Positions 1 to 64,000 of a stretch of DNA of 64,000 nt are shown piece by piece; the first letter of the stretch is position 1, and each line of letters begins with the position of its first letter. Under the pieces are notes generated by a model that was given only the letters and a program-made list of their open reading frames with translations, did not search any database and had not been told where the DNA came from. This stretch comes from Dyella halodurans. GTDB lineage: Bacteria; Pseudomonadota; Gammaproteobacteria; Xanthomonadales; Rhodanobacteraceae. Position numbers and translations under genes: made by a program. The stretch covers positions 620,001 through 684,000 of the forward strand of contig NZ_JAPDPF010000001.1 in assembly GCF_026283925.1 (NCBI RefSeq), read 5' to 3'.

Positions 1-769
1 GCAGCCAGTAGCGCGCGAAAATCCTGCCGCCGTGCGCGCAGGTGGACTGCGCGATCTCGTTTTCGTGGTGCGGGAACTGCAAATCCACGCCGCCGGCGTG
101 GATGTCGATGGTTTCGCCCAGGTGCGCTTCGCTCATGGCCGAGCACTCGATATGCCAGCCCGGACGGCCACGACCCCAGGGACTGTCCCAGCCGGGCAGT
201 TCGGGCGTAGAGGGCTTCCACAAGACGAAATCGCCCGGACTCTGCTTGTAGGGGGCCACTTCGACGCGGGCGCCGGCGAGCAGCTCCTCCGGGTCGCGGC
301 CCGACAAGGCACCGTAATCGGCGTAGGAATCCACGTTGAACAGCACGTGGGATTCGGCCGCATAGGCATGCCCGCTGGCGATCAGCCGCTCGATCATCGC
401 AATGATCTGGGGCATGTGCGCCGTGGCGTGCGGCTCCACGTCCGGCGCAGCGATACCAAGCGCCGCCATGTCTTCGCGGTAGGCCTGCGTGTAGCGGCCA
501 GTGATGCTCTCGATGCCCACGCCCAGCTGCTGGGCGGCGGCATTGATCTTGTCGTCCACGTCGGTGATGTTGCGGGCGTAGACCACCTGGGGATAGTGGC
601 GGCGCAGCAGGCTCACCAGCACGTCGAATACCACCGGACCACGCGCGTTGCCGATATGCACGTAGTTGTAGACCGTGGGCCCGCACAAATACATCGTCAC
701 CCGGTCGGGATCGAGCGGGGTGAACGTTTCAACGCGGCGCGTCAGGTTGTTGTGGAGCGAAATCGGCAT
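1..769 (-). CDS. cysS: Cysteinyl-tRNA synthetase, N-terminal part (runs off the window)
   Basis: Charges tRNA-Cys with cysteine in the cytoplasm. The reverse-strand frame opening at the ATG at 769 stays open to the window edge, so the 3' end is missing. About 256 residues are visible. Class I synthetase landmarks are present: [18 protein letters not shown] (HIGH-type motif as HIGN) near residue 28, GWHIECSAM, and [17 protein letters not shown], which carries zinc and cysteine ligands. The KMSKS loop would lie outside. The protein begins [14 protein letters not shown]; no better upstream start is seen in frame. It diverges from the envelope-protein gene at 1001 across about 230 bp. Identification is very secure. 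Confidence 0.97.
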
Positions 770-1000
770 CGGCAGGAAATCCGGGCGGTGGGAGCGGGCG
801 CAGGCTGGCGCAAGCCGGCCGCGCATCTTAACAAGCGGATGCCGCCGCCGCAGGCACCGGGCCGGAGAGACGTGGGCGAGCAGCGACGTTTGGTCGCAAG
901 ACCTTGGGTGAGTTCTAAGCGTCGATTCAGTGTGAATTTGTTGCAATGGATGCTATGAGGCGCATAGATGCGCCCAACTTGCCCCTGAGCGGAGGTCGTA

Positions 1001-1576
1001 ATGACCAAGATGGTGTTTCCCGCGCTGGTGCTAGCCCTGATGGCCTGTGGCCTGACGGTTACCAGCGCATTTGCGCAGGATGCGCGGTACCAAAGTCAAA
1101 ATCCGAATCAAAATCAAGCCCAGAACGACGACAACACCCACTACGGCTGGGCTGATGTATTGCGCGTCGATCCCGTCTACGGGGTCGCCCGCACCGAGGT
1201 GCCGCGCCAGGAATGCTACGACCAGCAGGTCGTGCAGACCGCGCCGCCGCAGGGCAGCGCAGCCGGCACCATCCTGGGCGCCGTCGTGGGCGGCGTGCTG
1301 GGCAGCACCGTCGGCCACGGCAGTGGGCGCACCGCCGCCACCGTGGTGGGTGCGGTCGCCGGTGGCGCGGTCGGCAACAGCGTGTCGGCCGCGGGCGGTG
1401 GCGAGTATCAGAGCACCGAGACCCATTGCCGCCAGGTGGCTGCGGTGAGCGAGCAGCGGCGCATCATGGGGTACGACGTGGAGTATCGCTATCGCGGCGA
1501 GGTCTATGTTTCCCGGCTCAACTACGACCCGGGCGAGCGCCTGCGGGTGCGGGTAAGCGTCGCGCCCGCCGACTGA
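1001..1576 (+). CDS. Glycine-zipper 2TM-domain envelope protein
   Basis: 191 residues. It starts with a signal peptide (MTKMVFPALVLALMACG..., likely cut after AFA near residue 25). A Q/N-rich spacer follows, then at about residues 85-130 a glycine-zipper segment (GTILGAVVGGVLGSTVG and AATVVGAVAGGAVGNSV) of the Rickettsia 17-kDa antigen/glycine-zipper 2TM type, and a polar C-terminal domain. Proteins of this family sit in the outer membrane or periplasm; their function is poorly defined. The start is supported by GGAGGT about 8 nt upstream of the ATG. A UUCG-capped terminator follows at 1605, so it appears to be a single-gene unit. Family is clear, role unknown. Confidence 0.85.
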   Translation: MTKMVFPALVLALMACGLTVTSAFAQDARYQSQNPNQNQAQNDDNTHYGWADVLRVDPVYGVARTEVPRQECYDQQVVQTAPPQGSAAGTILGAVVGGVLGSTVGHGSGRTAATVVGAVAGGAVGNSVSAAGGGEYQSTETHCRQVAAVSEQRRIMGYDVEYRYRGEVYVSRLNYDPGERLRVRVSVAPAD

Positions 1577-1604
1577 GACTTGCTGCCCGATCCGTTCAGC
1601 TACG

Positions 1605-1627
1605 CCGCCGCCTTCGGGCGGCGGTTT
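1605..1627 (+). terminator. Intrinsic terminator after the glycine-zipper gene
   Basis: A perfect 8-bp stem, CCGCCGCC with GGCGGCGG, is closed by a TTCG tetraloop and followed by TTT. It lies 29 bp after the stop at 1576. Its presence means the second terminator at 1851 is not needed for this gene. Confidence 0.8.
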
Positions 1628-1713
1628 GCTGTGGGGGCCCCGCCAGCCCATCCTGCTTGTTGCATGGCAGCGAAAATCCCGTCATGATGCGCGTTCAACC
1701 ACCCGGAACCCCC

Positions 1714-1818
1714 ATGTCCGCAGCCGTCTATACCGCCACCGTCCTTACCAGCGCCCGCATGGCTGCTGGCATGACGTCGCGTGCGCGCCGACCGCTGGTC
1801 CGACATTCGGCCGGGTAG
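1714..1818 (+). CDS. Putative arginine-containing leader peptide upstream of argF'
   Basis: A 34-codon ORF starting at ATG 1714, with GGAA five bases upstream. In-frame ATGs at 1684 and 1687 would give 44 or 43 residues. The C-terminal part reads TSRARRPLVRHSAG, with four Arg codons (CGT, CGC, CGA, CGA) within eight. The TAG stop at 1816 overlaps a segment that can pair with the 5' arm of the terminator at 1851. It is too short for an enzyme and its position is that of an attenuation leader peptide. Caution: Arg codons are common in non-coding frames of GC-rich DNA, so composition alone proves little. Confidence 0.4.
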   Translation: MSAAVYTATVLTSARMAAGMTSRARRPLVRHSAG

Positions 1819-1885
1819 GCTGTCGCACGCGTTTCATGTGTATCGACGACAAAACCCGGCCTGCAGCCGGGTTTTTTTGTTTTTG
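1780..1885 (+). promoter_or_regulatory. Candidate transcription attenuator controlling the arginine operon
   Basis: Two mutually exclusive pairings are visible. The terminator has a 10-bp stem, AAAACCCGGC (1851-1860) with its complement at 1866-1875, a 5-nt loop and a T-rich tail. The alternative pairs GGCCGGGT (1809-1816), at the stop codon of the leader ORF, with ACCCGGCC (1854-1861), the terminator's 5' arm. A ribosome at the stop would mask 1809-1816 and favour termination. A ribosome stalled at the Arg codons (1780-1803) would leave it free. A poor promoter candidate, TTGCAT (1660) and CATGAT (1683) spaced 17, lies upstream. The pairing is seen; the regulatory role is inference. Confidence 0.5.
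1851..1885 (+). terminator. Strong intrinsic terminator inside the argF' leader
   Basis: A 10-bp perfect stem with a CTGCA loop, followed by TTTTTTTGTTTTT. It stands 81 bp before the argF' start and about 275 bp after the previous gene, which already has its own terminator at 1605. This position suggests regulation of argF' rather than termination of an upstream gene. A second stem, GGTTGGCCCG (1903) with CGGGCCGACC (1933), lies between it and argF'. Confidence 0.8.
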
Positions 1886-1965
1886 GATTTTGTTTCGACG
1901 CGGGTTGGCCCGCCACTAGACCACCGGCCTACCGGGCCGACCGATTCGACAAAGGTATTCACGAG

Positions 1966-2973
1966 ATGACTCTTCGCCATTTTCTGACCACCCAGGACTA
2001 CAGCCGCGCCGAGATCGACGCGCTGCTGGAACAGGCGGCCGCCTTCAAGCGTTCCCCGCGCGGCCAGCAGCTGGCTGGCAAGTCGGTGGCGCTGATGTTC
2101 TTCAATCCTTCCATGCGCACGCGCACCAGCTTCGAGCTGGGTGCGTTCCATCTGGGCGGCCATGCGATCGTGCTGGCGCCCGGCAAGGACGCCTGGCCGA
2201 TCGAGTTCGAGGTGGGCAGCGTGATGGAAGGCGATACCGAGGAGCACATTGCCGAGGTGGCGCGCGTGCTGTCGCGTTATGTGGACCTGATCGCCGTGCG
2301 CGCGTTCCCGAAGTTCCAGGACTGGTCGGTCGATCGCGAGGACAAGGTGATCAAGGCGTTCGCGCAGTACGCGACGGTGCCGGTGATCAATATGGAGACC
2401 ATCACCCATCCTTGCCAGGAGCTCGCGCACGCTCTGGCGCTGAAGGAACACCTGGGCCATCTGCAGAACAAGAAGTACGTGCTCACCTGGACCTATCACC
2501 CCAAGCCGCTGAACACCGCGGTGGCCAATTCCGCCTTGCTGATCGCCACCAAGATGGGCATGGACGTGACCTTGCTATGCCCCACGCCCGACTACGTGCT
2601 GGACGAGCGCTACATGGAATTCGGCTATCAGAACGCCAAGGAAAACGGCGGTTCGCTGAAGGTCAGCCACAACATCGAGGAAGCCTATCGCGGCGCCGAT
2701 GTGGTCTACGCCAAGAGCTGGGGCGCGCTGCCGTTCTTCGGCAACTGGGAGCAGGAAAAGCCGATCCGCGAGGCGAGCCGCCACTTCATCGTGGACGAGG
2801 CCAAGATGGCGCTGACCAACAACGGTCTGTTCAGCCACTGCCTGCCGCTGCGTCGCAATGTGAAAGCCACCGATGCGGTGATGGATTCGCCTGCGTGCAT
2901 CGCCATCGATGAAGCCGAGAACCGCCTGCATGTGCAGAAGGCAGTGATGGCGTCGTTGATCGGTCAGCGCTGA
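1966..2973 (+). CDS. argF': N-acetylornithine carbamoyltransferase
   Basis: Transfers carbamoyl phosphate to N-acetylornithine, giving N-acetylcitrulline, in the variant arginine pathway of Xanthomonadales and some Bacteroidetes. The 335 residues match the Xanthomonas enzyme closely in length and content. The carbamoyl-phosphate loop SMRTRTS is at residues 49-55. HPCQELAHAL and the C-terminal HCLPLRRN motif are present, as are the acetylated-substrate features TWTYHPKPLNTAVANS and KSWGALPFFGNW. The ATG follows only a weak ribosome site (CACGAG). It is the first gene of the arginine/proline run, downstream of the candidate attenuator. argD is the one pathway gene missing from the window. Confidence 0.96.
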   Translation: MTLRHFLTTQDYSRAEIDALLEQAAAFKRSPRGQQLAGKSVALMFFNPSMRTRTSFELGAFHLGGHAIVLAPGKDAWPIEFEVGSVMEGDTEEHIAEVARVLSRYVDLIAVRAFPKFQDWSVDREDKVIKAFAQYATVPVINMETITHPCQELAHALALKEHLGHLQNKKYVLTWTYHPKPLNTAVANSALLIATKMGMDVTLLCPTPDYVLDERYMEFGYQNAKENGGSLKVSHNIEEAYRGADVVYAKSWGALPFFGNWEQEKPIREASRHFIVDEAKMALTNNGLFSHCLPLRRNVKATDAVMDSPACIAIDEAENRLHVQKAVMASLIGQR

Positions 2974-2991
2974 GTCGAGGCGCGATCACCC

Positions 2992-3615
2992 ATGTATATG
3001 CCGCCTTATTTCAAGGAAACGCGCAGCGAAGCGTTGCATGCGCTGATGCGCGCGTATCCGTTCGCGACGCTGGTAACGCATGGCGATGCGGGCCTCGGCG
3101 CCAATCATCTGCCGTGGGAGCTGGTCGGCGACCGCTTGCATGGCCACGTCGCGCGCGGCAACGAATTGGCGCGCGCCGATGGTGCGGAGGTGCTGTTGAT
3201 CTTCCGCGGGCCGGACGGCTATGTGAGCCCGAACTGGTATCCGAGCAAGCATGAGACCGGGCGCGAAGTGCCGACCTGGAACTACGCCGTGGTGCATGTG
3301 CATGGCCGCTTGCGCGTGGTCGAGGATCACACCTGGCTGCGGCAGCTGCTCGAGCGGCTGACCGATCGCCACGAGGCGGGCCAGCCCAAACCGTGGCATG
3401 TATCCGATGCGCCGGCCGACCATATCGAGAAGGCGCTGGGCGGCATCGTCGGTCTGGAAATCAGCGTCGAGCGCATCGAGGGCAAGTTCAAGCTGAGCCA
3501 GAACCACCCGGCAGCGAACCGCGCCGGCGTGGTCGATGGCCTGCGTCAGCGACGTGGCCGGGGCGACGCCGAGCTGGCGGATCTCATGGCTCTACAAGAG
3601 GAGAACAGGAAGTGA
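2992..3615 (+). CDS. PaiB-like FMN-binding negative transcriptional regulator family protein
   Basis: 207 residues opening MYMPPYFKETRSEALHALMRAYPFATLVTH, typical of the PaiB_2 family (Bacillus PaiB; FMN-binding split-barrel fold). NHLPWEL, the segment VSPNWYPSKHETGREVPTWNYAVVHVHG and the C-terminal KLSQN are family hallmarks. Despite the historical name, most members are flavin-binding proteins of unknown biochemical role. It lies 18 bp after argF', and its TGA overlaps the GTG of the OsmC gene, so it is transcribed within the arginine run. Nothing links it mechanistically to arginine synthesis. Confidence 0.88.
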   Translation: MYMPPYFKETRSEALHALMRAYPFATLVTHGDAGLGANHLPWELVGDRLHGHVARGNELARADGAEVLLIFRGPDGYVSPNWYPSKHETGREVPTWNYAVVHVHGRLRVVEDHTWLRQLLERLTDRHEAGQPKPWHVSDAPADHIEKALGGIVGLEISVERIEGKFKLSQNHPAANRAGVVDGLRQRRGRGDAELADLMALQEENRK

Positions 3616-4091
3616 GCAAGGGACATCAGCATCACTATAAGGTCGACGTGACGTGGACCGGCAACCAGGGCACCGGCACCAAGACCTATCAGGGCTATGG
3701 TCGCGAGCATGAGATCCGCATCGCCGGCAAGGCGGTGCTGGCGGGTTCGTCCGATCCCACGTTTCGTGGCGACGCCAGCAAGCACAATCCGGAAGACCTG
3801 CTGGTGACCTCGCTGTCCACCTGCCACATGCTGTCGTACCTGCACCAGGCCGTGCTGGCCGGCGTCGTCGTCACCGCTTATGAAGACCATGCCGAAGGCA
3901 CCATGGAAACCGACGCGCATGGCGGCCGTTTCCTGGAAGTAGTGCTGCACCCGGTGGTGACCATCGCGGCCGGCAGCGACCCGGCCAAGGCCGAGGCGGC
4001 GCACGAGCCCGCGCACCATGCCTGCTTCATCGCCAACTCCGTGAATTTCCCGGTGCGCTGCGAACCGCGCATCGTCGTCGAATCTGTTTGA
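3612..4091 (+). CDS. OsmC/Ohr family peroxiredoxin-like protein
   Basis: 159 residues from a GTG at 3612 that overlaps the preceding stop (GTGA), with the good ribosome site GAGGAG upstream. The longer open frame back to 3393 is out of character and antedates the real start. The OsmC fold signature is clear: [19 protein letters not shown] with Cys71, and [14 protein letters not shown] with Cys138. These are the two conserved thiols used to reduce organic hydroperoxides. A third Cys is at 150. It probably detoxifies peroxides in the cytoplasm; its place in the arginine run is apparently incidental. Confidence 0.88.
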
Positions 4092-4129
4092 CCTTATTTG
4101 TTCTTATTACTTCTTCAGGATTGCCAGTC

Positions 4130-5320
4130 ATGAGCAAAGATATCGTTCTCGCCTTCTCCGGTGGCCTCGACACCAGCTTCTGCGTGCCTTACCTCAAGGA
4201 GCGCGGCTGGGCCGTGCACACCGTGTTTGCCGATACCGGCGGCGTCGATGCCGAGGAGCGCGCGTACATTGAGCAGCGCGCCAAGGAGCTGGGCGTTGCC
4301 ACCCACGTCACCGTCGACGGTGGCCCGGCCATCTGGGAAGGCTTCGTCAAGCCGTTCGTGCAGGCCGGCGAGGCCTATCAGGGCCAGTACCCGTTGCTGG
4401 TGTCCGACCGCTACCTGATCGTCGATGCGGCGATCAAGCGTGCCGGCGAGCTCGGTACCAAGGCGATTGCGCATGGCTGCACCGGCATGGGCAATGACCA
4501 GGTGCGTTTCGACCTGGCAGTGAAGGCGCTGGGCGACTATCAGATCGTGGCGCCGATCCGCGAGATCCAGAAAGAGCACACCCAGACCCGCGCCTACGAG
4601 CAAGCCTATCTGGAAGAGCGCGGCTTTGAAGTGCGCGCGAAGCAGAAGAGCTACACCATCAACGAGAACCTGCTCGGCGTGACGCTGTCCGGTGGCGAGA
4701 TCGATCACTGGAAGACCCCGGGCGAAGGCGCCCGCGGCTGGTGCAAGCCGCGCGCCGAATGGCCGTCCGAAAAGCTGTCGGTGACGATCGGCTTCGTCAA
4801 GGGCGAGGCCGTGTCGCTCAATGGCGAAAAGCTGCCGGGCGCCAAGCTGCTGGCCAGGCTCAACGAGTTGTTCGCGCCCTACGGCGTGGGCCGTGGCATG
4901 TATACCGGCGACACCACCATCGGCCTGAAGGGTCGCATCGTGTATGAAGCCCCGGGCCTGATTTCGCTGCTGACCGCGCATCGTGCGCTGGAAGAAGCCG
5001 TGCTGAGCAAGCAGCAGAACCGCTTCAAGCCCGACGTGGCGCGCAAGTGGGTGGAAGTGGTGTACGAAGGCTTCTACCACGACCCGATCAAGACCGATCT
5101 GGAGGCCTACCTGAGCTCCAGCCAGAGCTGCGTCAATGGCGAAGTCGTGCTTGAAACCTCGGGCGCCCAGGTCACCGCGGTGGAAGTGCGTTCGCCGCAC
5201 ATCCTCAATGCCAAGGGCGCGACCTATGCGCAGTCGGCGGACTGGGGCGTGGAGGAGGCCGAGGGCTTCATCAAGCTGTTCGGCATGAGCAGCACCTTGT
5301 GGGCTGAGATCAACCGCTGA
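4130..5320 (+). CDS. argG: Argininosuccinate synthase
   Basis: Condenses citrulline with aspartate using ATP, giving argininosuccinate. 396 residues from ATG 4130, chosen because the protein starts [17 protein letters not shown] exactly like Xanthomonas ArgG and AGGA lies 9 nt upstream. The open frame's earlier TTG at 4088 is not convincing. The ATP pyrophosphatase loop SGGLDTS is at about residues 10-16. [13 protein letters not shown] and [19 protein letters not shown] are typical of the Xanthomonadales subtype. It lies 38 bp after the OsmC gene and in the same direction as argE'. Confidence 0.96.
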
Positions 5321-5371
5321 TTTGGGAGGGCGGGATCCAGTGACCTGCGCGGTGACGCGTAGAGGCGCTGG

Positions 5372-5391
5372 ATTCCTGCCTGCGCAGGAAT
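5372..5391. repeat. Short palindromic REP-like repeat
   Basis: ATTCCTGC, a 4-nt loop CTGC, then GCAGGAAT form a perfect 8-bp hairpin in the 136-bp argG-argE' gap. It is followed by GACGG. Dispersed palindromes of this type are frequent between genes in Xanthomonadales. It may dampen or stabilise the operon transcript here, with no T-tract to make it a full terminator. Confidence 0.6.
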
Positions 5392-5456
5392 GACGGTTTC
5401 TCTGACGACTCGCGGACCCCGAGAGGGGGCGCGGCAAACATCACCAGACGGATGGT

Positions 5457-6557
5457 ATGAGCGGATTACTGGACGACACTCTCAGACACCTTAGGGCGCT
5501 GGTCAGCTATGACACGCGCAATCCGCCGCGCGACATCGGCACGGGCGGCATCTTCGATTATCTGCGCGACAACCTGCCCGGCTTCGACGTCACCGTGACC
5601 GATTTCGGCGCAGGCGCCGTGAACCTGTACGCGGTGCGCGGCAAGCCGAAGGTGCTGTTCAATGTCCACCTGGATACCGTACCCGACTCGCCGCACTGGA
5701 CGGCTGATCCACACGTGCTGCGTGTGACAGAAGACCGCGCCATCGGCCTTGGTGCCTGCGATATCAAGGGCGCCGCCGCCGCCCTGGTGGCGGTGGCCCA
5801 TGCCACGCAAGGCGACATGGCGCTGCTGCTTTCCACCGACGAAGAAGCGAACGATGCGCGTTGCATCGCCGGCTTCCTCAAGGACAAACCGGCTTATGAC
5901 GCCGTCATCGTGGCCGAGCCAACCAAGGGCGAGGCGGTGCTGGCGCATCGGGGCATCCATTCGGTGCAGATGCGTTTCAAGGGCAGTGCCGGCCATGCCT
6001 CGGGCGAGCAGAAGCCCAGCGACAGCGCGCTGCACCAGGCGATGCGCTGGGGCGCGGCAGCACTGGATTTCGTCGAGAAGCAGGCGCACGAGCGCTTTGG
6101 CGGGCTGACCGGACTGCGCTTCAACATCGGCAAGGTCGAGGGCGGCATCAAGGCCAATATGATTGCGCCGACGGCCGATATCCGTTTCGGTTTCCGTCCG
6201 CTGCCGACCATGGCGCCCGACCGGATGCTGGAAACGTTCCGCACCCTGGTCGAACCGCAGCCGGTGGAATTTGGCGAGACCTTCCGCGGCGATTCGCTGC
6301 CGGCCGGCGACACCGCCACCGCCGAGGCACGCCGTCTGGCGGCGCGCGACCTCGCGGACGAGTTGAACATTCCCATTGGCAATGCCGTGGACTTCTGGAC
6401 CGAAGCGGCCCTGTTCTCCGCGGCCGGCTACATCTGTTTCGTCTACGGCCCCGGCGACATCGCGCAGGCGCACACCGCCGACGAATGGGTCGCCCTCAGC
6501 CAGCTCCAGCATTACGCAGAAACCATTTACCGGATCATTGATCGTGGAAGCGCATAA
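5457..6557 (+). CDS. argE': N-acetylcitrulline deacetylase (M20 metallopeptidase family)
   Basis: Removes the acetyl group from N-acetylcitrulline to give citrulline, the step that follows ArgF' in this pathway variant. 366 residues, as in Xanthomonas ArgE'. M20 zinc-site signatures are visible: [11 protein letters not shown] (residues about 64-74), [22 protein letters not shown] with the catalytic Glu pair, [14 protein letters not shown] and, near the end, [20 protein letters not shown]-type dimerisation motif [10 protein letters not shown] is present. The start lies 136 bp after argG and the 3' end overlaps the argB start by 14 bp, which suggests translational coupling. Confidence 0.95.
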
Positions 6558-7860
6558 GCACACTCGCAAGACCATCGTCCGCCTGCTTTCGAGCATGGGC
6601 AGCGCGAAGGAAATCCAGCAATACCTCAAGCGTTTCTCGCAGCTCGATGCCAAGCGCTTCGCTGTGGTGAAGGTCGGTGGCGCCGTGCTGCGCGACGATC
6701 TGCCTGCGCTGACGTCCTCGCTGACCTTCCTGCAGCAGGTCGGCCTGACCCCGATCGTGCTGCACGGCGCCGGCCCGCAGCTGGACGAGGAGCTGTCGGC
6801 CGCCGGCATCGAGAAGCAGACCGTCAATGGCTTGCGCGTGACCACGCCGCAGGCGCTGGCGATCGTGCGCAAGGTGTTCCAGGAGCAGAACCTGCGTCTG
6901 GTCGAGGCCTTGCAGACCATGGACACGCGCGCCACCTCGGTGCTGTCAGGCGTGTTCACGTCCACCTACCTCGACCGCGACACCTACGGCCTGGTCGGCA
7001 AGGTGAGCCGGATCAACCTGGCGCCGATCGAGGCCAGCCTGCGCGCAGGTTCCATCCCGGTGATCGCCAGCATGGGCGAGACGGAAGAGGGCCAGATCCT
7101 CAACGTCAATGCCGACTTCGCCGCGAATGAACTGGTGCGCGTGCTGCAGCCGTACAAGATCGTGTTCCTGACCGGCACCGGCGGCCTGCTGGACGACAAG
7201 GGCCGCATCATCGACTCGATCAATCTCAGCACCGAGTTCGAGCACCTGATGGCGCAGCCGTGGATCAATGGCGGTATGCGCCTGAAGATCGAGCAGATCG
7301 CCGATCTGCTGGCCGATCTGCCGCTGACCTCGTCGGTGTCGATCACCCAGCCGGCCGAACTGGCCAAGGAGCTGTTCACCCACAAGGGTTCGGGCACCTT
7401 GGTGCGCCGCGGCGAGAAGGTGCGTCGTTTCGAGTCGTGGGAAGGCATCGAGCTGGACCGCATGCGCAACCTGATCGAATCCAGCTTCGGCCGCACCCTG
7501 GTGCCGGATTATTTCGAGCGCACCAAGCCGTTCCGCATCTATGTCAGCGAGAACTATCGCACCGCGATGATCCTCACCATGGAAGATGGCTTGCCCTACC
7601 TGGACAAGTTCGCCGTGCTGGACGATGCGCAGGGCGAGGGCCTGGGTCGCGCCGTATGGCAGGTGATGCGCGAGGAAAACCCGCAGTTGTTCTGGCGCTC
7701 GCGCCACGGCAACTCGGTCAATCATTTCTATTACGCCGAATCGGACGGCTGCCTCAAGCAGCCGCACTGGAAAGTGTTCTGGTACGGCCTCGACGACTTC
7801 GACACGATCGCCCGCTGCGTGGCCCATTGCGCCACGCGGCAGCCGACCCTGGTGGGCTGA
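6544..7860 (+). CDS. argB: Bifunctional N-acetylglutamate kinase/synthase
   Basis: Carries both the acetyltransferase (first) and kinase (second) steps of arginine synthesis. About 438 residues from GTG 6544 ([24 protein letters not shown]...), by alignment with Xanthomonas ArgB. TTG 6538 or ATG 6595 are alternatives. Residues about 35-290 form the amino-acid-kinase domain ([45 protein letters not shown]). The C-terminal ~145 residues form the vertebrate-like NAT domain ([21 protein letters not shown]). Such fusions are known in Xanthomonadales. The N-terminal 160 bp of the larger open frame overlapping argE' are not coding. Confidence 0.94.
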
Positions 7861-7863
7861 AAC

Positions 7864-8820
7864 ATGAGCACGAGCAAACAACGTATCGGTATCGTCGGCG
7901 CGCGCGGTCATACCGGCGCCGAGCTGATCCGGCTGGTGGCAGCGCATCCGGCGCTGGAACTCGCCTTCGTCTCCTCGCGCGAGCTGGATGGCCAGCGGGT
8001 GGCGGACCAGGTGGAAGGCTTCGTCGGCGAGTTGCGCTATGTGAGCCTCGATCCGGCGGCCGTGGCCGCACAAGGTGCAGACGTGGTGGTGTTGGCCCTG
8101 CCCAATGGCAAGGCGGCACCCTATGTCGAGGCCATCGACAAGGCCAAGCCGGAGACGCTGATCGTCGACCTGTCGGCCGACTATCGTTTCGACGAGCGCT
8201 GGTACTACGGCCTGCCGGAGCTGACCCGTGAACGCTGGCGCGGCGAGAAGCGCATCAGCAACCCGGGTTGCTATGCCACCGCCGTGCAGCTGTCCATCGC
8301 ACCGCTGAAGGACCTGCTGGCGGCGCCGCCGGTGTCGTTTGGCGTGTCCGGTTATTCCGGCGCGGGCACCACGCCGTCGGACCGCAATGATCCGGAGAAG
8401 CTGCGCGACAACCTGATGCCGTATTCGCTGACCGGCCATATGCACGAGAAGGAGGCCAGCCGCCATCTCGGTGTGCCGGTGGAATTCATGCCGCATGTGG
8501 CGCCGCATTTCCGTGGTCTTACCGTCACCACCAATCTCTACCTGGTGCGTCCGATCAAGCGCGAGGACGTGATCGCCCGTTTCCACGGCGCCTACGAAGG
8601 CGAGAAGCTGGTGCGCGTGCTGGACGAGGCGCCGTGGGTCAGCCAGATCGCCCACCAGCATCATGTGGAGATCGGTGGCTTCGCGGTGTCCGCCGACGGC
8701 AAGCGCGTGGTGGTGGTGGCGACGCTGGACAACCTGCTCAAGGGCGCCGCCACCCAGGCAATGCAGAACATCAATCGCGCGCTTGGCGTGGACGAATACA
8801 CGGCGATCCCGCGACCGTGA
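7864..8820 (+). CDS. argC: N-acetyl-gamma-glutamyl-phosphate reductase
   Basis: NADPH-dependent reduction of N-acetylglutamyl phosphate to the semialdehyde. 318 residues. The dinucleotide-binding loop [13 protein letters not shown] is at 12-24. The catalytic cysteine is Cys136 in [23 protein letters not shown] and [12 protein letters not shown] are consistent with type 1/2 ArgC of the Xanthomonadales form. It starts 3 bp after the argB stop, clearly co-transcribed. The stop is 58 bp before proS. Confidence 0.95.
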
Positions 8821-8878
8821 CGCTCACGCGCGCGTCGTCGTAGGGAAAGCCAACAACCATTCGTCCGGGGTCATCGTC

Positions 8879-10216
8879 ATGCGTCTGTCCCGTTATCTGT
8901 TGCCCACCTTGAAGGAAACGCCCGCCGAGGCGCAGATCGTCTCGCACCGGCTGATGCTGCGTGCGGGCATGATCCGCCAGGAGGCCGCCGGGATTTATGC
9001 CTGGTTGCCGCTGGGCCTGCAGGTACTGCGCAAGATCGAGCGCATCGTGCGCGAGGAAATGCAGCGCGCCGGTGCGCTCGAGTTGCTGATGCCGACGCTG
9101 CAACTCGCCGACCTGTGGCGCGAGAGCGGTCGCTACGATGCCTATGGTCCGGAGATGCTGCGTATCCGCGACCGCAACGAACGCGAGCTGCTGTACGGGC
9201 CGACCAACGAGGAGATGGTCACCGAGATCTTTCGCGCAAACGTGCGTTCCTACCGCGACCTGCCGATGAATCTCTATCACGTGCAGTGGAAGTTCCGCGA
9301 CGAGCAGCGGCCGCGCTTTGGGGTGTTGCGCGGGCGCGAATTCCTGATGAAGGATGCCTATTCGTTCGATCTCGACGAGGCGGCCGCCCGTCGCTCCTAC
9401 CAGCGCATGTTCGTCGCCTACCTGCGCATGTTCTCCCGCATGGGACTGACGGCGATCCCCATGCGCGCGGAAACCGGGCCGATCGGCGGCGACCTCTCGC
9501 ACGAGTTCATCGTGCTGGCCGATACCGGCGAGTCGGACGTCTATTGCGATCGCCAGTTGCTCGAGCTGCCGGTACCGGATGACCAGGTGGACTACGAGGG
9601 CGACCTCGCCGCGCTGATTGCGCCTTGGACACAGCCCTATGCCGCCACCGAGGATGTACATGACGCCGAGCGCTTCGAGCGCGAGGTGGCGGCGGAGCGC
9701 CGACTGCATACGCGAGGCATCGAAGTCGGGCAGATCTTCTACTTCGGCACCAAGTACGCCGAGCCGATGAAGGCGTTGATCACCGGCCCGGACGGCGTGG
9801 AGCGGCCGATCCATGGTGGCTCCTATGGCGTGGGTGTTTCGCGACTGGTCGGGGCCATCATCGAGGCCTGTCACGACGAGCGCGGTATCGTCTGGCCCGA
9901 CGCGGTGGCTCCGTTCCAGGTCGGCCTGATCAACCTGCAGCAGGGCAACCTGGATACGGATGCCGCCTGCGAGACCCTCTACGCTCGACTCACGCAAGCC
10001 GGCATCGAGGTGTTGTACGACGACACCGGTGCGCGGGCCGGCGGCAAGTTCGCCACTATGGATCTGATCGGCTTGCCGTGGCAGCTGGCGGTCGGGCCGC
10101 GCGAGCTGAAGCATGGACAGGTTGAATTGAAGCGACGCGCCACCGACGAGCGCAGCGTGCTCACCCTCGACGACGCGATGGCGGCCCTGCTCGATGCGCG
10201 CCCGCGACGCGATTGA
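8879..10216 (+). CDS. proS: Prolyl-tRNA synthetase, short form without the INS editing domain
   Basis: Charges tRNA-Pro with proline. 445 residues from ATG 8879 ([19 protein letters not shown]); the in-frame sequence back to 8663 overlaps argC and is not coding. Class II motifs are clear: [18 protein letters not shown] (motif 1), [28 protein letters not shown] (motif 2; split over residues about 138-166) and [15 protein letters not shown] (motif 3). The C-terminal anticodon-binding domain follows. Typical gammaproteobacterial ProRS is about 570 residues with an insertion (INS) domain between motifs 2 and 3; here only a short linker is present, as in alphaproteobacterial enzymes. This suggests acquisition from that lineage or a family-specific form. 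It sits between argC and argH. Confidence 0.93.
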
Positions 10217-10278
10217 ATTCCGTTTTTGCTTAGGCGCAGCGACTGCGCTCTCATCCATCGATACAGCAGGACACCAAC

Positions 10279-11574
10279 ATGACTCAGCCGCTCTGGCAAA
10301 AATCCAATATCAAGATCGACGCCCGCATCATGAAGTTCCTGGCCGGTGACGACGTCCTGCTGGATCGCGAGTTCTTCCTCTACGACGTCACCGCCAGCAA
10401 GGCGCATGTGGAAGGACTGGCGAATATCGGCGTGGTCAGCGCGGACGAGGCCACCGCACTCAAGCGTGAGCTGGATGTACTCGCCGAGGACTTTCGCGCC
10501 GGCAGCTTCGTGCTCGACGATCGCTATGAAGACTGCCACTCCGCGATCGAAGCACGTCTCACCGAGCGCCTCGGCGATGCCGGCCGCCGCGTGCATACCG
10601 GCCGCAGCCGCAATGACCAGATCCTGGTGGCCACGCGGCTATGGCTGAAGGACCAGCTGGCCACGCTGGAGCAGCACTGCCGCGCCATCGCCGCCGTCTG
10701 CCTGGACCGTGCGGCCCAGCCGGCGCTGCCGCTGCCGGGCTATACCCACCTGCAGCGCGCGGTGGTGTCGTCCACCGGCATGTGGTTTGCGGGCTTTGCC
10801 GAGGGCTTTATCGACAATGCGCTGCGTGCGCGCCAGACCGCGGCCCTGATCGACGCCAATCCGCTGGGCACCGCCGCCGGCTATGGCGTGAATATGAAGC
10901 TTGACCGCGAGCACACGACGGCGGCATTGGGCTTTGCACGCATGCAGATCTCGCCGATCTATGCCCAGTTGTCCCGTGGCAAGTTCGAAATGGCCGTGCT
11001 CGAAGCCATCGCCGGCGCGCTGCTGGACGTGCGTCGCCTGGCCTGGGATTTGTCGCTGTTCACCACGGCGGAATTCGATTTCGTGAAGCTGCCGTCCGAA
11101 TACACCACGGGCAGCTCGATCATGCCGAACAAGCGCAACCCGGACGTGGTCGAGCTGCTGCGCGCCAGCTACGCCAGCGTGGCCGCGGCGCGCACCGAGA
11201 TCGAGCAGCTGCTGTCGCTTCCTTCGGGCTACCAGCGCGACCTGCAGTTCTCCAAGGGCTCGCTGTTCCATGGCTGTCGCCATGGCCTGGCCGCGCTGGA
11301 GCTGATGCCGGACCTGTTGGCCCGCATGACCTGGAATGAACCGGCCATGCGCGCCGCGATCGAGCCGGCCATGTACGCCACCGACGTGGCGATCGAGCAG
11401 GCGGCGGCGGGCGTGCCGTTCCGCGACGCCTACCGCGCGGCGGCCGATGCGGCGGCTTCAGCCGGCGCAGGCCGGACGCCGGAGGGCAGCCTGGCGGCGC
11501 GCGTGTCACCGGGTTCGGGCAACGACCTCCGCCTGGACGAATTGCGCGCTAGACTCGGCCATCTGGACGGCTAA
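10279..11574 (+). CDS. argH: Argininosuccinate lyase
   Basis: Splits argininosuccinate into arginine and fumarate, the last pathway step. 431 residues. The superfamily signature [13 protein letters not shown] lies at about residues 277-289. [10 protein letters not shown] and GYTHLQRAV supply further active-site residues. A good ribosome site (GCAGGA) precedes ATG 10279. It follows proS by 62 bp and is followed after 3 bp by a cupin gene. No truncation or frameshift seen. Confidence 0.95.
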
Positions 11575-11577
11575 ACG

Positions 11578-11946
11578 GTGAATGGCATGGGGACCGTCAG
11601 TACGGGGAATGCCGAACATTATCGCTGGGGGCAGGGCTGCGACGGCTGGCACCTGCTGGCCGGCGACGACCTGAGCGTGATCGAGGAGCGCATGCCGCCC
11701 GGTGCCGCCGAAGTGCGCCACCGGCATGCGCGCTCACGGCAGTTTTTCTATGCCCTCGAGGGCACGCTGACCCTGGAGCTGGAGGGCGAGGTTCACCAGC
11801 TGCAGCAGGGACAGGGCCTGCACGTGCCTGCAGGAGCAGCCCATCAGGCCCGTAACGACGGTCGTGCCGATGCGCGCTTCCTGGTGGTCTCCGCGCCCCG
11901 AAGCCATGGTGATCGCATCGCGGCGCCCCGGGAGGCCGAGGCATGA
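11578..11946 (+). CDS. Small single-domain cupin protein
   Basis: 122 residues from GTG 11578 (an ATG at 11587 is equally possible). The two cupin motifs are visible: RHRHARSRQFFYALEGTLTLELEG (split across residues about 42-65) and GQGLHVPAGAAHQARN. The His/Glu pattern suggests a bound metal. Substrate unknown. Its stop overlaps the proB ATG (ATGA at 11943), so it is translated with the arginine/proline genes. It could be a stray passenger or an accessory enzyme; nothing in the sequence decides. Confidence 0.82.
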   Translation: MNGMGTVSTGNAEHYRWGQGCDGWHLLAGDDLSVIEERMPPGAAEVRHRHARSRQFFYALEGTLTLELEGEVHQLQQGQGLHVPAGAAHQARNDGRADARFLVVSAPRSHGDRIAAPREAEA

Positions 11947-13118
11947 GCATCGCGTCGGCACGGCCAGCCTTACCTGAGCAGCCGTTGCCGGCCTGGCGAC
12001 GCGCCGTGTTGAAAGTTGGCAGCAGCCTGCTGGCGGCCGACGGGGGCGGGCTGAATGCCCGCTACGCGGAGGCCTTGGCGGGCTTTATCAGCGCCAGTCG
12101 CGAGCAGGGCCGGGAGGTGATCCTGGTCTCTTCCGGCGCCGTGGCGGCAGGGCGGGCCTTGCTGCGCCAACACGTGCCGTCCGGCGGCGACCTGGCCGCC
12201 CGGCAGGCGCTGGCGGCGCTGGGCCAAGCCCCGATGATCGCCTTATGGCAGTCGCTCGGCACGCGGCCGGTGGCGCAGGTGCTGCTGACGCACGATGACT
12301 TGCGTAACCGCCGCCGTTACCTCAATGCGCGAGCCACCTTGCGCGAGTTGCTGGCGCTCGACGTCCTGCCCGTGGTCAACGAGAACGACACCGTGGCGGT
12401 GGACGAGCTGAAGCTCGGCGACAACGACAATCTAGCTGCCATCGTCGCGGCCCTGGTCGATGCCGACCTCTTGTTGATCGCCTCCGACGTCGATGCGCTC
12501 TACAGCGCGGACCCGCGCCGCGATCCTGCCGCCGTGCCGATCACCCGGGTGGATGCGCTCACTCCCGAGCTGCTGGCCATGGCCGGTGGCAGCGGCAGCA
12601 GCGTCGGCACCGGTGGCATGCGCACCAAATTGGAGGCGGCCACCAAGGCGGCCGGGGCTGGCATCGCCACCGCGCTGTTCAGCGGTCGCGACGAGGCGAC
12701 GGTCAGCGCGCTGGCGCGCGGTTTTCTGCGCGGCACCCTGATTGCCGCCTGGGGGACGCGCATGCAGGCGCGCAAGTACTGGCTTCGCCATGCGCCGGCC
12801 GCACCCGGACGTATCCGCGTGGACGCAGGCGCCGCACGTGCGCTCGCGGGCGGTCGCGCTTCCTTGCTGCCGGGCGGTGTGCTCGGGGTCGAGGGGGACT
12901 TTCAGCGTGGCGACCTGGTGGAAATTGTCGACGAGGCCGACCAGCCCGTGGCGCGTGGCCTGTGCCAGTACGGGGCGACAGAAGCCCGGCGCCTGGCGGG
13001 TCGGCATAGCCGCGAGATCGAACAGGTATTGGGCTATAGCTATGGCGCCGAGGTCGTGCATCGCGACGACCTGGCCAGCCTGGCCCACGCCGAAATGACC
13101 GGGGAACGCACGGCATGA
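11943..13118 (+). CDS. proB: Glutamate 5-kinase
   Basis: Phosphorylates glutamate in the first step of proline synthesis. 391 residues: an amino-acid-kinase domain at about 20-260 ([62 protein letters not shown]) and a C-terminal PUA domain from about residue 285 ([15 protein letters not shown]...). The PUA domain is typical of enteric-type ProB with feedback inhibition by proline. The first ~17 residues are a non-homologous leader, so a start a little downstream is possible. Overlaps the cupin gene and proA by ATGA, a tightly coupled trio. Confidence 0.95.
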
Positions 13119-14398
13119 GCGATATCCGTTCACTCGCACTGGCCTGTCGCGATGCGGCGCCGCTGATGGCGGCGCTGGACACGGCAGCCAAGATGGCACT
13201 GCTGCATGACATGGCGTCGTCGCTGGAGCAACACGGCGACGCGATCCTGGCCGCGAATGCGCGCGACATGCAGCAAGCGCTCGACAAGGGCTTGCACGGC
13301 GCCATGCTGGACCGGCTGCGCCTGGATGCCACGCGCATCGCAGCAATCGCCCAGGCCTTGCGCGAGGTGGCCGGGCTGCCCGACCCGGTTGGCGTAGTCA
13401 CTCGTCGCGAGACGCGGCCTAACGGTATCGCGGTGGAGCGGGTACGCATTCCGCTGGGCGTGGTGGCGATGATCTACGAGGCGCGCCCCAATGTGACGGC
13501 GGATGCGGCAGCGCTGTGCCTCAAGGCAGGCAACGCGGTGATCCTGCGCGGCGGGTCGGAGGCACTGCATTCAAATCTGGCTATCGCGGCAGCGCTGCAC
13601 GACGCGTTGCGCGCCCATGGCTTGCCCGAAGCCGCCATCACCTTGCTGCAGGATCTGCGTCGCGAAGCGATGGTGGAACTGCTGCAGTTGACCGATATCG
13701 TCGATCTCGCGATTCCACGTGGTGGCGAAGGCCTGATCCGCTTCGTCGCCGAGCACGCGCGCGTTCCGGTGATCAAGCACTACAAGGGCGTTTGCCATCT
13801 CTTCGTGGACAGCGCTGCCGATGTTGCGCTGGCCCTGAACCTGCTCGTCGATGGCAAGACCTCACGTCCAGGCGTATGCAATGCGCTGGAGACCTTGCTG
13901 GTACACAAGGATGTGGCTGGGGCCTTCCTGCCCCGCGCCGCGCACGTGTTGCGCGAGCGTGGCGTGGAGCTGCGCGGTGATCCGGCCACCTGCCGCCTGG
14001 TGCCAGATACGAAAGCGGCGACGGAGGACGACTACGCCGCGGAGTTTCTCGATCTGATCCTGGCGGTGCGCGTGGTGGAGGATCTCGACCAGGCAATCGC
14101 CCATATCCGGCGCTACAGTTCCGACCATACCGAAGTGATCGCCACGCGTGACGAGGCGGCCGCGCAACGCTTCGTGCAGGCATTGCGCTCCGCGGTGGTC
14201 ATGGTCAACGCGTCCTCGCGTTTCTCCGACGGCGGCGAGCTAGGCCTGGGTGCGGAGATCGGCATCTCGACCACGCGCCTGCATGCTTACGGACCGATGG
14301 GGGCGGAGTCGTTGACGATCGAGCGCTTCGTGGTGCGCGGTGAAGGGCAGCTGCGGCATCCACAGAGCCGCATCGAGGATCCCGGCCAGGGCCCCTGA
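13115..14398 (+). CDS. proA: Gamma-glutamyl phosphate reductase
   Basis: Reduces gamma-glutamyl phosphate to glutamate semialdehyde, which cyclises toward proline. 427 residues, aldehyde-dehydrogenase-like fold. Family segments: [59 protein letters not shown] (contains the catalytic Cys) and [20 protein letters not shown]. Its ATG overlaps the proB stop. It is the last gene of the run; the inverted repeat at 14407 separates it from convergent kynU. Confidence 0.95.
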
Positions 14399-14406
14399 TT
14401 TCGCAC

Positions 14407-14481
14407 TGTAGGAGCGCACCCAGTGCGCGATCACGGCGTCGCCGCTGCGTAGGCTTTTCGCGCACTGGGTGCGCTCCTACA
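14407..14481. repeat. Perfect 24-bp inverted repeat between proA and kynU
   Basis: Arms 14407-14430 (beginning TGTAGGAGCGCACC) and 14458-14481 (ending GGTGCGCTCCTACA) are exact reverse complements, 27 bp apart. The TGTAGGAGCGCACC core resembles REP/BIME elements dispersed in many Xanthomonadales and Pseudomonas genomes. Placed between convergent genes, it may also act as a two-way terminator. Confidence 0.8.
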
Positions 14482-14533
14482 ACGGTCTCCTGTGACGCGA
14501 CCGGCCACCCCGCCGTCGCGAGTCGTTGTCGAT

Positions 14534-15823
14534 TCAGGCGGCGGGCGTAGCCCAGGCCTTGACCGCTTCCACAAACGCCCAGCAATCCGCAAACCGGTTG
14601 TACAAAGGCGCCGGCGAAATCCGAATCACATCCGGCTCGCGCCAGTCACCGATGATGCCGTGCTCCATCAGATACTCGAACAACGCGCGACCCCGCTCGC
14701 GACCACCCAGCACGCGGATCGACAGCTGCGCACCACGGCGTTCCGGATCGGCAGGCGTCACCACCTCGAGCACATGACTCAACTGCGTGTGCACCAGCCA
14801 TTCAAGATAACCGGTGAGTCGCAGTGATTTCTCGCGCAATCGCGGCATGCCTGCGCGGCGGAAGATCTCCAGGGATACGCGCAAGGGAGCCAGCGCGAGG
14901 ATCGGTGGATTGGAAAGCTGCCAGCCGTCGGCGCCATAGGTGGGCACAAACTGCGGACCCATCTGGAAGCGGGTGGTCTTGTCGTGGCCCCACCAGCCAG
15001 CGAAGCGCGGCAAGGCGGTACGCGCGTGGCGTTCGTGCACGAAGGCACCACCGACCGCGCCAGGGCCGCTATTGAGGTATTTGTAGCTGCACCAGATGGC
15101 GAAGTCGGCGCCGCTGTCGTGCAGTTGCAGCGGGAGGTTGCCCACGGCATGCGCGAGATCGAAACCGACTATGCAGCCATGGCGGTTGGCGAGCCGCGTG
15201 ATGGCGGCCAGATCGAACGCCTGACCGGTGCGGTACTGGATGCCGGGCAGCATCACCAGAGCAATACGCGAACCGTGCTCGGCCAGCACCCGTTCGATGG
15301 CAGCCATCGAGGTGGTGCCGTTCGGTTCATCGCTTTGCAGTTCGATCAGCGCGGTGGCGGGGTCGAAACCGTGGAAGCGGACCTGCGATTCCACCGCGTA
15401 GCGATCGGTAGGGAAGGCGCCCGCTTCGATCAGGATGGCGTGCCGCTCCGGCGTCGGGCGATAGAAGCTCACCATCATCAAGTGCAGGTTCACGCCCAGC
15501 GTGTTCATCGCCACGACTTCGGCAGGCTGGGCGCCCACCACCGTCGCGAGGTCGTCGCGCACGAACTCGTGGTAGTCCATCCACGGCAGGCGGCCCTTGA
15601 AATGGCCTTCCACGCCCAGCTCGCCCCAGTAGTCCAGTTCGCTGTTCAGCGCGGGGCGCACGGCCCGCGGTTGCAGACCCAGCGAATTGCCGCAGAAGTA
15701 GTGGCTGTCGCGGCCCTCATGCGGCGGAATATGGAACTCGTCGCGGAAGTGGCGCAGCGGGTCGGCGGCATCCTGGGCCTGCGCCCAGGCAAGGGTGGCT
15801 TCGTACGGTGCGGACATCGGCAT
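14534..15823 (-). CDS. kynU: Kynureninase
   Basis: PLP enzyme that cleaves kynurenine or 3-hydroxykynurenine to (3-hydroxy)anthranilate and alanine. 429 residues, the normal size. CGNSLGLQP near residue 44, FDLAHAVGNLPL with Asp222, and WCSYKYLNSGPG with the Schiff-base Lys248 are all typical. The start is MPMSAPYEA or MSAPYEA, two codons apart. It lies 52 bp downstream of the small secreted protein gene and in the same direction as the ACMSD gene, giving a kynurenine-pathway group. kynA and kynB are not in the window. Confidence 0.95.
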   Translation of the reverse strand: MPMSAPYEATLAWAQAQDAADPLRHFRDEFHIPPHEGRDSHYFCGNSLGLQPRAVRPALNSELDYWGELGVEGHFKGRLPWMDYHEFVRDDLATVVGAQPAEVVAMNTLGVNLHLMMVSFYRPTPERHAILIEAGAFPTDRYAVESQVRFHGFDPATALIELQSDEPNGTTSMAAIERVLAEHGSRIALVMLPGIQYRTGQAFDLAAITRLANRHGCIVGFDLAHAVGNLPLQLHDSGADFAIWCSYKYLNSGPGAVGGAFVHERHARTALPRFAGWWGHDKTTRFQMGPQFVPTYGADGWQLSNPPILALAPLRVSLEIFRRAGMPRLREKSLRLTGYLEWLVHTQLSHVLEVVTPADPERRGAQLSIRVLGGRERGRALFEYLMEHGIIGDWREPDVIRISPAPLYNRFADCWAFVEAVKAWATPAA

Positions 15824-15875
15824 TCTCGTGCAGTGCGCATGGCGCCCGGTGAAGGGCGCGATGCGGTGAACCGGT

Positions 15876-16382
15876 TTACTTCAGGCGCGCCGCAATGGCG
15901 TCGCAACCCTTGTCGAAGGCAGCCTTCCAGGCGGGGCCCGCCTGGCTCTGGCTGGGGCGCACGCAGCGCAACTGGATGGCGTGGTTGCCCTTGAGCCAGT
16001 AGCGCTCGGTGTAGCTGAACTGCGCGCCGTTTTCCTGTGCGGTATAGACGAAGTTGTCGGCGGCCTGCGAGGCGCTGGTCTGGAAGCCGGTCAGCGCCTT
16101 CGCCTTGCTCATGGCGCCGCTCACGTACTGCTGGAAGGCGTTGGTATCGGCCACCTGCTTCACCGTGACGGTCACCCGGGCAAGGCTGCTGGCGGCCGTG
16201 GGCGAGGGATCCGGCACCTGGAAGACGCGCACTTCCGGATCGCCCTGCGTTTCCATGATGCTCACCCATGCGTCCGGCGTGCTGAAGCTGACGCTGCCGT
16301 CGGCCATGGTGACGTCCGTGGCGTGGGCTGCGCTGGCCAGCACGAGGGCGCTGGCGAGAACCATCTGGCGGAAAAAGCTCAT
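15876..16382 (-). CDS. Secreted protein of unknown function in the kynurenine group
   Basis: 168 residues from the ATG at 16382 (MSFFRQMVLASALVLASAAHA, a clear signal peptide cut after AHA). GGAG is a good ribosome site upstream; an upstream extension to 16436 is not supported. The mature protein (about 147 residues) has two Cys (in LRCVRPSQS and KGCDAIAA), which could form a disulfide. No domain is recognised. Its ATG overlaps the TGA of the ACMSD gene, so the two are translationally coupled. A role in envelope response or aromatic uptake would be speculation. Confidence 0.8.
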   Translation of the reverse strand: MSFFRQMVLASALVLASAAHATDVTMADGSVSFSTPDAWVSIMETQGDPEVRVFQVPDPSPTAASSLARVTVTVKQVADTNAFQQYVSGAMSKAKALTGFQTSASQAADNFVYTAQENGAQFSYTERYWLKGNHAIQLRCVRPSQSQAGPAWKAAFDKGCDAIAARLK

Positions 16383-17410
16383 GCCTGCTCCTGTGAGGCG
16401 GTGGGTTCGAAACGGTGGAGTGATAGCCCCAACCATTCCAGTGCGGTGCCGTGGAATAGTCGGGCACGGTCGGCGTCGTCGAGACCCAAGGCCTCGATGC
16501 CGCTACCCGGATGTTGCTCCCCCAGCGGGAAAGGATAGTCGGTACCCAGCATGACGCGGTCGACGCCGGTCACATCCAGGAGATAGCGCAAGGCATGCGG
16601 GTCGTGCACGCAGGAGTCGAAATACAGGCGCTGGAGGTATTCGCGCGGATTGCGCGGGTTGTCGGTCGCCACCAGGTCCGGGCGCATGCGGAAGCCATGC
16701 TCGATACGGCCGATGCTCCACGGAAAGCTGCCGCCGCCATGGGCCAGCATCACGCGCAGCTTCGGCAGCCGCTCGAGCACGCCACCGAACACCAGGCAGC
16801 AGCCCGCGCGCGATTGTTCCGCCGGCATGCCGACCAGCCAGGGCAGCCAGTACTTGGGCATGCTGGCTGCACCCATCATGTCCCAGGGATGGACCAGGAC
16901 GGCGGCGCCGAGATCGGCGGCCGCCTCGAAGAACGGAAACAGCTCCGGCGCGTCCAGGTTCCAGTCGTTGCAATGCGAGCCGATCTGCACGCCTTGCAGG
17001 CCCAGTTCGTCGATGCAGCGCTCCAGCTCACGAATGGCCAGCTCGGGCGACTGCAGCGGCACCGTGCCGATGCCGGCGTAGTGACGCGGATAGTCGTTGC
17101 ACAAGCGGGCGGTCTCGTCGTTCAGGTGCCGATGCAGCTCCAGCGCCTGGTAGCCCGGTGCCCAATAGGAGAACAGCACCGGCACGGTCGAGATGACCTG
17201 TACGCCGACGCCAAAACGCGCGTAATCGTCGATCCGGTGCTGGGGATCGAAGGCCGAATCCCACACCTCGCGGAAGAACTTGCCGTCCTTGTAGATACGG
17301 TGGCGCCCATCGTTGTGGATCATCACCGGAAAGCGTTCGTCCCCGTATTTGGCCGCCAGATTCGGCCAGTCGCGGGGCAGGATGTGAGCGTGGGTATCGA
17401 TCTTGAGCAT
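16379..17410 (-). CDS. nbaD: 2-amino-3-carboxymuconate-6-semialdehyde decarboxylase (ACMSD)
   Basis: Decarboxylates ACMS from 3-hydroxyanthranilate ring cleavage, diverting tryptophan carbon to the 2-aminomuconate route instead of quinolinate. 343 residues of the amidohydrolase (ACMSD) family. Zinc ligands: THAHILP (HxH) near residue 6, a His in LVHPWDMMGAASMPKYW, HGGGSFPWSIGRIEHG, and the Asp of MLGTDYPFPLGEQHPG. The motif NDGRHRIYKDGKFFREVW is characteristic of bacterial ACMSD. Adjacent kynU supports the assignment. Symbol nbaD is from the Pseudomonas nitrobenzoate pathway. Confidence 0.9.
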   Translation of the reverse strand: MLKIDTHAHILPRDWPNLAAKYGDERFPVMIHNDGRHRIYKDGKFFREVWDSAFDPQHRIDDYARFGVGVQVISTVPVLFSYWAPGYQALELHRHLNDETARLCNDYPRHYAGIGTVPLQSPELAIRELERCIDELGLQGVQIGSHCNDWNLDAPELFPFFEAAADLGAAVLVHPWDMMGAASMPKYWLPWLVGMPAEQSRAGCCLVFGGVLERLPKLRVMLAHGGGSFPWSIGRIEHGFRMRPDLVATDNPRNPREYLQRLYFDSCVHDPHALRYLLDVTGVDRVMLGTDYPFPLGEQHPGSGIEALGLDDADRARLFHGTALEWLGLSLHRFEPTASQEQA

Positions 17411-17591
17411 GGGTCCCAGTGTAAGTCCTGGATGGGTGGGCGTCGCGGGGGGGGGCTATGGGGCCATCCAGCGCAGCCGCGTTACCCGGCCAAACGCGGG
17501 ATCAGGGCGTTTCCGGCGGCCTTCGGCGTGCATTTGCCACCGATTTGCCGGCATCATCGGCAGGGTGATCACGCCAGCTGCTGGGGGCACC

Positions 17592-17966
17592 ATGAAATTC
17601 CTGATGATGATCTACAACGACGATAGCTTGCTGAACGCGCTGCCGGCGGGCGAATTCGACCGCATGATGCGCGGTTGTTTCATCCACGCCGATGAGCTGC
17701 GCGCCGAAGGCTGCCTGCTCGATACGATGCAGCTGGAGCCGCCGGCGCAGGCGAAATCGCTGCGCATGCGTGACAGCAAGATGAGCGTGCTGGACGGGCC
17801 GTTTGCCGAGGCCAAGGAATACCTCGGCGGCTTCAACCTGATCGAGGCGGCGGACATGGATGAGGCGGTGAAAATCGCCATGGCGTTCCCATGGTCGCGG
17901 ACGGGGCGGATTGAGATTCGCCCGGTGAGGGATACGGACGCCGTGCGGAAGCGCGTAGGGGTGTGA
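17592..17966 (+). CDS. YCII/DGPF-domain protein
   Basis: 124 residues from ATG 17592; the longer frame from 17403 is upstream noise. It starts MKFLMMIYNDDSLLNAL and contains SVLDGPFAEAKEYLGGFNLIEA, the DGPF motif of the YCII-related family of small dimeric barrel proteins (often next to ECF sigma factors). It ends with a basic tail. No sigma factor is adjacent. Function unknown. Confidence 0.85.
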   Translation: MKFLMMIYNDDSLLNALPAGEFDRMMRGCFIHADELRAEGCLLDTMQLEPPAQAKSLRMRDSKMSVLDGPFAEAKEYLGGFNLIEAADMDEAVKIAMAFPWSRTGRIEIRPVRDTDAVRKRVGV

Positions 17967-17976
17967 GCTCCGGCTT

Positions 17977-18152
17977 CCTCTCCCCTCTGGGCGACCCGAA
18001 GGTCGTCCCGGTGGGAGAGAGGACTGAGGCGAGCCCCGAAATGGGGGTGAAGGGCGGGTGCTCGCGGTGGCGTTGCTACAGAGCCGGCTTCGGGTCCTGC
18101 GTTGTCGCAAGATTGACCCCTCACCCCAACCCTCTCCCCGGAGGGGAGAGGG
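17977..18152. repeat. Pair of palindromic C/G-rich repeats between convergent genes
   Basis: The first (about 17977-18022) pairs CCTCTCCC with GGGAGAG around an inner GACC-CGAA-GGTC hairpin. The second (18130-18152) is a perfect 10-bp stem, CCCTCTCCCC with GGGGAGAGGG, and a GGA loop, preceded by CCCTCACCCCAAC. Dispersed copies of the second motif are widespread in proteobacterial genomes. Position between the YCII gene (plus) and the FUSC gene (minus) would allow a two-way terminator role. Confidence 0.65.
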
Positions 18153-18162
18153 AGCAGGGCGA

Positions 18163-20247
18163 TCACACCGTCGCTGCCGATTTGCTGCGACTGCGACCCG
18201 TGATATGCGCCAACGTATTCACGTTGTCGACCAGGCGGTCGCTGATGCGCGTGAGCAGCCCGGCGGCCTGTCGGTCCTCGGTCATATTGAGCAGCGCCGC
18301 GTAGGTGCGTTGCAGGCTGCGCAGGTCGGGCAGGCGCTCCGGTGCGCGTTGCGCACGCAAGGCCGCGCCAATCTCGTGCAGCGCGATGGAGACGTGATTG
18401 ACGAACGCACACATCTCCACCTGCTCGGGCAGGTTGGGGTGATCGTCGATCAGCGCTTCCAGCGCCATCGCGGTGCGCGCAAATCGATTGCCGTTGGCGA
18501 ACAGCGCATTGGCCAGTTCGAGCAGGGCGGGCGGCGTCGCCGGTTCGGCACGCATGCGATCCAGCGAAGCCTGCGCATTGCTGCGTGCCGTGCGTGCAGC
18601 CGTGCGGGCCTCGCGGCGGCCGTCACGTCGTTCCGGATTGGCCAGGGCCTGCATGTAGTTCGCATACGCGTCCAGCATGTCCGACAGCGCGGCGCGGGCG
18701 CGCCCGCGCTCCCAGGTAGGCCAAAGCACATAGGCGATCAACGCGATGCCGCTGCCCAGGGCGGTATTGATCACGCGATCCATCACCGCGTCGCTGGAAT
18801 TGACGCCTTCGAACGACAGCAGGATGACCACGGTGCCGGTAAGCGCCGCCACCGCCACGCCGTAGTGCGCCGTGGCGAGGTAACGGAACGCCATGCACAG
18901 CACCGCCATCAGGGCGAGATGCGCCCAGGCCTCGTGCGGCGTGACGTGCAGCAGGGCGGTGGTAAGCACCAGGCCCAGTACCGTACCCACCACGCGCAGC
19001 AGGCCGAAGTTGAAGGTCGCCGCGAAGTCGGGGCGCAGCACGATGGCGGCGGTCATCGGCAGCCAGTAACCATGGGGCAACTGAAGCTGGCGCGCGACGA
19101 ACAGCGTGACGGTCAGCGTGACGGCGCTACGCACGGCGTGGCGGAAAGCCACCGAATGCGGGGTGAGATTGGCGCGTAGGGTGGCGCGCGCCGAACTGCT
19201 GCGCAGTGCCGCTGGCAACGGTGTCTCAGCCGCGGCGGCACGCAGTTCGCCGCGACTGCCGGCCCAGTTGGCATTGCGTACGGCAGCGGCAAGCTGGCCG
19301 GAGAGCGCGTGAATATGGGTGGCCAGGCCGTCGGCGTGACCGCCGTTGCCAAGCAGCGCGTTTTCGCTGGCTTGCAGGGTTTGCAGGGCATGTTCGGCCT
19401 GCCGGGGGGAGTCGCCAGCCTCCAAGGCATCGGCGACCGCGGCGAGCACGCGCGCCGCATCGCCACGGAACATGGCGTGGATGGTGGCGTTGGCGCGCAG
19501 CTCCGCCATGGCGGTGAGTTCCAGGCGGATGCGTTCGGCCAGCTCCAGCAGCACGCCGAAGGCTTCCATGGCGCGACCGCGCGCGTGATGGCGGCCGAGC
19601 AAGGTGTGCTGCAGCGTGGTCATGGCATCGGTGAGTGCGGGCACGTCGGCGTCGTCATGCGCCTGCTGTCGCGCCAGCGTGGCCAATCCCCGATACACCG
19701 CCGCCAGCGCGTGGCGTTCCGGCCGGTAGCGCTGCAGCGGCCACGCAGCAACGGAAAACACGGTAAGCAACAGGCCGCCGGCAAAGATCAGGGTCGATGC
19801 ACCCAGCGCTTCGCCCAACGGCCGCGGCGAGGCCGCGGTGACCACCAGCAGGATCATGCTGGTCATGCCGACCCGGGTCATGTCGGTGCCGAACACCACC
19901 AGCAATCCACCGCAGAAGCCAAACGCCGCGGTAGCGATCAGGATGGGGATCAGCTGGTCGCCAAGCAGGAAGCCGATCAGCGAGGCCAGTCCCGCTGCCA
20001 GCGAGGCCAGCAGCAGGCGTGCCATGCGCTGGCGATACGGCCCTGGCTGGTCGGAGAACATGGTATCCAGCGCGCCCGCGCCAATGCCCAGGCCGACGCC
20101 CGGGTGACCCGTGGCGATGCCGATGGCCAACGGCAGAATCACCGCTGCCGTATTGCGCAGCACCACGCGGGGCGGCACGTCCGGTCGCTTGGCGGTGAGC
20201 AGGCTGTCGACGACGGTGGCGCGTAGCGAGTAACCGCTGGAAGACAT
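18163..20247 (-). CDS. FUSC-family membrane protein (YccS/aromatic-acid-exporter-like)
   Basis: 694 residues with the two-module layout of FUSC proteins. An N-terminal membrane bundle at about 30-165 (RNTAAVILPLAIGIATGHPG..., GDQLIPILIATAAFGFCGGLL) is followed by a cytoplasmic helical region. A second bundle at about 375-510 (RHAVRSAVTLTVTLFVARQLQLPHGYWLPMTAAIVLRPDF) carries the YWLPMTAAIVLRPD signature, and a C-terminal cytoplasmic helical domain ends it. Relatives include YccS and AaeB, the p-hydroxybenzoate efflux protein; substrate here unknown. It stands alone, with the AmiD-like gene upstream. Confidence 0.85.
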   Translation of the reverse strand: MSSSGYSLRATVVDSLLTAKRPDVPPRVVLRNTAAVILPLAIGIATGHPGVGLGIGAGALDTMFSDQPGPYRQRMARLLLASLAAGLASLIGFLLGDQLIPILIATAAFGFCGGLLVVFGTDMTRVGMTSMILLVVTAASPRPLGEALGASTLIFAGGLLLTVFSVAAWPLQRYRPERHALAAVYRGLATLARQQAHDDADVPALTDAMTTLQHTLLGRHHARGRAMEAFGVLLELAERIRLELTAMAELRANATIHAMFRGDAARVLAAVADALEAGDSPRQAEHALQTLQASENALLGNGGHADGLATHIHALSGQLAAAVRNANWAGSRGELRAAAAETPLPAALRSSSARATLRANLTPHSVAFRHAVRSAVTLTVTLFVARQLQLPHGYWLPMTAAIVLRPDFAATFNFGLLRVVGTVLGLVLTTALLHVTPHEAWAHLALMAVLCMAFRYLATAHYGVAVAALTGTVVILLSFEGVNSSDAVMDRVINTALGSGIALIAYVLWPTWERGRARAALSDMLDAYANYMQALANPERRDGRREARTAARTARSNAQASLDRMRAEPATPPALLELANALFANGNRFARTAMALEALIDDHPNLPEQVEMCAFVNHVSIALHEIGAALRAQRAPERLPDLRSLQRTYAALLNMTEDRQAAGLLTRISDRLVDNVNTLAHITGRSRSKSAATV

Positions 20248-20329
20248 GTGGCTTCGTTCGCTCCTAAACGATGGGCCGATTTTGCACGATGCCGCCTGAA
20301 GCTGGCGCGACGGGCAGCATCGTCATGGG

Positions 20330-21121
20330 CTACGGCGCCGCCGGAACGCTTGGCTGGCGCGTCAGCGCATACAGGATGCGCAGGTCTTGCGCGTCCAGCG
20401 TGTCGCCCTCCATGCCGCGGAAATGATGATGGAACGAGCGCACCGTCGCGGCGCGGTTGTCGAGCGAGTATCCGACCATGCCCAGCGCCATCCATGGGTC
20501 GAAGTCCGCTGGCGGGTCCACCAGGGTGCCCTGCGGCCACCATCCGAAACCGGCGTCGGCGAGCTGTTTCCACGGGAACAGCGGGCCGGGATCTTCCTTG
20601 CGTCCCGGCGCGAGATCTTCGTGGCCGATGATCTGGGTGCGCGGAATACGCAGCCGGGTCGTGAGGTCGGTCAGCAGGCCCAGCAGGCTGTCGATCTGTG
20701 CCGGCGCAAACGGCGACTGTCCGTCGTTGTCGAGCTCGATGCCGATGGAGGCGGAGTTGACGTCGGTGATGGTGCCCCAGCGTCCGGCGCCGGCATGCCA
20801 GGCGCGCAGCTCGTCGGCCACCAGCTGGTAAACATGTCCATCGCGGCCAATCAGGTAATGCGCGCTTACCGGGCCGCTGTCGTTGGACGTGCGCAGCGTC
20901 TGCAGGCTCTGCTGGGCCGAATGGCCGCCGGTGAAATGCAGCACGATCAGTACCGGCCGGCGCTGGTCGAAGTTGGGCGAGGGTACCCACTGCGCCATCG
21001 GGTTGCGCGCCGGGGCGGTCGCGCAGGCGGCGAGCAAGGCCAGCAGCATCAGCAACAGCAGGGTGCGGCTGATGGGGAGCAGGCGCGCATACCTGGGGCG
21101 GACGAAAGGCATGGCAGTCAC
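20330..21121 (-). CDS. AmiD-like N-acetylmuramoyl-L-alanine amidase, lipoprotein
   Basis: 263 residues, Amidase_2 fold. Signal peptide with lipobox LLALLAAC (acylated Cys at about residue 33) predicts an outer-membrane lipoprotein. Zinc and catalytic features are HFTGGHSAQQSLQTL, a His in AWHAGAGRWG, SIGIELDNDG and IIGHEDLAPGRKEDPGPLFPWKQL. It cleaves the amide between MurNAc and L-Ala, either in anhydro-muropeptides or in sacculi. The N-terminal 15 residues before the hydrophobic core may be removed by an internal start (MPFVRPRYARLL). It lies 82 bp upstream of the FUSC gene. Confidence 0.88.
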   Translation of the reverse strand: MTAMPFVRPRYARLLPISRTLLLLMLLALLAACATAPARNPMAQWVPSPNFDQRRPVLIVLHFTGGHSAQQSLQTLRTSNDSGPVSAHYLIGRDGHVYQLVADELRAWHAGAGRWGTITDVNSASIGIELDNDGQSPFAPAQIDSLLGLLTDLTTRLRIPRTQIIGHEDLAPGRKEDPGPLFPWKQLADAGFGWWPQGTLVDPPADFDPWMALGMVGYSLDNRAATVRSFHHHFRGMEGDTLDAQDLRILYALTRQPSVPAAP

Positions 21122-21171
21122 GGTGGGTGGGGTAGGCGGAACGTGCCGCAGCCACCGAGGAACGTCAAGCC

Positions 21172-21206
21172 GAAATGCAAACGGCGCCCGGTTGCCCGGA
21201 CGCCGT
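21172..21206 (-). terminator. Intrinsic terminator after efpL
   Basis: On the minus strand ACGGCGTCCGG, loop GCAA, CCGGGCGCCGT form a stem with one mismatch, followed by TTTGCATTT. It begins 24 bp after the stop at 21230. Confidence 0.75.
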
Positions 21207-21229
21207 CGCGTTGGTTTTTCAGGCTAGGC

Positions 21230-21793
21230 TTAGGCGCGACCGGCGAACTCGCCCGTCAGCGTGTTCACCCACACCTTTTCCTCGTTGCTGATGTACTCGG
21301 GCACCTGGATTTCGATGCCGGTGTTGAGCTTGGCCGGCTTGGTGCGCTTGGTGGCGCTGGCGCCCTTCATTTCCGGGGCGGTGTCGACCACGGTGAGCGT
21401 CACGCTGGTCGGTACCTGCAAGCCCACCGGCGCATCGTCGATCACCTGCACGTAATAGCCTTCCACACCTTCCACGATGTAGCCGGCGTTGTCGCCTACC
21501 AGTTCTGGCGCGAGCATGTACTGCGTGAAATCTTCGTTGTCCATGAAGACGAACGCATCCCCATCCATGTACGAGAAATTCACCTCACGGCGCACCAGAT
21601 CCATTTCCTTCAGATCGTCGTCGGCGCGCAGGCTCAGGTCGAACTTGCGACCGCCCGGGATGGAATACATGGTGAAGCGGAACGTGACGTTGCCGCCACG
21701 CGCCGTCGGCGAGCTGCGCTCGATGTCGCGCACCTGGTACACGGTACCTTCGTGTTCGACCACATTGCCTTTCTTGACGTCGGAAGCTTTCAT
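21230..21793 (-). CDS. yeiP: Elongation factor P-like protein EfpL (YeiP)
   Basis: 187 residues with the three-domain EF-P architecture, matching E. coli YeiP more than canonical EF-P. The loop at residues about 28-33 is SPTARGG, as in YeiP, instead of the PGKG or PGR-type modified loop of [33 protein letters not shown] and [20 protein letters not shown] are family segments. EfpL relieves ribosome stalling at polyproline and other difficult motifs. Single-gene unit with its own terminator; a canonical efp is presumably elsewhere. Confidence 0.92.
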
Positions 21794-21923
21794 GGGAAGA
21801 GCTCAGGGCTGAGTAAGTGAGAGGTGAGTAGTGAGGGCGCGCCTTCGTGCGCGCACGGCGAGACCGGAGGTGAAAGACGAGCAACAGGCTGGCGCCCTCG
21901 CTACCCGCCCTTCATCCCTCGCT

Positions 21924-22685
21924 TTACTTCGGCTGCAAACGCACGGCGCCATCGAGGCGGATGGTCTCGCCGTTGATATAGCGGTTGCCAAGGATGAACG
22001 CGACGGTGTCGGCGAATTCCTCCGGCTTGCCCAGGCGCGACGGGAACGGAATCGACGCGGACAGCGACTCCTGCACCTGCGGCGGCATGCCATCGACCAT
22101 CGGCGTCCAGAAGATGCCCGGGGCAATGGTGGCCACGCGGATGCCGAAGCGCGACAGCTCGCGCGCCATCGGCAAGGTCATGGCGACCACGCCGCCCTTG
22201 GAGGCGGAATAGGCGGCCTGGCCGATCTGGCCTTCGTAGGCGGCCACGGAGGCGGTGTTGATGATCACGCCGCGCTCGCCGTCTTCGCCGGCCTCGTTGC
22301 CCTGCATCAGGGCGGCGGCGGCCTTGGCCACGTTGAAGCTGCCCACCAGGTTGACCATCACGGTGGTGGCGAAGGTATTCAGCGGCATCGGGCCTTCCTT
22401 GCCCAGCATGCGGCCGGCGCCGAGGATGCCGGCGCAGTTCATCACCACGTTAAGCCCGCCCAGAGCGTCGCGCGCGGCGGCGACGTTGGCGGTGACGCCC
22501 TCCTCGGAGGTGACGTCAGTACGAAAGAACGTGGCGCCCAGCGCCTTGGCGGCTTCCTGGCCCTTTTCTTCGTTGACGTCGAACAGAGCAACCTTGCCGC
22601 CATGGGCGACCAGATGCTGCGCGACCGCGTGGCCGAGTCCGGAGGCGCCGCCGGTGATGATCGCCTTGACCTGATTGAGCTGCAT
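21924..22685 (-). CDS. Short-chain dehydrogenase (3-hydroxyacyl-CoA dehydrogenase, HSD17B10-like)
   Basis: 253 residues from the ATG at 22685 (MQLNQVKAIITGGASGLGHAV), with GGAG seven bases upstream. Rossmann loop TGGASGLG, FDVNEEKG (NAD preference through the Asp), NCAG, and the catalytic YSASK are all present. The long resemblance to type II 3-hydroxyacyl-CoA dehydrogenases (for example IFWTPMVDGMPPQVQESLSASIPFPSRLGKPEEF, given here as a region at about residues 186-216) suggests beta-oxidation or isoleucine breakdown. It stands alone. Confidence 0.88.
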   Translation of the reverse strand: MQLNQVKAIITGGASGLGHAVAQHLVAHGGKVALFDVNEEKGQEAAKALGATFFRTDVTSEEGVTANVAAARDALGGLNVVMNCAGILGAGRMLGKEGPMPLNTFATTVMVNLVGSFNVAKAAAALMQGNEAGEDGERGVIINTASVAAYEGQIGQAAYSASKGGVVAMTLPMARELSRFGIRVATIAPGIFWTPMVDGMPPQVQESLSASIPFPSRLGKPEEFADTVAFILGNRYINGETIRLDGAVRLQPK

Positions 22686-22864
22686 GAAAGTCTCCGGTGC
22701 CAAAGGGCAAAGCGTTCATTCTAGCCGGGGGCGCCGGGCATCGAAACGCGGGCCTCGTTGCGTCCCGGCGGGGAATCCGAATGATGTCACTAATCGCATG
22801 ATATTGCGAAATTTTCCCCTATTGGTGTCGCGTGCGCCTCATGTCATGATGCCGCCGATCGTGC

Positions 22865-22880
22865 TGTGCGCCATGGCACA
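22865..22880. promoter_or_regulatory. CRP/Clp-like palindrome, upstream copy
   Basis: TGTGC-N6-GCACA, matching 8 of 10 conserved bases of the CRP/Clp half-sites (TGTGA-N6-TCACA) and symmetrical in its half-sites. About 480 bp before the sapC start. Weak on its own. Confidence 0.3.
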
Positions 22881-23301
22881 TTTGCGGCAGTTCGCAAACG
22901 GCCGGTGCTGACCGGGACGATAGGGGAAGGGGGTTCAAGCCATAGCAGGTCGACGGGCATTCGCCTGGGTTTGGCCGTGCGTTGCGTCCTCGCGCGCCGG
23001 CAACCTGGCGCTGCGTCGCCGCCAGCGGCTGGCAGAGTCTGGCCCCTTGGCCCGGCATCCAGGCGGCTGATCGACAGCCGCTGCAAGGCTTCAGCAGTTA
23101 TGTAACGGAAGTGCGTTTCAGGGTGACCGGTTTTGCTCCGGTTTTGCGCATTTATCCATATCGGGGCGTCCAATCACGTCGCCCACGGTGACAAAGCACG
23201 CGGCGCACAGCGCTCTGCAGGACCTAGGTAAGGCTGAGCAGTATTCGTACGACAGGGGACTGGGCGCACGGGGCGCGAAGGCATACCAAGATCGTTGATC
23301 G

Positions 23302-23317
23302 TGTGCGAGCAGTCACA
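23302..23317. promoter_or_regulatory. CRP/Clp-like site before the sapC gene
   Basis: TGTGC-GAGCAG-TCACA matches 9 of 10 conserved bases of the CRP/Clp site. It ends 45 bp before the sapC ATG. Clp is the c-di-GMP-responsive CRP homologue of Xanthomonadales that controls adhesins and exoenzymes. Whether it would activate or block depends on the unmapped transcription start. Confidence 0.4.
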
Positions 23318-23362
23318 GATTTCTGAGCTGTGGTCAGGGCGAAGTCAATCAGGGGAAGCTTT

Positions 23363-24118
23363 ATGAAGCAGTTGCTGATCTACGAGCAGCCGTTGGCGCT
23401 CAATCGTTTGACGCACCGTCACCTTCGCATCAAGCCGGTACCCACGAATTACGCATTTGCGCGTGGGCTCAATTCAGTGCCCCTGACCACTACGGAATTC
23501 GCTCCGGCGGCGCGCAACTATCCCATCGTATTTACGGGCGATGCAGATAAAGCCAGCATGCCAGCCGTGCTGCTTGGTCTGTTGCGCGACGACAACCTGT
23601 TTGTCGAGGACGATAGCCAGTGGGCCGCACAGGCCTATGTGCCGGCCTTCCTGCGGCGCTACCCGTTTGTGGTGGCCAACCAGGAAACCACCGGTGAAGC
23701 CGCTGCCGCCGCCTTCACTGTTTGCGTGGATATGCCGGTGGTCACCCAGAGCGACGACGGCATCAAGCTGTTCGAGGATTCCGGTGAAAACGCACCGGCG
23801 CTGGAGCATGCGCTTGGCTTTCTCGCGGAGTACCAGCGTGCCGCAGAGCGTACCCAGGCCTTCATGCAGCAATTGCGCGACAGCAAACTGTTGGTGACCA
23901 AGACCATCCGGGTCGAGCGTGCGGGTACCGAACCCCACACGCTGAACGGATTCAGCATCGTGGATGAAGAGAAACTGCAGAAGTTGGGCGGCAAGGCGCT
24001 GGAAAAGCTTTCGCGTACGGGTGCACTCGGCTTGATCTATGCGCACCTGATGTCGCTAGGCAATGTCAGCCTGCTCTCGGCCCGGTTCGATACACGTTCG
24101 GCAGCACTGAAACACTAA
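23363..24118 (+). CDS. SapC-family protein
   Basis: 251 residues from ATG 23363 with AGGGGAA upstream (the frame from 23330 adds an unsupported stretch). The body is a SapC domain: NSVPLTTTEFAPAARNYPIVFTGD, PAVLLGLLRDDNLFV, YVPAFLRRYPFVV and a C-terminal SKLLVTKTIRVE / LNGFSIVDEEKL region. SapC was named in Campylobacter S-layer secretion, but in proteobacteria many copies lie beside TonB receptors and tryptophan halogenases and their role is unknown. No signal peptide is seen, so it is probably cytoplasmic. It lies 87 bp before the giant adhesin gene, on the same strand; a hairpin (24138-24154) sits between. Confidence 0.85.
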   Translation: MKQLLIYEQPLALNRLTHRHLRIKPVPTNYAFARGLNSVPLTTTEFAPAARNYPIVFTGDADKASMPAVLLGLLRDDNLFVEDDSQWAAQAYVPAFLRRYPFVVANQETTGEAAAAAFTVCVDMPVVTQSDDGIKLFEDSGENAPALEHALGFLAEYQRAAERTQAFMQQLRDSKLLVTKTIRVERAGTEPHTLNGFSIVDEEKLQKLGGKALEKLSRTGALGLIYAHLMSLGNVSLLSARFDTRSAALKH

Positions 24119-24137
24119 TCCGGCGATATCACGCAGG

Positions 24138-24154
24138 TGGCGCGACGTGCGCCA
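24138..24154 (+). terminator. Weak hairpin between sapC and the adhesin gene
   Basis: TGGCGC, loop GACGT, GCGCCA. The T-rich stretch (TCTTTTATTTAT) starts about 9 nt later, so it is a poor terminator; it may lower read-through or be an RNA-processing site. Confidence 0.35.
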
Positions 24155-24205
24155 TCCGCTGGTCTTTTATTTATCTGAAACAACGACTGCTTCAGGGGAC
24201 ATGTC

Positions 24206-27200
24206 ATGGGCGCTTCCTTCATTTCGCGCGCGCGTCAACAGCGTTTGGGAAACAAGCAGGAAACGTTTTCGATGAAGGCGCTGGCCGCCGCGGTATACGG
24301 CGTGCTGGGCGTTGGCATCGCACCCCAGGTCATGGCGGGGGTGGCCACCAATGTCACGAATAGCAATCAGCATCCGCTGTCGACCCCTTCCCTGATCACT
24401 AGTACCACCTCTGGCGGCGTCACCACGGTAAATGTCCAGGCGAAAACCACCAGCAGTAGTGGCACGGTAGCCTTCAATTCGTTTGACACATTCAATGTGG
24501 GCAACCACACGAGCGGCAGTACGGTCGTCAACGATGTAGTCAACCTCTACATGCCGACGAAGGCGACCAGTCTGGTTAATTTGGTATGGAGCGCGACTAG
24601 CGGCCAGGCGGCGCAGATCTACGGTACGGTCAACAGTTACGCCAACGGACAAAGTTCCAAAATCAGCGGAAGCGTTTACTTCGCTGATCCTAACGGCATC
24701 GTTGTCGGCAAGGGTGCGGTGCTCAACGTCGGCGCACTGTCGCTCAGCGCGCCGACGCAAGCATTCATGGAGTCGTTGCTGGACAGCAGCGGCAACCCGG
24801 TGGATGCCAACGTCACCACCTTGCTGCAGGGCCAGGAGCCGACCAATGCCGGTGTTGGCAATGCCTGTGCCGACGGCAACAGCGCCATGATCTGCGTGGA
24901 CGGCACCATCAATGCCAACAACGCCGTGCGTATCCATGCCACCACCATCGACGTCAGCGGCAACATCAGTGTCTCCGGTACCGGAACCGACACGCTCGCC
25001 ACGGCGGTCAATCTTGGCGGCGATTCGACGGCAACTCCCGTGGTCGATGGCAACACCATCAGGTTGATTGCCGAAGACGGTGGCAACGCGAGCACGACCG
25101 GCGGCGACGTGCTCGCCAACAGCGCGGTCACAGTGAGCGGTGCGCTTGCCACTGGCGCCGTTGGATACGCCAGTGCAAACACCGCGATCACCAGCAACCA
25201 GAGTAGCTGGGGTGCGGTAGCGCTTACCGCCTCGGCCAGCGCCGCCTCGGCCTACTCGGACCCGACCAACAAGGTCGCCGTGCGCAGCACGGGTGAGCTG
25301 TTGCTCGATCAGGCCACCTTCAACCAGTCGACGCCTGAGGCGATCGAGAACAATTCGGGCACGCTCCTCACCGACGCCAACCTGGCCACGACCAAGGCCG
25401 ATCTTGGCCAGCTTGCGTACGCCCGTGCATTCAGTACAGCCAACGTCGAGCTGCAGAAGGGCGCAAGCATCAGCGCCTACGGCGATGTGCTGATGCAGTC
25501 GGGCACGACCACCAGCGCGACGACATCCGCGACGTCCACCCAGTCGGATGGCTCCATTCCGGTGATGGTGACCGGCATGTATGGCGCGGTGTACAGCAAG
25601 GCCTCGACGTTGGTGGACAGCGGTGCCAGCGTCACCAGCAAGTTGGGCGACGTGACCGTGCTGTCCAACACCAACAACACGCTGGATGTGGCAGCCAACA
25701 CCGTTGCCGCCGGTGGCAACAGCGTGGTGGGAGCCACGGTGGCCTGGTCGCAGGCAGCGGTGAATGCACAGGCCCAGGTCAACGGCAGCGTCAGCGCCAA
25801 CGCACTGAACATCGGGGCGCAAAACACCAACAGCTTTTCCACCAGTGCCAGCGCGGAAACGAACAACAGCAGCGGGTCGGGCTCTATCGGTCTGGCGGGT
25901 GCCGTCAGCGAACAGACCATCACTGCCAACGCCTACCTGGGCAGTGCGCCTTCCGGGCCCGGGCCCGCGGGAAGCAACTTTGGCGACCTGACCATCGTCG
26001 CGGAGACGGACACCACGCAGAACCGCTCCGTCGCCAAGACCGGCACGACCCAGGCCACCGGCAATTCCAATGCGAACGCGGCGGATAATTCCGATGACAA
26101 CGCCGACCTGACTTCCACCATGGGCAACGTCACCGGTGATGCGGATGGTTCGGGATCGGGCCATGGTCTGGGCGGCTCCCTGCCGTTCAAGATCGGCTCG
26201 GCCGTTGCCTGGACGTCCAGCAGCAATGGTGCCACCGCGACCACCGCGCCGGGCCTGACCATCAACTCCGTCGGCAACGTGGCCATCCAGGCCATCGTGA
26301 GCAATGCGGGCATCCACAACGGCGCGACCAGCGAGACCTCGTCCGCCGAAGACTCCGGTGCGGAAAGCGGCAGCAGCGGCAGTGGTACCTCGGTCAATGT
26401 CTCGGCCGCCGTGGCCTATGCCAACTACCAGAACTCGGCCGATGCGGAGATTGGCAGCGGCGACGTGATCACGGCGCAGAACATCGGCGTCAATGCGCAG
26501 GTCGTGGTGCCGTTCGACTGGACCTTCGGGCAGTCTGCGCTGAGCTCGTCGAGCCTGAGTGCCCTGACCCAGATGGGGCAAAGCCTGGATGATTTCAAGA
26601 AAGGTGCCGAGGAACTGAAGAGCCTGGTCCAGGCTGCCAAAGCCGCGCCCGATGAGATCATGGATGGCGTCAGTGGTTACGCCGGCGCCTTCGGCGATGG
26701 TTCCAGCGTCGCGATCGGCGGCTCGGTCAACTACTTCGGCATGACCAACAACAGCCGCGCCTGGGTGGGCAATGGCAGCACGCTGACATCGACGGCATCG
26801 CCCGGTAGCAGCAGCTGGACCAGTTCGCTGGGTTGGCTGACCGGCGCCATCAGCGGCAACAATCTTTCCGTCAGCAGCGCGCCTGCCAGTTCAACGGCAG
26901 CTTCGCCTGGCGACGCTGGCAGCAGCACCGTGACCTGGAGCCAATCGATCAGCGTGCTCGCCGGCACCGACGTGGCGGCGTTCAACCTGGTGGGCGACTT
27001 GACGCCCTGGTCCCCGACCACCTCGGGCAGCAGCGCTGCCATCGGTGGCGCGTTCAACTACGGCGGCTATGCCGATACCACCACCGCGGGTCTCGATACC
27101 GGCGTCACGGTGACCAGCAAGAACGCGGTGGCAGTGGATGCCACCGGCGCCGATACGTTGTTCGCGCTCAGCCCGATTTCCGGCAAGGGCGGCTCGGCCA

Positions 27201-30200
27201 GCATCCAGGGCATGGTTGCGCTGACCGACGTCAGCGACCAGACGCACGCGAGCGTGAGCGGAAGCGACGACGTCAATGCGGCGGCACTGAACGTCGATGC
27301 CGTCAATCCGCTGATGGTGTGGTCGCTGTCGGGCGCACTGGCGATGTCCAGCGGTGCCGGCATCGGCATCAGCGTGGGTATCAACGACGTCAGCACCAAC
27401 ACGCTGGCGATCATCGGCAACAACAGCAAGGACGAAACGCCAGCGTCTGGCAGCGCGCCGGTTGAAGCCGGCGGCACCATCAGCGTGGGCAGTCTTGGCC
27501 TGCAGGCCACCACCAGTGGCGAGGCGGGCGCGCTCAGCGTCGCCGGCTCCAACATATCGGACGCACCCAACAAGGACACGGGCAGCGGTTCTGGCGACTC
27601 GGCCGCGCAGAACGCGTCGGGCTCCGGCTCGGGCGCGGCGCCAGGTGCTGGCCTGATCTCGATGCTGAAGAGTGTCAGCTCGCTGGCGGACACGCTGCGC
27701 GGCGGCACCGACAAGTTCCAGGCCGCGTTGGCCAAGGTCGACGAACTGACTGGCGGGACGGTCAGTGACAGCGGCAGCGTGGGCAACGCGGCAAGCAGCG
27801 CCGGCTCGTTGCTCGACAAGGCCAGCAGCGCTTTGAGCGCAGCCACCAGCGGCGCTACCGGCTTGCAGACCATCGCCGGCAAGCTGTCTTCGCTCGGCAG
27901 CAGCTCCGGCAGCAGCTCGAGCTCAGGCTCAAGTTCCAGCTCCAGCAGCGCCTCCTTCGGCATCGGCATCTCCGGTGCGGCCGGCGTCAACCTGGCCCAG
28001 CTGGGCACGACGGCTGTGCTGGATGGCGTAACCGTCACCAACTTCTCGGGCGATGCCAGCGAGAACACGGTGAACCTCGTTGCGCTCAACAATGCCCAGC
28101 TCTACAGCGTGGCTGGCGGTGCGGCGCTCAGCCGAACCAGCAACAGTTCGGGCGGCGGTGACCTCGCTGGCGCCGTGGCCTATTCCAGCGTGGGTGACAC
28201 CACGCTGGCGACGCTCGGCGACACGGGCACCAGCGTGGCCACCCACGTCAGTGCAGGCAGCGTCGTGGTGCAAGCGCTGGATAACAGCCAACAAATCGAT
28301 GCCGGCGTCGGCGTTGCGGCGCAGATCGGCGGCAGTGGTTCCACCACCACCGTGGCCGGTTCGGTGTCGATCGCCTCGTCGCAGAACCAGACCACGGCGC
28401 AGATCAGTGAAAGCAGCGTCACCGGCGACAGCGGCTCGACCGATGCGGTCCAGGTCACCGCCTACGACGCTTCGCTGATCGGCATTGGTGCGGGTGGGTT
28501 CGGACTCAACACCAGCAGTGGCGACAGCGTCAACGGTGCGCTGAGCCTGACTTACGCAAGTATCGGTAACGACACCAGCGCATCGGTGTCCGGGGCGTCG
28601 ATCAGCGGTTACAACAGCTTTTCGCTGAACGCGCTGAACGGTTCGATGATCGTCGCGGCTGCAGCCACCGGTAGCGTCAGTACGAGCGAGAACAGCAATA
28701 GCCTGACCGGCGCGATCATCGTCAACAAGATCGCCGACAGCACCACGGCGACTATCAATGGTGGTTCCACGGTCGGCGTGGCCGGCGGCCTTTCGGTGAA
28801 CGCGCAGGCTCTCTCACCCGACGCCTCCTCGTTGACCTCGCTGGGTCTGCCCGCGGCGTTCGGCGAGTCGGCCAGCAGCTATTACGATTTCAGCGGTGGT
28901 CAGCTGACGCCCGTCATCAGCAATGCGAGCAATGCGGGCGCCAATGCCAGCAGCACGGCGAACAGCGATGCCGGCTCGAGCAGCACAAGCAGCAGTAGCA
29001 GCACAGGCAGTGGCAACTCGGCGGGGTGGGGAAGCTCGATCATTGCCGCAGCCGGCGACCTCGGTGTCAGCGGAAACAACGTCGGGGTGTCGTTCGAATA
29101 CAGCCAGATCGCCAACGTGCATCAGGTTGATATCGACAACGCCACGCTGAATGTGGACAACGGTGCGATCAGCCTCAACGCGCAGGACAACACGCGCATC
29201 ATCGGCGTGGCCGCCGGCCTGGGCGTGGCCACGGGACAGTTCGCCGGGATGGGCAGCGTCGCCTACAACAGCATCGCCAACACGGACAGCGTCGTGCTGG
29301 GTGCGGTGGGCAACCAGACGGCGCTTACCGCGCAGAACATTGGCGCCACGGCTCAGGACCAGTCCGCCATCTACACCCTTGCCGGGGCCGCGGCCATCAG
29401 CACCGGTACGGCCGCCGTGGGTGCTGCCGTGGCTTACAACAACATCGGCAACACGTTGCAGGCCACGGCGACAGACGTCGCCTTCACTCTCAATGCCAGC
29501 GGCAGCACGCAGGGCGTCAGCCTGCAGGCGCAGAACAAGGCTTCCATCATGGCCGGTGCAGTGGCCGCCGGCGTCAGCACGGGCGACGCCGGAGTAGCGG
29601 TGTCGTTTGGCTGGAACCAGACCGGCAACGACACTACCGCCAGCCTGACCGGTGGTTCGGTGACGGGGCCGGCAGGTACGTCCGCCGGCAGTTATGCCGG
29701 CTTGCTCGATATCGCCGCGACAGACAGTGCCACCATCCAGGCCTTGTCCGGCGCGGTGGGCTTCAGCAGCAGCGCCGCGGCGACGGCGGCCGTCAGTGTG
29801 CAGGAGATCGGCGATAGCACACAGGCATCGCTGCAGGATGCGTCCATCGCCATCGGCAACGTGACCGTCAATGCCGCCACCACGGCGAAGGAACAGTCGA
29901 TCGCGCTGGGCGTGGCGGCGGGCGGCGATGGCGCCGGCACCGGATCGGTGGCCTACAACTGCATCGGCAACGGTCTGGCCAGCGGCAACTGCCAGGACAG
30001 CAGCGTACCCAACGGCAGCGCGGTGGCCGGAACCATGGCCTCCGTCAGCGGTATCGGCAACGGTAGCGGCGGGCCAGCGGTCATCAGCAACGCGCTGACA
30101 GTCAGTGCAACCGACAGCAGCACGATCCAGACGCTGGCCGTAGGTGCGGCCGGTGGTGGTGACCTCGGCATTGGCGCGTCGGTGGCCGTCAGCGACATCG

Positions 30201-33200
30201 GCACGGCCACCTCGGCAACGATAGGCACGGCCAACACGACGCTGACCCAACTGGACGTGGGCAATAGCACCCAAGTCCAAGCTACCTCCGCTGCACAGAT
30301 CGAATCGCTGGCGGTGGGCGCCGCGGTCAGCGGCACGGTTTCGCTGGCCGGTTCCAGTTCGACCAACCTGATCGACAACAGCGTCAACGCCGGCATGACC
30401 AACGTGTCGACCGGCGCCACCACCGACCCGTCCACGTTCGCCAGCCAGAACGCCACCACCATCACGGCCTTGAACGGGGCACAGATCAGCTCGCTGGCCG
30501 GTGCGGTGGCCGGTGGCGACGTGGCGGCGGGCGCTGCGGTGGCCGTCAACGACATCGCCACGCAGACCACGGCGGCGTTCGATGGCAGCGGTGGCGGTAC
30601 CAGCGGTGCCAACGCCAGCCCGTCCTCCTGGTACCAGGTCGGATCGCTGACAGTGCAGGCCGGCGCTGTCGATCCGGGCACGGCGAGCGGCCTGCCCGGC
30701 AGCCTGACCCAGTCGGACAGCAATGACGCCAATATCCAGACCATTGCGGTGGCGGGCGCGCTCGCCAGCGGAGTGGCGCTGTCAGGCTCGGTGGCGGTCA
30801 ACCAGATCACCGGTGGCACCAAGGCTTATATCGACCAGAACGCAGGCGTCGTTGCCAACGACAGCATCGGAGTGCTGGCCAGCAGCAGCCAGGGCATCAA
30901 TGTGTTTGCCGGTTCCGCTTCGCTGAGCGGCTCCATCGCCGCCGGTGCGGGCGTGGTCGTCAATACGCTCGGCAGCAACACCCAGGCCTACATCGACAAC
31001 AGTGACGTCACGGCGTATGCGAACGGCACGGGCCTGTCCGTCACTGACGGCACGCCGGCCAACCTGGGCAGCCTCAATGCCGGGATGGACGTCACCGGTT
31101 CCACCAGCGACATCTTCACGGTGTTCAAGGGCGGCGCCACCAGCGTCGCCAGCAACAGTGGGGCCGGTGCACCCGACCTGCACAGCAGCACCACGACGAT
31201 CACCGGCGTGGCGGTCAACGCGAGCAACCAGCAGCATGTCGTCACGCTCAGTCTTGGCCTTGCCGCTGGCGAGGGCGTGGCCGGTACGGCCGAAGTGGGC
31301 GTCAATGAAATCGGTGGTAGCACCGGTGCCTACATCGGCAATGATTCGCTGATCAACCAGGTCGCGCCCACCGCGGTCACGACGAATGGTTCCAGCTCCA
31401 CCCAGGCCGGCAGTACGGAGTCGTCGGACCAGTCGGTCAGCAGCACGCAGCAGGTCAATGTCGGCGCGTACAGTGCGCAGTACGCGGCCAACTACCTGGC
31501 CACCGGCGCGGGGACATCAGGTGCGGTGGCCATCAGTGCCGCCACGCCGGTCAACACCTTTGACGGTGCCACGCAGGCGTACATCGCCGACTCCATCGTC
31601 GGCTCCAACGCCTCCAGCCTGGGCACGCAGGTCGCGGCGAACAGCTACCAATGGTCGCTCAACGATGTCGGTAGTGCCGACGTCAGCACGGGAGTGGCTG
31701 CCAGCCTGTCAGGCGCGGTGTCGCTGTTCAAGGCGAGTACCGACGCCTACGTCAGTGGCGGCAGCATCACCGCCAACAATTTCAGCGTGCTGGCCAACTC
31801 GGCCATCCAGAGCGCGCAGGTCGGCGGTGCGCTGGCCGTGGCCATCAACGAGGAAAGCGCCGCCGGCAGCGGCATGGCGCTGGTCAACATCGACAATGCC
31901 GAAACCTCGGCGCGCGTACTGGGCGGTGCCTCGATCAACGACGCCGGCGACGCCACCGTGCAGGCCACCTCCAGCGACGTGTCGCAGGCGTTGGCTGCCC
32001 AGCTCGCGGCGGGTACGGATGCTGGCCTGGTGGGCACGGTGGCGGTCAACGTGCTCGGCAACAGCACGAACGCCTCGGTCGCCGGCAGCAGCATGATCGT
32101 GGGTGGCACGCTCAACGTGACGGCGGCGGATGCACAGACGGTCAACGACGTGATCGGCGGCGTGGGTGTCGGCGCGGTGGGCCTGGCTGGCGGCGTCAAC
32201 GTCACCTTGCTGCAAACCCAGGTCGGCGCAGACATCAACGACAGCGGCATCACCAATACCGGCTACTCCGCCGGAGGCGTGAATGTGGGCGCGAGCTCCA
32301 CGCGCAACGTCGACAATGCCACCGGCAGCGGTGCCGGCGGCATTGCCGGCATAGGCGTCTCGGTAGGCGTGCTGGTGGCCGGCAGCGGCAGCGGCATCGC
32401 CACGGGCAGCAATACCAGCATGCTCGGCAACAGCTCCAGCAACAGCAGTGGTGATCGTCAGGCGGACCTGTACGACATCGGTCAATCGGGCAGCAGCGGC
32501 GTGCTCGACGCGGGCAGTACGTACGGCAACCTCGGTGCCGGCGGCGTCAGCCAGATCAACAGCGGGGCGAGCTATGGCAGCAGCTGGAGCACGGCGCTGG
32601 CGGCCGGCACCACGGATGGCATTTCGGCGGGCATCACCGGCGGCAGCACGGTGGCCAGCAGCAGCAACGTCAACATTGCCGCGGCGGCCAACGCCGCTAC
32701 CTCGAACACGGCCGGTGTAGGGGCGGGCGGCGTGGCGGCGGTGGGCGTGTCGGTGGCGTCCACCTCGCTGGACAGCCAGGTGAGTGCCGTGCTCGACAGC
32801 CAGAGTGCGATCACCCAGGCCCGCAACGTCACCATCCAGGCCGGCGTGGGCAACGCCAAGGACGCCAGTGGCAACACGCTCACCGCGGCATCCACGGCGG
32901 TGTCCACCGGCTCGTCGGCCGGCAACGTGACGGTCGGCGCGCTGGGCGTCAACGTGGCCGTGGCCGAAAGCAGCATCAACGACAACGTGTTGGCCGGCAG
33001 CGCGGGCCAGATCAGCGGACTCCAGCAACAGGGCACGCTCACCATCCAGGCGGGCGACAGCAGCACGGCCTCGGCCGGCAACAACAATCCCAACGTCACC
33101 GTGGGCCTGGCGCTCGCCGCCGGCACGATGGTGGATACGGCGACGCGCGATAGCAGTATCAGCGCGTTGCTGGGCGCTGGCTCCACCACGCGCAACTTCA

Positions 33201-36200
33201 GTGCGGTGACGATCAGCGCCTCCGATACCGGCAGCGTGACCGCGCAGGGCGTGGCGGATACCGCCGGCATCCTGTCCGGCGACGGCGCGGACATCACCGC
33301 CCGCGACATCGGCACCGCCAGCGGCAGCATCGGCGTGTACACGCTGGCCAACAGTGCGGGGCCAGTTACCACGCTGTCGGACGTGGGCGTTACCAGCGTT
33401 ACCGCCAATGCCGCACCGACCTTGTCGGCCAGCGCCCAGACCACCACCATCGGCGTGGGCGTTTCGATTGGCGTGAACACCGTCAATGCCAGCGCGGCAC
33501 TCACCAGCAGCGCCGTGGTGGGTTCGTCCAGCTCCGATGTGCAGTTCACCAACGCGCCGACCGGCAGCGCGCTCAACGTGACGAGCGATTTCGCGCCGAC
33601 GCTCTCTGCCTCTTCCACCGGCAACAGCGGCGGCATCGTTGCCGCCGAAGCCTCCGACGCCACCGCCAGCAGCAGCGGCACCAACCGTGCCGAAATCGGC
33701 AGCGGTGTCATGCTGCCGCTGCTCGGCAGCGTGTCGATACTGGCCGAAAGCACGCCGGTGGCCTCGGCCAATGCCAACGGCGTCGTCGCCGGCGGTTTCA
33801 TCGGCGGCGGTTTCAACGCCAACGCCAGTTCCGACGAAACCACCACTGCGTCGCTGGATGGCAGCCAGGCCAATGTGAGCGAGAGCATCAGGAACGCCAC
33901 CACTGGCGTGACCTATGCGGGTGCCACCGAGCTGACCAGCCTTGGCATCGTTGCCGAAAGCACCGACACCAACAACGCCTATGTCGAATCGGGCAGCGGC
34001 GAGTTGGTTGGCGGCGTGGCTGCCACGGCCACGACGACCGCGCTGTCCACCTCCAGCGCGACGCTGGGCGCGGACCAGTACCTGACGATGGGCGGCGAAT
34101 TCAACCTTGTCGCCAACACGCAATACATTTACGGCGTCACCGCCGATTCGAGCAACGGTGCGGTGATCGGCGGTAGCGGCGCCTATGCCAGCAACGTCGC
34201 CGGCACCACGGGCACCACGGCTGCGGCGAGCATTGGCATCAACACAGCGGTGGTGTCAGGCGGCAACCTCAACGTGCTTGCCGACACCGGGATGAGCGCC
34301 GACGCAAGCAACGGCGGCGCCACCAGCGGTGCGGGCGGCTTGTTCGTGGGCACGGCCGCCGAGGTGGACAACACGTTCCTCGCCAACAACGCCGCGCACA
34401 TCGGCAACGGCGATTACCTCGCCACCTACGGTTACGACACGCCCAGCACGTTGAGCAGCATCAACGTGATTGCCGACAGCACCATCCAAAACGTGCAGGA
34501 TCAGGCCAGCATCACCATCGGTGGCGCGGTGCCGGTTGCCAACCCCAGCACTTACTTTACGGGCACGGTAGGCAACGCCATCGATATCGATGGCAACAGC
34601 ACCTTGACCAGCTACGTCGTCAACATCGGCACCTACGCCATGCTTGGGGCGATGAACACGGCGATCGGCAATTCGTACGGACTTGATGGCGTTGCCTCGG
34701 CCAAGTCCACCACCAACCTCACCGCCAATCAGTCGGTCAACGTCGGTACCGACGGCAATGGCACCGTGTCCATTGCCAGCATGGACGACAGCTACGTGCT
34801 GGCTGGCGAGGATTTCGGCAACGGCAGTCTGGCCACGGAACTGAATGCTCAGCCGGTGGCACAGGCTTACGTGCGCGGGCTCATCGCCATTCCCGTGGCT
34901 TCGGCCACGGCCAATGTCTTGAGCAATGCTACGCTGACACTGGGTGCGGGCAGTTCGGTCACCAGCGATGGCGACGTGAATATCGGCAGCATCGACGGCA
35001 CGCTCACTGCCCACCCCGACAGCGAGGGCCACGGCTACGAGCTTGGCTTCATTCCGGTAACCAACAGCAACAACAGCACCAGCGTCAGCGGCAGCGCCAG
35101 CACCGTCATCAACGGCAGCGTGGTGGCAGGCACCGGTGGCGACTTGCTGATCAACATCGACGCCAACGGCAATCTCACCAGCAATGCCATCGCCTATGCC
35201 GTGGATACCGGCAGCGGTTTCACCACCGCCAGCGGTACGATTGGCGGCACGCCGAGCGCCGTCACGTTCGCCGCGCAATGGGTCAACAACTACAACGAAA
35301 CGGATCCGGGCTCGGCGGGTAGCGTGACGGCGTGGGAGTTCGGCGGTTCGGCGAGCGACATCCTGGGCGTACCGCTCAGCGTGCGCGGCGGCAACGTCTA
35401 TCTGTTCGGTGGCAACGGCACCAGCTCCAACATGGGCGGCATCAGCGGCAGCGGCTCGGTCACGGCCAACCCCGCGCCATCCATCACCATCGACAATGCC
35501 AGCACCGACACGCTGGCGCTGTCGGGCATCGACGTCAGCTTCGGCCTCAGCGGCACGGTGTATGAGAACAACGCCAGCACCAGCGGCACGACCAGCATCG
35601 GCGGCGTCCACATCACGCAGGCGCCCAGCGACGCGCAACCCAACATCACCATCGACAACTCCTACAACAACACGTTGTCGCCGGGGCAGAACACGCCGGA
35701 CATCATGGTCAACGGCCCCATCCAGGATTTCGGCGGCAACGTGAGCCTGAGCACCAGCGAAGGCTCGATCACGACGAATGGCATCTATGCCAATGACGTG
35801 TCGATCTATGCGCCGCGCGGCGACGTGACCTTCAATGCCAACCCGGCGTTCACCGGCGGCGATCCGGCTGGCGCACTGGACAGTTCGACAAGCTGGCTTT
35901 TCACCAACATCCTCGGGCCCGATTTCTTCAACACCGGCAGTGCCACGACCGGCTCCTGGGATGCGGACAAGGTGGCGGCGGCGATCATGGAGTCGGTGTA
36001 CGCGCCCGGCTCGACCAATACGGCAACGCTCAATGCCGCACTGATGACGTACGGCGGCGGCACGGTGGTGCCCTATTCGAACTTCCAGGGGACATACCAG
36101 GCCACACCGATCATCACGATCGGCAACTGTGCCGGATTCTCATACGGCGGCAGCACCTGCAACGGCTCCGGCACTGCCGGCATCGGTTATGGCGTGATCA

Positions 36201-39200
36201 GTGAGGGGCCTAGCGGCAATGACTACACGCCGATGGTGCCGTGGATCGCGCTTAGCGCGTCGGGCACCAATGTGCAGGGTGTCTCCAGCAGCTGGGGAAC
36301 CGGCCAGAAGATGCCCTCGTCGCAGTCGCAAACACTGACCGTGAATGCCGGTGCCAATGGCTACATCGATTTCGATTCGTCCTACACGGTGGGGCAGTCC
36401 GGTGTATGGACGGTGCAGACGCAAACGGGCCTCACCGATTTCCTCAGTGCCTATGCCAGCAACAAGGGCACGCCGCTCTATGCCTTCAATGCGGGCAACA
36501 GCAGCTACGCGGCGTACCAGGAGTCGGTGAGCAATGGCACGCTGGCGCTGACTGATGGCACCGGCAACACGCTGTACTACTACAACAGCAGCAACAGTTC
36601 GTATGAGCCCTTGCTGGGCCTGGTGCAGTCGGCCGGCTCCAGTCGGCTCATCGGCGCCAGTTACAACATCAACCAGAAGCAGGTCGACCTCAACAGCGTC
36701 GAGGCCACCGGCGGTGGCCAGGCCACGTTGATCGGCCATGTGGTGAGCACGGGCGGCGGCAGCATCACCGTCAACAGCGGCTATGGCGAAGTGTTGGTGG
36801 ACAACACCACCGGCCTGCCGCTGCAGGTGAACAACATCGACACCGGCAAGGCATCGCCGGGCATGGTCACCATCGAAGACTATTCGCAGTTGATCGGCAG
36901 TTCGAATGTGCCTACCACCACCTGGTACGTCAGCGTGGACGGCGGTGCGACGCAAACCTTCACCAACAACCCGAACGCCTACAACAGTGCGCAGAGCGGC
37001 GTGATATCGACGCTGGAAGCGGCATCGGGCGTGCCGAGCATCGTGCAGGCATCCAACACCAGCGGCGATGCCATCTATGCGTTGACGGAGAGTGGCGCGG
37101 CGCTGACCAGTTATGCCCCGGCTCAAGGCCAGTATTACAACTACAGCATGTCCGCCACGGTGTTCCGTCCGACCTCGGGATTGCCCGCCGCATACACCGG
37201 CTCGAGCACCAGCACGGACTGGTCGTTCTACAACGCCCAGACCGGCCAGGCCGAAAATGGCGATCAGGCGTGGACGCCGTATTCGTGGTTCTCCAACTCG
37301 GCCAATGTGACACTGAGCGGTGGCGCGCAATGGGCCGTGGGTATTTCCGGCAGCACGGGCAATCCCGTGCAGTCGACCTCCGTAGGCGGGTGGGCGGTCT
37401 TTCATGGATGCAGCGGTGGCCTGACGTCAGATTGCAACTACGGCACCAAGGCCACCGTGTATGACGACGATACGACCTGGTACTCCTCCAAGAACCCGGG
37501 TGGCTACGGTTCGGCCTGGAATTTCCTGTATCCCGATTACGGCCAGCTCAGCATCAACGTCACCCAATCAGCCTCGCTGCCGATCGCGGTGCAGTTCGCC
37601 ACCTCCACCACCAACCGCGTGGAGATCGACTCCAACGCCAACATCCTGCTCAACGGCGTCATCTCCAACACCAACAACCCGGTGCAAAACGGCAACACCG
37701 CCGCAGGCGTGTCGGCTACGCCGGATACGCTGCTGGTGGCCACCAACGGCGGCAACATTCTCAACACCAACCCGCAGCAGCAACTGATCTGGACGCATGA
37801 CCTGGCCATGATCGCCGAGGGCGGTGGCAGCATCGGCACGTCGTTCCGACCGATCAACGTGCAGATCACCGGTTACGGCAACACCGATACCGGCAACAGC
37901 GGCGTGGTCGATACCGGCAACGAAACCACAGTCGTGGCCGTGACCGACGGTTACACCAAAACCAGCGCAACATCGGGCGACGGTAACGACGGCAGCATCC
38001 ACCTCAATATCAATTCCGGCAGCAGCAACCAGCCGATCCTGGCAGTTGCCGGCGGCAAGGGCACGCAGGTTTTTGGCAACGTCGACATCACCAGCACGGG
38101 TTCGCTCGTGAGTACCCGCGGCCCGGGCGTGATGATTCCGGGCATGGCTTACCTGGGCTGCCTGCCGGCCGATATGGCCAGCGGTGGCGCCTGCACCGCG
38201 GATGCGACGGTGCAGGGCGCGATCGGCGGGCCGGAGGATATCGTCGGCGACGCGGTGAGCCTCACCAGCCAGTTGGGCAGCATTGTGGGCTCGCAGACCA
38301 TCAACGGCAGCCAGACCAGCGACCGGGCACTGATGGTGCAGACGCACTTCTCGGCCGGCTCGGTCGACGTGCTCAATCTCAACGCCGCTGGCGACATTGA
38401 TGTCGCCAACGATGCCGGCGACTACGAAGTAGGCAGCGTGGTTTCCCAGCATGGCAATGTGATCATGGATGCCGAGAAGGGCGGCATCTACGACGCCAGC
38501 TCGCTGTCCGCTTCGGCCACGCTCAACCCCACGCAGGAAGAAGCGCTCTGGCAGCGCTTCGGTCTGGTGTCGGTGGATACCAACGGCAACGCCATCAACG
38601 CGCCTACCGCGGTGGATCAGGCGATCACCAGCCAGGTGAACGCGGCTTACAGCGAATACATCGGCCTCATGGCCGAAGGCAGCTACAGCAACGGCAGCTT
38701 CACCTTCAACAAGACGCCGACGATGGGCTTGTTGCAGTCGTACTGGGCGCTGGTGGTGCAAGCCAGCAACGGCACGATCAGCGCTTCGGCCACGCCGGAC
38801 CAGACCGACGTGCAGAACTATCTGGCCAGCCGCATCACCAGCGACATCGCGGTGTTCGGTCAGTGGGTCAGCACTTCCAGCGCGAGCTGGAACACGCAGA
38901 GCGAATTCACCAACCCCGGCGGTGGCTATGTGTTTGCGCTCACTTCGGCGCAGCAACAGTCGCTGGCTTCGCAGGCGTGGAGTGAAAATGCCTTGCTGTA
39001 CAGCCTGAGCAGCGCCGGCATGCTCGCCGCACCCAGCACCAGCGGCGCGGGTTCGGGCCTCACCACCACCACGGTCGGCACCAACTTTACGCCCAACATC
39101 AGCGGTGTGAACGTGACGCTGCTGGCCAATGGCAAGAACAGTGGCCTGGGCCAGCTGGGTACGCCCATCACCATTGACGAAAGCGACCTGGCCACGCTCT

Positions 39201-42200
39201 ACAGCACGGGTACGCTCGTCAACACGCTCGACAACAGCAACAATCCGGGCGTGTTGCAGGCATTGGCCAGCGCCAACACGCCCGGCGACATCACGGTGTA
39301 CGACACCAACCACAACGTGATCAACGGCCAGCAACTGGCGCAGTTGGCGGCCAACGCCACCTTGTCCAGCGTGGGTGCCACGGCCGGCGGCACCACCATC
39401 GGTTCGATCGTGATCACGCAGATCGATCCGCTGTTCGTTCAGGTGACCGGCGATCTGGCTGGCAAGGCCAATGGCGCGGTTTACATCCAGGCACAGGGCA
39501 ACCTGGCACTGGCCACACAGCGACAGGGCGACCAGACCTTCCAGCTGACGGGCCTGACCTCCGGCCTGGACATGAACCTCACCGCCACCGGCGGCATCCA
39601 GGCCGATCCGGACACCACATACTCACTCAACGCCCCGGCGTTGCTGAGTGTCGGCGGCAACCTGACCATCGCGGCCAACAACAATGTCGGCTTCGACAGT
39701 TACGGTTTGGATGCACTGCCGGTCGCCATCGCGGGCACGCTCAACAAGGGCTCGGCCGGCGGCAACCTTGCGCTGGAACAAACCACCGGCGACCTGCTGG
39801 TGAACCAGGCCGTTGCCAACGACGACGTGCTGCTGCAATCGCGCAAAGGCAGCATCTACGCGATCAACAACGTCACCAGCGTCGCGGGCAATCAGATCAC
39901 GTTCGACGCCCTGGACAATGTCGCCTACAACAGCACGTCGACCACCACCACGCCCACGCTGGGCGCGATGTGGGTGCAAGAGACAGGCGGCAACCCGCTG
40001 CTCAAGGCCACGGCGACCTACGGCATCGTGGACATCGCCACGGACACCGGTGATCTCACCGTGGGCACGATCCAAAGCGCCGGCCAGATCACGCTGCTTT
40101 CCACGGTGGGCAGCCTCACCGCGCAGCAGTTGACCTCCAACGATGCCGGCGTCAACGCCACCGGCTATCTGGATGCCAGGTTCGACAACGTGCAGGCGGC
40201 AGGCGGCGTGGTGCTCAATGCCACCACCGGTGCGCTGACCACCACCGGCACCATCGCCAGCAGTGGCAAGCAAACCATTGGCAGCAGCAATGCCAACGAC
40301 GACGTGGACCTCAACGGTTCCACGGGCGTGACGATTGGCGGCGATGTCTCCACCGGCAACGGCAATATCAATGCCACGCTGACCAATCTCACGGGCACCG
40401 GTACGCTGGAATTCGGCCAAGGCGCTGCGCTGAGCGCGACCGGAGGCAACGTCGACGTGAGTGCCGCGCAAACCGGCGATGCCGTGCAAATGGACAGCGG
40501 CAGCAGCATCGCGGCGACCGGTATCGCAACGATTACTTCTGGCGGCAATGTCGTACTCGGCTTGGTGCAAAGCACCGATGCCAGCGATACCCCGTCCATC
40601 AGCATTACCGCCGCCGGCGGCATCCGGGGCAATGGCGGTCCGCTGAATGTCGAAGAACTCGCGGGCGGCAGCGTGTCGTTGCAATCGGTCAACGACATCG
40701 GCGGTGCACCGAATCCGCTGATCGTGAACATGAGTCCGGGCACGCTCGATGCCACCAGCACGCAAGGAAGTATCTACATAGATGCGCTCGGCAACCTCGA
40801 CGCGCAGAGCGTTCGCGCCAACGGCAACGTCGATCTCGCCGTCGCCGACGCGCTGGACTTCACTCAGATCACTGCGGGCGGCAACGCCACGCTCTCGGCG
40901 GCAACCATCGCCGGCAGTAACCTGACCGCCGGCGGCACCGTGCAAACCAACAGTACGGGCGCGACGACGCTGGGTACGGTCACGAGCGGCGGCGATCTAA
41001 CTGCCGCGGCTGGCACCAACCTGACCGCTGGCAGCTTGAACAGTGGCGGTAACGCCACGCTCACCGCGACCGCAGGCACGCTGCAAATCACCAACGCGCT
41101 GACCACGGCCGGCAACGCCACGCTGCAATCCGCGCTGGATGCCAATGTGGCCAATGCCAACATCGGCGGCAATCTGGCCATCGATAGCACCAACGGCACG
41201 GTGACACTGGCACAAGCCGTGGTGGGTGGGAGCAGCCAACTGGATGCGGGCAGCGATGTAAACGTCGGCAGCTTCCAGGGCGGCAACGGTCTGACGACGC
41301 AGTCGGGCGGTGCGACCACGCTGGGGGCCGTGACGCTTACGGGCGGCTCGCTGCAGAGCACGGCGGGCAGCACCCTTGCGGCGCAACAGGTGAACGTGCA
41401 GAACGGTAGCGCCACGCTGAGCTCTGGCGGTGACATGACGCTGGCGAATGTCAGCGCGGGTGCGGACCTCACGGCCAGCGCCGGTGCCAACCTGCAGGCA
41501 ACGACGCTGAAGGCCGGCAGTGCGACCACGCTTGATGCGGCCCAGGCGATGACCTTGGGCAGCGTGACTAGCGGTGGCGGTCTCAACGCCATGGCGGGTA
41601 CGAACCTGACTGCTGGCAGCTTGAACAGTGGCGGCAACGCCACGCTCACCGCGACCGCAGGCACGCTGCAAATCACCAACGCGCTGACCACTGCCGGCAA
41701 CGCCACGCTGCAATCCGCGCTGGATGCCAATGTGGCCAATGCCAACGTCGGCGGCAATCTGGCCATCGATAGCACCAACGGCACGGTGACACTGGCACAA
41801 GCCGTGGTGGGTGGCAGCAGCCAACTGGATGCGGGCAGCGATGTAAACGTCGGCAGCTTCCAGGGCGGCAACGGTCTGACGACGCAGTCGGGTGGTGCGA
41901 CCACGCTGGGGGCCGTGACGCTTACGGGCGGCTCGCTGCAGAGCACGGCGGGCAGCACCCTTGCGGCGCAACAGGTGAACGTGCAGAACGGTAGCGCCAC
42001 GCTGAGCTCTGGCGGTGACATGACGCTGGCGAATGTCAGCGCGGGTGCGGACCTCACGGCCAGCGCCGGTGCCAACCTGCAGGCAACGACGCTGAAGGCC
42101 GGCAGTGCGACCACGCTTGATGCGGCCCAGGCGATGACCTTGGGCAGCGTGACTAGCGGTGGCGGTCTCAACGCCATGGCGGGTACGAACCTGACTGCTG

Positions 42201-43597
42201 GCAGCTTGAACAGTGGCGGTAACGCCACGCTCACCGCGACCGCAGGCACGCTGCAAATCACCAACGCGCTGACCACGGCCGGCACCGCCACGCTGCAATC
42301 CGCGCTGGATGCCAATGTGGCCAATGCCAACATCGGCGGCAATCTGGCCATCGATAGCACCAACGGCACGGTGACACTGGCGCAAGCCGTTGTGGGTGGC
42401 AGCAGTCAACTGGATGCGGGCAGCGATGTAAACGTCGGCAGCTTCCAGGGCGGCAACGGTCTGACGACGCAGTCGGGTGGTGCGACCACGCTGGGGGCCG
42501 TGACGCTTACGGGCGGCTCGCTGCGAAGCACGGCGGGCAGCACCCTCTTTGCGCAGCAGATCGACGCGCAGAACGGCAGTGCGACCTTGAATGCGGGTAC
42601 CAGTCTGGCTGCCACAAGTATTGCCGCTTCGGAGGACGTGGGCCTTCAGGCCGGCAGTACGGTGCAGACCTCCCAAGTGCAGGCAGGCCATGACATCAAC
42701 GTCAACGCCGGCAGCGATGTCAGCATGTATGACTCCACGGCTGGCCACGACATGACGGTGAATTCCGGTGGCGTGCTGACCATTAACGATGCAACGGCCG
42801 GCGATGCCGTCTCGCTGTCGGCACAGCAGATGACGTTCAATAATGTGCAGGCGCCCAACTCCATCTACCTGCTGGCACGCGATGGCAACATCATCGCAAC
42901 CTCGCTGCGCACCCGGGACGCCTACGCGCTGGCCAGCGGCGACATTGAGCTGGATGCCGGTTACATCGGCGACCGGATTAACCTCGAAGCCAGCGACATC
43001 ACCGCGCAGGTCATCCAGACCAGCACCGGCCAGCCGTTGTATTCGGTGTTGTCCGGTTATCAGGGCGGCGTGGCAGGCCGGATCGTGGTCACCGCCGACG
43101 CGCCGCAGGACTGGATGATCGACCGCCTGGCCGCCGTGAACGCGGCACTGGCCACCACCGCACCGAACGTGGACATGGCCTCGGCCCACATCGAACAGAC
43201 CATGTCGGTCAAGATGCCCGATGCCTACGTGTGGATGAATCAGCACAGCGCGATCCTGCTACCGGCCACCGTGCAGCTGATGCAGCCGACCTACGACTTC
43301 CAGTTCCACCAGGACGGCGTACATACGCTCACCGATGCCTTCATCATCCGCTACAGCTTCGGCGACGACACCCAGACGCCCAACTACGTTGCCGTCCACG
43401 ACTGGCTGGCGCCGGACTACCTGGGCGAGAGCGCCCTGCGTTTCAACGGCCGCATGCTCACTGACCAGACCGATGACCGCGGCGACGACCAGGTGACCAA
43501 GCACGCCGTGCCGGCGTGGATCGGCACTGACAACAGCCAGTTGGTGCAGCCGGCGGATGAGCACAGCACGGCCGTCAATATCAATGCTCCGGAGTGA
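24206..43597 (+). CDS. Giant filamentous adhesin, two-partner-secretion TpsA (LktA-like)
   Basis: One uninterrupted 6463-codon gene. ATG 24206 follows AGGGG by 7 nt; an internal start at MKALAA (about 24271) is possible. A basic ~24-residue extension precedes a hydrophobic signal core (ALAAAVYGVLGVGIAPQVMAG); it does not resemble the ESPR of enteric autotransporters. Residues about 45-230 form the secretion domain, with IYGTVNSYANGQ and DPNGI (161-165; NPNGI in FhaB). The rest is low-complexity, Gly/Ser/Ala/Thr/Asn/Asp-rich beta-helix-type repeats, with a Ser-rich linker at about 1230-1252 and a few Cys pairs (221/230 the first). Three near-identical modules lie near 5609-6113. No VENN motif or C-terminal toxin is seen, so it is an adhesin, not a CDI toxin. 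It overlaps the TpsB frame by sharing the GTG-TGA at 43594. Substrate unknown. NCBI-style family name LktA-like filamentous adhesin fits the N-terminus. Confidence 0.9.
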   Translation: MGASFISRARQQRLGNKQETFSMKALAAAVYGVLGVGIAPQVMAGVATNVTNSNQHPLSTPSLITSTTSGGVTTVNVQAKTTSSSGTVAFNSFDTFNVGNHTSGSTVVNDVVNLYMPTKATSLVNLVWSATSGQAAQIYGTVNSYANGQSSKISGSVYFADPNGIVVGKGAVLNVGALSLSAPTQAFMESLLDSSGNPVDANVTTLLQGQEPTNAGVGNACADGNSAMICVDGTINANNAVRIHATTIDVSGNISVSGTGTDTLATAVNLGGDSTATPVVDGNTIRLIAEDGGNASTTGGDVLANSAVTVSGALATGAVGYASANTAITSNQSSWGAVALTASASAASAYSDPTNKVAVRSTGELLLDQATFNQSTPEAIENNSGTLLTDANLATTKADLGQLAYARAFSTANVELQKGASISAYGDVLMQSGTTTSATTSATSTQSDGSIPVMVTGMYGAVYSKASTLVDSGASVTSKLGDVTVLSNTNNTLDVAANTVAAGGNSVVGATVAWSQAAVNAQAQVNGSVSANALNIGAQNTNSFSTSASAETNNSSGSGSIGLAGAVSEQTITANAYLGSAPSGPGPAGSNFGDLTIVAETDTTQNRSVAKTGTTQATGNSNANAADNSDDNADLTSTMGNVTGDADGSGSGHGLGGSLPFKIGSAVAWTSSSNGATATTAPGLTINSVGNVAIQAIVSNAGIHNGATSETSSAEDSGAESGSSGSGTSVNVSAAVAYANYQNSADAEIGSGDVITAQNIGVNAQVVVPFDWTFGQSALSSSSLSALTQMGQSLDDFKKGAEELKSLVQAAKAAPDEIMDGVSGYAGAFGDGSSVAIGGSVNYFGMTNNSRAWVGNGSTLTSTASPGSSSWTSSLGWLTGAISGNNLSVSSAPASSTAASPGDAGSSTVTWSQSISVLAGTDVAAFNLVGDLTPWSPTTSGSSAAIGGAFNYGGYADTTTAGLDTGVTVTSKNAVAVDATGADTLFALSPISGKGGSASIQGMVALTDVSDQTHASVSGSDDVNAAALNVDAVNPLMVWSLSGALAMSSGAGIGISVGINDVSTNTLAIIGNNSKDETPASGSAPVEAGGTISVGSLGLQATTSGEAGALSVAGSNISDAPNKDTGSGSGDSAAQNASGSGSGAAPGAGLISMLKSVSSLADTLRGGTDKFQAALAKVDELTGGTVSDSGSVGNAASSAGSLLDKASSALSAATSGATGLQTIAGKLSSLGSSSGSSSSSGSSSSSSSASFGIGISGAAGVNLAQLGTTAVLDGVTVTNFSGDASENTVNLVALNNAQLYSVAGGAALSRTSNSSGGGDLAGAVAYSSVGDTTLATLGDTGTSVATHVSAGSVVVQALDNSQQIDAGVGVAAQIGGSGSTTTVAGSVSIASSQNQTTAQISESSVTGDSGSTDAVQVTAYDASLIGIGAGGFGLNTSSGDSVNGALSLTYASIGNDTSASVSGASISGYNSFSLNALNGSMIVAAAATGSVSTSENSNSLTGAIIVNKIADSTTATINGGSTVGVAGGLSVNAQALSPDASSLTSLGLPAAFGESASSYYDFSGGQLTPVISNASNAGANASSTANSDAGSSSTSSSSSTGSGNSAGWGSSIIAAAGDLGVSGNNVGVSFEYSQIANVHQVDIDNATLNVDNGAISLNAQDNTRIIGVAAGLGVATGQFAGMGSVAYNSIANTDSVVLGAVGNQTALTAQNIGATAQDQSAIYTLAGAAAISTGTAAVGAAVAYNNIGNTLQATATDVAFTLNASGSTQGVSLQAQNKASIMAGAVAAGVSTGDAGVAVSFGWNQTGNDTTASLTGGSVTGPAGTSAGSYAGLLDIAATDSATIQALSGAVGFSSSAAATAAVSVQEIGDSTQASLQDASIAIGNVTVNAATTAKEQSIALGVAAGGDGAGTGSVAYNCIGNGLASGNCQDSSVPNGSAVAGTMASVSGIGNGSGGPAVISNALTVSATDSSTIQTLAVGAAGGGDLGIGASVAVSDIGTATSATIGTANTTLTQLDVGNSTQVQATSAAQIESLAVGAAVSGTVSLAGSSSTNLIDNSVNAGMTNVSTGATTDPSTFASQNATTITALNGAQISSLAGAVAGGDVAAGAAVAVNDIATQTTAAFDGSGGGTSGANASPSSWYQVGSLTVQAGAVDPGTASGLPGSLTQSDSNDANIQTIAVAGALASGVALSGSVAVNQITGGTKAYIDQNAGVVANDSIGVLASSSQGINVFAGSASLSGSIAAGAGVVVNTLGSNTQAYIDNSDVTAYANGTGLSVTDGTPANLGSLNAGMDVTGSTSDIFTVFKGGATSVASNSGAGAPDLHSSTTTITGVAVNASNQQHVVTLSLGLAAGEGVAGTAEVGVNEIGGSTGAYIGNDSLINQVAPTAVTTNGSSSTQAGSTESSDQSVSSTQQVNVGAYSAQYAANYLATGAGTSGAVAISAATPVNTFDGATQAYIADSIVGSNASSLGTQVAANSYQWSLNDVGSADVSTGVAASLSGAVSLFKASTDAYVSGGSITANNFSVLANSAIQSAQVGGALAVAINEESAAGSGMALVNIDNAETSARVLGGASINDAGDATVQATSSDVSQALAAQLAAGTDAGLVGTVAVNVLGNSTNASVAGSSMIVGGTLNVTAADAQTVNDVIGGVGVGAVGLAGGVNVTLLQTQVGADINDSGITNTGYSAGGVNVGASSTRNVDNATGSGAGGIAGIGVSVGVLVAGSGSGIATGSNTSMLGNSSSNSSGDRQADLYDIGQSGSSGVLDAGSTYGNLGAGGVSQINSGASYGSSWSTALAAGTTDGISAGITGGSTVASSSNVNIAAAANAATSNTAGVGAGGVAAVGVSVASTSLDSQVSAVLDSQSAITQARNVTIQAGVGNAKDASGNTLTAASTAVSTGSSAGNVTVGALGVNVAVAESSINDNVLAGSAGQISGLQQQGTLTIQAGDSSTASAGNNNPNVTVGLALAAGTMVDTATRDSSISALLGAGSTTRNFSAVTISASDTGSVTAQGVADTAGILSGDGADITARDIGTASGSIGVYTLANSAGPVTTLSDVGVTSVTANAAPTLSASAQTTTIGVGVSIGVNTVNASAALTSSAVVGSSSSDVQFTNAPTGSALNVTSDFAPTLSASSTGNSGGIVAAEASDATASSSGTNRAEIGSGVMLPLLGSVSILAESTPVASANANGVVAGGFIGGGFNANASSDETTTASLDGSQANVSESIRNATTGVTYAGATELTSLGIVAESTDTNNAYVESGSGELVGGVAATATTTALSTSSATLGADQYLTMGGEFNLVANTQYIYGVTADSSNGAVIGGSGAYASNVAGTTGTTAAASIGINTAVVSGGNLNVLADTGMSADASNGGATSGAGGLFVGTAAEVDNTFLANNAAHIGNGDYLATYGYDTPSTLSSINVIADSTIQNVQDQASITIGGAVPVANPSTYFTGTVGNAIDIDGNSTLTSYVVNIGTYAMLGAMNTAIGNSYGLDGVASAKSTTNLTANQSVNVGTDGNGTVSIASMDDSYVLAGEDFGNGSLATELNAQPVAQAYVRGLIAIPVASATANVLSNATLTLGAGSSVTSDGDVNIGSIDGTLTAHPDSEGHGYELGFIPVTNSNNSTSVSGSASTVINGSVVAGTGGDLLINIDANGNLTSNAIAYAVDTGSGFTTASGTIGGTPSAVTFAAQWVNNYNETDPGSAGSVTAWEFGGSASDILGVPLSVRGGNVYLFGGNGTSSNMGGISGSGSVTANPAPSITIDNASTDTLALSGIDVSFGLSGTVYENNASTSGTTSIGGVHITQAPSDAQPNITIDNSYNNTLSPGQNTPDIMVNGPIQDFGGNVSLSTSEGSITTNGIYANDVSIYAPRGDVTFNANPAFTGGDPAGALDSSTSWLFTNILGPDFFNTGSATTGSWDADKVAAAIMESVYAPGSTNTATLNAALMTYGGGTVVPYSNFQGTYQATPIITIGNCAGFSYGGSTCNGSGTAGIGYGVISEGPSGNDYTPMVPWIALSASGTNVQGVSSSWGTGQKMPSSQSQTLTVNAGANGYIDFDSSYTVGQSGVWTVQTQTGLTDFLSAYASNKGTPLYAFNAGNSSYAAYQESVSNGTLALTDGTGNTLYYYNSSNSSYEPLLGLVQSAGSSRLIGASYNINQKQVDLNSVEATGGGQATLIGHVVSTGGGSITVNSGYGEVLVDNTTGLPLQVNNIDTGKASPGMVTIEDYSQLIGSSNVPTTTWYVSVDGGATQTFTNNPNAYNSAQSGVISTLEAASGVPSIVQASNTSGDAIYALTESGAALTSYAPAQGQYYNYSMSATVFRPTSGLPAAYTGSSTSTDWSFYNAQTGQAENGDQAWTPYSWFSNSANVTLSGGAQWAVGISGSTGNPVQSTSVGGWAVFHGCSGGLTSDCNYGTKATVYDDDTTWYSSKNPGGYGSAWNFLYPDYGQLSINVTQSASLPIAVQFATSTTNRVEIDSNANILLNGVISNTNNPVQNGNTAAGVSATPDTLLVATNGGNILNTNPQQQLIWTHDLAMIAEGGGSIGTSFRPINVQITGYGNTDTGNSGVVDTGNETTVVAVTDGYTKTSATSGDGNDGSIHLNINSGSSNQPILAVAGGKGTQVFGNVDITSTGSLVSTRGPGVMIPGMAYLGCLPADMASGGACTADATVQGAIGGPEDIVGDAVSLTSQLGSIVGSQTINGSQTSDRALMVQTHFSAGSVDVLNLNAAGDIDVANDAGDYEVGSVVSQHGNVIMDAEKGGIYDASSLSASATLNPTQEEALWQRFGLVSVDTNGNAINAPTAVDQAITSQVNAAYSEYIGLMAEGSYSNGSFTFNKTPTMGLLQSYWALVVQASNGTISASATPDQTDVQNYLASRITSDIAVFGQWVSTSSASWNTQSEFTNPGGGYVFALTSAQQQSLASQAWSENALLYSLSSAGMLAAPSTSGAGSGLTTTTVGTNFTPNISGVNVTLLANGKNSGLGQLGTPITIDESDLATLYSTGTLVNTLDNSNNPGVLQALASANTPGDITVYDTNHNVINGQQLAQLAANATLSSVGATAGGTTIGSIVITQIDPLFVQVTGDLAGKANGAVYIQAQGNLALATQRQGDQTFQLTGLTSGLDMNLTATGGIQADPDTTYSLNAPALLSVGGNLTIAANNNVGFDSYGLDALPVAIAGTLNKGSAGGNLALEQTTGDLLVNQAVANDDVLLQSRKGSIYAINNVTSVAGNQITFDALDNVAYNSTSTTTTPTLGAMWVQETGGNPLLKATATYGIVDIATDTGDLTVGTIQSAGQITLLSTVGSLTAQQLTSNDAGVNATGYLDARFDNVQAAGGVVLNATTGALTTTGTIASSGKQTIGSSNANDDVDLNGSTGVTIGGDVSTGNGNINATLTNLTGTGTLEFGQGAALSATGGNVDVSAAQTGDAVQMDSGSSIAATGIATITSGGNVVLGLVQSTDASDTPSISITAAGGIRGNGGPLNVEELAGGSVSLQSVNDIGGAPNPLIVNMSPGTLDATSTQGSIYIDALGNLDAQSVRANGNVDLAVADALDFTQITAGGNATLSAATIAGSNLTAGGTVQTNSTGATTLGTVTSGGDLTAAAGTNLTAGSLNSGGNATLTATAGTLQITNALTTAGNATLQSALDANVANANIGGNLAIDSTNGTVTLAQAVVGGSSQLDAGSDVNVGSFQGGNGLTTQSGGATTLGAVTLTGGSLQSTAGSTLAAQQVNVQNGSATLSSGGDMTLANVSAGADLTASAGANLQATTLKAGSATTLDAAQAMTLGSVTSGGGLNAMAGTNLTAGSLNSGGNATLTATAGTLQITNALTTAGNATLQSALDANVANANVGGNLAIDSTNGTVTLAQAVVGGSSQLDAGSDVNVGSFQGGNGLTTQSGGATTLGAVTLTGGSLQSTAGSTLAAQQVNVQNGSATLSSGGDMTLANVSAGADLTASAGANLQATTLKAGSATTLDAAQAMTLGSVTSGGGLNAMAGTNLTAGSLNSGGNATLTATAGTLQITNALTTAGTATLQSALDANVANANIGGNLAIDSTNGTVTLAQAVVGGSSQLDAGSDVNVGSFQGGNGLTTQSGGATTLGAVTLTGGSLRSTAGSTLFAQQIDAQNGSATLNAGTSLAATSIAASEDVGLQAGSTVQTSQVQAGHDINVNAGSDVSMYDSTAGHDMTVNSGGVLTINDATAGDAVSLSAQQMTFNNVQAPNSIYLLARDGNIIATSLRTRDAYALASGDIELDAGYIGDRINLEASDITAQVIQTSTGQPLYSVLSGYQGGVAGRIVVTADAPQDWMIDRLAAVNAALATTAPNVDMASAHIEQTMSVKMPDAYVWMNQHSAILLPATVQLMQPTYDFQFHQDGVHTLTDAFIIRYSFGDDTQTPNYVAVHDWLAPDYLGESALRFNGRMLTDQTDDRGDDQVTKHAVPAWIGTDNSQLVQPADEHSTAVNINAPE
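35816..35824 (+). other. RGD tripeptide in the adhesin
   Basis: Codons CGC GGC GAC give Arg-Gly-Asp at residue 3871 (APRGDVTF). A second RGD is at residue 6425 (DDRGDD). RGD occurs in Bordetella FHA, but about one is expected by chance in a protein this long, so no function is claimed. Confidence 0.3.
41031..42545 (+). repeat. 585-bp in-frame tandem repeat in the adhesin, about 2.6 copies
   Basis: Copies start at 41031, 41616 and 42201, spaced exactly 585 bp (195 codons). Copies 1 and 2 differ at about 5 positions that I can find; copy 3 matches about 98% over its first 320 bp, then departs near 42523-42545. Each copy encodes a GNATLTATAGTLQI... to ...DAAQAMTLGSVTSGGG module. Identity this high at third positions means a recent duplication or ongoing gene conversion. 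Confidence 0.95.
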
Positions 43598-43605
43598 GGC
43601 AATAC

Positions 43606-45261
43606 ATGCAGGCAAACAGGGAAACGGCGCCGTGGCGCCGCGTGGTGATGAGTGCGGCCTTGGCAGCAGGTTGTGGCAGTGGCGTGCTGGCGTTGTCGCC
43701 GGCGCAGGCGCAGACGCTGACACCGCCGAGTACCTTGCAAAACGACGCGCAACGACAGCAGCGCTACTACGAGCAGCTACAGACGCCGCCGCCCACGGCG
43801 CCCACCAATCCGCTGCAACAGCCCGCGCCGCCGTCGGCCAGTCCGAAGGCGCATGCGACCGCACGTTTTATGCTCAAGCGCGTGGAGTTCACCCCTTCGG
43901 CCTTGCTAAGGCCCGAGCTGCTGCAGGCTACGGTGAAGCCGTTCGAGGGTAGGGAGGTCGATGGTGCCGAGCTGGCGCAGATGATCGATGCGGTCAATGG
44001 CCTGTATCGAGCACGCAAGATCACCACCGCTCGCGCCTTGCTGAAGAACCAACCCATCGTCGACGGCGTGGTGCACGTGGAGCTGGTGGAAGGACGCTTG
44101 GGCAAGGTCGCGATCAGCGGCAAGCGCCACGTGAGCGACCACTACCTGACCAAGCGCCTCGGCCTGCAGCAAGGCGAAGTCGTCGACTCCGACCAGCTGC
44201 GGGAGAACCTGGTCACCTTGAATCGCACCACCGATTTGCAGGCTCGCGCCCTGCTGGAGCCCGGCGCCGCGCGTGGGCTTACCGACGTCCAGCTGGAGGT
44301 GCAGGAGCCTAGCCGTTTTGCGCTGGATGCCTTCGTCGACAACGGTGGCGTGGACAATACGGGCCGCAATCGCATCGGCTTGCAGGGGCATCTCTACGGC
44401 CTGCTCGGCATCGATGACATGCTCGATGGCAACGTTGCGCACTCCAGCGGAGGCAACGACGGCTCCGTTTCCTATTCGGTACCGTTGTTCCCCAACAACG
44501 GCCGGCTCGGTGTCAGCTACGCGCACAGCCAGATCAACGTGATCAACGAGGCGTTCCGCAACATCAATATCCAGGGCACTTCGTCGGTCACCGCACTGAA
44601 CTACAACCAGCCGCTTATCGCCACGCTGGACTGGCTGTTCAGCGGTATTGGCTCGTACTCGATCACCGATTCGAGCACGCACATCAGCGGCCAGAGCATT
44701 GCCGACACGCGCACTACTTCCTGGACGCTGGGCGCTAGCCTGTCGCATCAGTCCGACGGTCAGCGCTGGGGTGCCACCCAACTGGCTACCCGCATCCATT
44801 CGGACGAGCCCCTGCTCGGCAAGACCGACTTCACCATTGCGCCGGGCAGCGCGTACTTCATTCAGCGGCTGTGGCAATCGCGTTGGGCGCTACGCGCTGA
44901 CCTGGGATGGCAGTTCAGCACGGGCTATAACGTGCCTTCCGCCAACCTGTTCCAGATCGGCGGGCCCGGCAGCGTGCGTGGATACGAGCGAGGCGTGCTG
45001 TCCGGTGCCAGGGGCTATTACGCCGCCCTGGAACTGCACCGTTCCATTGGCGAGCGCCTGGACGTCTTCGGCTTCGTCGATCATGGCGAAGTGTTCGCGG
45101 CTTATCCGAGCAGTCAGGACATCACCGGTGCGGGCGTGGGTGCAAGCTATAACTATCGCTGGCTGACGGCCTCGGCCGACGTGGCCAAGCCGTTCAACAC
45201 GGTGATACCCGACCAGGACAGTGTGCGCTTCGACTTTCGCATCACGGCGCATTTCGACTGA
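43606..45261 (+). CDS. Two-partner-secretion outer-membrane transporter TpsB (ShlB/FhaC/HecB family)
   Basis: 551 residues from ATG 43606 (MQANRETAPWRR...), with GAGG six bases upstream; GTG 43594 overlapping the adhesin stop is an alternative. The signal peptide ends about AQAQ (residue ~37). A proline-rich linker is followed by the POTRA_2 domain (about 85-160, FMLKRVEFTPSALL), a ShlB-type second POTRA, then a 16-strand barrel. The conserved VRGYERGVLSGARGYYAALELHR segment (VRGY motif of Omp85/TpsB barrels) and the C-terminal FDFRITAHFD with terminal aromatic are visible. It secretes the adjacent TpsA across the outer membrane, recognising its N-terminal TPS domain in the periplasm. Adjacent pairing makes the assignment firm. 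Confidence 0.95.
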   Translation: MQANRETAPWRRVVMSAALAAGCGSGVLALSPAQAQTLTPPSTLQNDAQRQQRYYEQLQTPPPTAPTNPLQQPAPPSASPKAHATARFMLKRVEFTPSALLRPELLQATVKPFEGREVDGAELAQMIDAVNGLYRARKITTARALLKNQPIVDGVVHVELVEGRLGKVAISGKRHVSDHYLTKRLGLQQGEVVDSDQLRENLVTLNRTTDLQARALLEPGAARGLTDVQLEVQEPSRFALDAFVDNGGVDNTGRNRIGLQGHLYGLLGIDDMLDGNVAHSSGGNDGSVSYSVPLFPNNGRLGVSYAHSQINVINEAFRNINIQGTSSVTALNYNQPLIATLDWLFSGIGSYSITDSSTHISGQSIADTRTTSWTLGASLSHQSDGQRWGATQLATRIHSDEPLLGKTDFTIAPGSAYFIQRLWQSRWALRADLGWQFSTGYNVPSANLFQIGGPGSVRGYERGVLSGARGYYAALELHRSIGERLDVFGFVDHGEVFAAYPSSQDITGAGVGASYNYRWLTASADVAKPFNTVIPDQDSVRFDFRITAHFD

Positions 45262-45296
45262 TGCTGCGTAAGCGCAAGCGATGCGCCTGATGGAAC

Positions 45297-45333
45297 CATG
45301 CTGCGCGCGGCCCGAGCAGTCGCGCGCAGCATG
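45297..45333. terminator. Perfect 13-bp hairpin between convergent genes
   Basis: CATGCTGCGCGCG (45297-45309) and CGCGCGCAGCATG (45321-45333) pair exactly around an 11-nt loop. It lies 35 bp after the TpsB stop and 16 bp before the convergent GNAT stop, so it probably ends transcripts from both sides. No clear T-tract. Confidence 0.6.
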
Positions 45334-45349
45334 TGCTCCTGGCGTTATT

Positions 45350-45925
45350 TCAAATGTTGGTGCGGTGCATAAGCTCGGCCCAGGCCGAGGTTTCCCGTAG
45401 TTGCGCAAACGGAACCACCGGCATGGGCGGCGTGACGGGCGACTGCAGCTCCTTTTGCCAGACGCCTACGTCCCACCACTGGCCGAGCTTATGGCCCGAG
45501 CTACGCCACACGCCGGCCGGGGTGAAGCCCATCGCCTCGTGCATGGTGACGCTGCCTTCGCCGGGTAGCGTGATGACACCGACCGCCTGGTTCAGTCCTT
45601 GCAGTCGCATCGCGTCGAGCAGCACGCCATAGAGCCGACGGGCGATGCCGCGCCGGCGCGCGTCGGCATGCACGTAGATCGAGGTCTCGGCAATCCAGTC
45701 GTAGGCGGCGCGCTCACGGAAGCGGCTGGCGTAGGCATAGGCGAGCACGCGGCCGTGTTCTTCCCACACCAGCCACGGGTACTGCTTGAGCCGGCCCAGG
45801 ATGCGTTCGCGCATGGCGTCCACGCCGGGCAAGTCGGTTTCGAAGGTGGCCACGCCGTCGAGCACCGATGGCGTATAGATGTCGTGGACGGCGGCTGCAT
45901 CGTCGGCGTGAGCGATACGAATCAT
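45350..45925 (-). CDS. GNAT acetyltransferase (phosphinothricin acetyltransferase-like)
   Basis: 191 residues from ATG 45925, which overlaps the stop of the upstream gene (ATGA); the longer frame to 46552 runs through that gene. It begins MIRIAHADDAAAVHDIYTPSVLDGVATFETDLPG, typical of the Pat/Bar family, and carries the acetyl-CoA-binding ARRRGIARRLYGVLL. MGFTPAGVWRSSGHKLGQWWDVGVWQKEL is the family C-terminus. Substrate unknown; could be amino-acid or N-acyl toxin derivatives. Last gene in the five-gene overlapping chain. Confidence 0.88.
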   Translation of the reverse strand: MIRIAHADDAAAVHDIYTPSVLDGVATFETDLPGVDAMRERILGRLKQYPWLVWEEHGRVLAYAYASRFRERAAYDWIAETSIYVHADARRRGIARRLYGVLLDAMRLQGLNQAVGVITLPGEGSVTMHEAMGFTPAGVWRSSGHKLGQWWDVGVWQKELQSPVTPPMPVVPFAQLRETSAWAELMHRTNI

Positions 45926-46389
45926 GCGAGGGACTTCTCCATGCAGATGCTGAGTGGGTTGGCGCGATGCTCGCCGAACGGCGCGCAGCGGCGGTAGCCG
46001 GCGCGTCCGTAGAGTTCCAGCGCCTCGGCCTGGGCCGTGCCGGTCTCCAGCCGAATCAGCTTGCCGCCGGCGCGCGCGACCTCTCGCTCCAGCGCTTCCA
46101 GCAGCTGCTTGCCCAGGCCCAGTCCGCGACAGGCGGGCAACACGTACATGCGCTTCACCTCGACGTAGTCCTCGTGCCAGACGCAGGCACCACAGGCGAC
46201 GGGTCTGCCATCGACGCGGGCGGCGAGGAAGGTGACATTGGGTTGCTTGAGCGCTTGCACCGATACCGGCTGGATATTGCCGGTGGGATACAGCTCGGCC
46301 AGATAGCCGTCCAGTTCGTGGAGCAATGGGGCGACATCCGGCGCGGCCGGGTCGTCGATGTCGAAGCGGAGCGCGGGTGCTTTCAGCAT
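45922..46389 (-). CDS. GNAT acetyltransferase
   Basis: 155 residues, GNAT fold. The acetyl-CoA loop is VLPACRGLGLGKQLLEALER at about residues 82-101, and the C-terminal ALELYGRAGYRRCAPFGEHRANPLSICMEKSL is typical. Starts 7 bp inside the end of the YdeI-like gene and overlaps the next GNAT gene by ATGA. Substrate unknown. Confidence 0.85.
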   Translation of the reverse strand: MLKAPALRFDIDDPAAPDVAPLLHELDGYLAELYPTGNIQPVSVQALKQPNVTFLAARVDGRPVACGACVWHEDYVEVKRMYVLPACRGLGLGKQLLEALEREVARAGGKLIRLETGTAQAEALELYGRAGYRRCAPFGEHRANPLSICMEKSLA

Positions 46390-46994
46390 GACTCGTACTT
46401 CCAGTTGCGCCGCTTGCCTTCAGCCAGCCATTCCAGCGTCGTGGCGATGCGCTTCTGCCGCGTGGCCTCAGTTTTGGCCTCGCTGATCCAATCGACGTAT
46501 TCGCGTTGGGCGCTGGGCGGGAAGGCGTCATAAGCCTTGCGTGCCGCTGCATGCTTCTTCAGGGCAAGCAGGGCGGCGAGGTCATCGGGCATGGAGGGCG
46601 GCGGCTTGGGCGCGCTCTTGGCGCGCTTTGGCCTGGCGCCGGTTTCAATCACCGCCATCGCCTTCTTGATCGATGCCGAGAACGCCTTTTTTGGCGGCAG
46701 GTCTTTCAGGGTCGCGATCTTGCCAAATTGACCCATGCCGTCGTCGCCCGCCCCTGCTTGCTCGCCGACTACATCCTTGTGTTTCCAGAAACCGAACGCG
46801 CAGTGCTGCTTGAACGCCGCCATCTGGCACATCGGCGATCCGCGGTAGATGAAGAATGGCATGCTCCACTTGATGTCTTCTTCTACCTCGGGGCAGCTGG
46901 CGTGTACCTGTGCACGCAGGTGCTCGAGGATCGGCTGGGCGAAGGCTGCCGACTTGGCGATGTAGCTATCGACGCGTGGATCGTGGCTGCCCAT
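46383..46994 (-). CDS. DUF1801/YdeI-like (OmpD-associated) family protein
   Basis: 203 residues. Residues about 1-105 form a DUF1801 domain (CPEVEEDIKWSMPFFIYRGSPMCQMAAFKQHCAFGFWK), and the C-terminal ~80 residues the YdeI/OmpD-associated helical region (PSMPDDLAALLALKKHAAARKAYDAFPPSAQREYVDWISEAKTEATRQKRI). YdeI of E. coli was linked to bacteriocin protection, but no function is established. It sits 9 bp after the GNAT gene at 47004 in transcription order. Confidence 0.83.
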   Translation of the reverse strand: MGSHDPRVDSYIAKSAAFAQPILEHLRAQVHASCPEVEEDIKWSMPFFIYRGSPMCQMAAFKQHCAFGFWKHKDVVGEQAGAGDDGMGQFGKIATLKDLPPKKAFSASIKKAMAVIETGARPKRAKSAPKPPPSMPDDLAALLALKKHAAARKAYDAFPPSAQREYVDWISEAKTEATRQKRIATTLEWLAEGKRRNWKYESC

Positions 46995-47003
46995 GGCGAG
47001 GCC

Positions 47004-47489
47004 TCACAGTTCGCGGATAAAGAATTTGTCGCAGCTGAAGTGGCCGGTGCCGCCCATCGGCGCGTCCAGCCTGGTGAAACCATGACGACGATAAAGCGTC
47101 TGCGCGGCATCCATGCCGCTCAGGGTCTCCAGGTAACAGCGCTGGAAGCCATGCGAACGCGCCGTATCGAGGCAGAGCAGCATCATGGCGCTGCCTGCGC
47201 CGATGCCTCGTGCCTCGGGCAGGAAGTACATCTTGCGCAATTCGCATACGTCCGCTTCGCCGCCCTCCAAGGGGGCGATGCCACCGCCGCCGATCACCAC
47301 GCCGTCGCGTTCAACCACGAAATACGCGCTGCGCGGTCGCGCGTATGCTTCGTGCATGCCATCCACTTCAGCGTCATGAATGGCAAAACCCGGGCCGTCG
47401 GCGCCGAACTCGGGCATCACGGTGCGGATGATGTTCGCCACGGCGGGGTTGTCGCAGGCTTCGATGGGACGGATAAGAAAGTCGGTCAT
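47004..47489 (-). CDS. GNAT acetyltransferase
   Basis: 161 residues. Starts [29 protein letters not shown]; acetyl-CoA loop [22 protein letters not shown] at about residues 85-106; [19 protein letters not shown] near the end. The ATG overlaps the stop of the amidohydrolase gene (ATGA). Substrate unknown; third GNAT in the chain. Confidence 0.85.
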
Positions 47490-48805
47490 GGCGTCGTTGG
47501 TGGTGTGCGGTAGATGGTGCCGTCCTTCATCACGAAGACGGGGTGTTGGAGGTCATCGATATGCGTGCTCGGGTCGCCATTGAAGGCGACGAGGTCGGCG
47601 CGCAGACCGGGGGCGATGCGGCCGAAGCGGTCCTGCTGGCGGAGTATGCGTGCCGCCACATCGGTGGCCGCATGTAGTGCCTGGGGTGGCGTCATGCCGT
47701 CGCGCACCATCGCGGCGGGCTCGCGCCAGTTCTCGCCATGGGTAAACACGCCCACATCGCTGCCATTGCCGATGGTCACGCCGAGCTTCAGCGCGGTGCG
47801 GAAGGCGCGTTCGGACTCGCGCATGCGCGGCGTGGGCTCGCTTTGTCCGGGCACGTAGTGTTCGAAGTACTGCGCCGTCGATTCGACTGCCGTCAACGTC
47901 GGCTCGTAAGCCACGTTGTGCTGCTTCAGCAGCCGGAACGTGGCTTCGCTGGCGCCGTAACCATGTTCGATGCTGTCCACGCCGGCATCCACCGCCAGGC
48001 GCACGCCGGCATCGCTGGATGCATGCGCGGCCACCGGGCGGCCCGAGAGATGCGCGGTATCGACGATGGCCTTCATCTCGGCCAGCGACAGCGTGGGTTG
48101 CGTACTGCCGTCCGCGCCGACGCGGTAGTCGGCGTACAGCTTGATCCAGTCCGCGCCGCGCCCGGCCTGTTCGCGCGTCGCGCGGATGGCTTCGTCGACA
48201 CCGCTGATCTCCTGCGCGCCGCCGGGTAGATCCATATCCGGCCGGAAGCCGCGAGGGCCGGGCCCATAGCTGGCAGTGGCAACAATGGCACGGGTTGCCA
48301 CGAACAGCCGCGGTCCGGGAATCATGCCCTCGTCGATCGCACGCTTGAGCGAGACATCGGCAAAGCCGGCGCCTTCGGTGCCGAGATCGCGCAAGGTAGT
48401 GAAGCCGGCCAACAGCGTGGCGCGCGCATGCGTGGCGGCTTCCAGCGTGCGGTAGTCCTGCGGCTCCTTGAGCACCTGGTCGTTCCACAGGGTTTCGTTG
48501 TACGGATGCAGGAACACGTGGGAGTGCAGGTCGATCAGGCCGGGCGTCAAGGTGGTGCCGGGCAGGACGATGCGTTGCGCGTCGGCGGGACTCTTGATGG
48601 TGTCGAGCGGCCCCACCGCCGCGATGGCGCCGTTGTGGACCAGCACAGCCCAGCCCCTGTGCGCGTTATCGCCGTCGGCCGTCCAGACGCGCTCAGGCAG
48701 CAACAGGATATCGGCGTGGGGCGGGGCAGCCATCGCGGTCGCGACGCCAAGCATCAGCGTGGCCAGGAGAGCGCCAGTCCAAGCCTTGCCTTGATTCCAC
48801 CGCAT
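47486..48805 (-). CDS. Secreted amidohydrolase-family enzyme
   Basis: 439 residues, with a signal peptide ([26 protein letters not shown], cut near residue 26) and the imidazolonepropionase-like amidohydrolase fold. Metal ligands: [14 protein letters not shown] (HxH) near residue 92, Lys in [11 protein letters not shown] as the likely carbamylated ligand, [17 protein letters not shown] and an Asp in GNGSDVG. Relatives include Xaa-Pro dipeptidases and cyclic-amide hydrolases; substrate undetermined. AGGA precedes the start by about 9 nt. Followed in the same direction by GNAT and YdeI genes. Confidence 0.85.
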
Positions 48806-48870
48806 CGCCAGTTCCTACCGGACCAAAGCCCGATTCTAGCGAGGTGTGGCGTCCGGCGGCGAGCCGATGC

Positions 48871-49245
48871 TCAGCGTGACGTGCGGCCGGCATCCGCCAT
48901 CAGCTGCTTGCAATCCTCGTCGGGCGCCGGCGTAGCGGTGACGCAACTTTGAAAGCCGGCAGGCAGGCTGGTATTGACGCGCATATCGCCTTCGCGCACG
49001 GCGAAGTGCAGCGGCGCTGACGGGCAGGCGGTGCTGGCGGGCGCGCATTCGTTCGCCACGACGGTGTAGTGGCACTCGCCACTCTCACTGCGTAGGCAGC
49101 GAAAGCTGGCGAGCGGGCCGGTGACGTTGACCTTGCTATAGACCACGTCATGGCCATTGGCGATCGAATGAACCACGACCGTGCGTCCTTGTTCGCAGCC
49201 GGCGAGCAACAGCAGCAGGGGAAGCAATGCGATGAACTTGTTCAT
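48871..49245 (-). CDS. Small lipoprotein of unknown function
   Basis: 124 residues. The signal peptide ends in the lipobox LLLAGC (Cys17), so it is a lipoprotein, sorted by default to the outer membrane (Glu at +2). The mature part has five further Cys, an even spread suggesting disulfides. No family recognised. It lies 66 bp upstream of the amidohydrolase gene, same strand, and 43 bp after the response regulator. Confidence 0.75.
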   Translation of the reverse strand: MNKFIALLPLLLLLAGCEQGRTVVVHSIANGHDVVYSKVNVTGPLASFRCLRSESGECHYTVVANECAPASTACPSAPLHFAVREGDMRVNTSLPAGFQSCVTATPAPDEDCKQLMADAGRTSR

Positions 49246-49288
49246 GGGGACCTCTTGGACCGGGCGCTGCGTGGCTTCGCCAGGAAGC

Positions 49289-50053
49289 TCACATGTTGCG
49301 GAACAGCGCCATGAAGGGTTGGCTCACCACCAGCGTTTCCGGGCGCTGCTTGAGACGCAGGGTGCCCTTGCCGGTGTCGTCACGAACAATCGACGCGATC
49401 GCCCTGAGATTGACGATGGTCGAGCGATGGATCTGCTTGAACAGGCTGGGGTCGAGCATGGCGGCCAGCTCACGGATCGGCTTGCGCAGCAGCGCTTCGC
49501 CTTCGGCGGTCATGGCCACGGTGTACTTGTTGTCGGCGCGGAAGTAGGCGACGTCGTCCACCATGATCAGGCGCGTCTCACGCCCGTTGCTGGCGGTGAT
49601 CCAGGTCAACGGTGGCGTTCCCGCGGTGTTGCCGATCGACAGTTCGCGCAGCAGCTCGGTCAGCGCCGCGGTGTCGGCGGGGCGGCCGCTCGCGCGGGTC
49701 TTGAGTCGCTGCACCGTGGCGGTCAGGCGGTCCGCGGTGATCGGCTTGAGCAGGTAGTCCACCGCGCCGCGCTCGAACGCATCGATGGCGTATTGGTCGT
49801 AGGCCGTGGTGAACACGACTTGCGTGGCCGGGCTGGCCTCGGCCGCGGCGGCGGCCACTTCCAGTCCGCTCAGGCCGGGCATGCGGATGTCGAGAAAGGC
49901 GACGTCGGGGTGGTGCGCGTCGATCGCCTCGAGCGCGCCGGCGCCGTCCTCGCACTCGGCCAGCACGTCCAGCTCGGGCCATACCTGGGCCAACAGATCG
50001 CGCAAGGCGGAGCGCAGCAGTGCCTCATCTTCGGCAAGGATGGCGGTGGTCAC
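49289..50053 (-). CDS. LytTR-family response regulator
   Basis: 254 residues. Receiver domain 1-120 with acidic pocket E8/D9, phosphoacceptor Asp55 (FLDIRMPG) and Lys in DYLLKPI. The LytTR DNA-binding domain is at about 155-254 (ETRLIMVDDVAYFRADNKYTVA, FKQIHRSTIVNLRAI). It overlaps the kinase gene by ATGA. Likely controls a few targets through direct-repeat LytTR boxes, which I did not find in the window. Gene context suggests adhesion, envelope or peptide signalling, but this is not demonstrated. Confidence 0.93.
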   Translation of the reverse strand: MTTAILAEDEALLRSALRDLLAQVWPELDVLAECEDGAGALEAIDAHHPDVAFLDIRMPGLSGLEVAAAAAEASPATQVVFTTAYDQYAIDAFERGAVDYLLKPITADRLTATVQRLKTRASGRPADTAALTELLRELSIGNTAGTPPLTWITASNGRETRLIMVDDVAYFRADNKYTVAMTAEGEALLRKPIRELAAMLDPSLFKQIHRSTIVNLRAIASIVRDDTGKGTLRLKQRPETLVVSQPFMALFRNM

Positions 50054-51318
50054 GTCGCAGCCTCCTGCTCGCCCGCCGCCGCGATCTTGCGCGGCACGGT
50101 GATGGTGCTGGCCACACCTTCCGGTGCATTGCTGACGACGGACAGTGAAGCGGCGGCGCCATAGATCAGGCGCAGGCGTTCGCGCACGTTCTTCAGGCCG
50201 ATGCCGGTACCGCCGCTGGCAGCGCTGAAGCCGCGGCCGTCATCGGCGATGGTGATGCTGACGACATCGCCATCCAGGCGCGCCCGTATCCAGATCGTGC
50301 CGCCGCCGGGCTTGGGTTCCAGGCCATGCTTGATCGCGTTCTCCACCAGGGTCTGCAACATCATCGGCGGCAGCGAGACGGCGCGCAGCGCATCGGGTAC
50401 GTCGATCTGCAGCGACAGGCGCGGGCCCATGCGCAGCCGCATGATTTCCAGATACGCGCGGGTGCGCTCCAGCTCATCGCCCAGGGTGGACAGCGCGTCC
50501 TCGGTGGTGGGCAGGGAATGGCGCAGGTAATGAATCAGGTGGCCGAGCATCTGGTCGGCCTGGGCCGGGTCGCTGCGCGTGAGGTACTGCGCGCTGGCCA
50601 GCGTGTTGTACAGGAAGTGCGGTTCGACCTGGGCGTGCAGCAGGTTGAGGCGCGCCACCGTGCGTTCCTTTTCGCTTTCCGATTGCGCGGCGCGCATTTT
50701 CTCGTGGCGGCGCTTTTCGGACATGCGGCGGGTGATGGCGCGGGTGATCGCTTCGGCATTCTCGAGGTTGGTGCCGTCGTCCACGCGGAACCAGTCGCTC
50801 CAGGCGCCGGCCTCGGGCTCGCAGATCAGGGTGACGCTGCCGGTGCCATCGCCGGGCGTGATGGTGGCAAAGATCTGGTTGCGCAGATGGCCAAACCAGG
50901 TGGACGGGTCCAGCCGGCCGAACACGCTGCTGCCGTAGGGCAGGGGGCGCTGGACCTTGGCGCGGATTTGCAGGCTGTCGCGGGCGCTCTCGATGTCCTC
51001 GGTGCGCGGCAGCTCGCGGATGGCCGCATCGAGCAGGTCGAATGCCTCGTCCGCTTCGAATGGAATTTCCACGCGCCGCCGCTGCCGGTTGCCCAGGGTG
51101 TCTTCATCGATATGGCCGGCGATTAGTCGCACGCGGCGTAGGTGCGACACGGCGCCGGTGACCACCATCAGCAGGGCGATGGCAATCAGCAGCACGAACG
51201 CACCGCCCGTATCCCGGTAACGGAAGGGGGCGCTGTTGGAAATCATCAGGGCGGCGAACAGCAGGGCAAGGAACCATGCCAGGACCAGGCGGGCAACAAA
51301 GAGCAGACTCTTGATCAC
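50050..51318 (-). CDS. Sensor histidine kinase, LytS/YehU type
   Basis: 422 residues. Two N-terminal transmembrane helices (LLFVARLVLAWFLALLFAALM and VLLIAIALLMVVTGAV), a cytoplasmic sensor region, the His-kinase (PF06580) dimerisation motif HAQVEPHFLYNTLASAQYL with the phosphorylated His, and a C-terminal HATPase with NAIKHGLEPKPGGGTIWI and DDGRGF. There is no large periplasmic domain. Pairs with the downstream LytTR regulator. Same arrangement as AlgZ/AlgR or YehU/YehT. Confidence 0.93.
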   Translation of the reverse strand: MIKSLLFVARLVLAWFLALLFAALMISNSAPFRYRDTGGAFVLLIAIALLMVVTGAVSHLRRVRLIAGHIDEDTLGNRQRRRVEIPFEADEAFDLLDAAIRELPRTEDIESARDSLQIRAKVQRPLPYGSSVFGRLDPSTWFGHLRNQIFATITPGDGTGSVTLICEPEAGAWSDWFRVDDGTNLENAEAITRAITRRMSEKRRHEKMRAAQSESEKERTVARLNLLHAQVEPHFLYNTLASAQYLTRSDPAQADQMLGHLIHYLRHSLPTTEDALSTLGDELERTRAYLEIMRLRMGPRLSLQIDVPDALRAVSLPPMMLQTLVENAIKHGLEPKPGGGTIWIRARLDGDVVSITIADDGRGFSAASGGTGIGLKNVRERLRLIYGAAASLSVVSNAPEGVASTITVPRKIAAAGEQEAAT

Positions 51319-51454
51319 GGCGGAACCTTGGGCATCGGTGGAATGGCCGAGAGCATACTCAGCCTGGTTCCGGCCCGGGGGCCCTTTTCGACGAAACCGG
51401 GATGGCCGCGACGAAGCCGCCTTGAGCGGGCGTGAAATTGCCGCCCGGCGTCGC

Positions 51455-52366
51455 TCAGCTGGCGGTGCGCGCCCGCGTCACCCGGCTGGCGGTTTCCTTG
51501 TGCAGCTGGGCGGCCAGCCAGGCGCCGGTGGCCACCAGGATGTCCAGGTCGATGCCGGTGTGCAGGCCCATGCCATGCAGCATGTAGACCACGTCCTCGC
51601 TGGCGACATTGCCGGTGGCGCCCTTGGCATAGGGGCAGCCGCCGGTGCCGGAGACGGCACTGTCGACGACTCTTACGCCTTCCTCCAGGCAACTGAGGAT
51701 ATTGGCCAGCGCCTGGCCGTAGGTGTCGTGGAAATGCACGGCCAAGGCGGCCATCGGCACCTCTTGCGCCACCGCTTGCAGCATGGCGCGTGCCTTGGCC
51801 GGCGTGCCCACGCCAATGGTGTCGCCCAGCGAAATCTCGTAGCAGCCCAGCTCATGCAGGCGGCGCGCCACGCGCACCACGTCGCTGACGGCCACCTCGC
51901 CCTGATACGGGCAGCCGAGCACGGTGGACACATAGCCGCGCACTTTCACGCCATCCGCCTTGGCGCGTGCGAGCACCGGCGTGAAGCGTTCGATCGATTC
52001 ATCGATCGAGGCGTTGATGTTCGTGCGGTTGAACGCTTCCGATGCCGCGGTGAACACGGCGATCTCGCTGACGCCGACCGCGCGGGCCCGCTCATAACCC
52101 TGTTCATTGGGCACCAGCACCGGGTAACCCACGCCGGGCAGCTTGCGGATGCCCTGGTAGACCTCGGCGGCGTCGGCCATCTGCGGCACCCATTTGGGGC
52201 TGACGAAGCTGGTGGCCTCGATCGTTTTCAGACCGGTGCTGGATAGGCGATCGATCAGCGCGATCTTGACGTCGGTCGGCAGCAAGGTCTTTTCGTTCTG
52301 CAGGCCATCACGCGCACCGACTTCGACGATGCGGACGTGGTCGGCTTGAGTGGATGACGTATTCAT
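51455..52366 (-). CDS. mvaB: Hydroxymethylglutaryl-CoA lyase
   Basis: Cleaves HMG-CoA to acetoacetate and acetyl-CoA, the last step of leucine/isovalerate catabolism (liuE). 303 residues. EVGARDGLQNEK near residue 15, FHDTYGQALAN with the metal-binding HxH-like pattern, and the signature AVSGTGGCPYAKGATGNV containing the catalytic Cys are all present. It starts 23 bp after the liuD stop and is co-directional with liuD and liuC. Confidence 0.95.
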   Translation of the reverse strand: MNTSSTQADHVRIVEVGARDGLQNEKTLLPTDVKIALIDRLSSTGLKTIEATSFVSPKWVPQMADAAEVYQGIRKLPGVGYPVLVPNEQGYERARAVGVSEIAVFTAASEAFNRTNINASIDESIERFTPVLARAKADGVKVRGYVSTVLGCPYQGEVAVSDVVRVARRLHELGCYEISLGDTIGVGTPAKARAMLQAVAQEVPMAALAVHFHDTYGQALANILSCLEEGVRVVDSAVSGTGGCPYAKGATGNVASEDVVYMLHGMGLHTGIDLDILVATGAWLAAQLHKETASRVTRARTAS

Positions 52367-52389
52367 GGCGTGTCTCTGGATCCTGGCGA

Positions 52390-54399
52390 TCAGGGATGAG
52401 CGTCCGCAACAAACCGGACCAGCACCGCATCGGCTTCCACGAAGTCGCCTTGGGCGGCGCTGATGCTTTCGATGGTGCCGGCGCGTGGCGCTTTCAATGC
52501 CAGCTCCATCTTCATCGCCTCCATCACCAGCAGTTCCTGGCCTTCGACCACGCTATCGCCGGGCTGGGACTTGACCAGCACGATACGACCCGGCATCGGC
52601 GCGGCGATCTGGTTGCCGCCACCGCCTTCCTTGGTCTGCCAGGCAAAAGCGGGCGCGCGTTCGAAACTGTGGCGGTTGCCGGCACCGTCGTGCACCGTGA
52701 CACGGGCGCCGTCGGCGCGCACCGGCAGGCGCAGTGCTTCGTCGTCAAAGCGTGCACTGAGGTACTCGCCATCGTACCGTGCGCCTCGCACATCGACGTT
52801 CGCATCGCCGTGATGCAGCTGGTAGTTGCCATCGTGGCCGTGCGCCTCGATTTCGTAACGATGGCCGTGCAACGACAGTGCGACGATGCGCTTGCCGGCG
52901 TGGCCCACGCGCCACGCGTCGGCACGTGACCAGGGCGAATAGGGATCGCTGCCATCGCGCGCGTTCACCATCACGACGCCCTCGTCGTCCAGCAGCGCCG
53001 CAACCGCTGCGGCGAATAGCGCGTGAGGGTCCGATGCCGCGTCACCCGCGAGGAATTCGCCGAGATGCCGATCGAGATAGCCGGTATCGATACGGCCTTC
53101 AACCACGGCGGGGTGGCGTGCCAGTCGTTCGAGAAAGGCGATATTGGACTTTGGTCCCACGATTTCGCCGCCCATCAATGCGTCGCGAAGACGCTGCAAA
53201 GCCTGTGGGCGATCCTTGTCCCAGACGATGAGCTTGGCGATCATCGGGTCGTAGAAGATGGTGACCGTGTCGCCTTCGACCACGCCACCGTCAATGCGCA
53301 CATGCCGCGAAGGCGCGGGCAGGCGCAGCGTCTGCAGCTTGCCGGAGCCTGGCAGGAAGTTCTGGTCGGGATCTTCCGCGTACAGGCGCACTTCAATAGC
53401 GTGGCCGTGCGCGTGGACCTGCTCCTGCAACAGCGGCAGGGGCTCGCCAAACGCAACGCGTAGCTGCCACTCGACCAGATCCAGCCCCAGGGTCTCCTCG
53501 GTCACCGGATGTTCGACCTGCAGGCGGGTATTCATCTCCATGAAGAAGAACTCGCCATCCTGGCCGACGATGAATTCCACCGTGCCGGCGCCTACGTAGT
53601 TCACCGCCTTGGCGGCGGCCACGGCGGCGGCGCCCATTGCGCTGCGGCGCGCGTCATCGAGAAAAGGCGAGGGGGTTTCTTCCAGGACTTTCTGGTAGCG
53701 CCGCTGCGCCGAGCATTCACGCTCGTTGAGGTGGATCACGTTGCCGTGGATATCGCCGAACACCTGGAATTCAATATGCCGCGGATGGTCCACATAGCGC
53801 TCGAGGATTACCCGCGTATCGCCGAATGCACTGGCGGCTTCGCGCTGCGCGGACGCCAGCGCGTCGGCGAACTCCGCCTCGCTGCGCACGATGCGCATGC
53901 CCTTGCCGCCGCCACCGGAGGCCGCCTTGATCATCAACGGGAAACCGGTGCGACGTGCCTGTTCGGCCAACACCTCGGCCGACTGGTCGGCACCGTGATA
54001 GCCGGGAACCAGCGGCACCTCGTGCTGTTCCATCAAGGCCTTGGCAGCTGCCTTGGAACCCATCGCATCGATGCTTTCCGGCCGAGGACCGATAAAGGCG
54101 ATGCCCGCATCGGTACAGGCGCGGGCAAACGCCGTGTTTTCGGAGAGAAAGCCATAACCCGGGTGGATCGCCTGCGCCCCCGACTTGCGCGCCACGTCGA
54201 GGATCACGTCGCCGCGCAGATACGAATCCGTCGGACGGGGACCACCAATAGGCCACGACTCATCGGCCAGCCGCACATGCTGCGCGTTGGCATCCGCTTC
54301 CGAATACACGGCGATGGTGCGAATGCCCAGGCGTCGGCAGGTGCGGATCACACGACAGGCGATTTCGCCGCGATTGGCAATCAGTACGCGCTCGAACAT
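52390..54399 (-). CDS. liuD: 3-methylcrotonyl-CoA carboxylase, biotin-containing alpha subunit
   Basis: 669 residues from ATG 54399 (MFERVLIANRGEIACRVIR), the universal biotin-carboxylase start; the 52 extra codons upstream are not homologous. Biotin carboxylase domain at 1-445 (ATP-grasp loop KAASGGGGKGMR, EMNTRLQVEHPVTEE). A BT region follows, then a C-terminal carrier domain with VMEAMKMEL; the biotinylated Lys is K630. Sits with liuE and liuC, which points to methylcrotonyl-CoA rather than geranyl-CoA or acetyl-CoA. The beta subunit (liuB) is not in the window, separated perhaps by the palindromic element just upstream. Confidence 0.92.
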   Translation of the reverse strand: MFERVLIANRGEIACRVIRTCRRLGIRTIAVYSEADANAQHVRLADESWPIGGPRPTDSYLRGDVILDVARKSGAQAIHPGYGFLSENTAFARACTDAGIAFIGPRPESIDAMGSKAAAKALMEQHEVPLVPGYHGADQSAEVLAEQARRTGFPLMIKAASGGGGKGMRIVRSEAEFADALASAQREAASAFGDTRVILERYVDHPRHIEFQVFGDIHGNVIHLNERECSAQRRYQKVLEETPSPFLDDARRSAMGAAAVAAAKAVNYVGAGTVEFIVGQDGEFFFMEMNTRLQVEHPVTEETLGLDLVEWQLRVAFGEPLPLLQEQVHAHGHAIEVRLYAEDPDQNFLPGSGKLQTLRLPAPSRHVRIDGGVVEGDTVTIFYDPMIAKLIVWDKDRPQALQRLRDALMGGEIVGPKSNIAFLERLARHPAVVEGRIDTGYLDRHLGEFLAGDAASDPHALFAAAVAALLDDEGVVMVNARDGSDPYSPWSRADAWRVGHAGKRIVALSLHGHRYEIEAHGHDGNYQLHHGDANVDVRGARYDGEYLSARFDDEALRLPVRADGARVTVHDGAGNRHSFERAPAFAWQTKEGGGGNQIAAPMPGRIVLVKSQPGDSVVEGQELLVMEAMKMELALKAPRAGTIESISAAQGDFVEADAVLVRFVADAHP

Positions 54400-54589
54400 G
54401 CGGCTTCCGGGGTTGTGCGAAGTGCCTAAACGTAGCAGATCGGCGTGACGGAGCCGATGCGCGGCGCAGCATTCGGGCGATGTTCGCGTGTCATCGTCGC
54501 GATGCGCGCAGCACGCCCCTAGGGCGGCCCCGAAGGGGCGAGCGCAGCGAGTCATCCAGTGCCTTTCGCTCTGTTGCGATGTGACGGCG

Positions 54590-55277
54590 ACCTGGCTCGC
54601 CTGCGGCGGGCTTCCGTCCTCCTGCCGGAGGCCGGGTCACTTTCTCTTGCGTGCCCAAGAGAAAGTAACCAAAGAGAAGGGCACCCCGCTTGGCGCTTGC
54701 CGAGCTGAAGCTCGGCAAGTCCGTGAGGGTCGGCCGGGCTTTTCGACAGGGCTCCTGCCCTGACGAAAAGGCATCGGCATCCCTGCCGATGCCCCCTGCG
54801 GGGCCTGATCGTCCGCCCCTCACCGCCGCACAGGGGCCCCACACGTCAAAAGCACCAAGCTCGAGCAGCGCGGTGCGCTGCTCATCGCACTTGCTTGGCT
54901 TTCGCTGTGCCTTTGCCCTTGGCTTTGGCCTTGGGGGTTGCTCTGCCGCTCTCCGGGTCCCCTATGGCGCGGCGGGTGGGTGAAGGAAAAGCCCGCAGGG
55001 TGGCTCGCAGGGATGCGAGCCAGTTTGTCGTCAGGGCAGGAGCCCTGTCGACAAACCTCCGTAACCCACCCGCGCACCTGGAGGGCGTAGCCCGGAAGGC
55101 GCGCCATCGGGGTGGCCTTTCTCTTGGTTACTTCTCTTTACTCCGGGCATCCTGCCCTCCGCCCTTCGGGCCGGCTTCGCCGTTCACGCGTGCTCCTGCA
55201 CGCGCGTGGCCACGCAAAGAGAAGTAACCCGGGCCGCGGCAGCGGCTCGGAAGCCCGCCGCAGGCGAGCCCGGTCGC
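54590..55277. repeat. Nested palindromic repeat element, about 0.7 kb, splitting the liu genes
   Basis: The two ends are imperfect inverted repeats of about 75 bp. A 23-bp exact pair (54594-54616 with 55248-55270) forms the outer part. Inside, 54744-54766 and 55028-55050 are another exact 23-bp pair. A 14-bp pair is at 55126-55139 and 55216-55229. Single hairpins occur at 54639-54666, 54696-54719 (11-bp arms), 54770-54793 and 55001-55022. The region contains AGAGAAAGTAACCAAAGAGAAGG-type ends (54656 on; reversed at 55110-55140). All short open frames in it look spurious. The region from liuD (54399) to the cupin (55361), 962 bp, holds no gene. Comparable elements are dispersed in Xanthomonadales genomes by my recollection; none is named with certainty. 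Confidence 0.75.
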
Positions 55278-55361
55278 GGCACCGCTGGGTCAGAGCCGCC
55301 AGATCAGAAGGGAGCCGCACGAACGACGAGCAAACGCCCAAGCAGGCGCTACGCGCCAACC

Positions 55362-55880
55362 TCATTCCCCCTCCCAATAATCCACCGAAGCCCCCGGCAC
55401 ATTCACGACCCGAAACACCTGCGGCGAACCATCCGCAGCCGGGCCGTACTCCGCGATCACGCCGTACTTGCCGGTATCCGGGTATTCACACACCTCCGGC
55501 GTCTGCTTGGTGCTGACGGCGAGATAGCGCAACTCGACGGTGCCGGTGTTGATGATCTGGTGGGCGCGCTCCGGACCACCCGGCGGGCAGGCGATGACGT
55601 CACCTGCGCGGATGGGGTGTCGTTCGCTGCCGATGCGCACCTCGCCGGTGCCTTCGAGCACGAAGAACATTTCCTCGTTGAAACGATGGCAGTGGAAGGG
55701 AAATGCGCGCTTGCCCGGTGGCACGGCGGTGATGTTGTAGCCGAGCTTCTGCGCGCCGATCTGGGCCGAGAAGCGGCCCATGCGTGCCTCGAAGCGCTCG
55801 GCGACGTCGCCGGAGGGGCCCATGCCCGGAGGGAACGGTTGCAGTTCGACGTTGGCGATATTGATGATGGGATGCGTCAT
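55362..55880 (-). CDS. Cupin-domain protein
   Basis: 172 residues, MTHPIINIANVELQPFPPG start. Cupin motif 1 at FHCHRFNEEMFFVLEGTGEVRIG (residues about 62-84) and motif 2 at RAGDVIACPPGGPERAHQIIN. It has an N-terminal segment that may add a strand. Probably binds a metal ion; substrate unknown. It sits between the VOC gene and the palindromic element, on the same strand as the liu genes. Confidence 0.8.
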   Translation of the reverse strand: MTHPIINIANVELQPFPPGMGPSGDVAERFEARMGRFSAQIGAQKLGYNITAVPPGKRAFPFHCHRFNEEMFFVLEGTGEVRIGSERHPIRAGDVIACPPGGPERAHQIINTGTVELRYLAVSTKQTPEVCEYPDTGKYGVIAEYGPAADGSPQVFRVVNVPGASVDYWEGE

Positions 55881-55960
55881 GACGTGGCCTCCGATGGAGG
55901 GTTGCGGGGATATCGCCCTTGGGTTTCACGTTGGCGGCGCAGGAAGGCCCGGGCTTGCGG

Positions 55961-56353
55961 TCATTCCGGCCGGTGGCACACCGCTTCGATATTGTGGCCG
56001 TCCGGATCGAGCACGAAGGCGCCGTAGTAATGCTCGTGATAGTGCGGACGCAGCCCTGGCGGACCGTTGTCCTTGGCGCCGGCCGCCAGCGCGATCAGGA
56101 AAAAATCATCCACGGCCGCGCGATTGGGCGCGACGAAAGCGATGTGGACGGGTCCAGTCGCCATGCCGTTGGAGGAGGTGCCGATCCAGAAGTTGGGCAC
56201 GCCTTGCACGCCGAAACCGGCATGGTCGCCATCGCCTGTCTGCGCTGCCGTCACCTCCATCACCAGCACGCCGCCGAGGGGCGCCAGCACCTTGCGATAG
56301 AACTCGCGGCTGCGTTCATAGCCGGAGACCTGTAAACCGATGTGATCGATCAT
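55961..56353 (-). CDS. VOC-family (glyoxalase/dioxygenase-like) protein
   Basis: 130 residues from ATG 56353 (MIDHIGLQVSGYERSREFYRKVLAPLGG). The vicinal oxygen chelate fold is indicated by paired beta-alpha-beta modules, His5 and GPVHIAFVAPNRAAVDDFF and YGAFVLDPDGHNIEAVCH, with the distal Glu. Substrate unknown. Its stop is 80 bp before the cupin start. The start at 56422 extends into unsupported sequence. Confidence 0.85.
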   Translation of the reverse strand: MIDHIGLQVSGYERSREFYRKVLAPLGGVLVMEVTAAQTGDGDHAGFGVQGVPNFWIGTSSNGMATGPVHIAFVAPNRAAVDDFFLIALAAGAKDNGPPGLRPHYHEHYYGAFVLDPDGHNIEAVCHRPE

Positions 56354-56406
56354 GGTGGTATCCCTAGGGTAAACGGCGAGACTAGCTGCGAGCTCCGGGC
56401 GAGACG

Positions 56407-57201
56407 TTAGTCCTTGGTGCACCAGGCGGGTGGGCGCTTACCGAGGAAAGCAGTGAGCCCTTCCTGTCCCTCGGGCGATACGCGCAGGCGTGCGATCAGT
56501 GCGGCGTTCTGCTGGTCGAGACGCTCCGCTTCAAGCTCGCTGGCACCCGCGACACGCAAGGCAAGCTGCTTGGCCTCGGCCTGGGCCAGCGCGCCCGCCT
56601 TGGACAGCGAGGCCAGCGTGGCGTCGACGGTTTCATCCAGCTTCTCGGCCGGCACGCACTGATGCAGCAGGCCAATCTGCAGCGCGGTGGCCGCATCAAA
56701 CAGTTCACCGGTAAGAAACCAGCGACGCGCATGGCGCAGGCCGATCGCCTGGATGACGTAGGGCGAGATCACGGCCGGTACCAGGCCAAGCTTCACTTCG
56801 GTAAGACCGAAGCGCGCGCCGTCCACGCCAATGGCGATATCGCAGCAGGCAACCAGGCCGACGCCGCCGCCGTAGGCCGCACCGTTGACGCGGGCGATGG
56901 TTGGCTTCGGCAGGTACTGCAGGGTGCGCATCAGGCGTGCGAGTCGCAGCGAATCGTCGCGGTTTTGCGCTTCGCTGGCGCTGGCCATGCCACGCATCCA
57001 GTTCAGGTCCGCGCCGGCGGAAAAACTTGCGCCGGCGCCGCTCAATACGACGGCGCGCACCGCGGGATCCTCACCGGCCGAGGCCAGGGCGGCGGCGAGC
57101 TCGGCAATCAGCCCGTCGTCGAATGCGTTGTGAACCTGCGGGCGGTTCAGCGTGATGCGACGGACGCCGGCCTGGTCGGCAATCTGGATGCTGGCGGTCA
57201 T
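56407..57201 (-). CDS. liuC: Enoyl-CoA hydratase family, probable methylglutaconyl-CoA hydratase
   Basis: 264 residues of the crotonase fold. Oxyanion-hole segments ASFSAGADLNWMRGMA and AAYGGGVGLVACCDIAIG are visible, with LTEVKLGLVPAVISPYVI. Converts 3-methylglutaconyl-CoA to HMG-CoA, the step between LiuD/LiuB and LiuE. The specific assignment rests on neighbouring liuD and liuE. Diverges from feoA across 113 bp. Confidence 0.85.
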   Translation of the reverse strand: MTASIQIADQAGVRRITLNRPQVHNAFDDGLIAELAAALASAGEDPAVRAVVLSGAGASFSAGADLNWMRGMASASEAQNRDDSLRLARLMRTLQYLPKPTIARVNGAAYGGGVGLVACCDIAIGVDGARFGLTEVKLGLVPAVISPYVIQAIGLRHARRWFLTGELFDAATALQIGLLHQCVPAEKLDETVDATLASLSKAGALAQAEAKQLALRVAGASELEAERLDQQNAALIARLRVSPEGQEGLTAFLGKRPPAWCTKD

Positions 57202-57279
57202 GCGGGACTCCCGGAAAAGACGACATCATAAACAGGGGGCTGGCGGTCCGGCTGCACTGCATGAAGCAGCGGAATGCCG

Positions 57280-57298
57280 TACAATGCGAACCATTCTT
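57280..57298 (+). promoter_or_regulatory. Fur-box-like site before feoA
   Basis: TACAATGCGAACCATTCTT matches the 19-bp Fur consensus at 12 of 19 positions by my count. It contains TACAAT, a good -10 hexamer, and lies 16 bp before the feoA start. Typical of iron-repressed feo operons. Confidence 0.5.
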
Positions 57299-57314
57299 AT
57301 TTGAGTGGTAGCCA

Positions 57315-57560
57315 GTGCGCCTGTCCGACCTGCCGAAAGGGTCTCCTGCCGTGGTGGACCGAGTGGATGATGCTCATGCTTCCGACCCGATTGCGCAGCG
57401 TTTGCGCGACCTCGGGTTCGTGGAGGGTGAGCCGGTCCGCGTGGTGGCCATTGGCCCGCTCGGCGCCGACCCGTTGTTGATCCAGATTGGCTCCACCCGC
57501 TTTGCGCTTCGGCGCAGCGAGGCGGCCCGGGTGATGGTGAGCGCGCAGGTGGCGGCATGA
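57315..57560 (+). CDS. feoA: FeoA, ferrous iron transport accessory protein
   Basis: 81 residues from GTG 57315. Small SH3-like FeoA domain: MRLSDLPKGSPAVVDRV, RLRDLGFVEGEPVRVVAIGPLGADPLLIQIGSTRFALRRSEAARV. It is thought to regulate FeoB at the inner membrane's cytoplasmic face. Overlaps feoB by ATGA at 57557. Confidence 0.93.
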   Translation: MRLSDLPKGSPAVVDRVDDAHASDPIAQRLRDLGFVEGEPVRVVAIGPLGADPLLIQIGSTRFALRRSEAARVMVSAQVAA

Positions 57561-59401
57561 GCGCCAGTACGCTGCGTATCGCCCTGGTCGGCAATCCCAA
57601 CTGCGGCAAGACAGCACTGTTCAACCAGCTCACCGGTGGCCGCCAGAAGGTGGCCAACTACGCCGGCGTCACGGTCGAGCGCAAGGAAGGGCGCTTCAGC
57701 GCGCCGTCCGGTCGCGTGCTGTACGTGCTCGACTTGCCCGGTACCTACAGCTTCGACGCGAACAGCCCGGACGAGCAGATCACCCGTGATGTCTGCGAGG
57801 GCGTCTATCCGGGCGAAGCGGCGCCGGACCTGATCGTCTGCGTCGCCGATGCCACCAACTTGCGCCTGCACCTGCGCTTCGTGCTGGAAGTGAAGCGCCT
57901 GGGTCGACCGGTGGTGCTTGCACTGAACATGATGGATGCGGCGCGTCGCCGCGGCGTCGTGATCGATGTGCCGGAACTGCAGCGCCGACTCGGCCTGCCC
58001 GTGGTGGAAACCGTCGCCGTGCGACGCGATGGCGTGAAGGCGCTGATCGCCCAGGTGGACGGTGAGATTCCGCAGGCGGCCCCCGCACAACCCGACGATG
58101 CCGACAGTCGCGCCGACCTGCATGCGCAGGTGCGCGCGTTGCTGGCGGCGACGGTGAGCATGCCGCGCGCCACCGCCGAACTCGACGACGCGCTGGACCG
58201 CTGGGCCCTGCATCCGGTGTTCGGGCTGGCGATCCTGTCGGTGGTGATGTTCCTGGTATTCCAGGCCGTGTATGCGGCGGGCAAGCCGGTGACCGACCTG
58301 ATCGGCGATGGCTTCAGCTGGCTGGGCGCGCATGCCACCGCGTGGATGCCGGCCGGGCCGTTGCAGAGCCTCATCGTCGACGGCATCTTCGGCGGCCTGG
58401 GTACCGTGCTCGGCTTCCTGCCGGTGATCCTGGTGCTGTTCTTCTTCATCCTGGTGCTGGAGGAATCCGGTTACCTGCCACGCGCGGCGTTCCTGCTCGA
58501 TCGCCTGATGGTGTCGGTGGGCCTGACCGGGCGCTCGTTCATTCCGCTGCTCTCCAGCTTCGCCTGTGCGATCCCGGGCATCATGGGTACGCGCAGCATC
58601 ACCGATCCGCGCGACCGGCTCGCCACCATCCTGGTGGCGCCCTTGATGACCTGTTCGGCGCGCCTGCCGGTGTATGCCTTGCTGATCGGCGCCTTCATTC
58701 CCACGCGACGCGTGTTTGGCGTGTTCAACATGCAGGGCCTGGTGTTGTTCGCGCTGTATGCCGCCGGCGTACTTGGCGCGATGGGCGTGGGTTGGGTGAT
58801 GAAGAAGCTGCGGCGCGATCGCAGCGAACACGCCTTGCTCATGGAGCTGCCGTCCTACCGCCTGCCCAAGGTGCGCGACGTGGCGATCGGCCTGTGGGAG
58901 CGTGGCATGATCTTCCTCAAGCGCCTGACCGGCGTGATCCTGGGGCTGACCGTGCTGATGTGGTTCCTCTCCACCTTCCCGGCGGCGCCCGTGGGGGCCA
59001 CTGGTCCGGCCATCGACTATAGCTTCGCCGGCTATATCGGTCGTGGCTTGCAGTACATCTTCGCGCCGCTGGGCTTCAACTGGCAGATCAGCGTGTCGCT
59101 GATCCCGGCGTTTGCCGCGCGCGAAACCGCCGTGGCCGCGCTGGCCACGGTCTATGCCGTGGGTGGCGATGCCGCGAACGGCGCCGGTCTGGGCCAGGCC
59201 CTGGCGGCGAATTTCTCACTGGCCAGCGCGCTGTCGCTGCTGGTGTGGTTCGCATTTGCGCCGCAGTGCATGTCCACGCTGGCGGTGATCCGCCGCGAGA
59301 CGAATTCGTGGCGCAACGTGGCGATCTCGTTCGGCTACATGTTCGTGGTGGCCTTCATCGCCTCGCTGCTGACATACCAGATCACGAGCCTGCTGACATG
59401 A
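57557..59401 (+). CDS. feoB: FeoB, ferrous iron transporter
   Basis: 614 residues, an inner-membrane Fe(II) importer with an N-terminal G domain (GNPNCGKTALFNQLTGG, DLPGTYSFD, LNMMDAARRRG) and a polytopic core. Nucleoside_recog (Gate) segments show LPRAAFLLDRLMVSVGLTGRSFIPLLSSFACAIPGIMGTR and SLIPAFAARETAVAALATVYA. Shorter than the ~770-residue E. coli protein, with a reduced insert after the G domain, as in other Xanthomonadales. It is in the feoA-feoB-(cys-rich) set. Confidence 0.95.
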   Translation: MSASTLRIALVGNPNCGKTALFNQLTGGRQKVANYAGVTVERKEGRFSAPSGRVLYVLDLPGTYSFDANSPDEQITRDVCEGVYPGEAAPDLIVCVADATNLRLHLRFVLEVKRLGRPVVLALNMMDAARRRGVVIDVPELQRRLGLPVVETVAVRRDGVKALIAQVDGEIPQAAPAQPDDADSRADLHAQVRALLAATVSMPRATAELDDALDRWALHPVFGLAILSVVMFLVFQAVYAAGKPVTDLIGDGFSWLGAHATAWMPAGPLQSLIVDGIFGGLGTVLGFLPVILVLFFFILVLEESGYLPRAAFLLDRLMVSVGLTGRSFIPLLSSFACAIPGIMGTRSITDPRDRLATILVAPLMTCSARLPVYALLIGAFIPTRRVFGVFNMQGLVLFALYAAGVLGAMGVGWVMKKLRRDRSEHALLMELPSYRLPKVRDVAIGLWERGMIFLKRLTGVILGLTVLMWFLSTFPAAPVGATGPAIDYSFAGYIGRGLQYIFAPLGFNWQISVSLIPAFAARETAVAALATVYAVGGDAANGAGLGQALAANFSLASALSLLVWFAFAPQCMSTLAVIRRETNSWRNVAISFGYMFVVAFIASLLTYQITSLLT

Positions 59402-59697
59402 GTGCCGGGCTGTTGCTGCAATACATCGTGATCGGCGCGATCGTACTGGTCAGCGCCCTGGTGACGTTCCGCAAACTGGCACCGCAGCTCACCAATCGCT
59501 GGCTCGCCGCTGCCGCGCTGCGTTTCGACCAGCCCGGCCATGCCGCCTGGCAACGCGCGCTTGGCCGGCAGCTGCAGCCGAAGCAGGCCAGCGGCAATTG
59601 CAGCGACGGTTGCAGCACGTGTGGCGCCTGCGGCCCCAAGCCGCCGGCGGCGCAGGCCAAGGTGCAGCCGCTGGAATTCCGGCCGCGCGCGAAATAA
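59398..59697 (+). CDS. Cys-rich FeoB-associated membrane protein
   Basis: 99 residues from ATG 59398, overlapping the feoB stop (ATGA); the 59245 extension is a shadow of feoB. One N-terminal transmembrane segment (LLLQYIVIGAIVLVSALVTF), then a basic region and a CSDGCSTCGACG cluster near residue 70, similar to the FeoB-associated Cys-rich protein family and in the FeoC position. Could bind iron or an iron-sulfur cluster. No homology beyond the pattern is claimed. Confidence 0.7.
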   Translation: MSAGLLLQYIVIGAIVLVSALVTFRKLAPQLTNRWLAAAALRFDQPGHAAWQRALGRQLQPKQASGNCSDGCSTCGACGPKPPAAQAKVQPLEFRPRAK

Positions 59698-59710
59698 GCC
59701 CCACTGTCAC

Positions 59711-59738
59711 AAGGTATCGCCTCGAAACGCGATGCCTT
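59711..59738. terminator. Hairpin between convergent feo and Sel1 genes
   Basis: AAGGTATCGC and GCGATGCCTT pair around an 8-nt loop with one mismatch. It lies in the 49-bp gap between convergent genes and could end both transcripts. Confidence 0.5.
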
Positions 59739-59746
59739 GCCCTTGT

Positions 59747-60670
59747 TCACTGGTGGTCGGGATTCTGCGTATCCGAAGACGGTTTCCTGCCGTCCTTGTA
59801 CGGCGTTTCGAAGTCCTGCTTGGTGATCGGCGTGAGGATGCCGACGGTGACCGTGCCTGACAGCAGATCGGTTTCGAACTTCGGGTCGTAGGGATTGCGG
59901 CTGGCACGCAGCTGTTCGTAGGCGATGGCGCCATCGGTGTTGTGCACGCCGGTGACTTCGCCTGGCGTGGTGGCAATGATGCCGCCGTTGCCGACGTCAT
60001 AGTTGGCGGGTTGCTGATGGCCGGCCAGGCCCACCATGCCGCCGGTCAACATGTGCGGCGCCGCCGAACCGACGCGCGATCCGGTAGCCGACATCAGCAC
60101 TTCGCGCCAGCGCGCCTTGGCCCGCGCCAGCGCGGTGGCGTCGCCAAACCGGGGCAGCAGCTCGCGCCAGATCTCGTTGGCCTGTTCAAACTGCGCGGGT
60201 GTCAGATGGGCGTAGAGCAGCTGCTTGGCATAGACATACTGGGTCTCGCCGCGCTCCGCCGCCAGCGCGAACCATGCCATCGCGCGCGGCAGATCCACTT
60301 CTGAACCATGGCCGTTGAGATAGAGCACGCCCAGGTTGTACTGGGCCGGCTTGTACGCCCAGGAGGCCGAGATCTCGTACATGGCGATCGCGTGCGAATA
60401 GTCGTGCCGCTGATTGGCCAGTGCGCCGAGATAGAAGAAATACTCGCCGGGACGGCCGTCATCCTGAGGTGTATTGAATGCGTCGGTACGGCTGGTGGGC
60501 ACGTCCGGCGTGGCGTGGAAGCTGACGACTTTCGGGGGCGGCGTCTGGGCGTCGATTGGAATGGTCGGCAGCGACGCGTCGCTGCTGTTTGCTTGAGCTG
60601 GTGCGAGGGCCAGGCAGAGCAGGACGGGGAGGAAAATCGAGGCTGATTTGGTGAACCTTTGCGCAGTCAT
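59747..60670 (-). CDS. Secreted Sel1/TPR-repeat protein
   Basis: 307 residues. Signal peptide (MTAQRFTKSASIFLPVLLCLALAPAQA). A Sel1-like repeat block at about 75-160: YFFYLGALANQRHDYSHAIAMYEISASWAYKPAQYNLGVLYLNGHGSEVDLPRAMAWFALAAERGETQ (described by position; typical G.LY..G..V..D...A..W...A pattern). The C-terminal half, from about residue 190, has no recognised domain. Secreted or periplasmic; role unknown. Confidence 0.8.
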   Translation of the reverse strand: MTAQRFTKSASIFLPVLLCLALAPAQANSSDASLPTIPIDAQTPPPKVVSFHATPDVPTSRTDAFNTPQDDGRPGEYFFYLGALANQRHDYSHAIAMYEISASWAYKPAQYNLGVLYLNGHGSEVDLPRAMAWFALAAERGETQYVYAKQLLYAHLTPAQFEQANEIWRELLPRFGDATALARAKARWREVLMSATGSRVGSAAPHMLTGGMVGLAGHQQPANYDVGNGGIIATTPGEVTGVHNTDGAIAYEQLRASRNPYDPKFETDLLSGTVTVGILTPITKQDFETPYKDGRKPSSDTQNPDHQ

Positions 60671-60763
60671 GGCGGTGCCTATGATGGTCTGCGAGGGGAC
60701 AGGCTCACGCTACTCCGGTTGCTGCAAAGGGGCAACGCCGGGTTGGACGTCTGTACGGGCCGT

Positions 60764-60793
60764 CACCCTCGAAGCCGCCTACGGCGCTCCGAG
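60764..60793 (-). terminator. Hairpin after the GH115 gene
   Basis: CCCTCG and CGAGGG flank an inner AGCCGCC-TAC-GGCGCT near-palindrome, immediately after (minus strand) the GH115 stop at 60802. No strong T-tract, so the terminator role is tentative. Confidence 0.5.
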
Positions 60794-60801
60794 GGCGAGC
60801 G

Positions 60802-63516
60802 CTAGGGATTCGCGGCCGGACCATATCCCGCACGCTCCGTTGGACCGAGATAGGACGGCGGAACCGGTCCCGTGCTCAGTACCAGCTTCTGCAGCACGGC
60901 GTTGTCGTCGAGGCGCCACACCTTGATGACGTGTTTGCCTGCCGCCATGCCCGGGAACGTCGCCCGCAGAACACGCGCATTGTCCTCAACGGCCTGGTCC
61001 CAGTCGCGTTGCTCCTGGGTGGTCGTCCCGTTTGCTGCGGGCGTCATGCGGTCGGTCAGTATCTGCATGGCCCCGTCGTCGACGGACACGCCGGTCCTGA
61101 CGCCACCGCGGGCCGTCGTGTCCAGCGTGGGTACCATGTAGAGCTGCAAGCTGAGGTCGCCCGACTTCGGCAAGTCCACGTCGTACTCAAGACGCACGCC
61201 ATCCTGTGCGGTGGTCGGCGCACGGCCTTGCGGCAAGGCGACTACGGCGCCGAGCGTGCGGCCGAGATGCGGGATGGCGCGCCAGCTCAGGCCCTTGCCG
61301 TCGACGGCGCGGCTGTAGTGCGGCGCTTCGATGCTGATGACATCGTCCTTGGCGGTCGTTGCCGAAGCGATCGACGGGGGCGCGAACACAATCGGCTTCG
61401 CGGTTCGCTGGGTCGCCACCCGATGTACTTCGGGCATCACTTGCTGCTCGGGCTGCTGCCAGCCGCTGTAGCCGATGTGCGTCTGCGCCATCATGCCGTC
61501 CCACTTGCCGCCATTCACCGCATGATAGGCATCGGTAATTGCCTGGTCGCGCCGGAAGGCGGCTTCGGCCTGGTCGGCAAAGACGTTGGCGCGCGGGTCG
61601 CCGACAGCTGCCAGTCGCCGGTTCCAGGCCACGGCGTAATAGAGCTGGTAGAAGTTGGACAGCGCGAGGATGGGATGCTCCACCAGCTGGAAATAAGCGT
61701 CTTGCTGATCCGCCGGTAGCGTGGCCTTGACCTTGTGCATGTCCTGCTCGAGCGCCTGCCACTCGGCGATCATCGCGCCGAACTCGCCACCGTCGAGTTG
61801 GTCTCCGGCATCGGCGCCGAGCCGGAAGCTGTCGGCGTCGATCAGCTCGGGCTTGCGTCGCGCCGCAAGCTGGCTGTAGCGGGTGATCAGCTGGGCGATC
61901 GCGCCGGCCTGTGCGGGCCCGAAGGTGGCGCTGGCCCAGGCTTCGGGATATTGCGCCAGCGCATCCGCCGTCATCGCCTCGGGGTTCCAGGCCTGCTTCA
62001 GGAAGAAGCTGAGCGGAAACTCCATCGGCTTGAGATCGCCGACATTGACGATCCACAGGGTGCGGGCGCCGCGCGCATAGGCCAGGTCCATCTGTTGCCA
62101 GACCTTTTCGATCTGGTTGGTATTGATCCACTTGTAGTTGCGCGGACCGCCGACGTAGTCGAAGTGGTAATAGACGCCGTAGCCGCCCTTGCGTTCGCTG
62201 TTCGCGGCAGGCAGTCGCCGGATCTGTCCCCAGTTGTCGTCCGCGAACAAGAGCGTGACATCGTCCGGGACCTTCATGCCGTGGTCGTAGTAGTCCAGCA
62301 CTTCCTTGTAGAGGGCCCAGGCTTGCGGTGTCTGCTCCGCAGGCTTGCCGGTGACGTCGGCGATGATCTTGCGCTGGTCCGCCACGATGGTCTGCAGCAA
62401 CTGGGTGGCAGTGCCCTCGGTCATCGGCTCGTCGCCGTCACCGCGCATGCCGACGGTCACCACACTTTCGTAACCCTGGCCGTCACCCTTGGACATCATC
62501 CGTTCGATGCCGCCGCGCCAGAACTTGCGCAGGTTCGCGCCATTCGTCGCATAGTTCCAGGCGCCGCCGGTGACGCCCTGGTCGGTGTGGCGGTGCCATT
62601 CGTCCTGCGCGCGCATCATGGCCTCGTGATGCGAGGTGCCCATCACGATGCCCATGGCGTCAGCCAGCACCATGTTCTGCGGGTCGTCGTCATTGAACGC
62701 CTTGGGCGCCCACATCGCCGGCCACAGGAAGTTGCCCTTCAAGCGCAGCTCGAGCTCGAAGACGTGCGCATACATCTGATGGTTGATGCCGCCAAAATGC
62801 TTCTTCGCCCAGCCGGTGAAGCTCGGGTCCTCGTCGTTGATGAAGAAGCCGCGATATTTCACCCTGGGCTGGTCGCGGCGCGATCCGGTGGTGATGAAGA
62901 CGTCGGCCTGCAGCCGCACCGGCACGTCGGCGAACCAGTACCAGGGCGAGACGCCGATCTTTTCCGAGATGTCATAGGCGCCGTAGACGGCGCCGCGTCG
63001 ATCGGCGCCCACGATCACCAGTGCCCGCGCCACGTGGGGGTAGGGATGGTCGACGACGATCTGGCGAAACGCCTCCCACTGTCCGGCGAGGTCGTTCGCC
63101 TCGATTTTCCCCGCCCGGACCAGTCCGTCGATGACCGGGCTGTGGCCGAGCACGCCGATGATGACGAGGTCGCCGTCGGCGGCCTGTACTTGCTGAAGGC
63201 GGCGCGGAGCCTGTCCGCTCACCCGTTGCAGATCGCCGGCGAAGCTGTCCGCCACGTGTTGCACCGCGGGGTCGGCCGAGGCATCGATCAGTATCGTCGC
63301 CGGCCGCCCTTGGCGGATCAGCGCAAAGCTGCCTTGTCCGTCATGCGCACAGACGGACACCGGCGCCGTGCAAGCTTGAGCCACGGGGGTGCAGGCGATT
63401 CCAGCGAGCAGCGCCAGCATGCCCAGGGGCCGCACGCGCCCGATCCCCAGGCGGGGAGCCGGCTGTCGAGCTAGGCGGATCACGATCCTGGCAATGGCCG
63501 GCCAGTGCATTCGCAT
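60802..63516 (-). CDS. GH115 family alpha-glucuronidase
   Basis: 904 residues. Signal peptide with a long basic n-region (an internal ATG before LALLAGIACTPVAQA would give a shorter form). Family GH115 blocks: KYRGFFINDEDPSFTGWAKKHFGGIN, YAHVFELELRLKGNFLWPAMW, MGTSHHEAMMRAQDEW, VTVGMRGDGDEPM, LLFADDNWGQIRRLP, GGYGVYYHFDYVGGPRNYKWINTNQIEKVW, HIGYSGWQQPEQQVMP. It removes 4-O-methylglucuronic acid from polymeric glucuronoxylan outside the cytoplasm. AGGGAAAG is a good ribosome site. Preceded by a xyl-box-like operator. A TonB receptor or xylanase may lie beyond the window. Confidence 0.92.
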   Translation of the reverse strand: MRMHWPAIARIVIRLARQPAPRLGIGRVRPLGMLALLAGIACTPVAQACTAPVSVCAHDGQGSFALIRQGRPATILIDASADPAVQHVADSFAGDLQRVSGQAPRRLQQVQAADGDLVIIGVLGHSPVIDGLVRAGKIEANDLAGQWEAFRQIVVDHPYPHVARALVIVGADRRGAVYGAYDISEKIGVSPWYWFADVPVRLQADVFITTGSRRDQPRVKYRGFFINDEDPSFTGWAKKHFGGINHQMYAHVFELELRLKGNFLWPAMWAPKAFNDDDPQNMVLADAMGIVMGTSHHEAMMRAQDEWHRHTDQGVTGGAWNYATNGANLRKFWRGGIERMMSKGDGQGYESVVTVGMRGDGDEPMTEGTATQLLQTIVADQRKIIADVTGKPAEQTPQAWALYKEVLDYYDHGMKVPDDVTLLFADDNWGQIRRLPAANSERKGGYGVYYHFDYVGGPRNYKWINTNQIEKVWQQMDLAYARGARTLWIVNVGDLKPMEFPLSFFLKQAWNPEAMTADALAQYPEAWASATFGPAQAGAIAQLITRYSQLAARRKPELIDADSFRLGADAGDQLDGGEFGAMIAEWQALEQDMHKVKATLPADQQDAYFQLVEHPILALSNFYQLYYAVAWNRRLAAVGDPRANVFADQAEAAFRRDQAITDAYHAVNGGKWDGMMAQTHIGYSGWQQPEQQVMPEVHRVATQRTAKPIVFAPPSIASATTAKDDVISIEAPHYSRAVDGKGLSWRAIPHLGRTLGAVVALPQGRAPTTAQDGVRLEYDVDLPKSGDLSLQLYMVPTLDTTARGGVRTGVSVDDGAMQILTDRMTPAANGTTTQEQRDWDQAVEDNARVLRATFPGMAAGKHVIKVWRLDDNAVLQKLVLSTGPVPPSYLGPTERAGYGPAANP

Positions 63517-63532
63517 GTCTTTCCCTGCTTGA

Positions 63533-63546
63533 AGGTAGCGCTAACA
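63533..63546 (-). promoter_or_regulatory. xyl-box-like operator before the GH115 gene
   Basis: AGGTAGCGCTAACA matches the Xanthomonas xyl box, TGGTAGCGCTAACA as I remember it, at 13 of 14 positions (first base A for T). It lies 16 bp before the GH115 start, between promoter and ribosome site, and is of the LacI/GalR type. A xylose- or xylan-responsive repressor (XylR) would fit. Confidence 0.6.
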
Positions 63547-63673
63547 TTACTTATTAGCAGGTCATGCCCGCGTGCGACAAGCGTGCATGGGGTGCTTTGT
63601 CCGGTTTGCGATTTGGCGCCATGGCCGGAAGTTCGCGCTGCGGGCCATGGCGTGGATCGCCGGCCGCCACGCG

Positions 63674-64000
63674 CTATAGCGTAGCGGCGAGATGATCCAG
63701 GATGCCGCTCCAGCCTTCCCTGGTGCGATCGGCCCATTCGGGCAGCACGCCGGCGTGGGTGAGCGTGAGCAGGCAAGCGGTGCCAGCGGGCTCCAGCTCG
63801 ATCGTCAGCTGCGTGTAGAGGCTGGAATAGGCCGGCACGGCGAAGGTGAACACCAATCGGCGGGGACGATCGATCTCGAGGTATTCGCCAACATGCTCGA
63901 CATCCTCGCCGCCACGGCGATCGACGAAGAGGAAGCGACCACCCACGCGCGCATCGATCTCCACTTTCACCATGGTTCCGCCCGGCGTGCTGAACAGCCA
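63674..64000 (-). CDS. SRPBCC/AHSA1-type protein, N-terminus missing
   Basis: At least 108 residues are visible; the frame stays open to the window edge, with WLFSTPGGTMVKVEIDARVGGRF preceding the ATG at 63973 and matching the AHSA1 pattern, so the real start is likely outside. Typical segments: GRFLFVDRRGGEDVEHVGEYLEIDRPRRLVFTF, then VPAYSSLYTQLTIELEPAGTACLLTLTHAGV, and WADRTREGWSGILDHLAATL. It is a small ligand-binding START-like fold of unknown role. Confidence 0.8.
   Translation of the reverse strand, partial: WLFSTPGGTMVKVEIDARVGGRFLFVDRRGGEDVEHVGEYLEIDRPRRLVFTFAVPAYSSLYTQLTIELEPAGTACLLTLTHAGVLPEWADRTREGWSGILDHLAATL

Follow-up and report, generated by a model that had tools for sequence, protein, structure and literature searches.

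The question raised by this locus is how arginine synthesis is controlled in an order mostly without the repressor ArgR. The ArgR C-terminal domain (PF02863) was present in 8 of 121 genomes of the order, all from a single family (f12), and in 8 of 14 controls; it was not found in the window's genome (G000) or in the 112 others of the 121 searched. Families are given here as anonymous labels f1–f12, f1 being the window's family, which holds Dyella. Within the window, the 64,000-nucleotide stretch of Dyella halodurans DNA analysed here, positions 1651–1966 cover the stretch between a glycine-zipper protein gene (1001–1576), located 5' of the leader region, and argF', encoding N-acetylornithine carbamoyltransferase (1966–2973; NF003384.0, 609.6 bits). 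The sequence-only reading had proposed an arginine attenuator at this position, and that proposal is supported by computation, which established the ORF with its Arg codons and the two hairpins, found them conserved and co-varying, and showed predicted antiterminator formation to depend on where the ribosome stands. Very probably the argF' operon is under ribosome-mediated transcription attenuation, with arginine as the signal. argF' is the first gene past the attenuator, and argG, an acetylornithine-deacetylase-type gene, an acetylglutamate kinase gene with a NAT domain and argC lie downstream (4130–8820); gene order and common strand suggest that these arginine genes are co-transcribed with argF'. 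An FMN_bind_2 gene and an OsmC-like gene (2992–4091) are situated between argF' and argG, within the arginine gene cluster. No T-box was present among six Rfam matches (E up to 5) in window positions 1–12000. Sub-threshold hits to Leu_leader (1766–1878, 20.7 bits, cut-off 50), rnk_pseudo and P9 were set aside as generic attenuator or terminator likeness.

All elements from the promoter to argC are on the forward strand. A putative promoter at 1658–1688 (TTGTTGCAT ... CATGAT, with the -10 at 1683–1688) was read directly and would place the transcription start near 1695; a similar promoter-like element recurs in many relatives among those listed, and a sigma-70 consensus scan gave no promoter at 1658–1688. 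The leader peptide ORF (1714–1818) consists of 34 codons encoding MSAAVYTATVLTSARMAAGMTSRARRPLVRHSAG and ends at the stop codon TAG (1816–1818). An ORF of 34 to 44 codons had been proposed; the shorter form, starting at the conserved ATG 1714, is retained, but the longer one is not, as the in-frame ATG 1684 falls in the putative -10 region and its extra residues are not conserved. The control codons R23 (CGT), R25 (CGC) and R26 (CGA), with A24 (GCG) between, occupy 1780–1791. The count of four Arg in eight codons at 1780–1803 (CGT GCG CGC CGA CCG CTG GTC CGA) is correct as given, but the fourth (R30, 1801–1803) is not conserved, being Arg in 55 of 128 distinct core leaders, and was dropped as a control codon. 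Segment 2 (GGCCGGGT, 1809–1816), the 5' arm of the antiterminator, has as its last base the first base of the leader stop codon and, as had been noted, is exactly complementary to segment 3 (ACCCGGCC, 1854–1861), which is common to antiterminator and terminator and has its last base in the terminator loop. The antiterminator hairpin formed by segments 2 and 3 (1805–1865) has a predicted energy of -27 kcal/mol, better than all 200 shuffles. The intrinsic terminator hairpin (1851–1875) has the 10-bp stem described earlier, a 5-nt loop and a U-rich tail (1876–1885), with a predicted energy of -15.5 kcal/mol (z -3.4) that 0 of 200 shuffles matched in stability; its placement "just before" argF' was loose, since 90 nt separate its end from the ATG. 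The upstream gene's UUCG-capped hairpin is also where it was reported (1603–1623), with a poor U tract. A possible 1:2 protector hairpin over the Arg codons (1770–1838) is predicted at -36 kcal/mol, with 4 of 200 shuffles equally good; it is uncertain, as double changes in its helix did not exceed slid controls.

In the proposed mechanism, RNA polymerase would transcribe the leader during translation of the 34-codon peptide by a ribosome. When Arg-tRNA is scarce the ribosome would stall at CGU, CGC or CGA (R23–R26) and leave segment 2 free, which would pair with the emerging segment 3 and thereby block the terminator. When arginine is ample, the ribosome would reach the stop codon within segment 2 and cover that segment, segment 3 would pair with segment 4, and transcription would end before argF'. 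The leading edge of a ribosome lies approximately 12–13 nt past the first base of the A site. With this general footprint, a ribosome decoding R26 in its A site should protect RNA up to about 1801, with 1809–1816 left free; a stall at R30, which is not conserved, would already mask part of 1809–1816. We infer that the ORF is translated, that ribosomes stall on it, that transcription is terminated in the cell and that the system responds to arginine. The earlier idea that a stalled ribosome frees segment 2 was upheld in folding predictions for 57 representatives hand-picked from 204 leader loci. With segment 4 absent, segment 3 was predicted to be mostly in the antiterminator in 56/57 when the ribosome occupied the cluster's first or last Arg, in 9/57 when it was placed at the stop codon and in 42/57 with no ribosome, the clearest contrast being that between the stalled ribosome and the ribosome at the stop codon. 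Once the whole RNA was made, the terminator dominated in 57 (stop codon), 57 (no ribosome) and 54 (stalled) of the 57. The terminator is therefore favoured at equilibrium even with a stalled ribosome, so the switch must be kinetic, and since the antiterminator formed without a ribosome in 42/57, the untranslated default is not clearly "off".

The arrangement is widespread in the order. An ArgF' scan gave 80 named loci, mostly from Dyella, Rhodanobacter, Frateuria and Luteibacter, and a leader with the RARRP motif was present in 79 of them, the other (L042) being cut by a contig end. Leader-presence frequencies rest on loci fetched by ArgF' alone (the window, L001–L080 and L152–L181); a leader was present at 106 of these 111 argF' loci, 90 with one common peptide core and 16 with unrelated peptides. 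Those 16 belong to distant families and have an Arg-codon cluster in the same layout. The leader preceded argF' in 26 of 30 f3–f12 genomes viewed singly with ArgF' (f3 3/3, f4 7/8, f5 3/3, f6 0/1, f7 2/2, f8 6/6, f9 2/2, f10 2/3, f11 1/1, f12 0/1). The f4 locus without a leader begins at its contig end; the f12 ArgF' match is just 42% identical, and no terminator was found before that locus. Loci L164, L177 and L181 are not cut by a contig end and have no leader. At L164 (f6) and L177 (f10) argF' is without such a leader or terminator, and no ArgR domain was found in the sampled genomes of f6 and f10. The core peptide was common to 10 of the 26 f3–f12 leaders (f3 and f4), the other 16 being unrelated peptides with Arg clusters, for example NPRRRRVLQSTAG, PIRRRRRRDPALAGLFDL, GRRARRTRRPLLAG and VVVRRRRPLRQMELFG, each followed by a stop codon. 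When the ORF was chosen by its distance to the terminator, blind to Arg, an Arg-rich ORF was obtained at 16/16 distant loci, with a second ORF also offered in two of them; terminators were sought only close to the leader stop or beyond it. The lack of conservation in relatives that would have counted against the sequence-only reading was not seen: ahead of argF' they keep the leader with its Arg codons, the antiterminator arm and the terminator as one set.

A profile of 14 leader peptides, run on 299 genomes of the order, matched 179 at E <= 0.01. By hand count these included 76/76 f1 and 78/78 f2 genomes listed with argF', the position before argF' being checked for the listed loci alone. The remaining 25 matches (f3, f4, f5, f8, f9, f10 and f12) were weaker and part of them are probably due to chance. 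Family f2 is probably Xanthomonadaceae, because it holds the Xoo5 hits above the Rfam cut-off that are described below. In 274 genomes of the wider class, a leader-peptide search gave matches at E >= 3.6e-4 only, the exceptions being the window's own genome and two f2 genomes; unrelated Arg-run leaders would escape this search. No similar leader was seen by eye at carA in 7 genomes. The full set of 209 loci adds 27 found with the Xoo5 model, 32 with the leader profile and 39 from argF'-listed genomes, most of these last also being listed for the leader; codon and pairing counts use this whole set, with identical sequences counted once.

R23, R25 and R26 were Arg in 128/128 distinct core leaders, a count in which the collecting motif fixes M20–R26 almost wholly, although no f1–f4 locus with a complete leader region was lost to it. 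These residues were written solely CGT, CGC or CGA, with CGG, AGA or AGG in 0 of 384 cells. R26 was CGA in 124/128 distinct core leaders and in 71/74 of the ArgF'-only subset; CGA is rare in the argF' genes of L001–L080 (23 of 1429 Arg codons, with CGG, AGG and AGA together contributing 186 of 1429). In Salmonella, tRNAs are shared among CGU, CGC and CGA, and CGA was the slow one among them in a his-leader assay, as described in the available text of PMC4046918. The leader ORF is conserved and variation in its core is mainly synonymous, as expected under coding selection.

Judged from the alignment, the f1–f4 peptide is conserved beyond what simple Arg counting needs, and its conserved block ending Arg-Arg-Pro hints at help from the nascent chain. 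A stronger form of this idea is that the sequence [ST]AR.A[AS]GMTSRARR, followed by P, slows or arrests the ribosome at Arg-Arg-Pro, either unaided or when arginine or a pathway metabolite is sensed, with Arg-tRNA charging only part of the signal. This would account for a conserved block that spans approximately 12 residues before P27 and ends at that residue. It would also fit the codon-position entropies of the 109 of 128 core leaders with standard spacing, which are 0.049/0.000/0.796 for A17–R26 versus 1.514/1.240/1.106 for residues 28–32. All four ACN codons occur at T21, which is Thr in every one of the 128 leaders, and the spacing from block to stop is identical in 128 of 147 distinct core leaders. 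However, P27 is replaced by Leu, Cys, Arg, Asn or Thr in 11/128, and distant families use unrelated peptides with plain Arg runs, so that the basic function needs only Arg codons; we regard arrest as a possible but doubtful explanation. A bolder reading, put forward tentatively and with the odds against it, takes a plain Arg-run attenuator as the ancestral state, from which the leader of f1–f4 (f1 with the window, f2 with the high-scoring Xoo5 hits, and f3 and f4) became an arrest-peptide/attenuator hybrid in the place of ArgR. In such a hybrid ...AAGMTSRARR, the slow CGA codon and the following Pro would constitute a programmed pause, with Arg supply or a pathway metabolite as the releasing signal. 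The gradation among leaders, with plain Arg runs at one end and a fixed peptide at the other, could show the origin of nascent-chain sensors from ordinary attenuators. Conservation at the amino acid level might also reflect a second function of the leader peptide in trans, for which peTrpL of Sinorhizobium, as presented in the available text of PMC7298713, is a precedent; this is improbable, as f1–f4 conservation is confined beside the control codons and absent in distant families.

Judged by match to the Rfam model, the Xanthomonas "sRNA Xoo5" of RF02242 is the argF' leader, with its end a few bases short of the terminator stem. The model (124 positions) scored 126.2 bits in L081 and 119.2 bits in L082; it lies in the same place upstream of argF', and the f2 hits contain the same leader ORF. 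The window gave 30.1 bits, below the gathering cut-off of 50, and with L081 and L082 passing this cut-off the window is therefore a diverged counterpart and no member by Rfam's rule. Xoo5 of Xanthomonas oryzae was published as an sRNA, with the 5' end determined by 5' RACE and the 3' end taken from clones, and gave bands on Northern blots at approximately 130 and 100 nt, both present in early growth and only the shorter one later; in the available text of that paper, the main text does not contain the word "leader" (PMC3039613). The RF02242 alignment begins 2 nt before the leader ATG in the window and in G048, and the Xanthomonas leader RNA would likewise start 2 nt before its ATG if model position 1 is the RACE end, as the equal lengths suggest. 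The terminated leader in L081 is expected to be approximately 155 nt, and the published Xoo5 sizes (124 nt; bands of ~130 and ~100 nt) are shorter than this and fit only roughly. A -10-like hexamer is found approximately 7–10 nt before the leader ATG at L081, L082, other f2 loci, L165 and L173. The leader transcript may be leaderless at the f2 loci, L165 and L173, and the Xoo5 5' end suggests likewise. Several f1 leaders have a 5' UTR with GGAA before the ATG. Detection by Northern blot and 5' RACE (in the available text of PMC3039613) and the Rfam annotation are what would be expected of an independent trans-acting sRNA whose position at argF' is incidental. We consider this highly improbable, since three above-cut-off hits lie directly upstream of argF', conservation falls on an ORF and on the alternative terminator hairpins, and target searches are reported for Xoo1, Xoo3 and Xoo4 only in the available text of the same paper. 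As a by-product of attenuation, the terminated leader may act in trans.

The attenuator reading was further examined through the pairing of its alternative hairpins. Of 163 distinct leaders, 140 have the standard layout, in which the stop codon contributes its first base as the last of segment 2; some of the 23 leaders of other layout pair elsewhere. Segments 2 and 3 paired by Watson-Crick or wobble pairs in 136 of the 140 standard-layout sequences (fully Watson-Crick in 119, with G-U in 17, mismatched in 4, at L167, L175, L192 and L213), a proportion biased towards pairing by the layout filter (segment 2 G[CT][CTA]GG[GC][TC], segment 3 [AG]CC[CT][AG]G[CT]). The wobble base of the penultimate codon, left free by this filter, was C-G in 113, T-A in 21, T-G in 3 and mismatched in 3, and L179 had a third sequence set, GCCAGGT with ACCTGG. 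Segment 2, segment 3 and the terminator strands co-vary as three strands. Helices were counted in an alignment of 128 fixed-spacing sequences from the 147 distinct core leaders, with helices slid by 1–2 columns as controls. The outer antiterminator helix was kept in 985/1024 cells with 17 double-change cells (slid controls 27–58%, 0–4), and the terminator helix in 1201/1227 with 29 (41–69%, 0–5). The inner antiterminator stem was kept in 1093/1345 with 59 double changes (17–49%, 43–55) and the 1:2 helix in 1751/2098 (83.5%) with 13 (18–54%, 5–21). Double changes were clearly above slid controls only for the outer antiterminator and the terminator, and the 1:2 protector helix, although predicted in the window, thus lacks covariation support and was not kept as a conserved element; its presence is uncertain.

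In the 57 representatives, the best duplex between leader end and terminator arm beat dinucleotide shuffles at p<0.05 in 40 and fell short of this in 17, the sequences being related and the p values not independent. It lay within 8 nt of the stop in 51/57 when sought from 24 nt before the stop onwards. A chance control comprised 55 other short-ORF/terminator pairs from both strands of the window and loci L001–L080. A 7-nt Watson-Crick match between stop region and terminator arm occurred in 0/55 of these pairs, and in 77/79 argF' leaders in the same scan; four Arg in eight codons occurred in 6/55 and 57/79, respectively. The 6/55 figure is what could be said for a chance placement of the upstream gene's terminator beside a random Arg-rich frame of a GC-rich genome, a reading made negligible by the absence of stop-region complementarity in the controls, by conservation and covariation across several families, and by Arg clusters at two f9 loci whose leaders are visibly AT-rich.

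The attenuator is of a known kind, and what is new is its arginine specificity, the near-absence of ArgR and the conserved peptide. As in the his, trp, leu, thr, ilv and phe attenuators, a cluster of codons for the end product in a leader ORF and a strand common to antiterminator and terminator precede a biosynthetic operon. Unlike these, the argF' leader is specific for arginine, has its stop codon inside the antiterminator arm in the standard layout, is without a covariation-supported protector helix, and in f1–f4 has a peptide conserved beyond the control codons. The Salmonella speF leader ORF orf34 is likewise short, with consecutive Arg codons through which translation reads arginine; in contrast to the argF' leader its targets, within polyamine synthesis, are Rho-dependent termination, the decay of the mRNA and the translation of speF, and it does not work via an intrinsic terminator before an arg operon, according to the available text of PMC6386406. 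The Pseudomonas carA leader resembles the argF' leader in that a terminator and a short transcript precede a gene serving both arginine and pyrimidine synthesis, and a leader peptide is reported in P. aeruginosa, but the available text of PMC4997734 ascribes the attenuation to pyrimidines and the arginine control to the ArgR protein. ArgR/AhrC also exerts feedback control of arginine synthesis, but as a DNA-binding protein. In the list given by the available text of PMC1262725, histidine, threonine and phenylalanine have attenuators, and tyrosine and arginine have T-boxes; the word arginine is absent from the main text of PMC2965389. Searches of open-licence PMC papers, most of them represented by titles and the starts of abstracts, showed no bacterial arginine transcription attenuator. 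If the attenuator is real, arginine joins the amino acids read by leader-peptide transcription attenuators, arginine-synthesis control in an order mostly without ArgR has a possible answer, and Xoo5, published as an sRNA family, is re-assigned to the attenuator leaders. Genome annotation in a large bacterial order would also gain a feature at the argF' locus.

At L175, a leader segment is doubled upstream of argF', the first copy being followed by N, and this may be an assembly artefact. Between terminator and argF', palindromes GCGGATCCATCCGC and CCGGCCATCCATGGCCGG recur with variations at L016, L022, L049, L069, L080 and other loci; in these Rhodanobacter-type loci they possibly represent a REP-like element.
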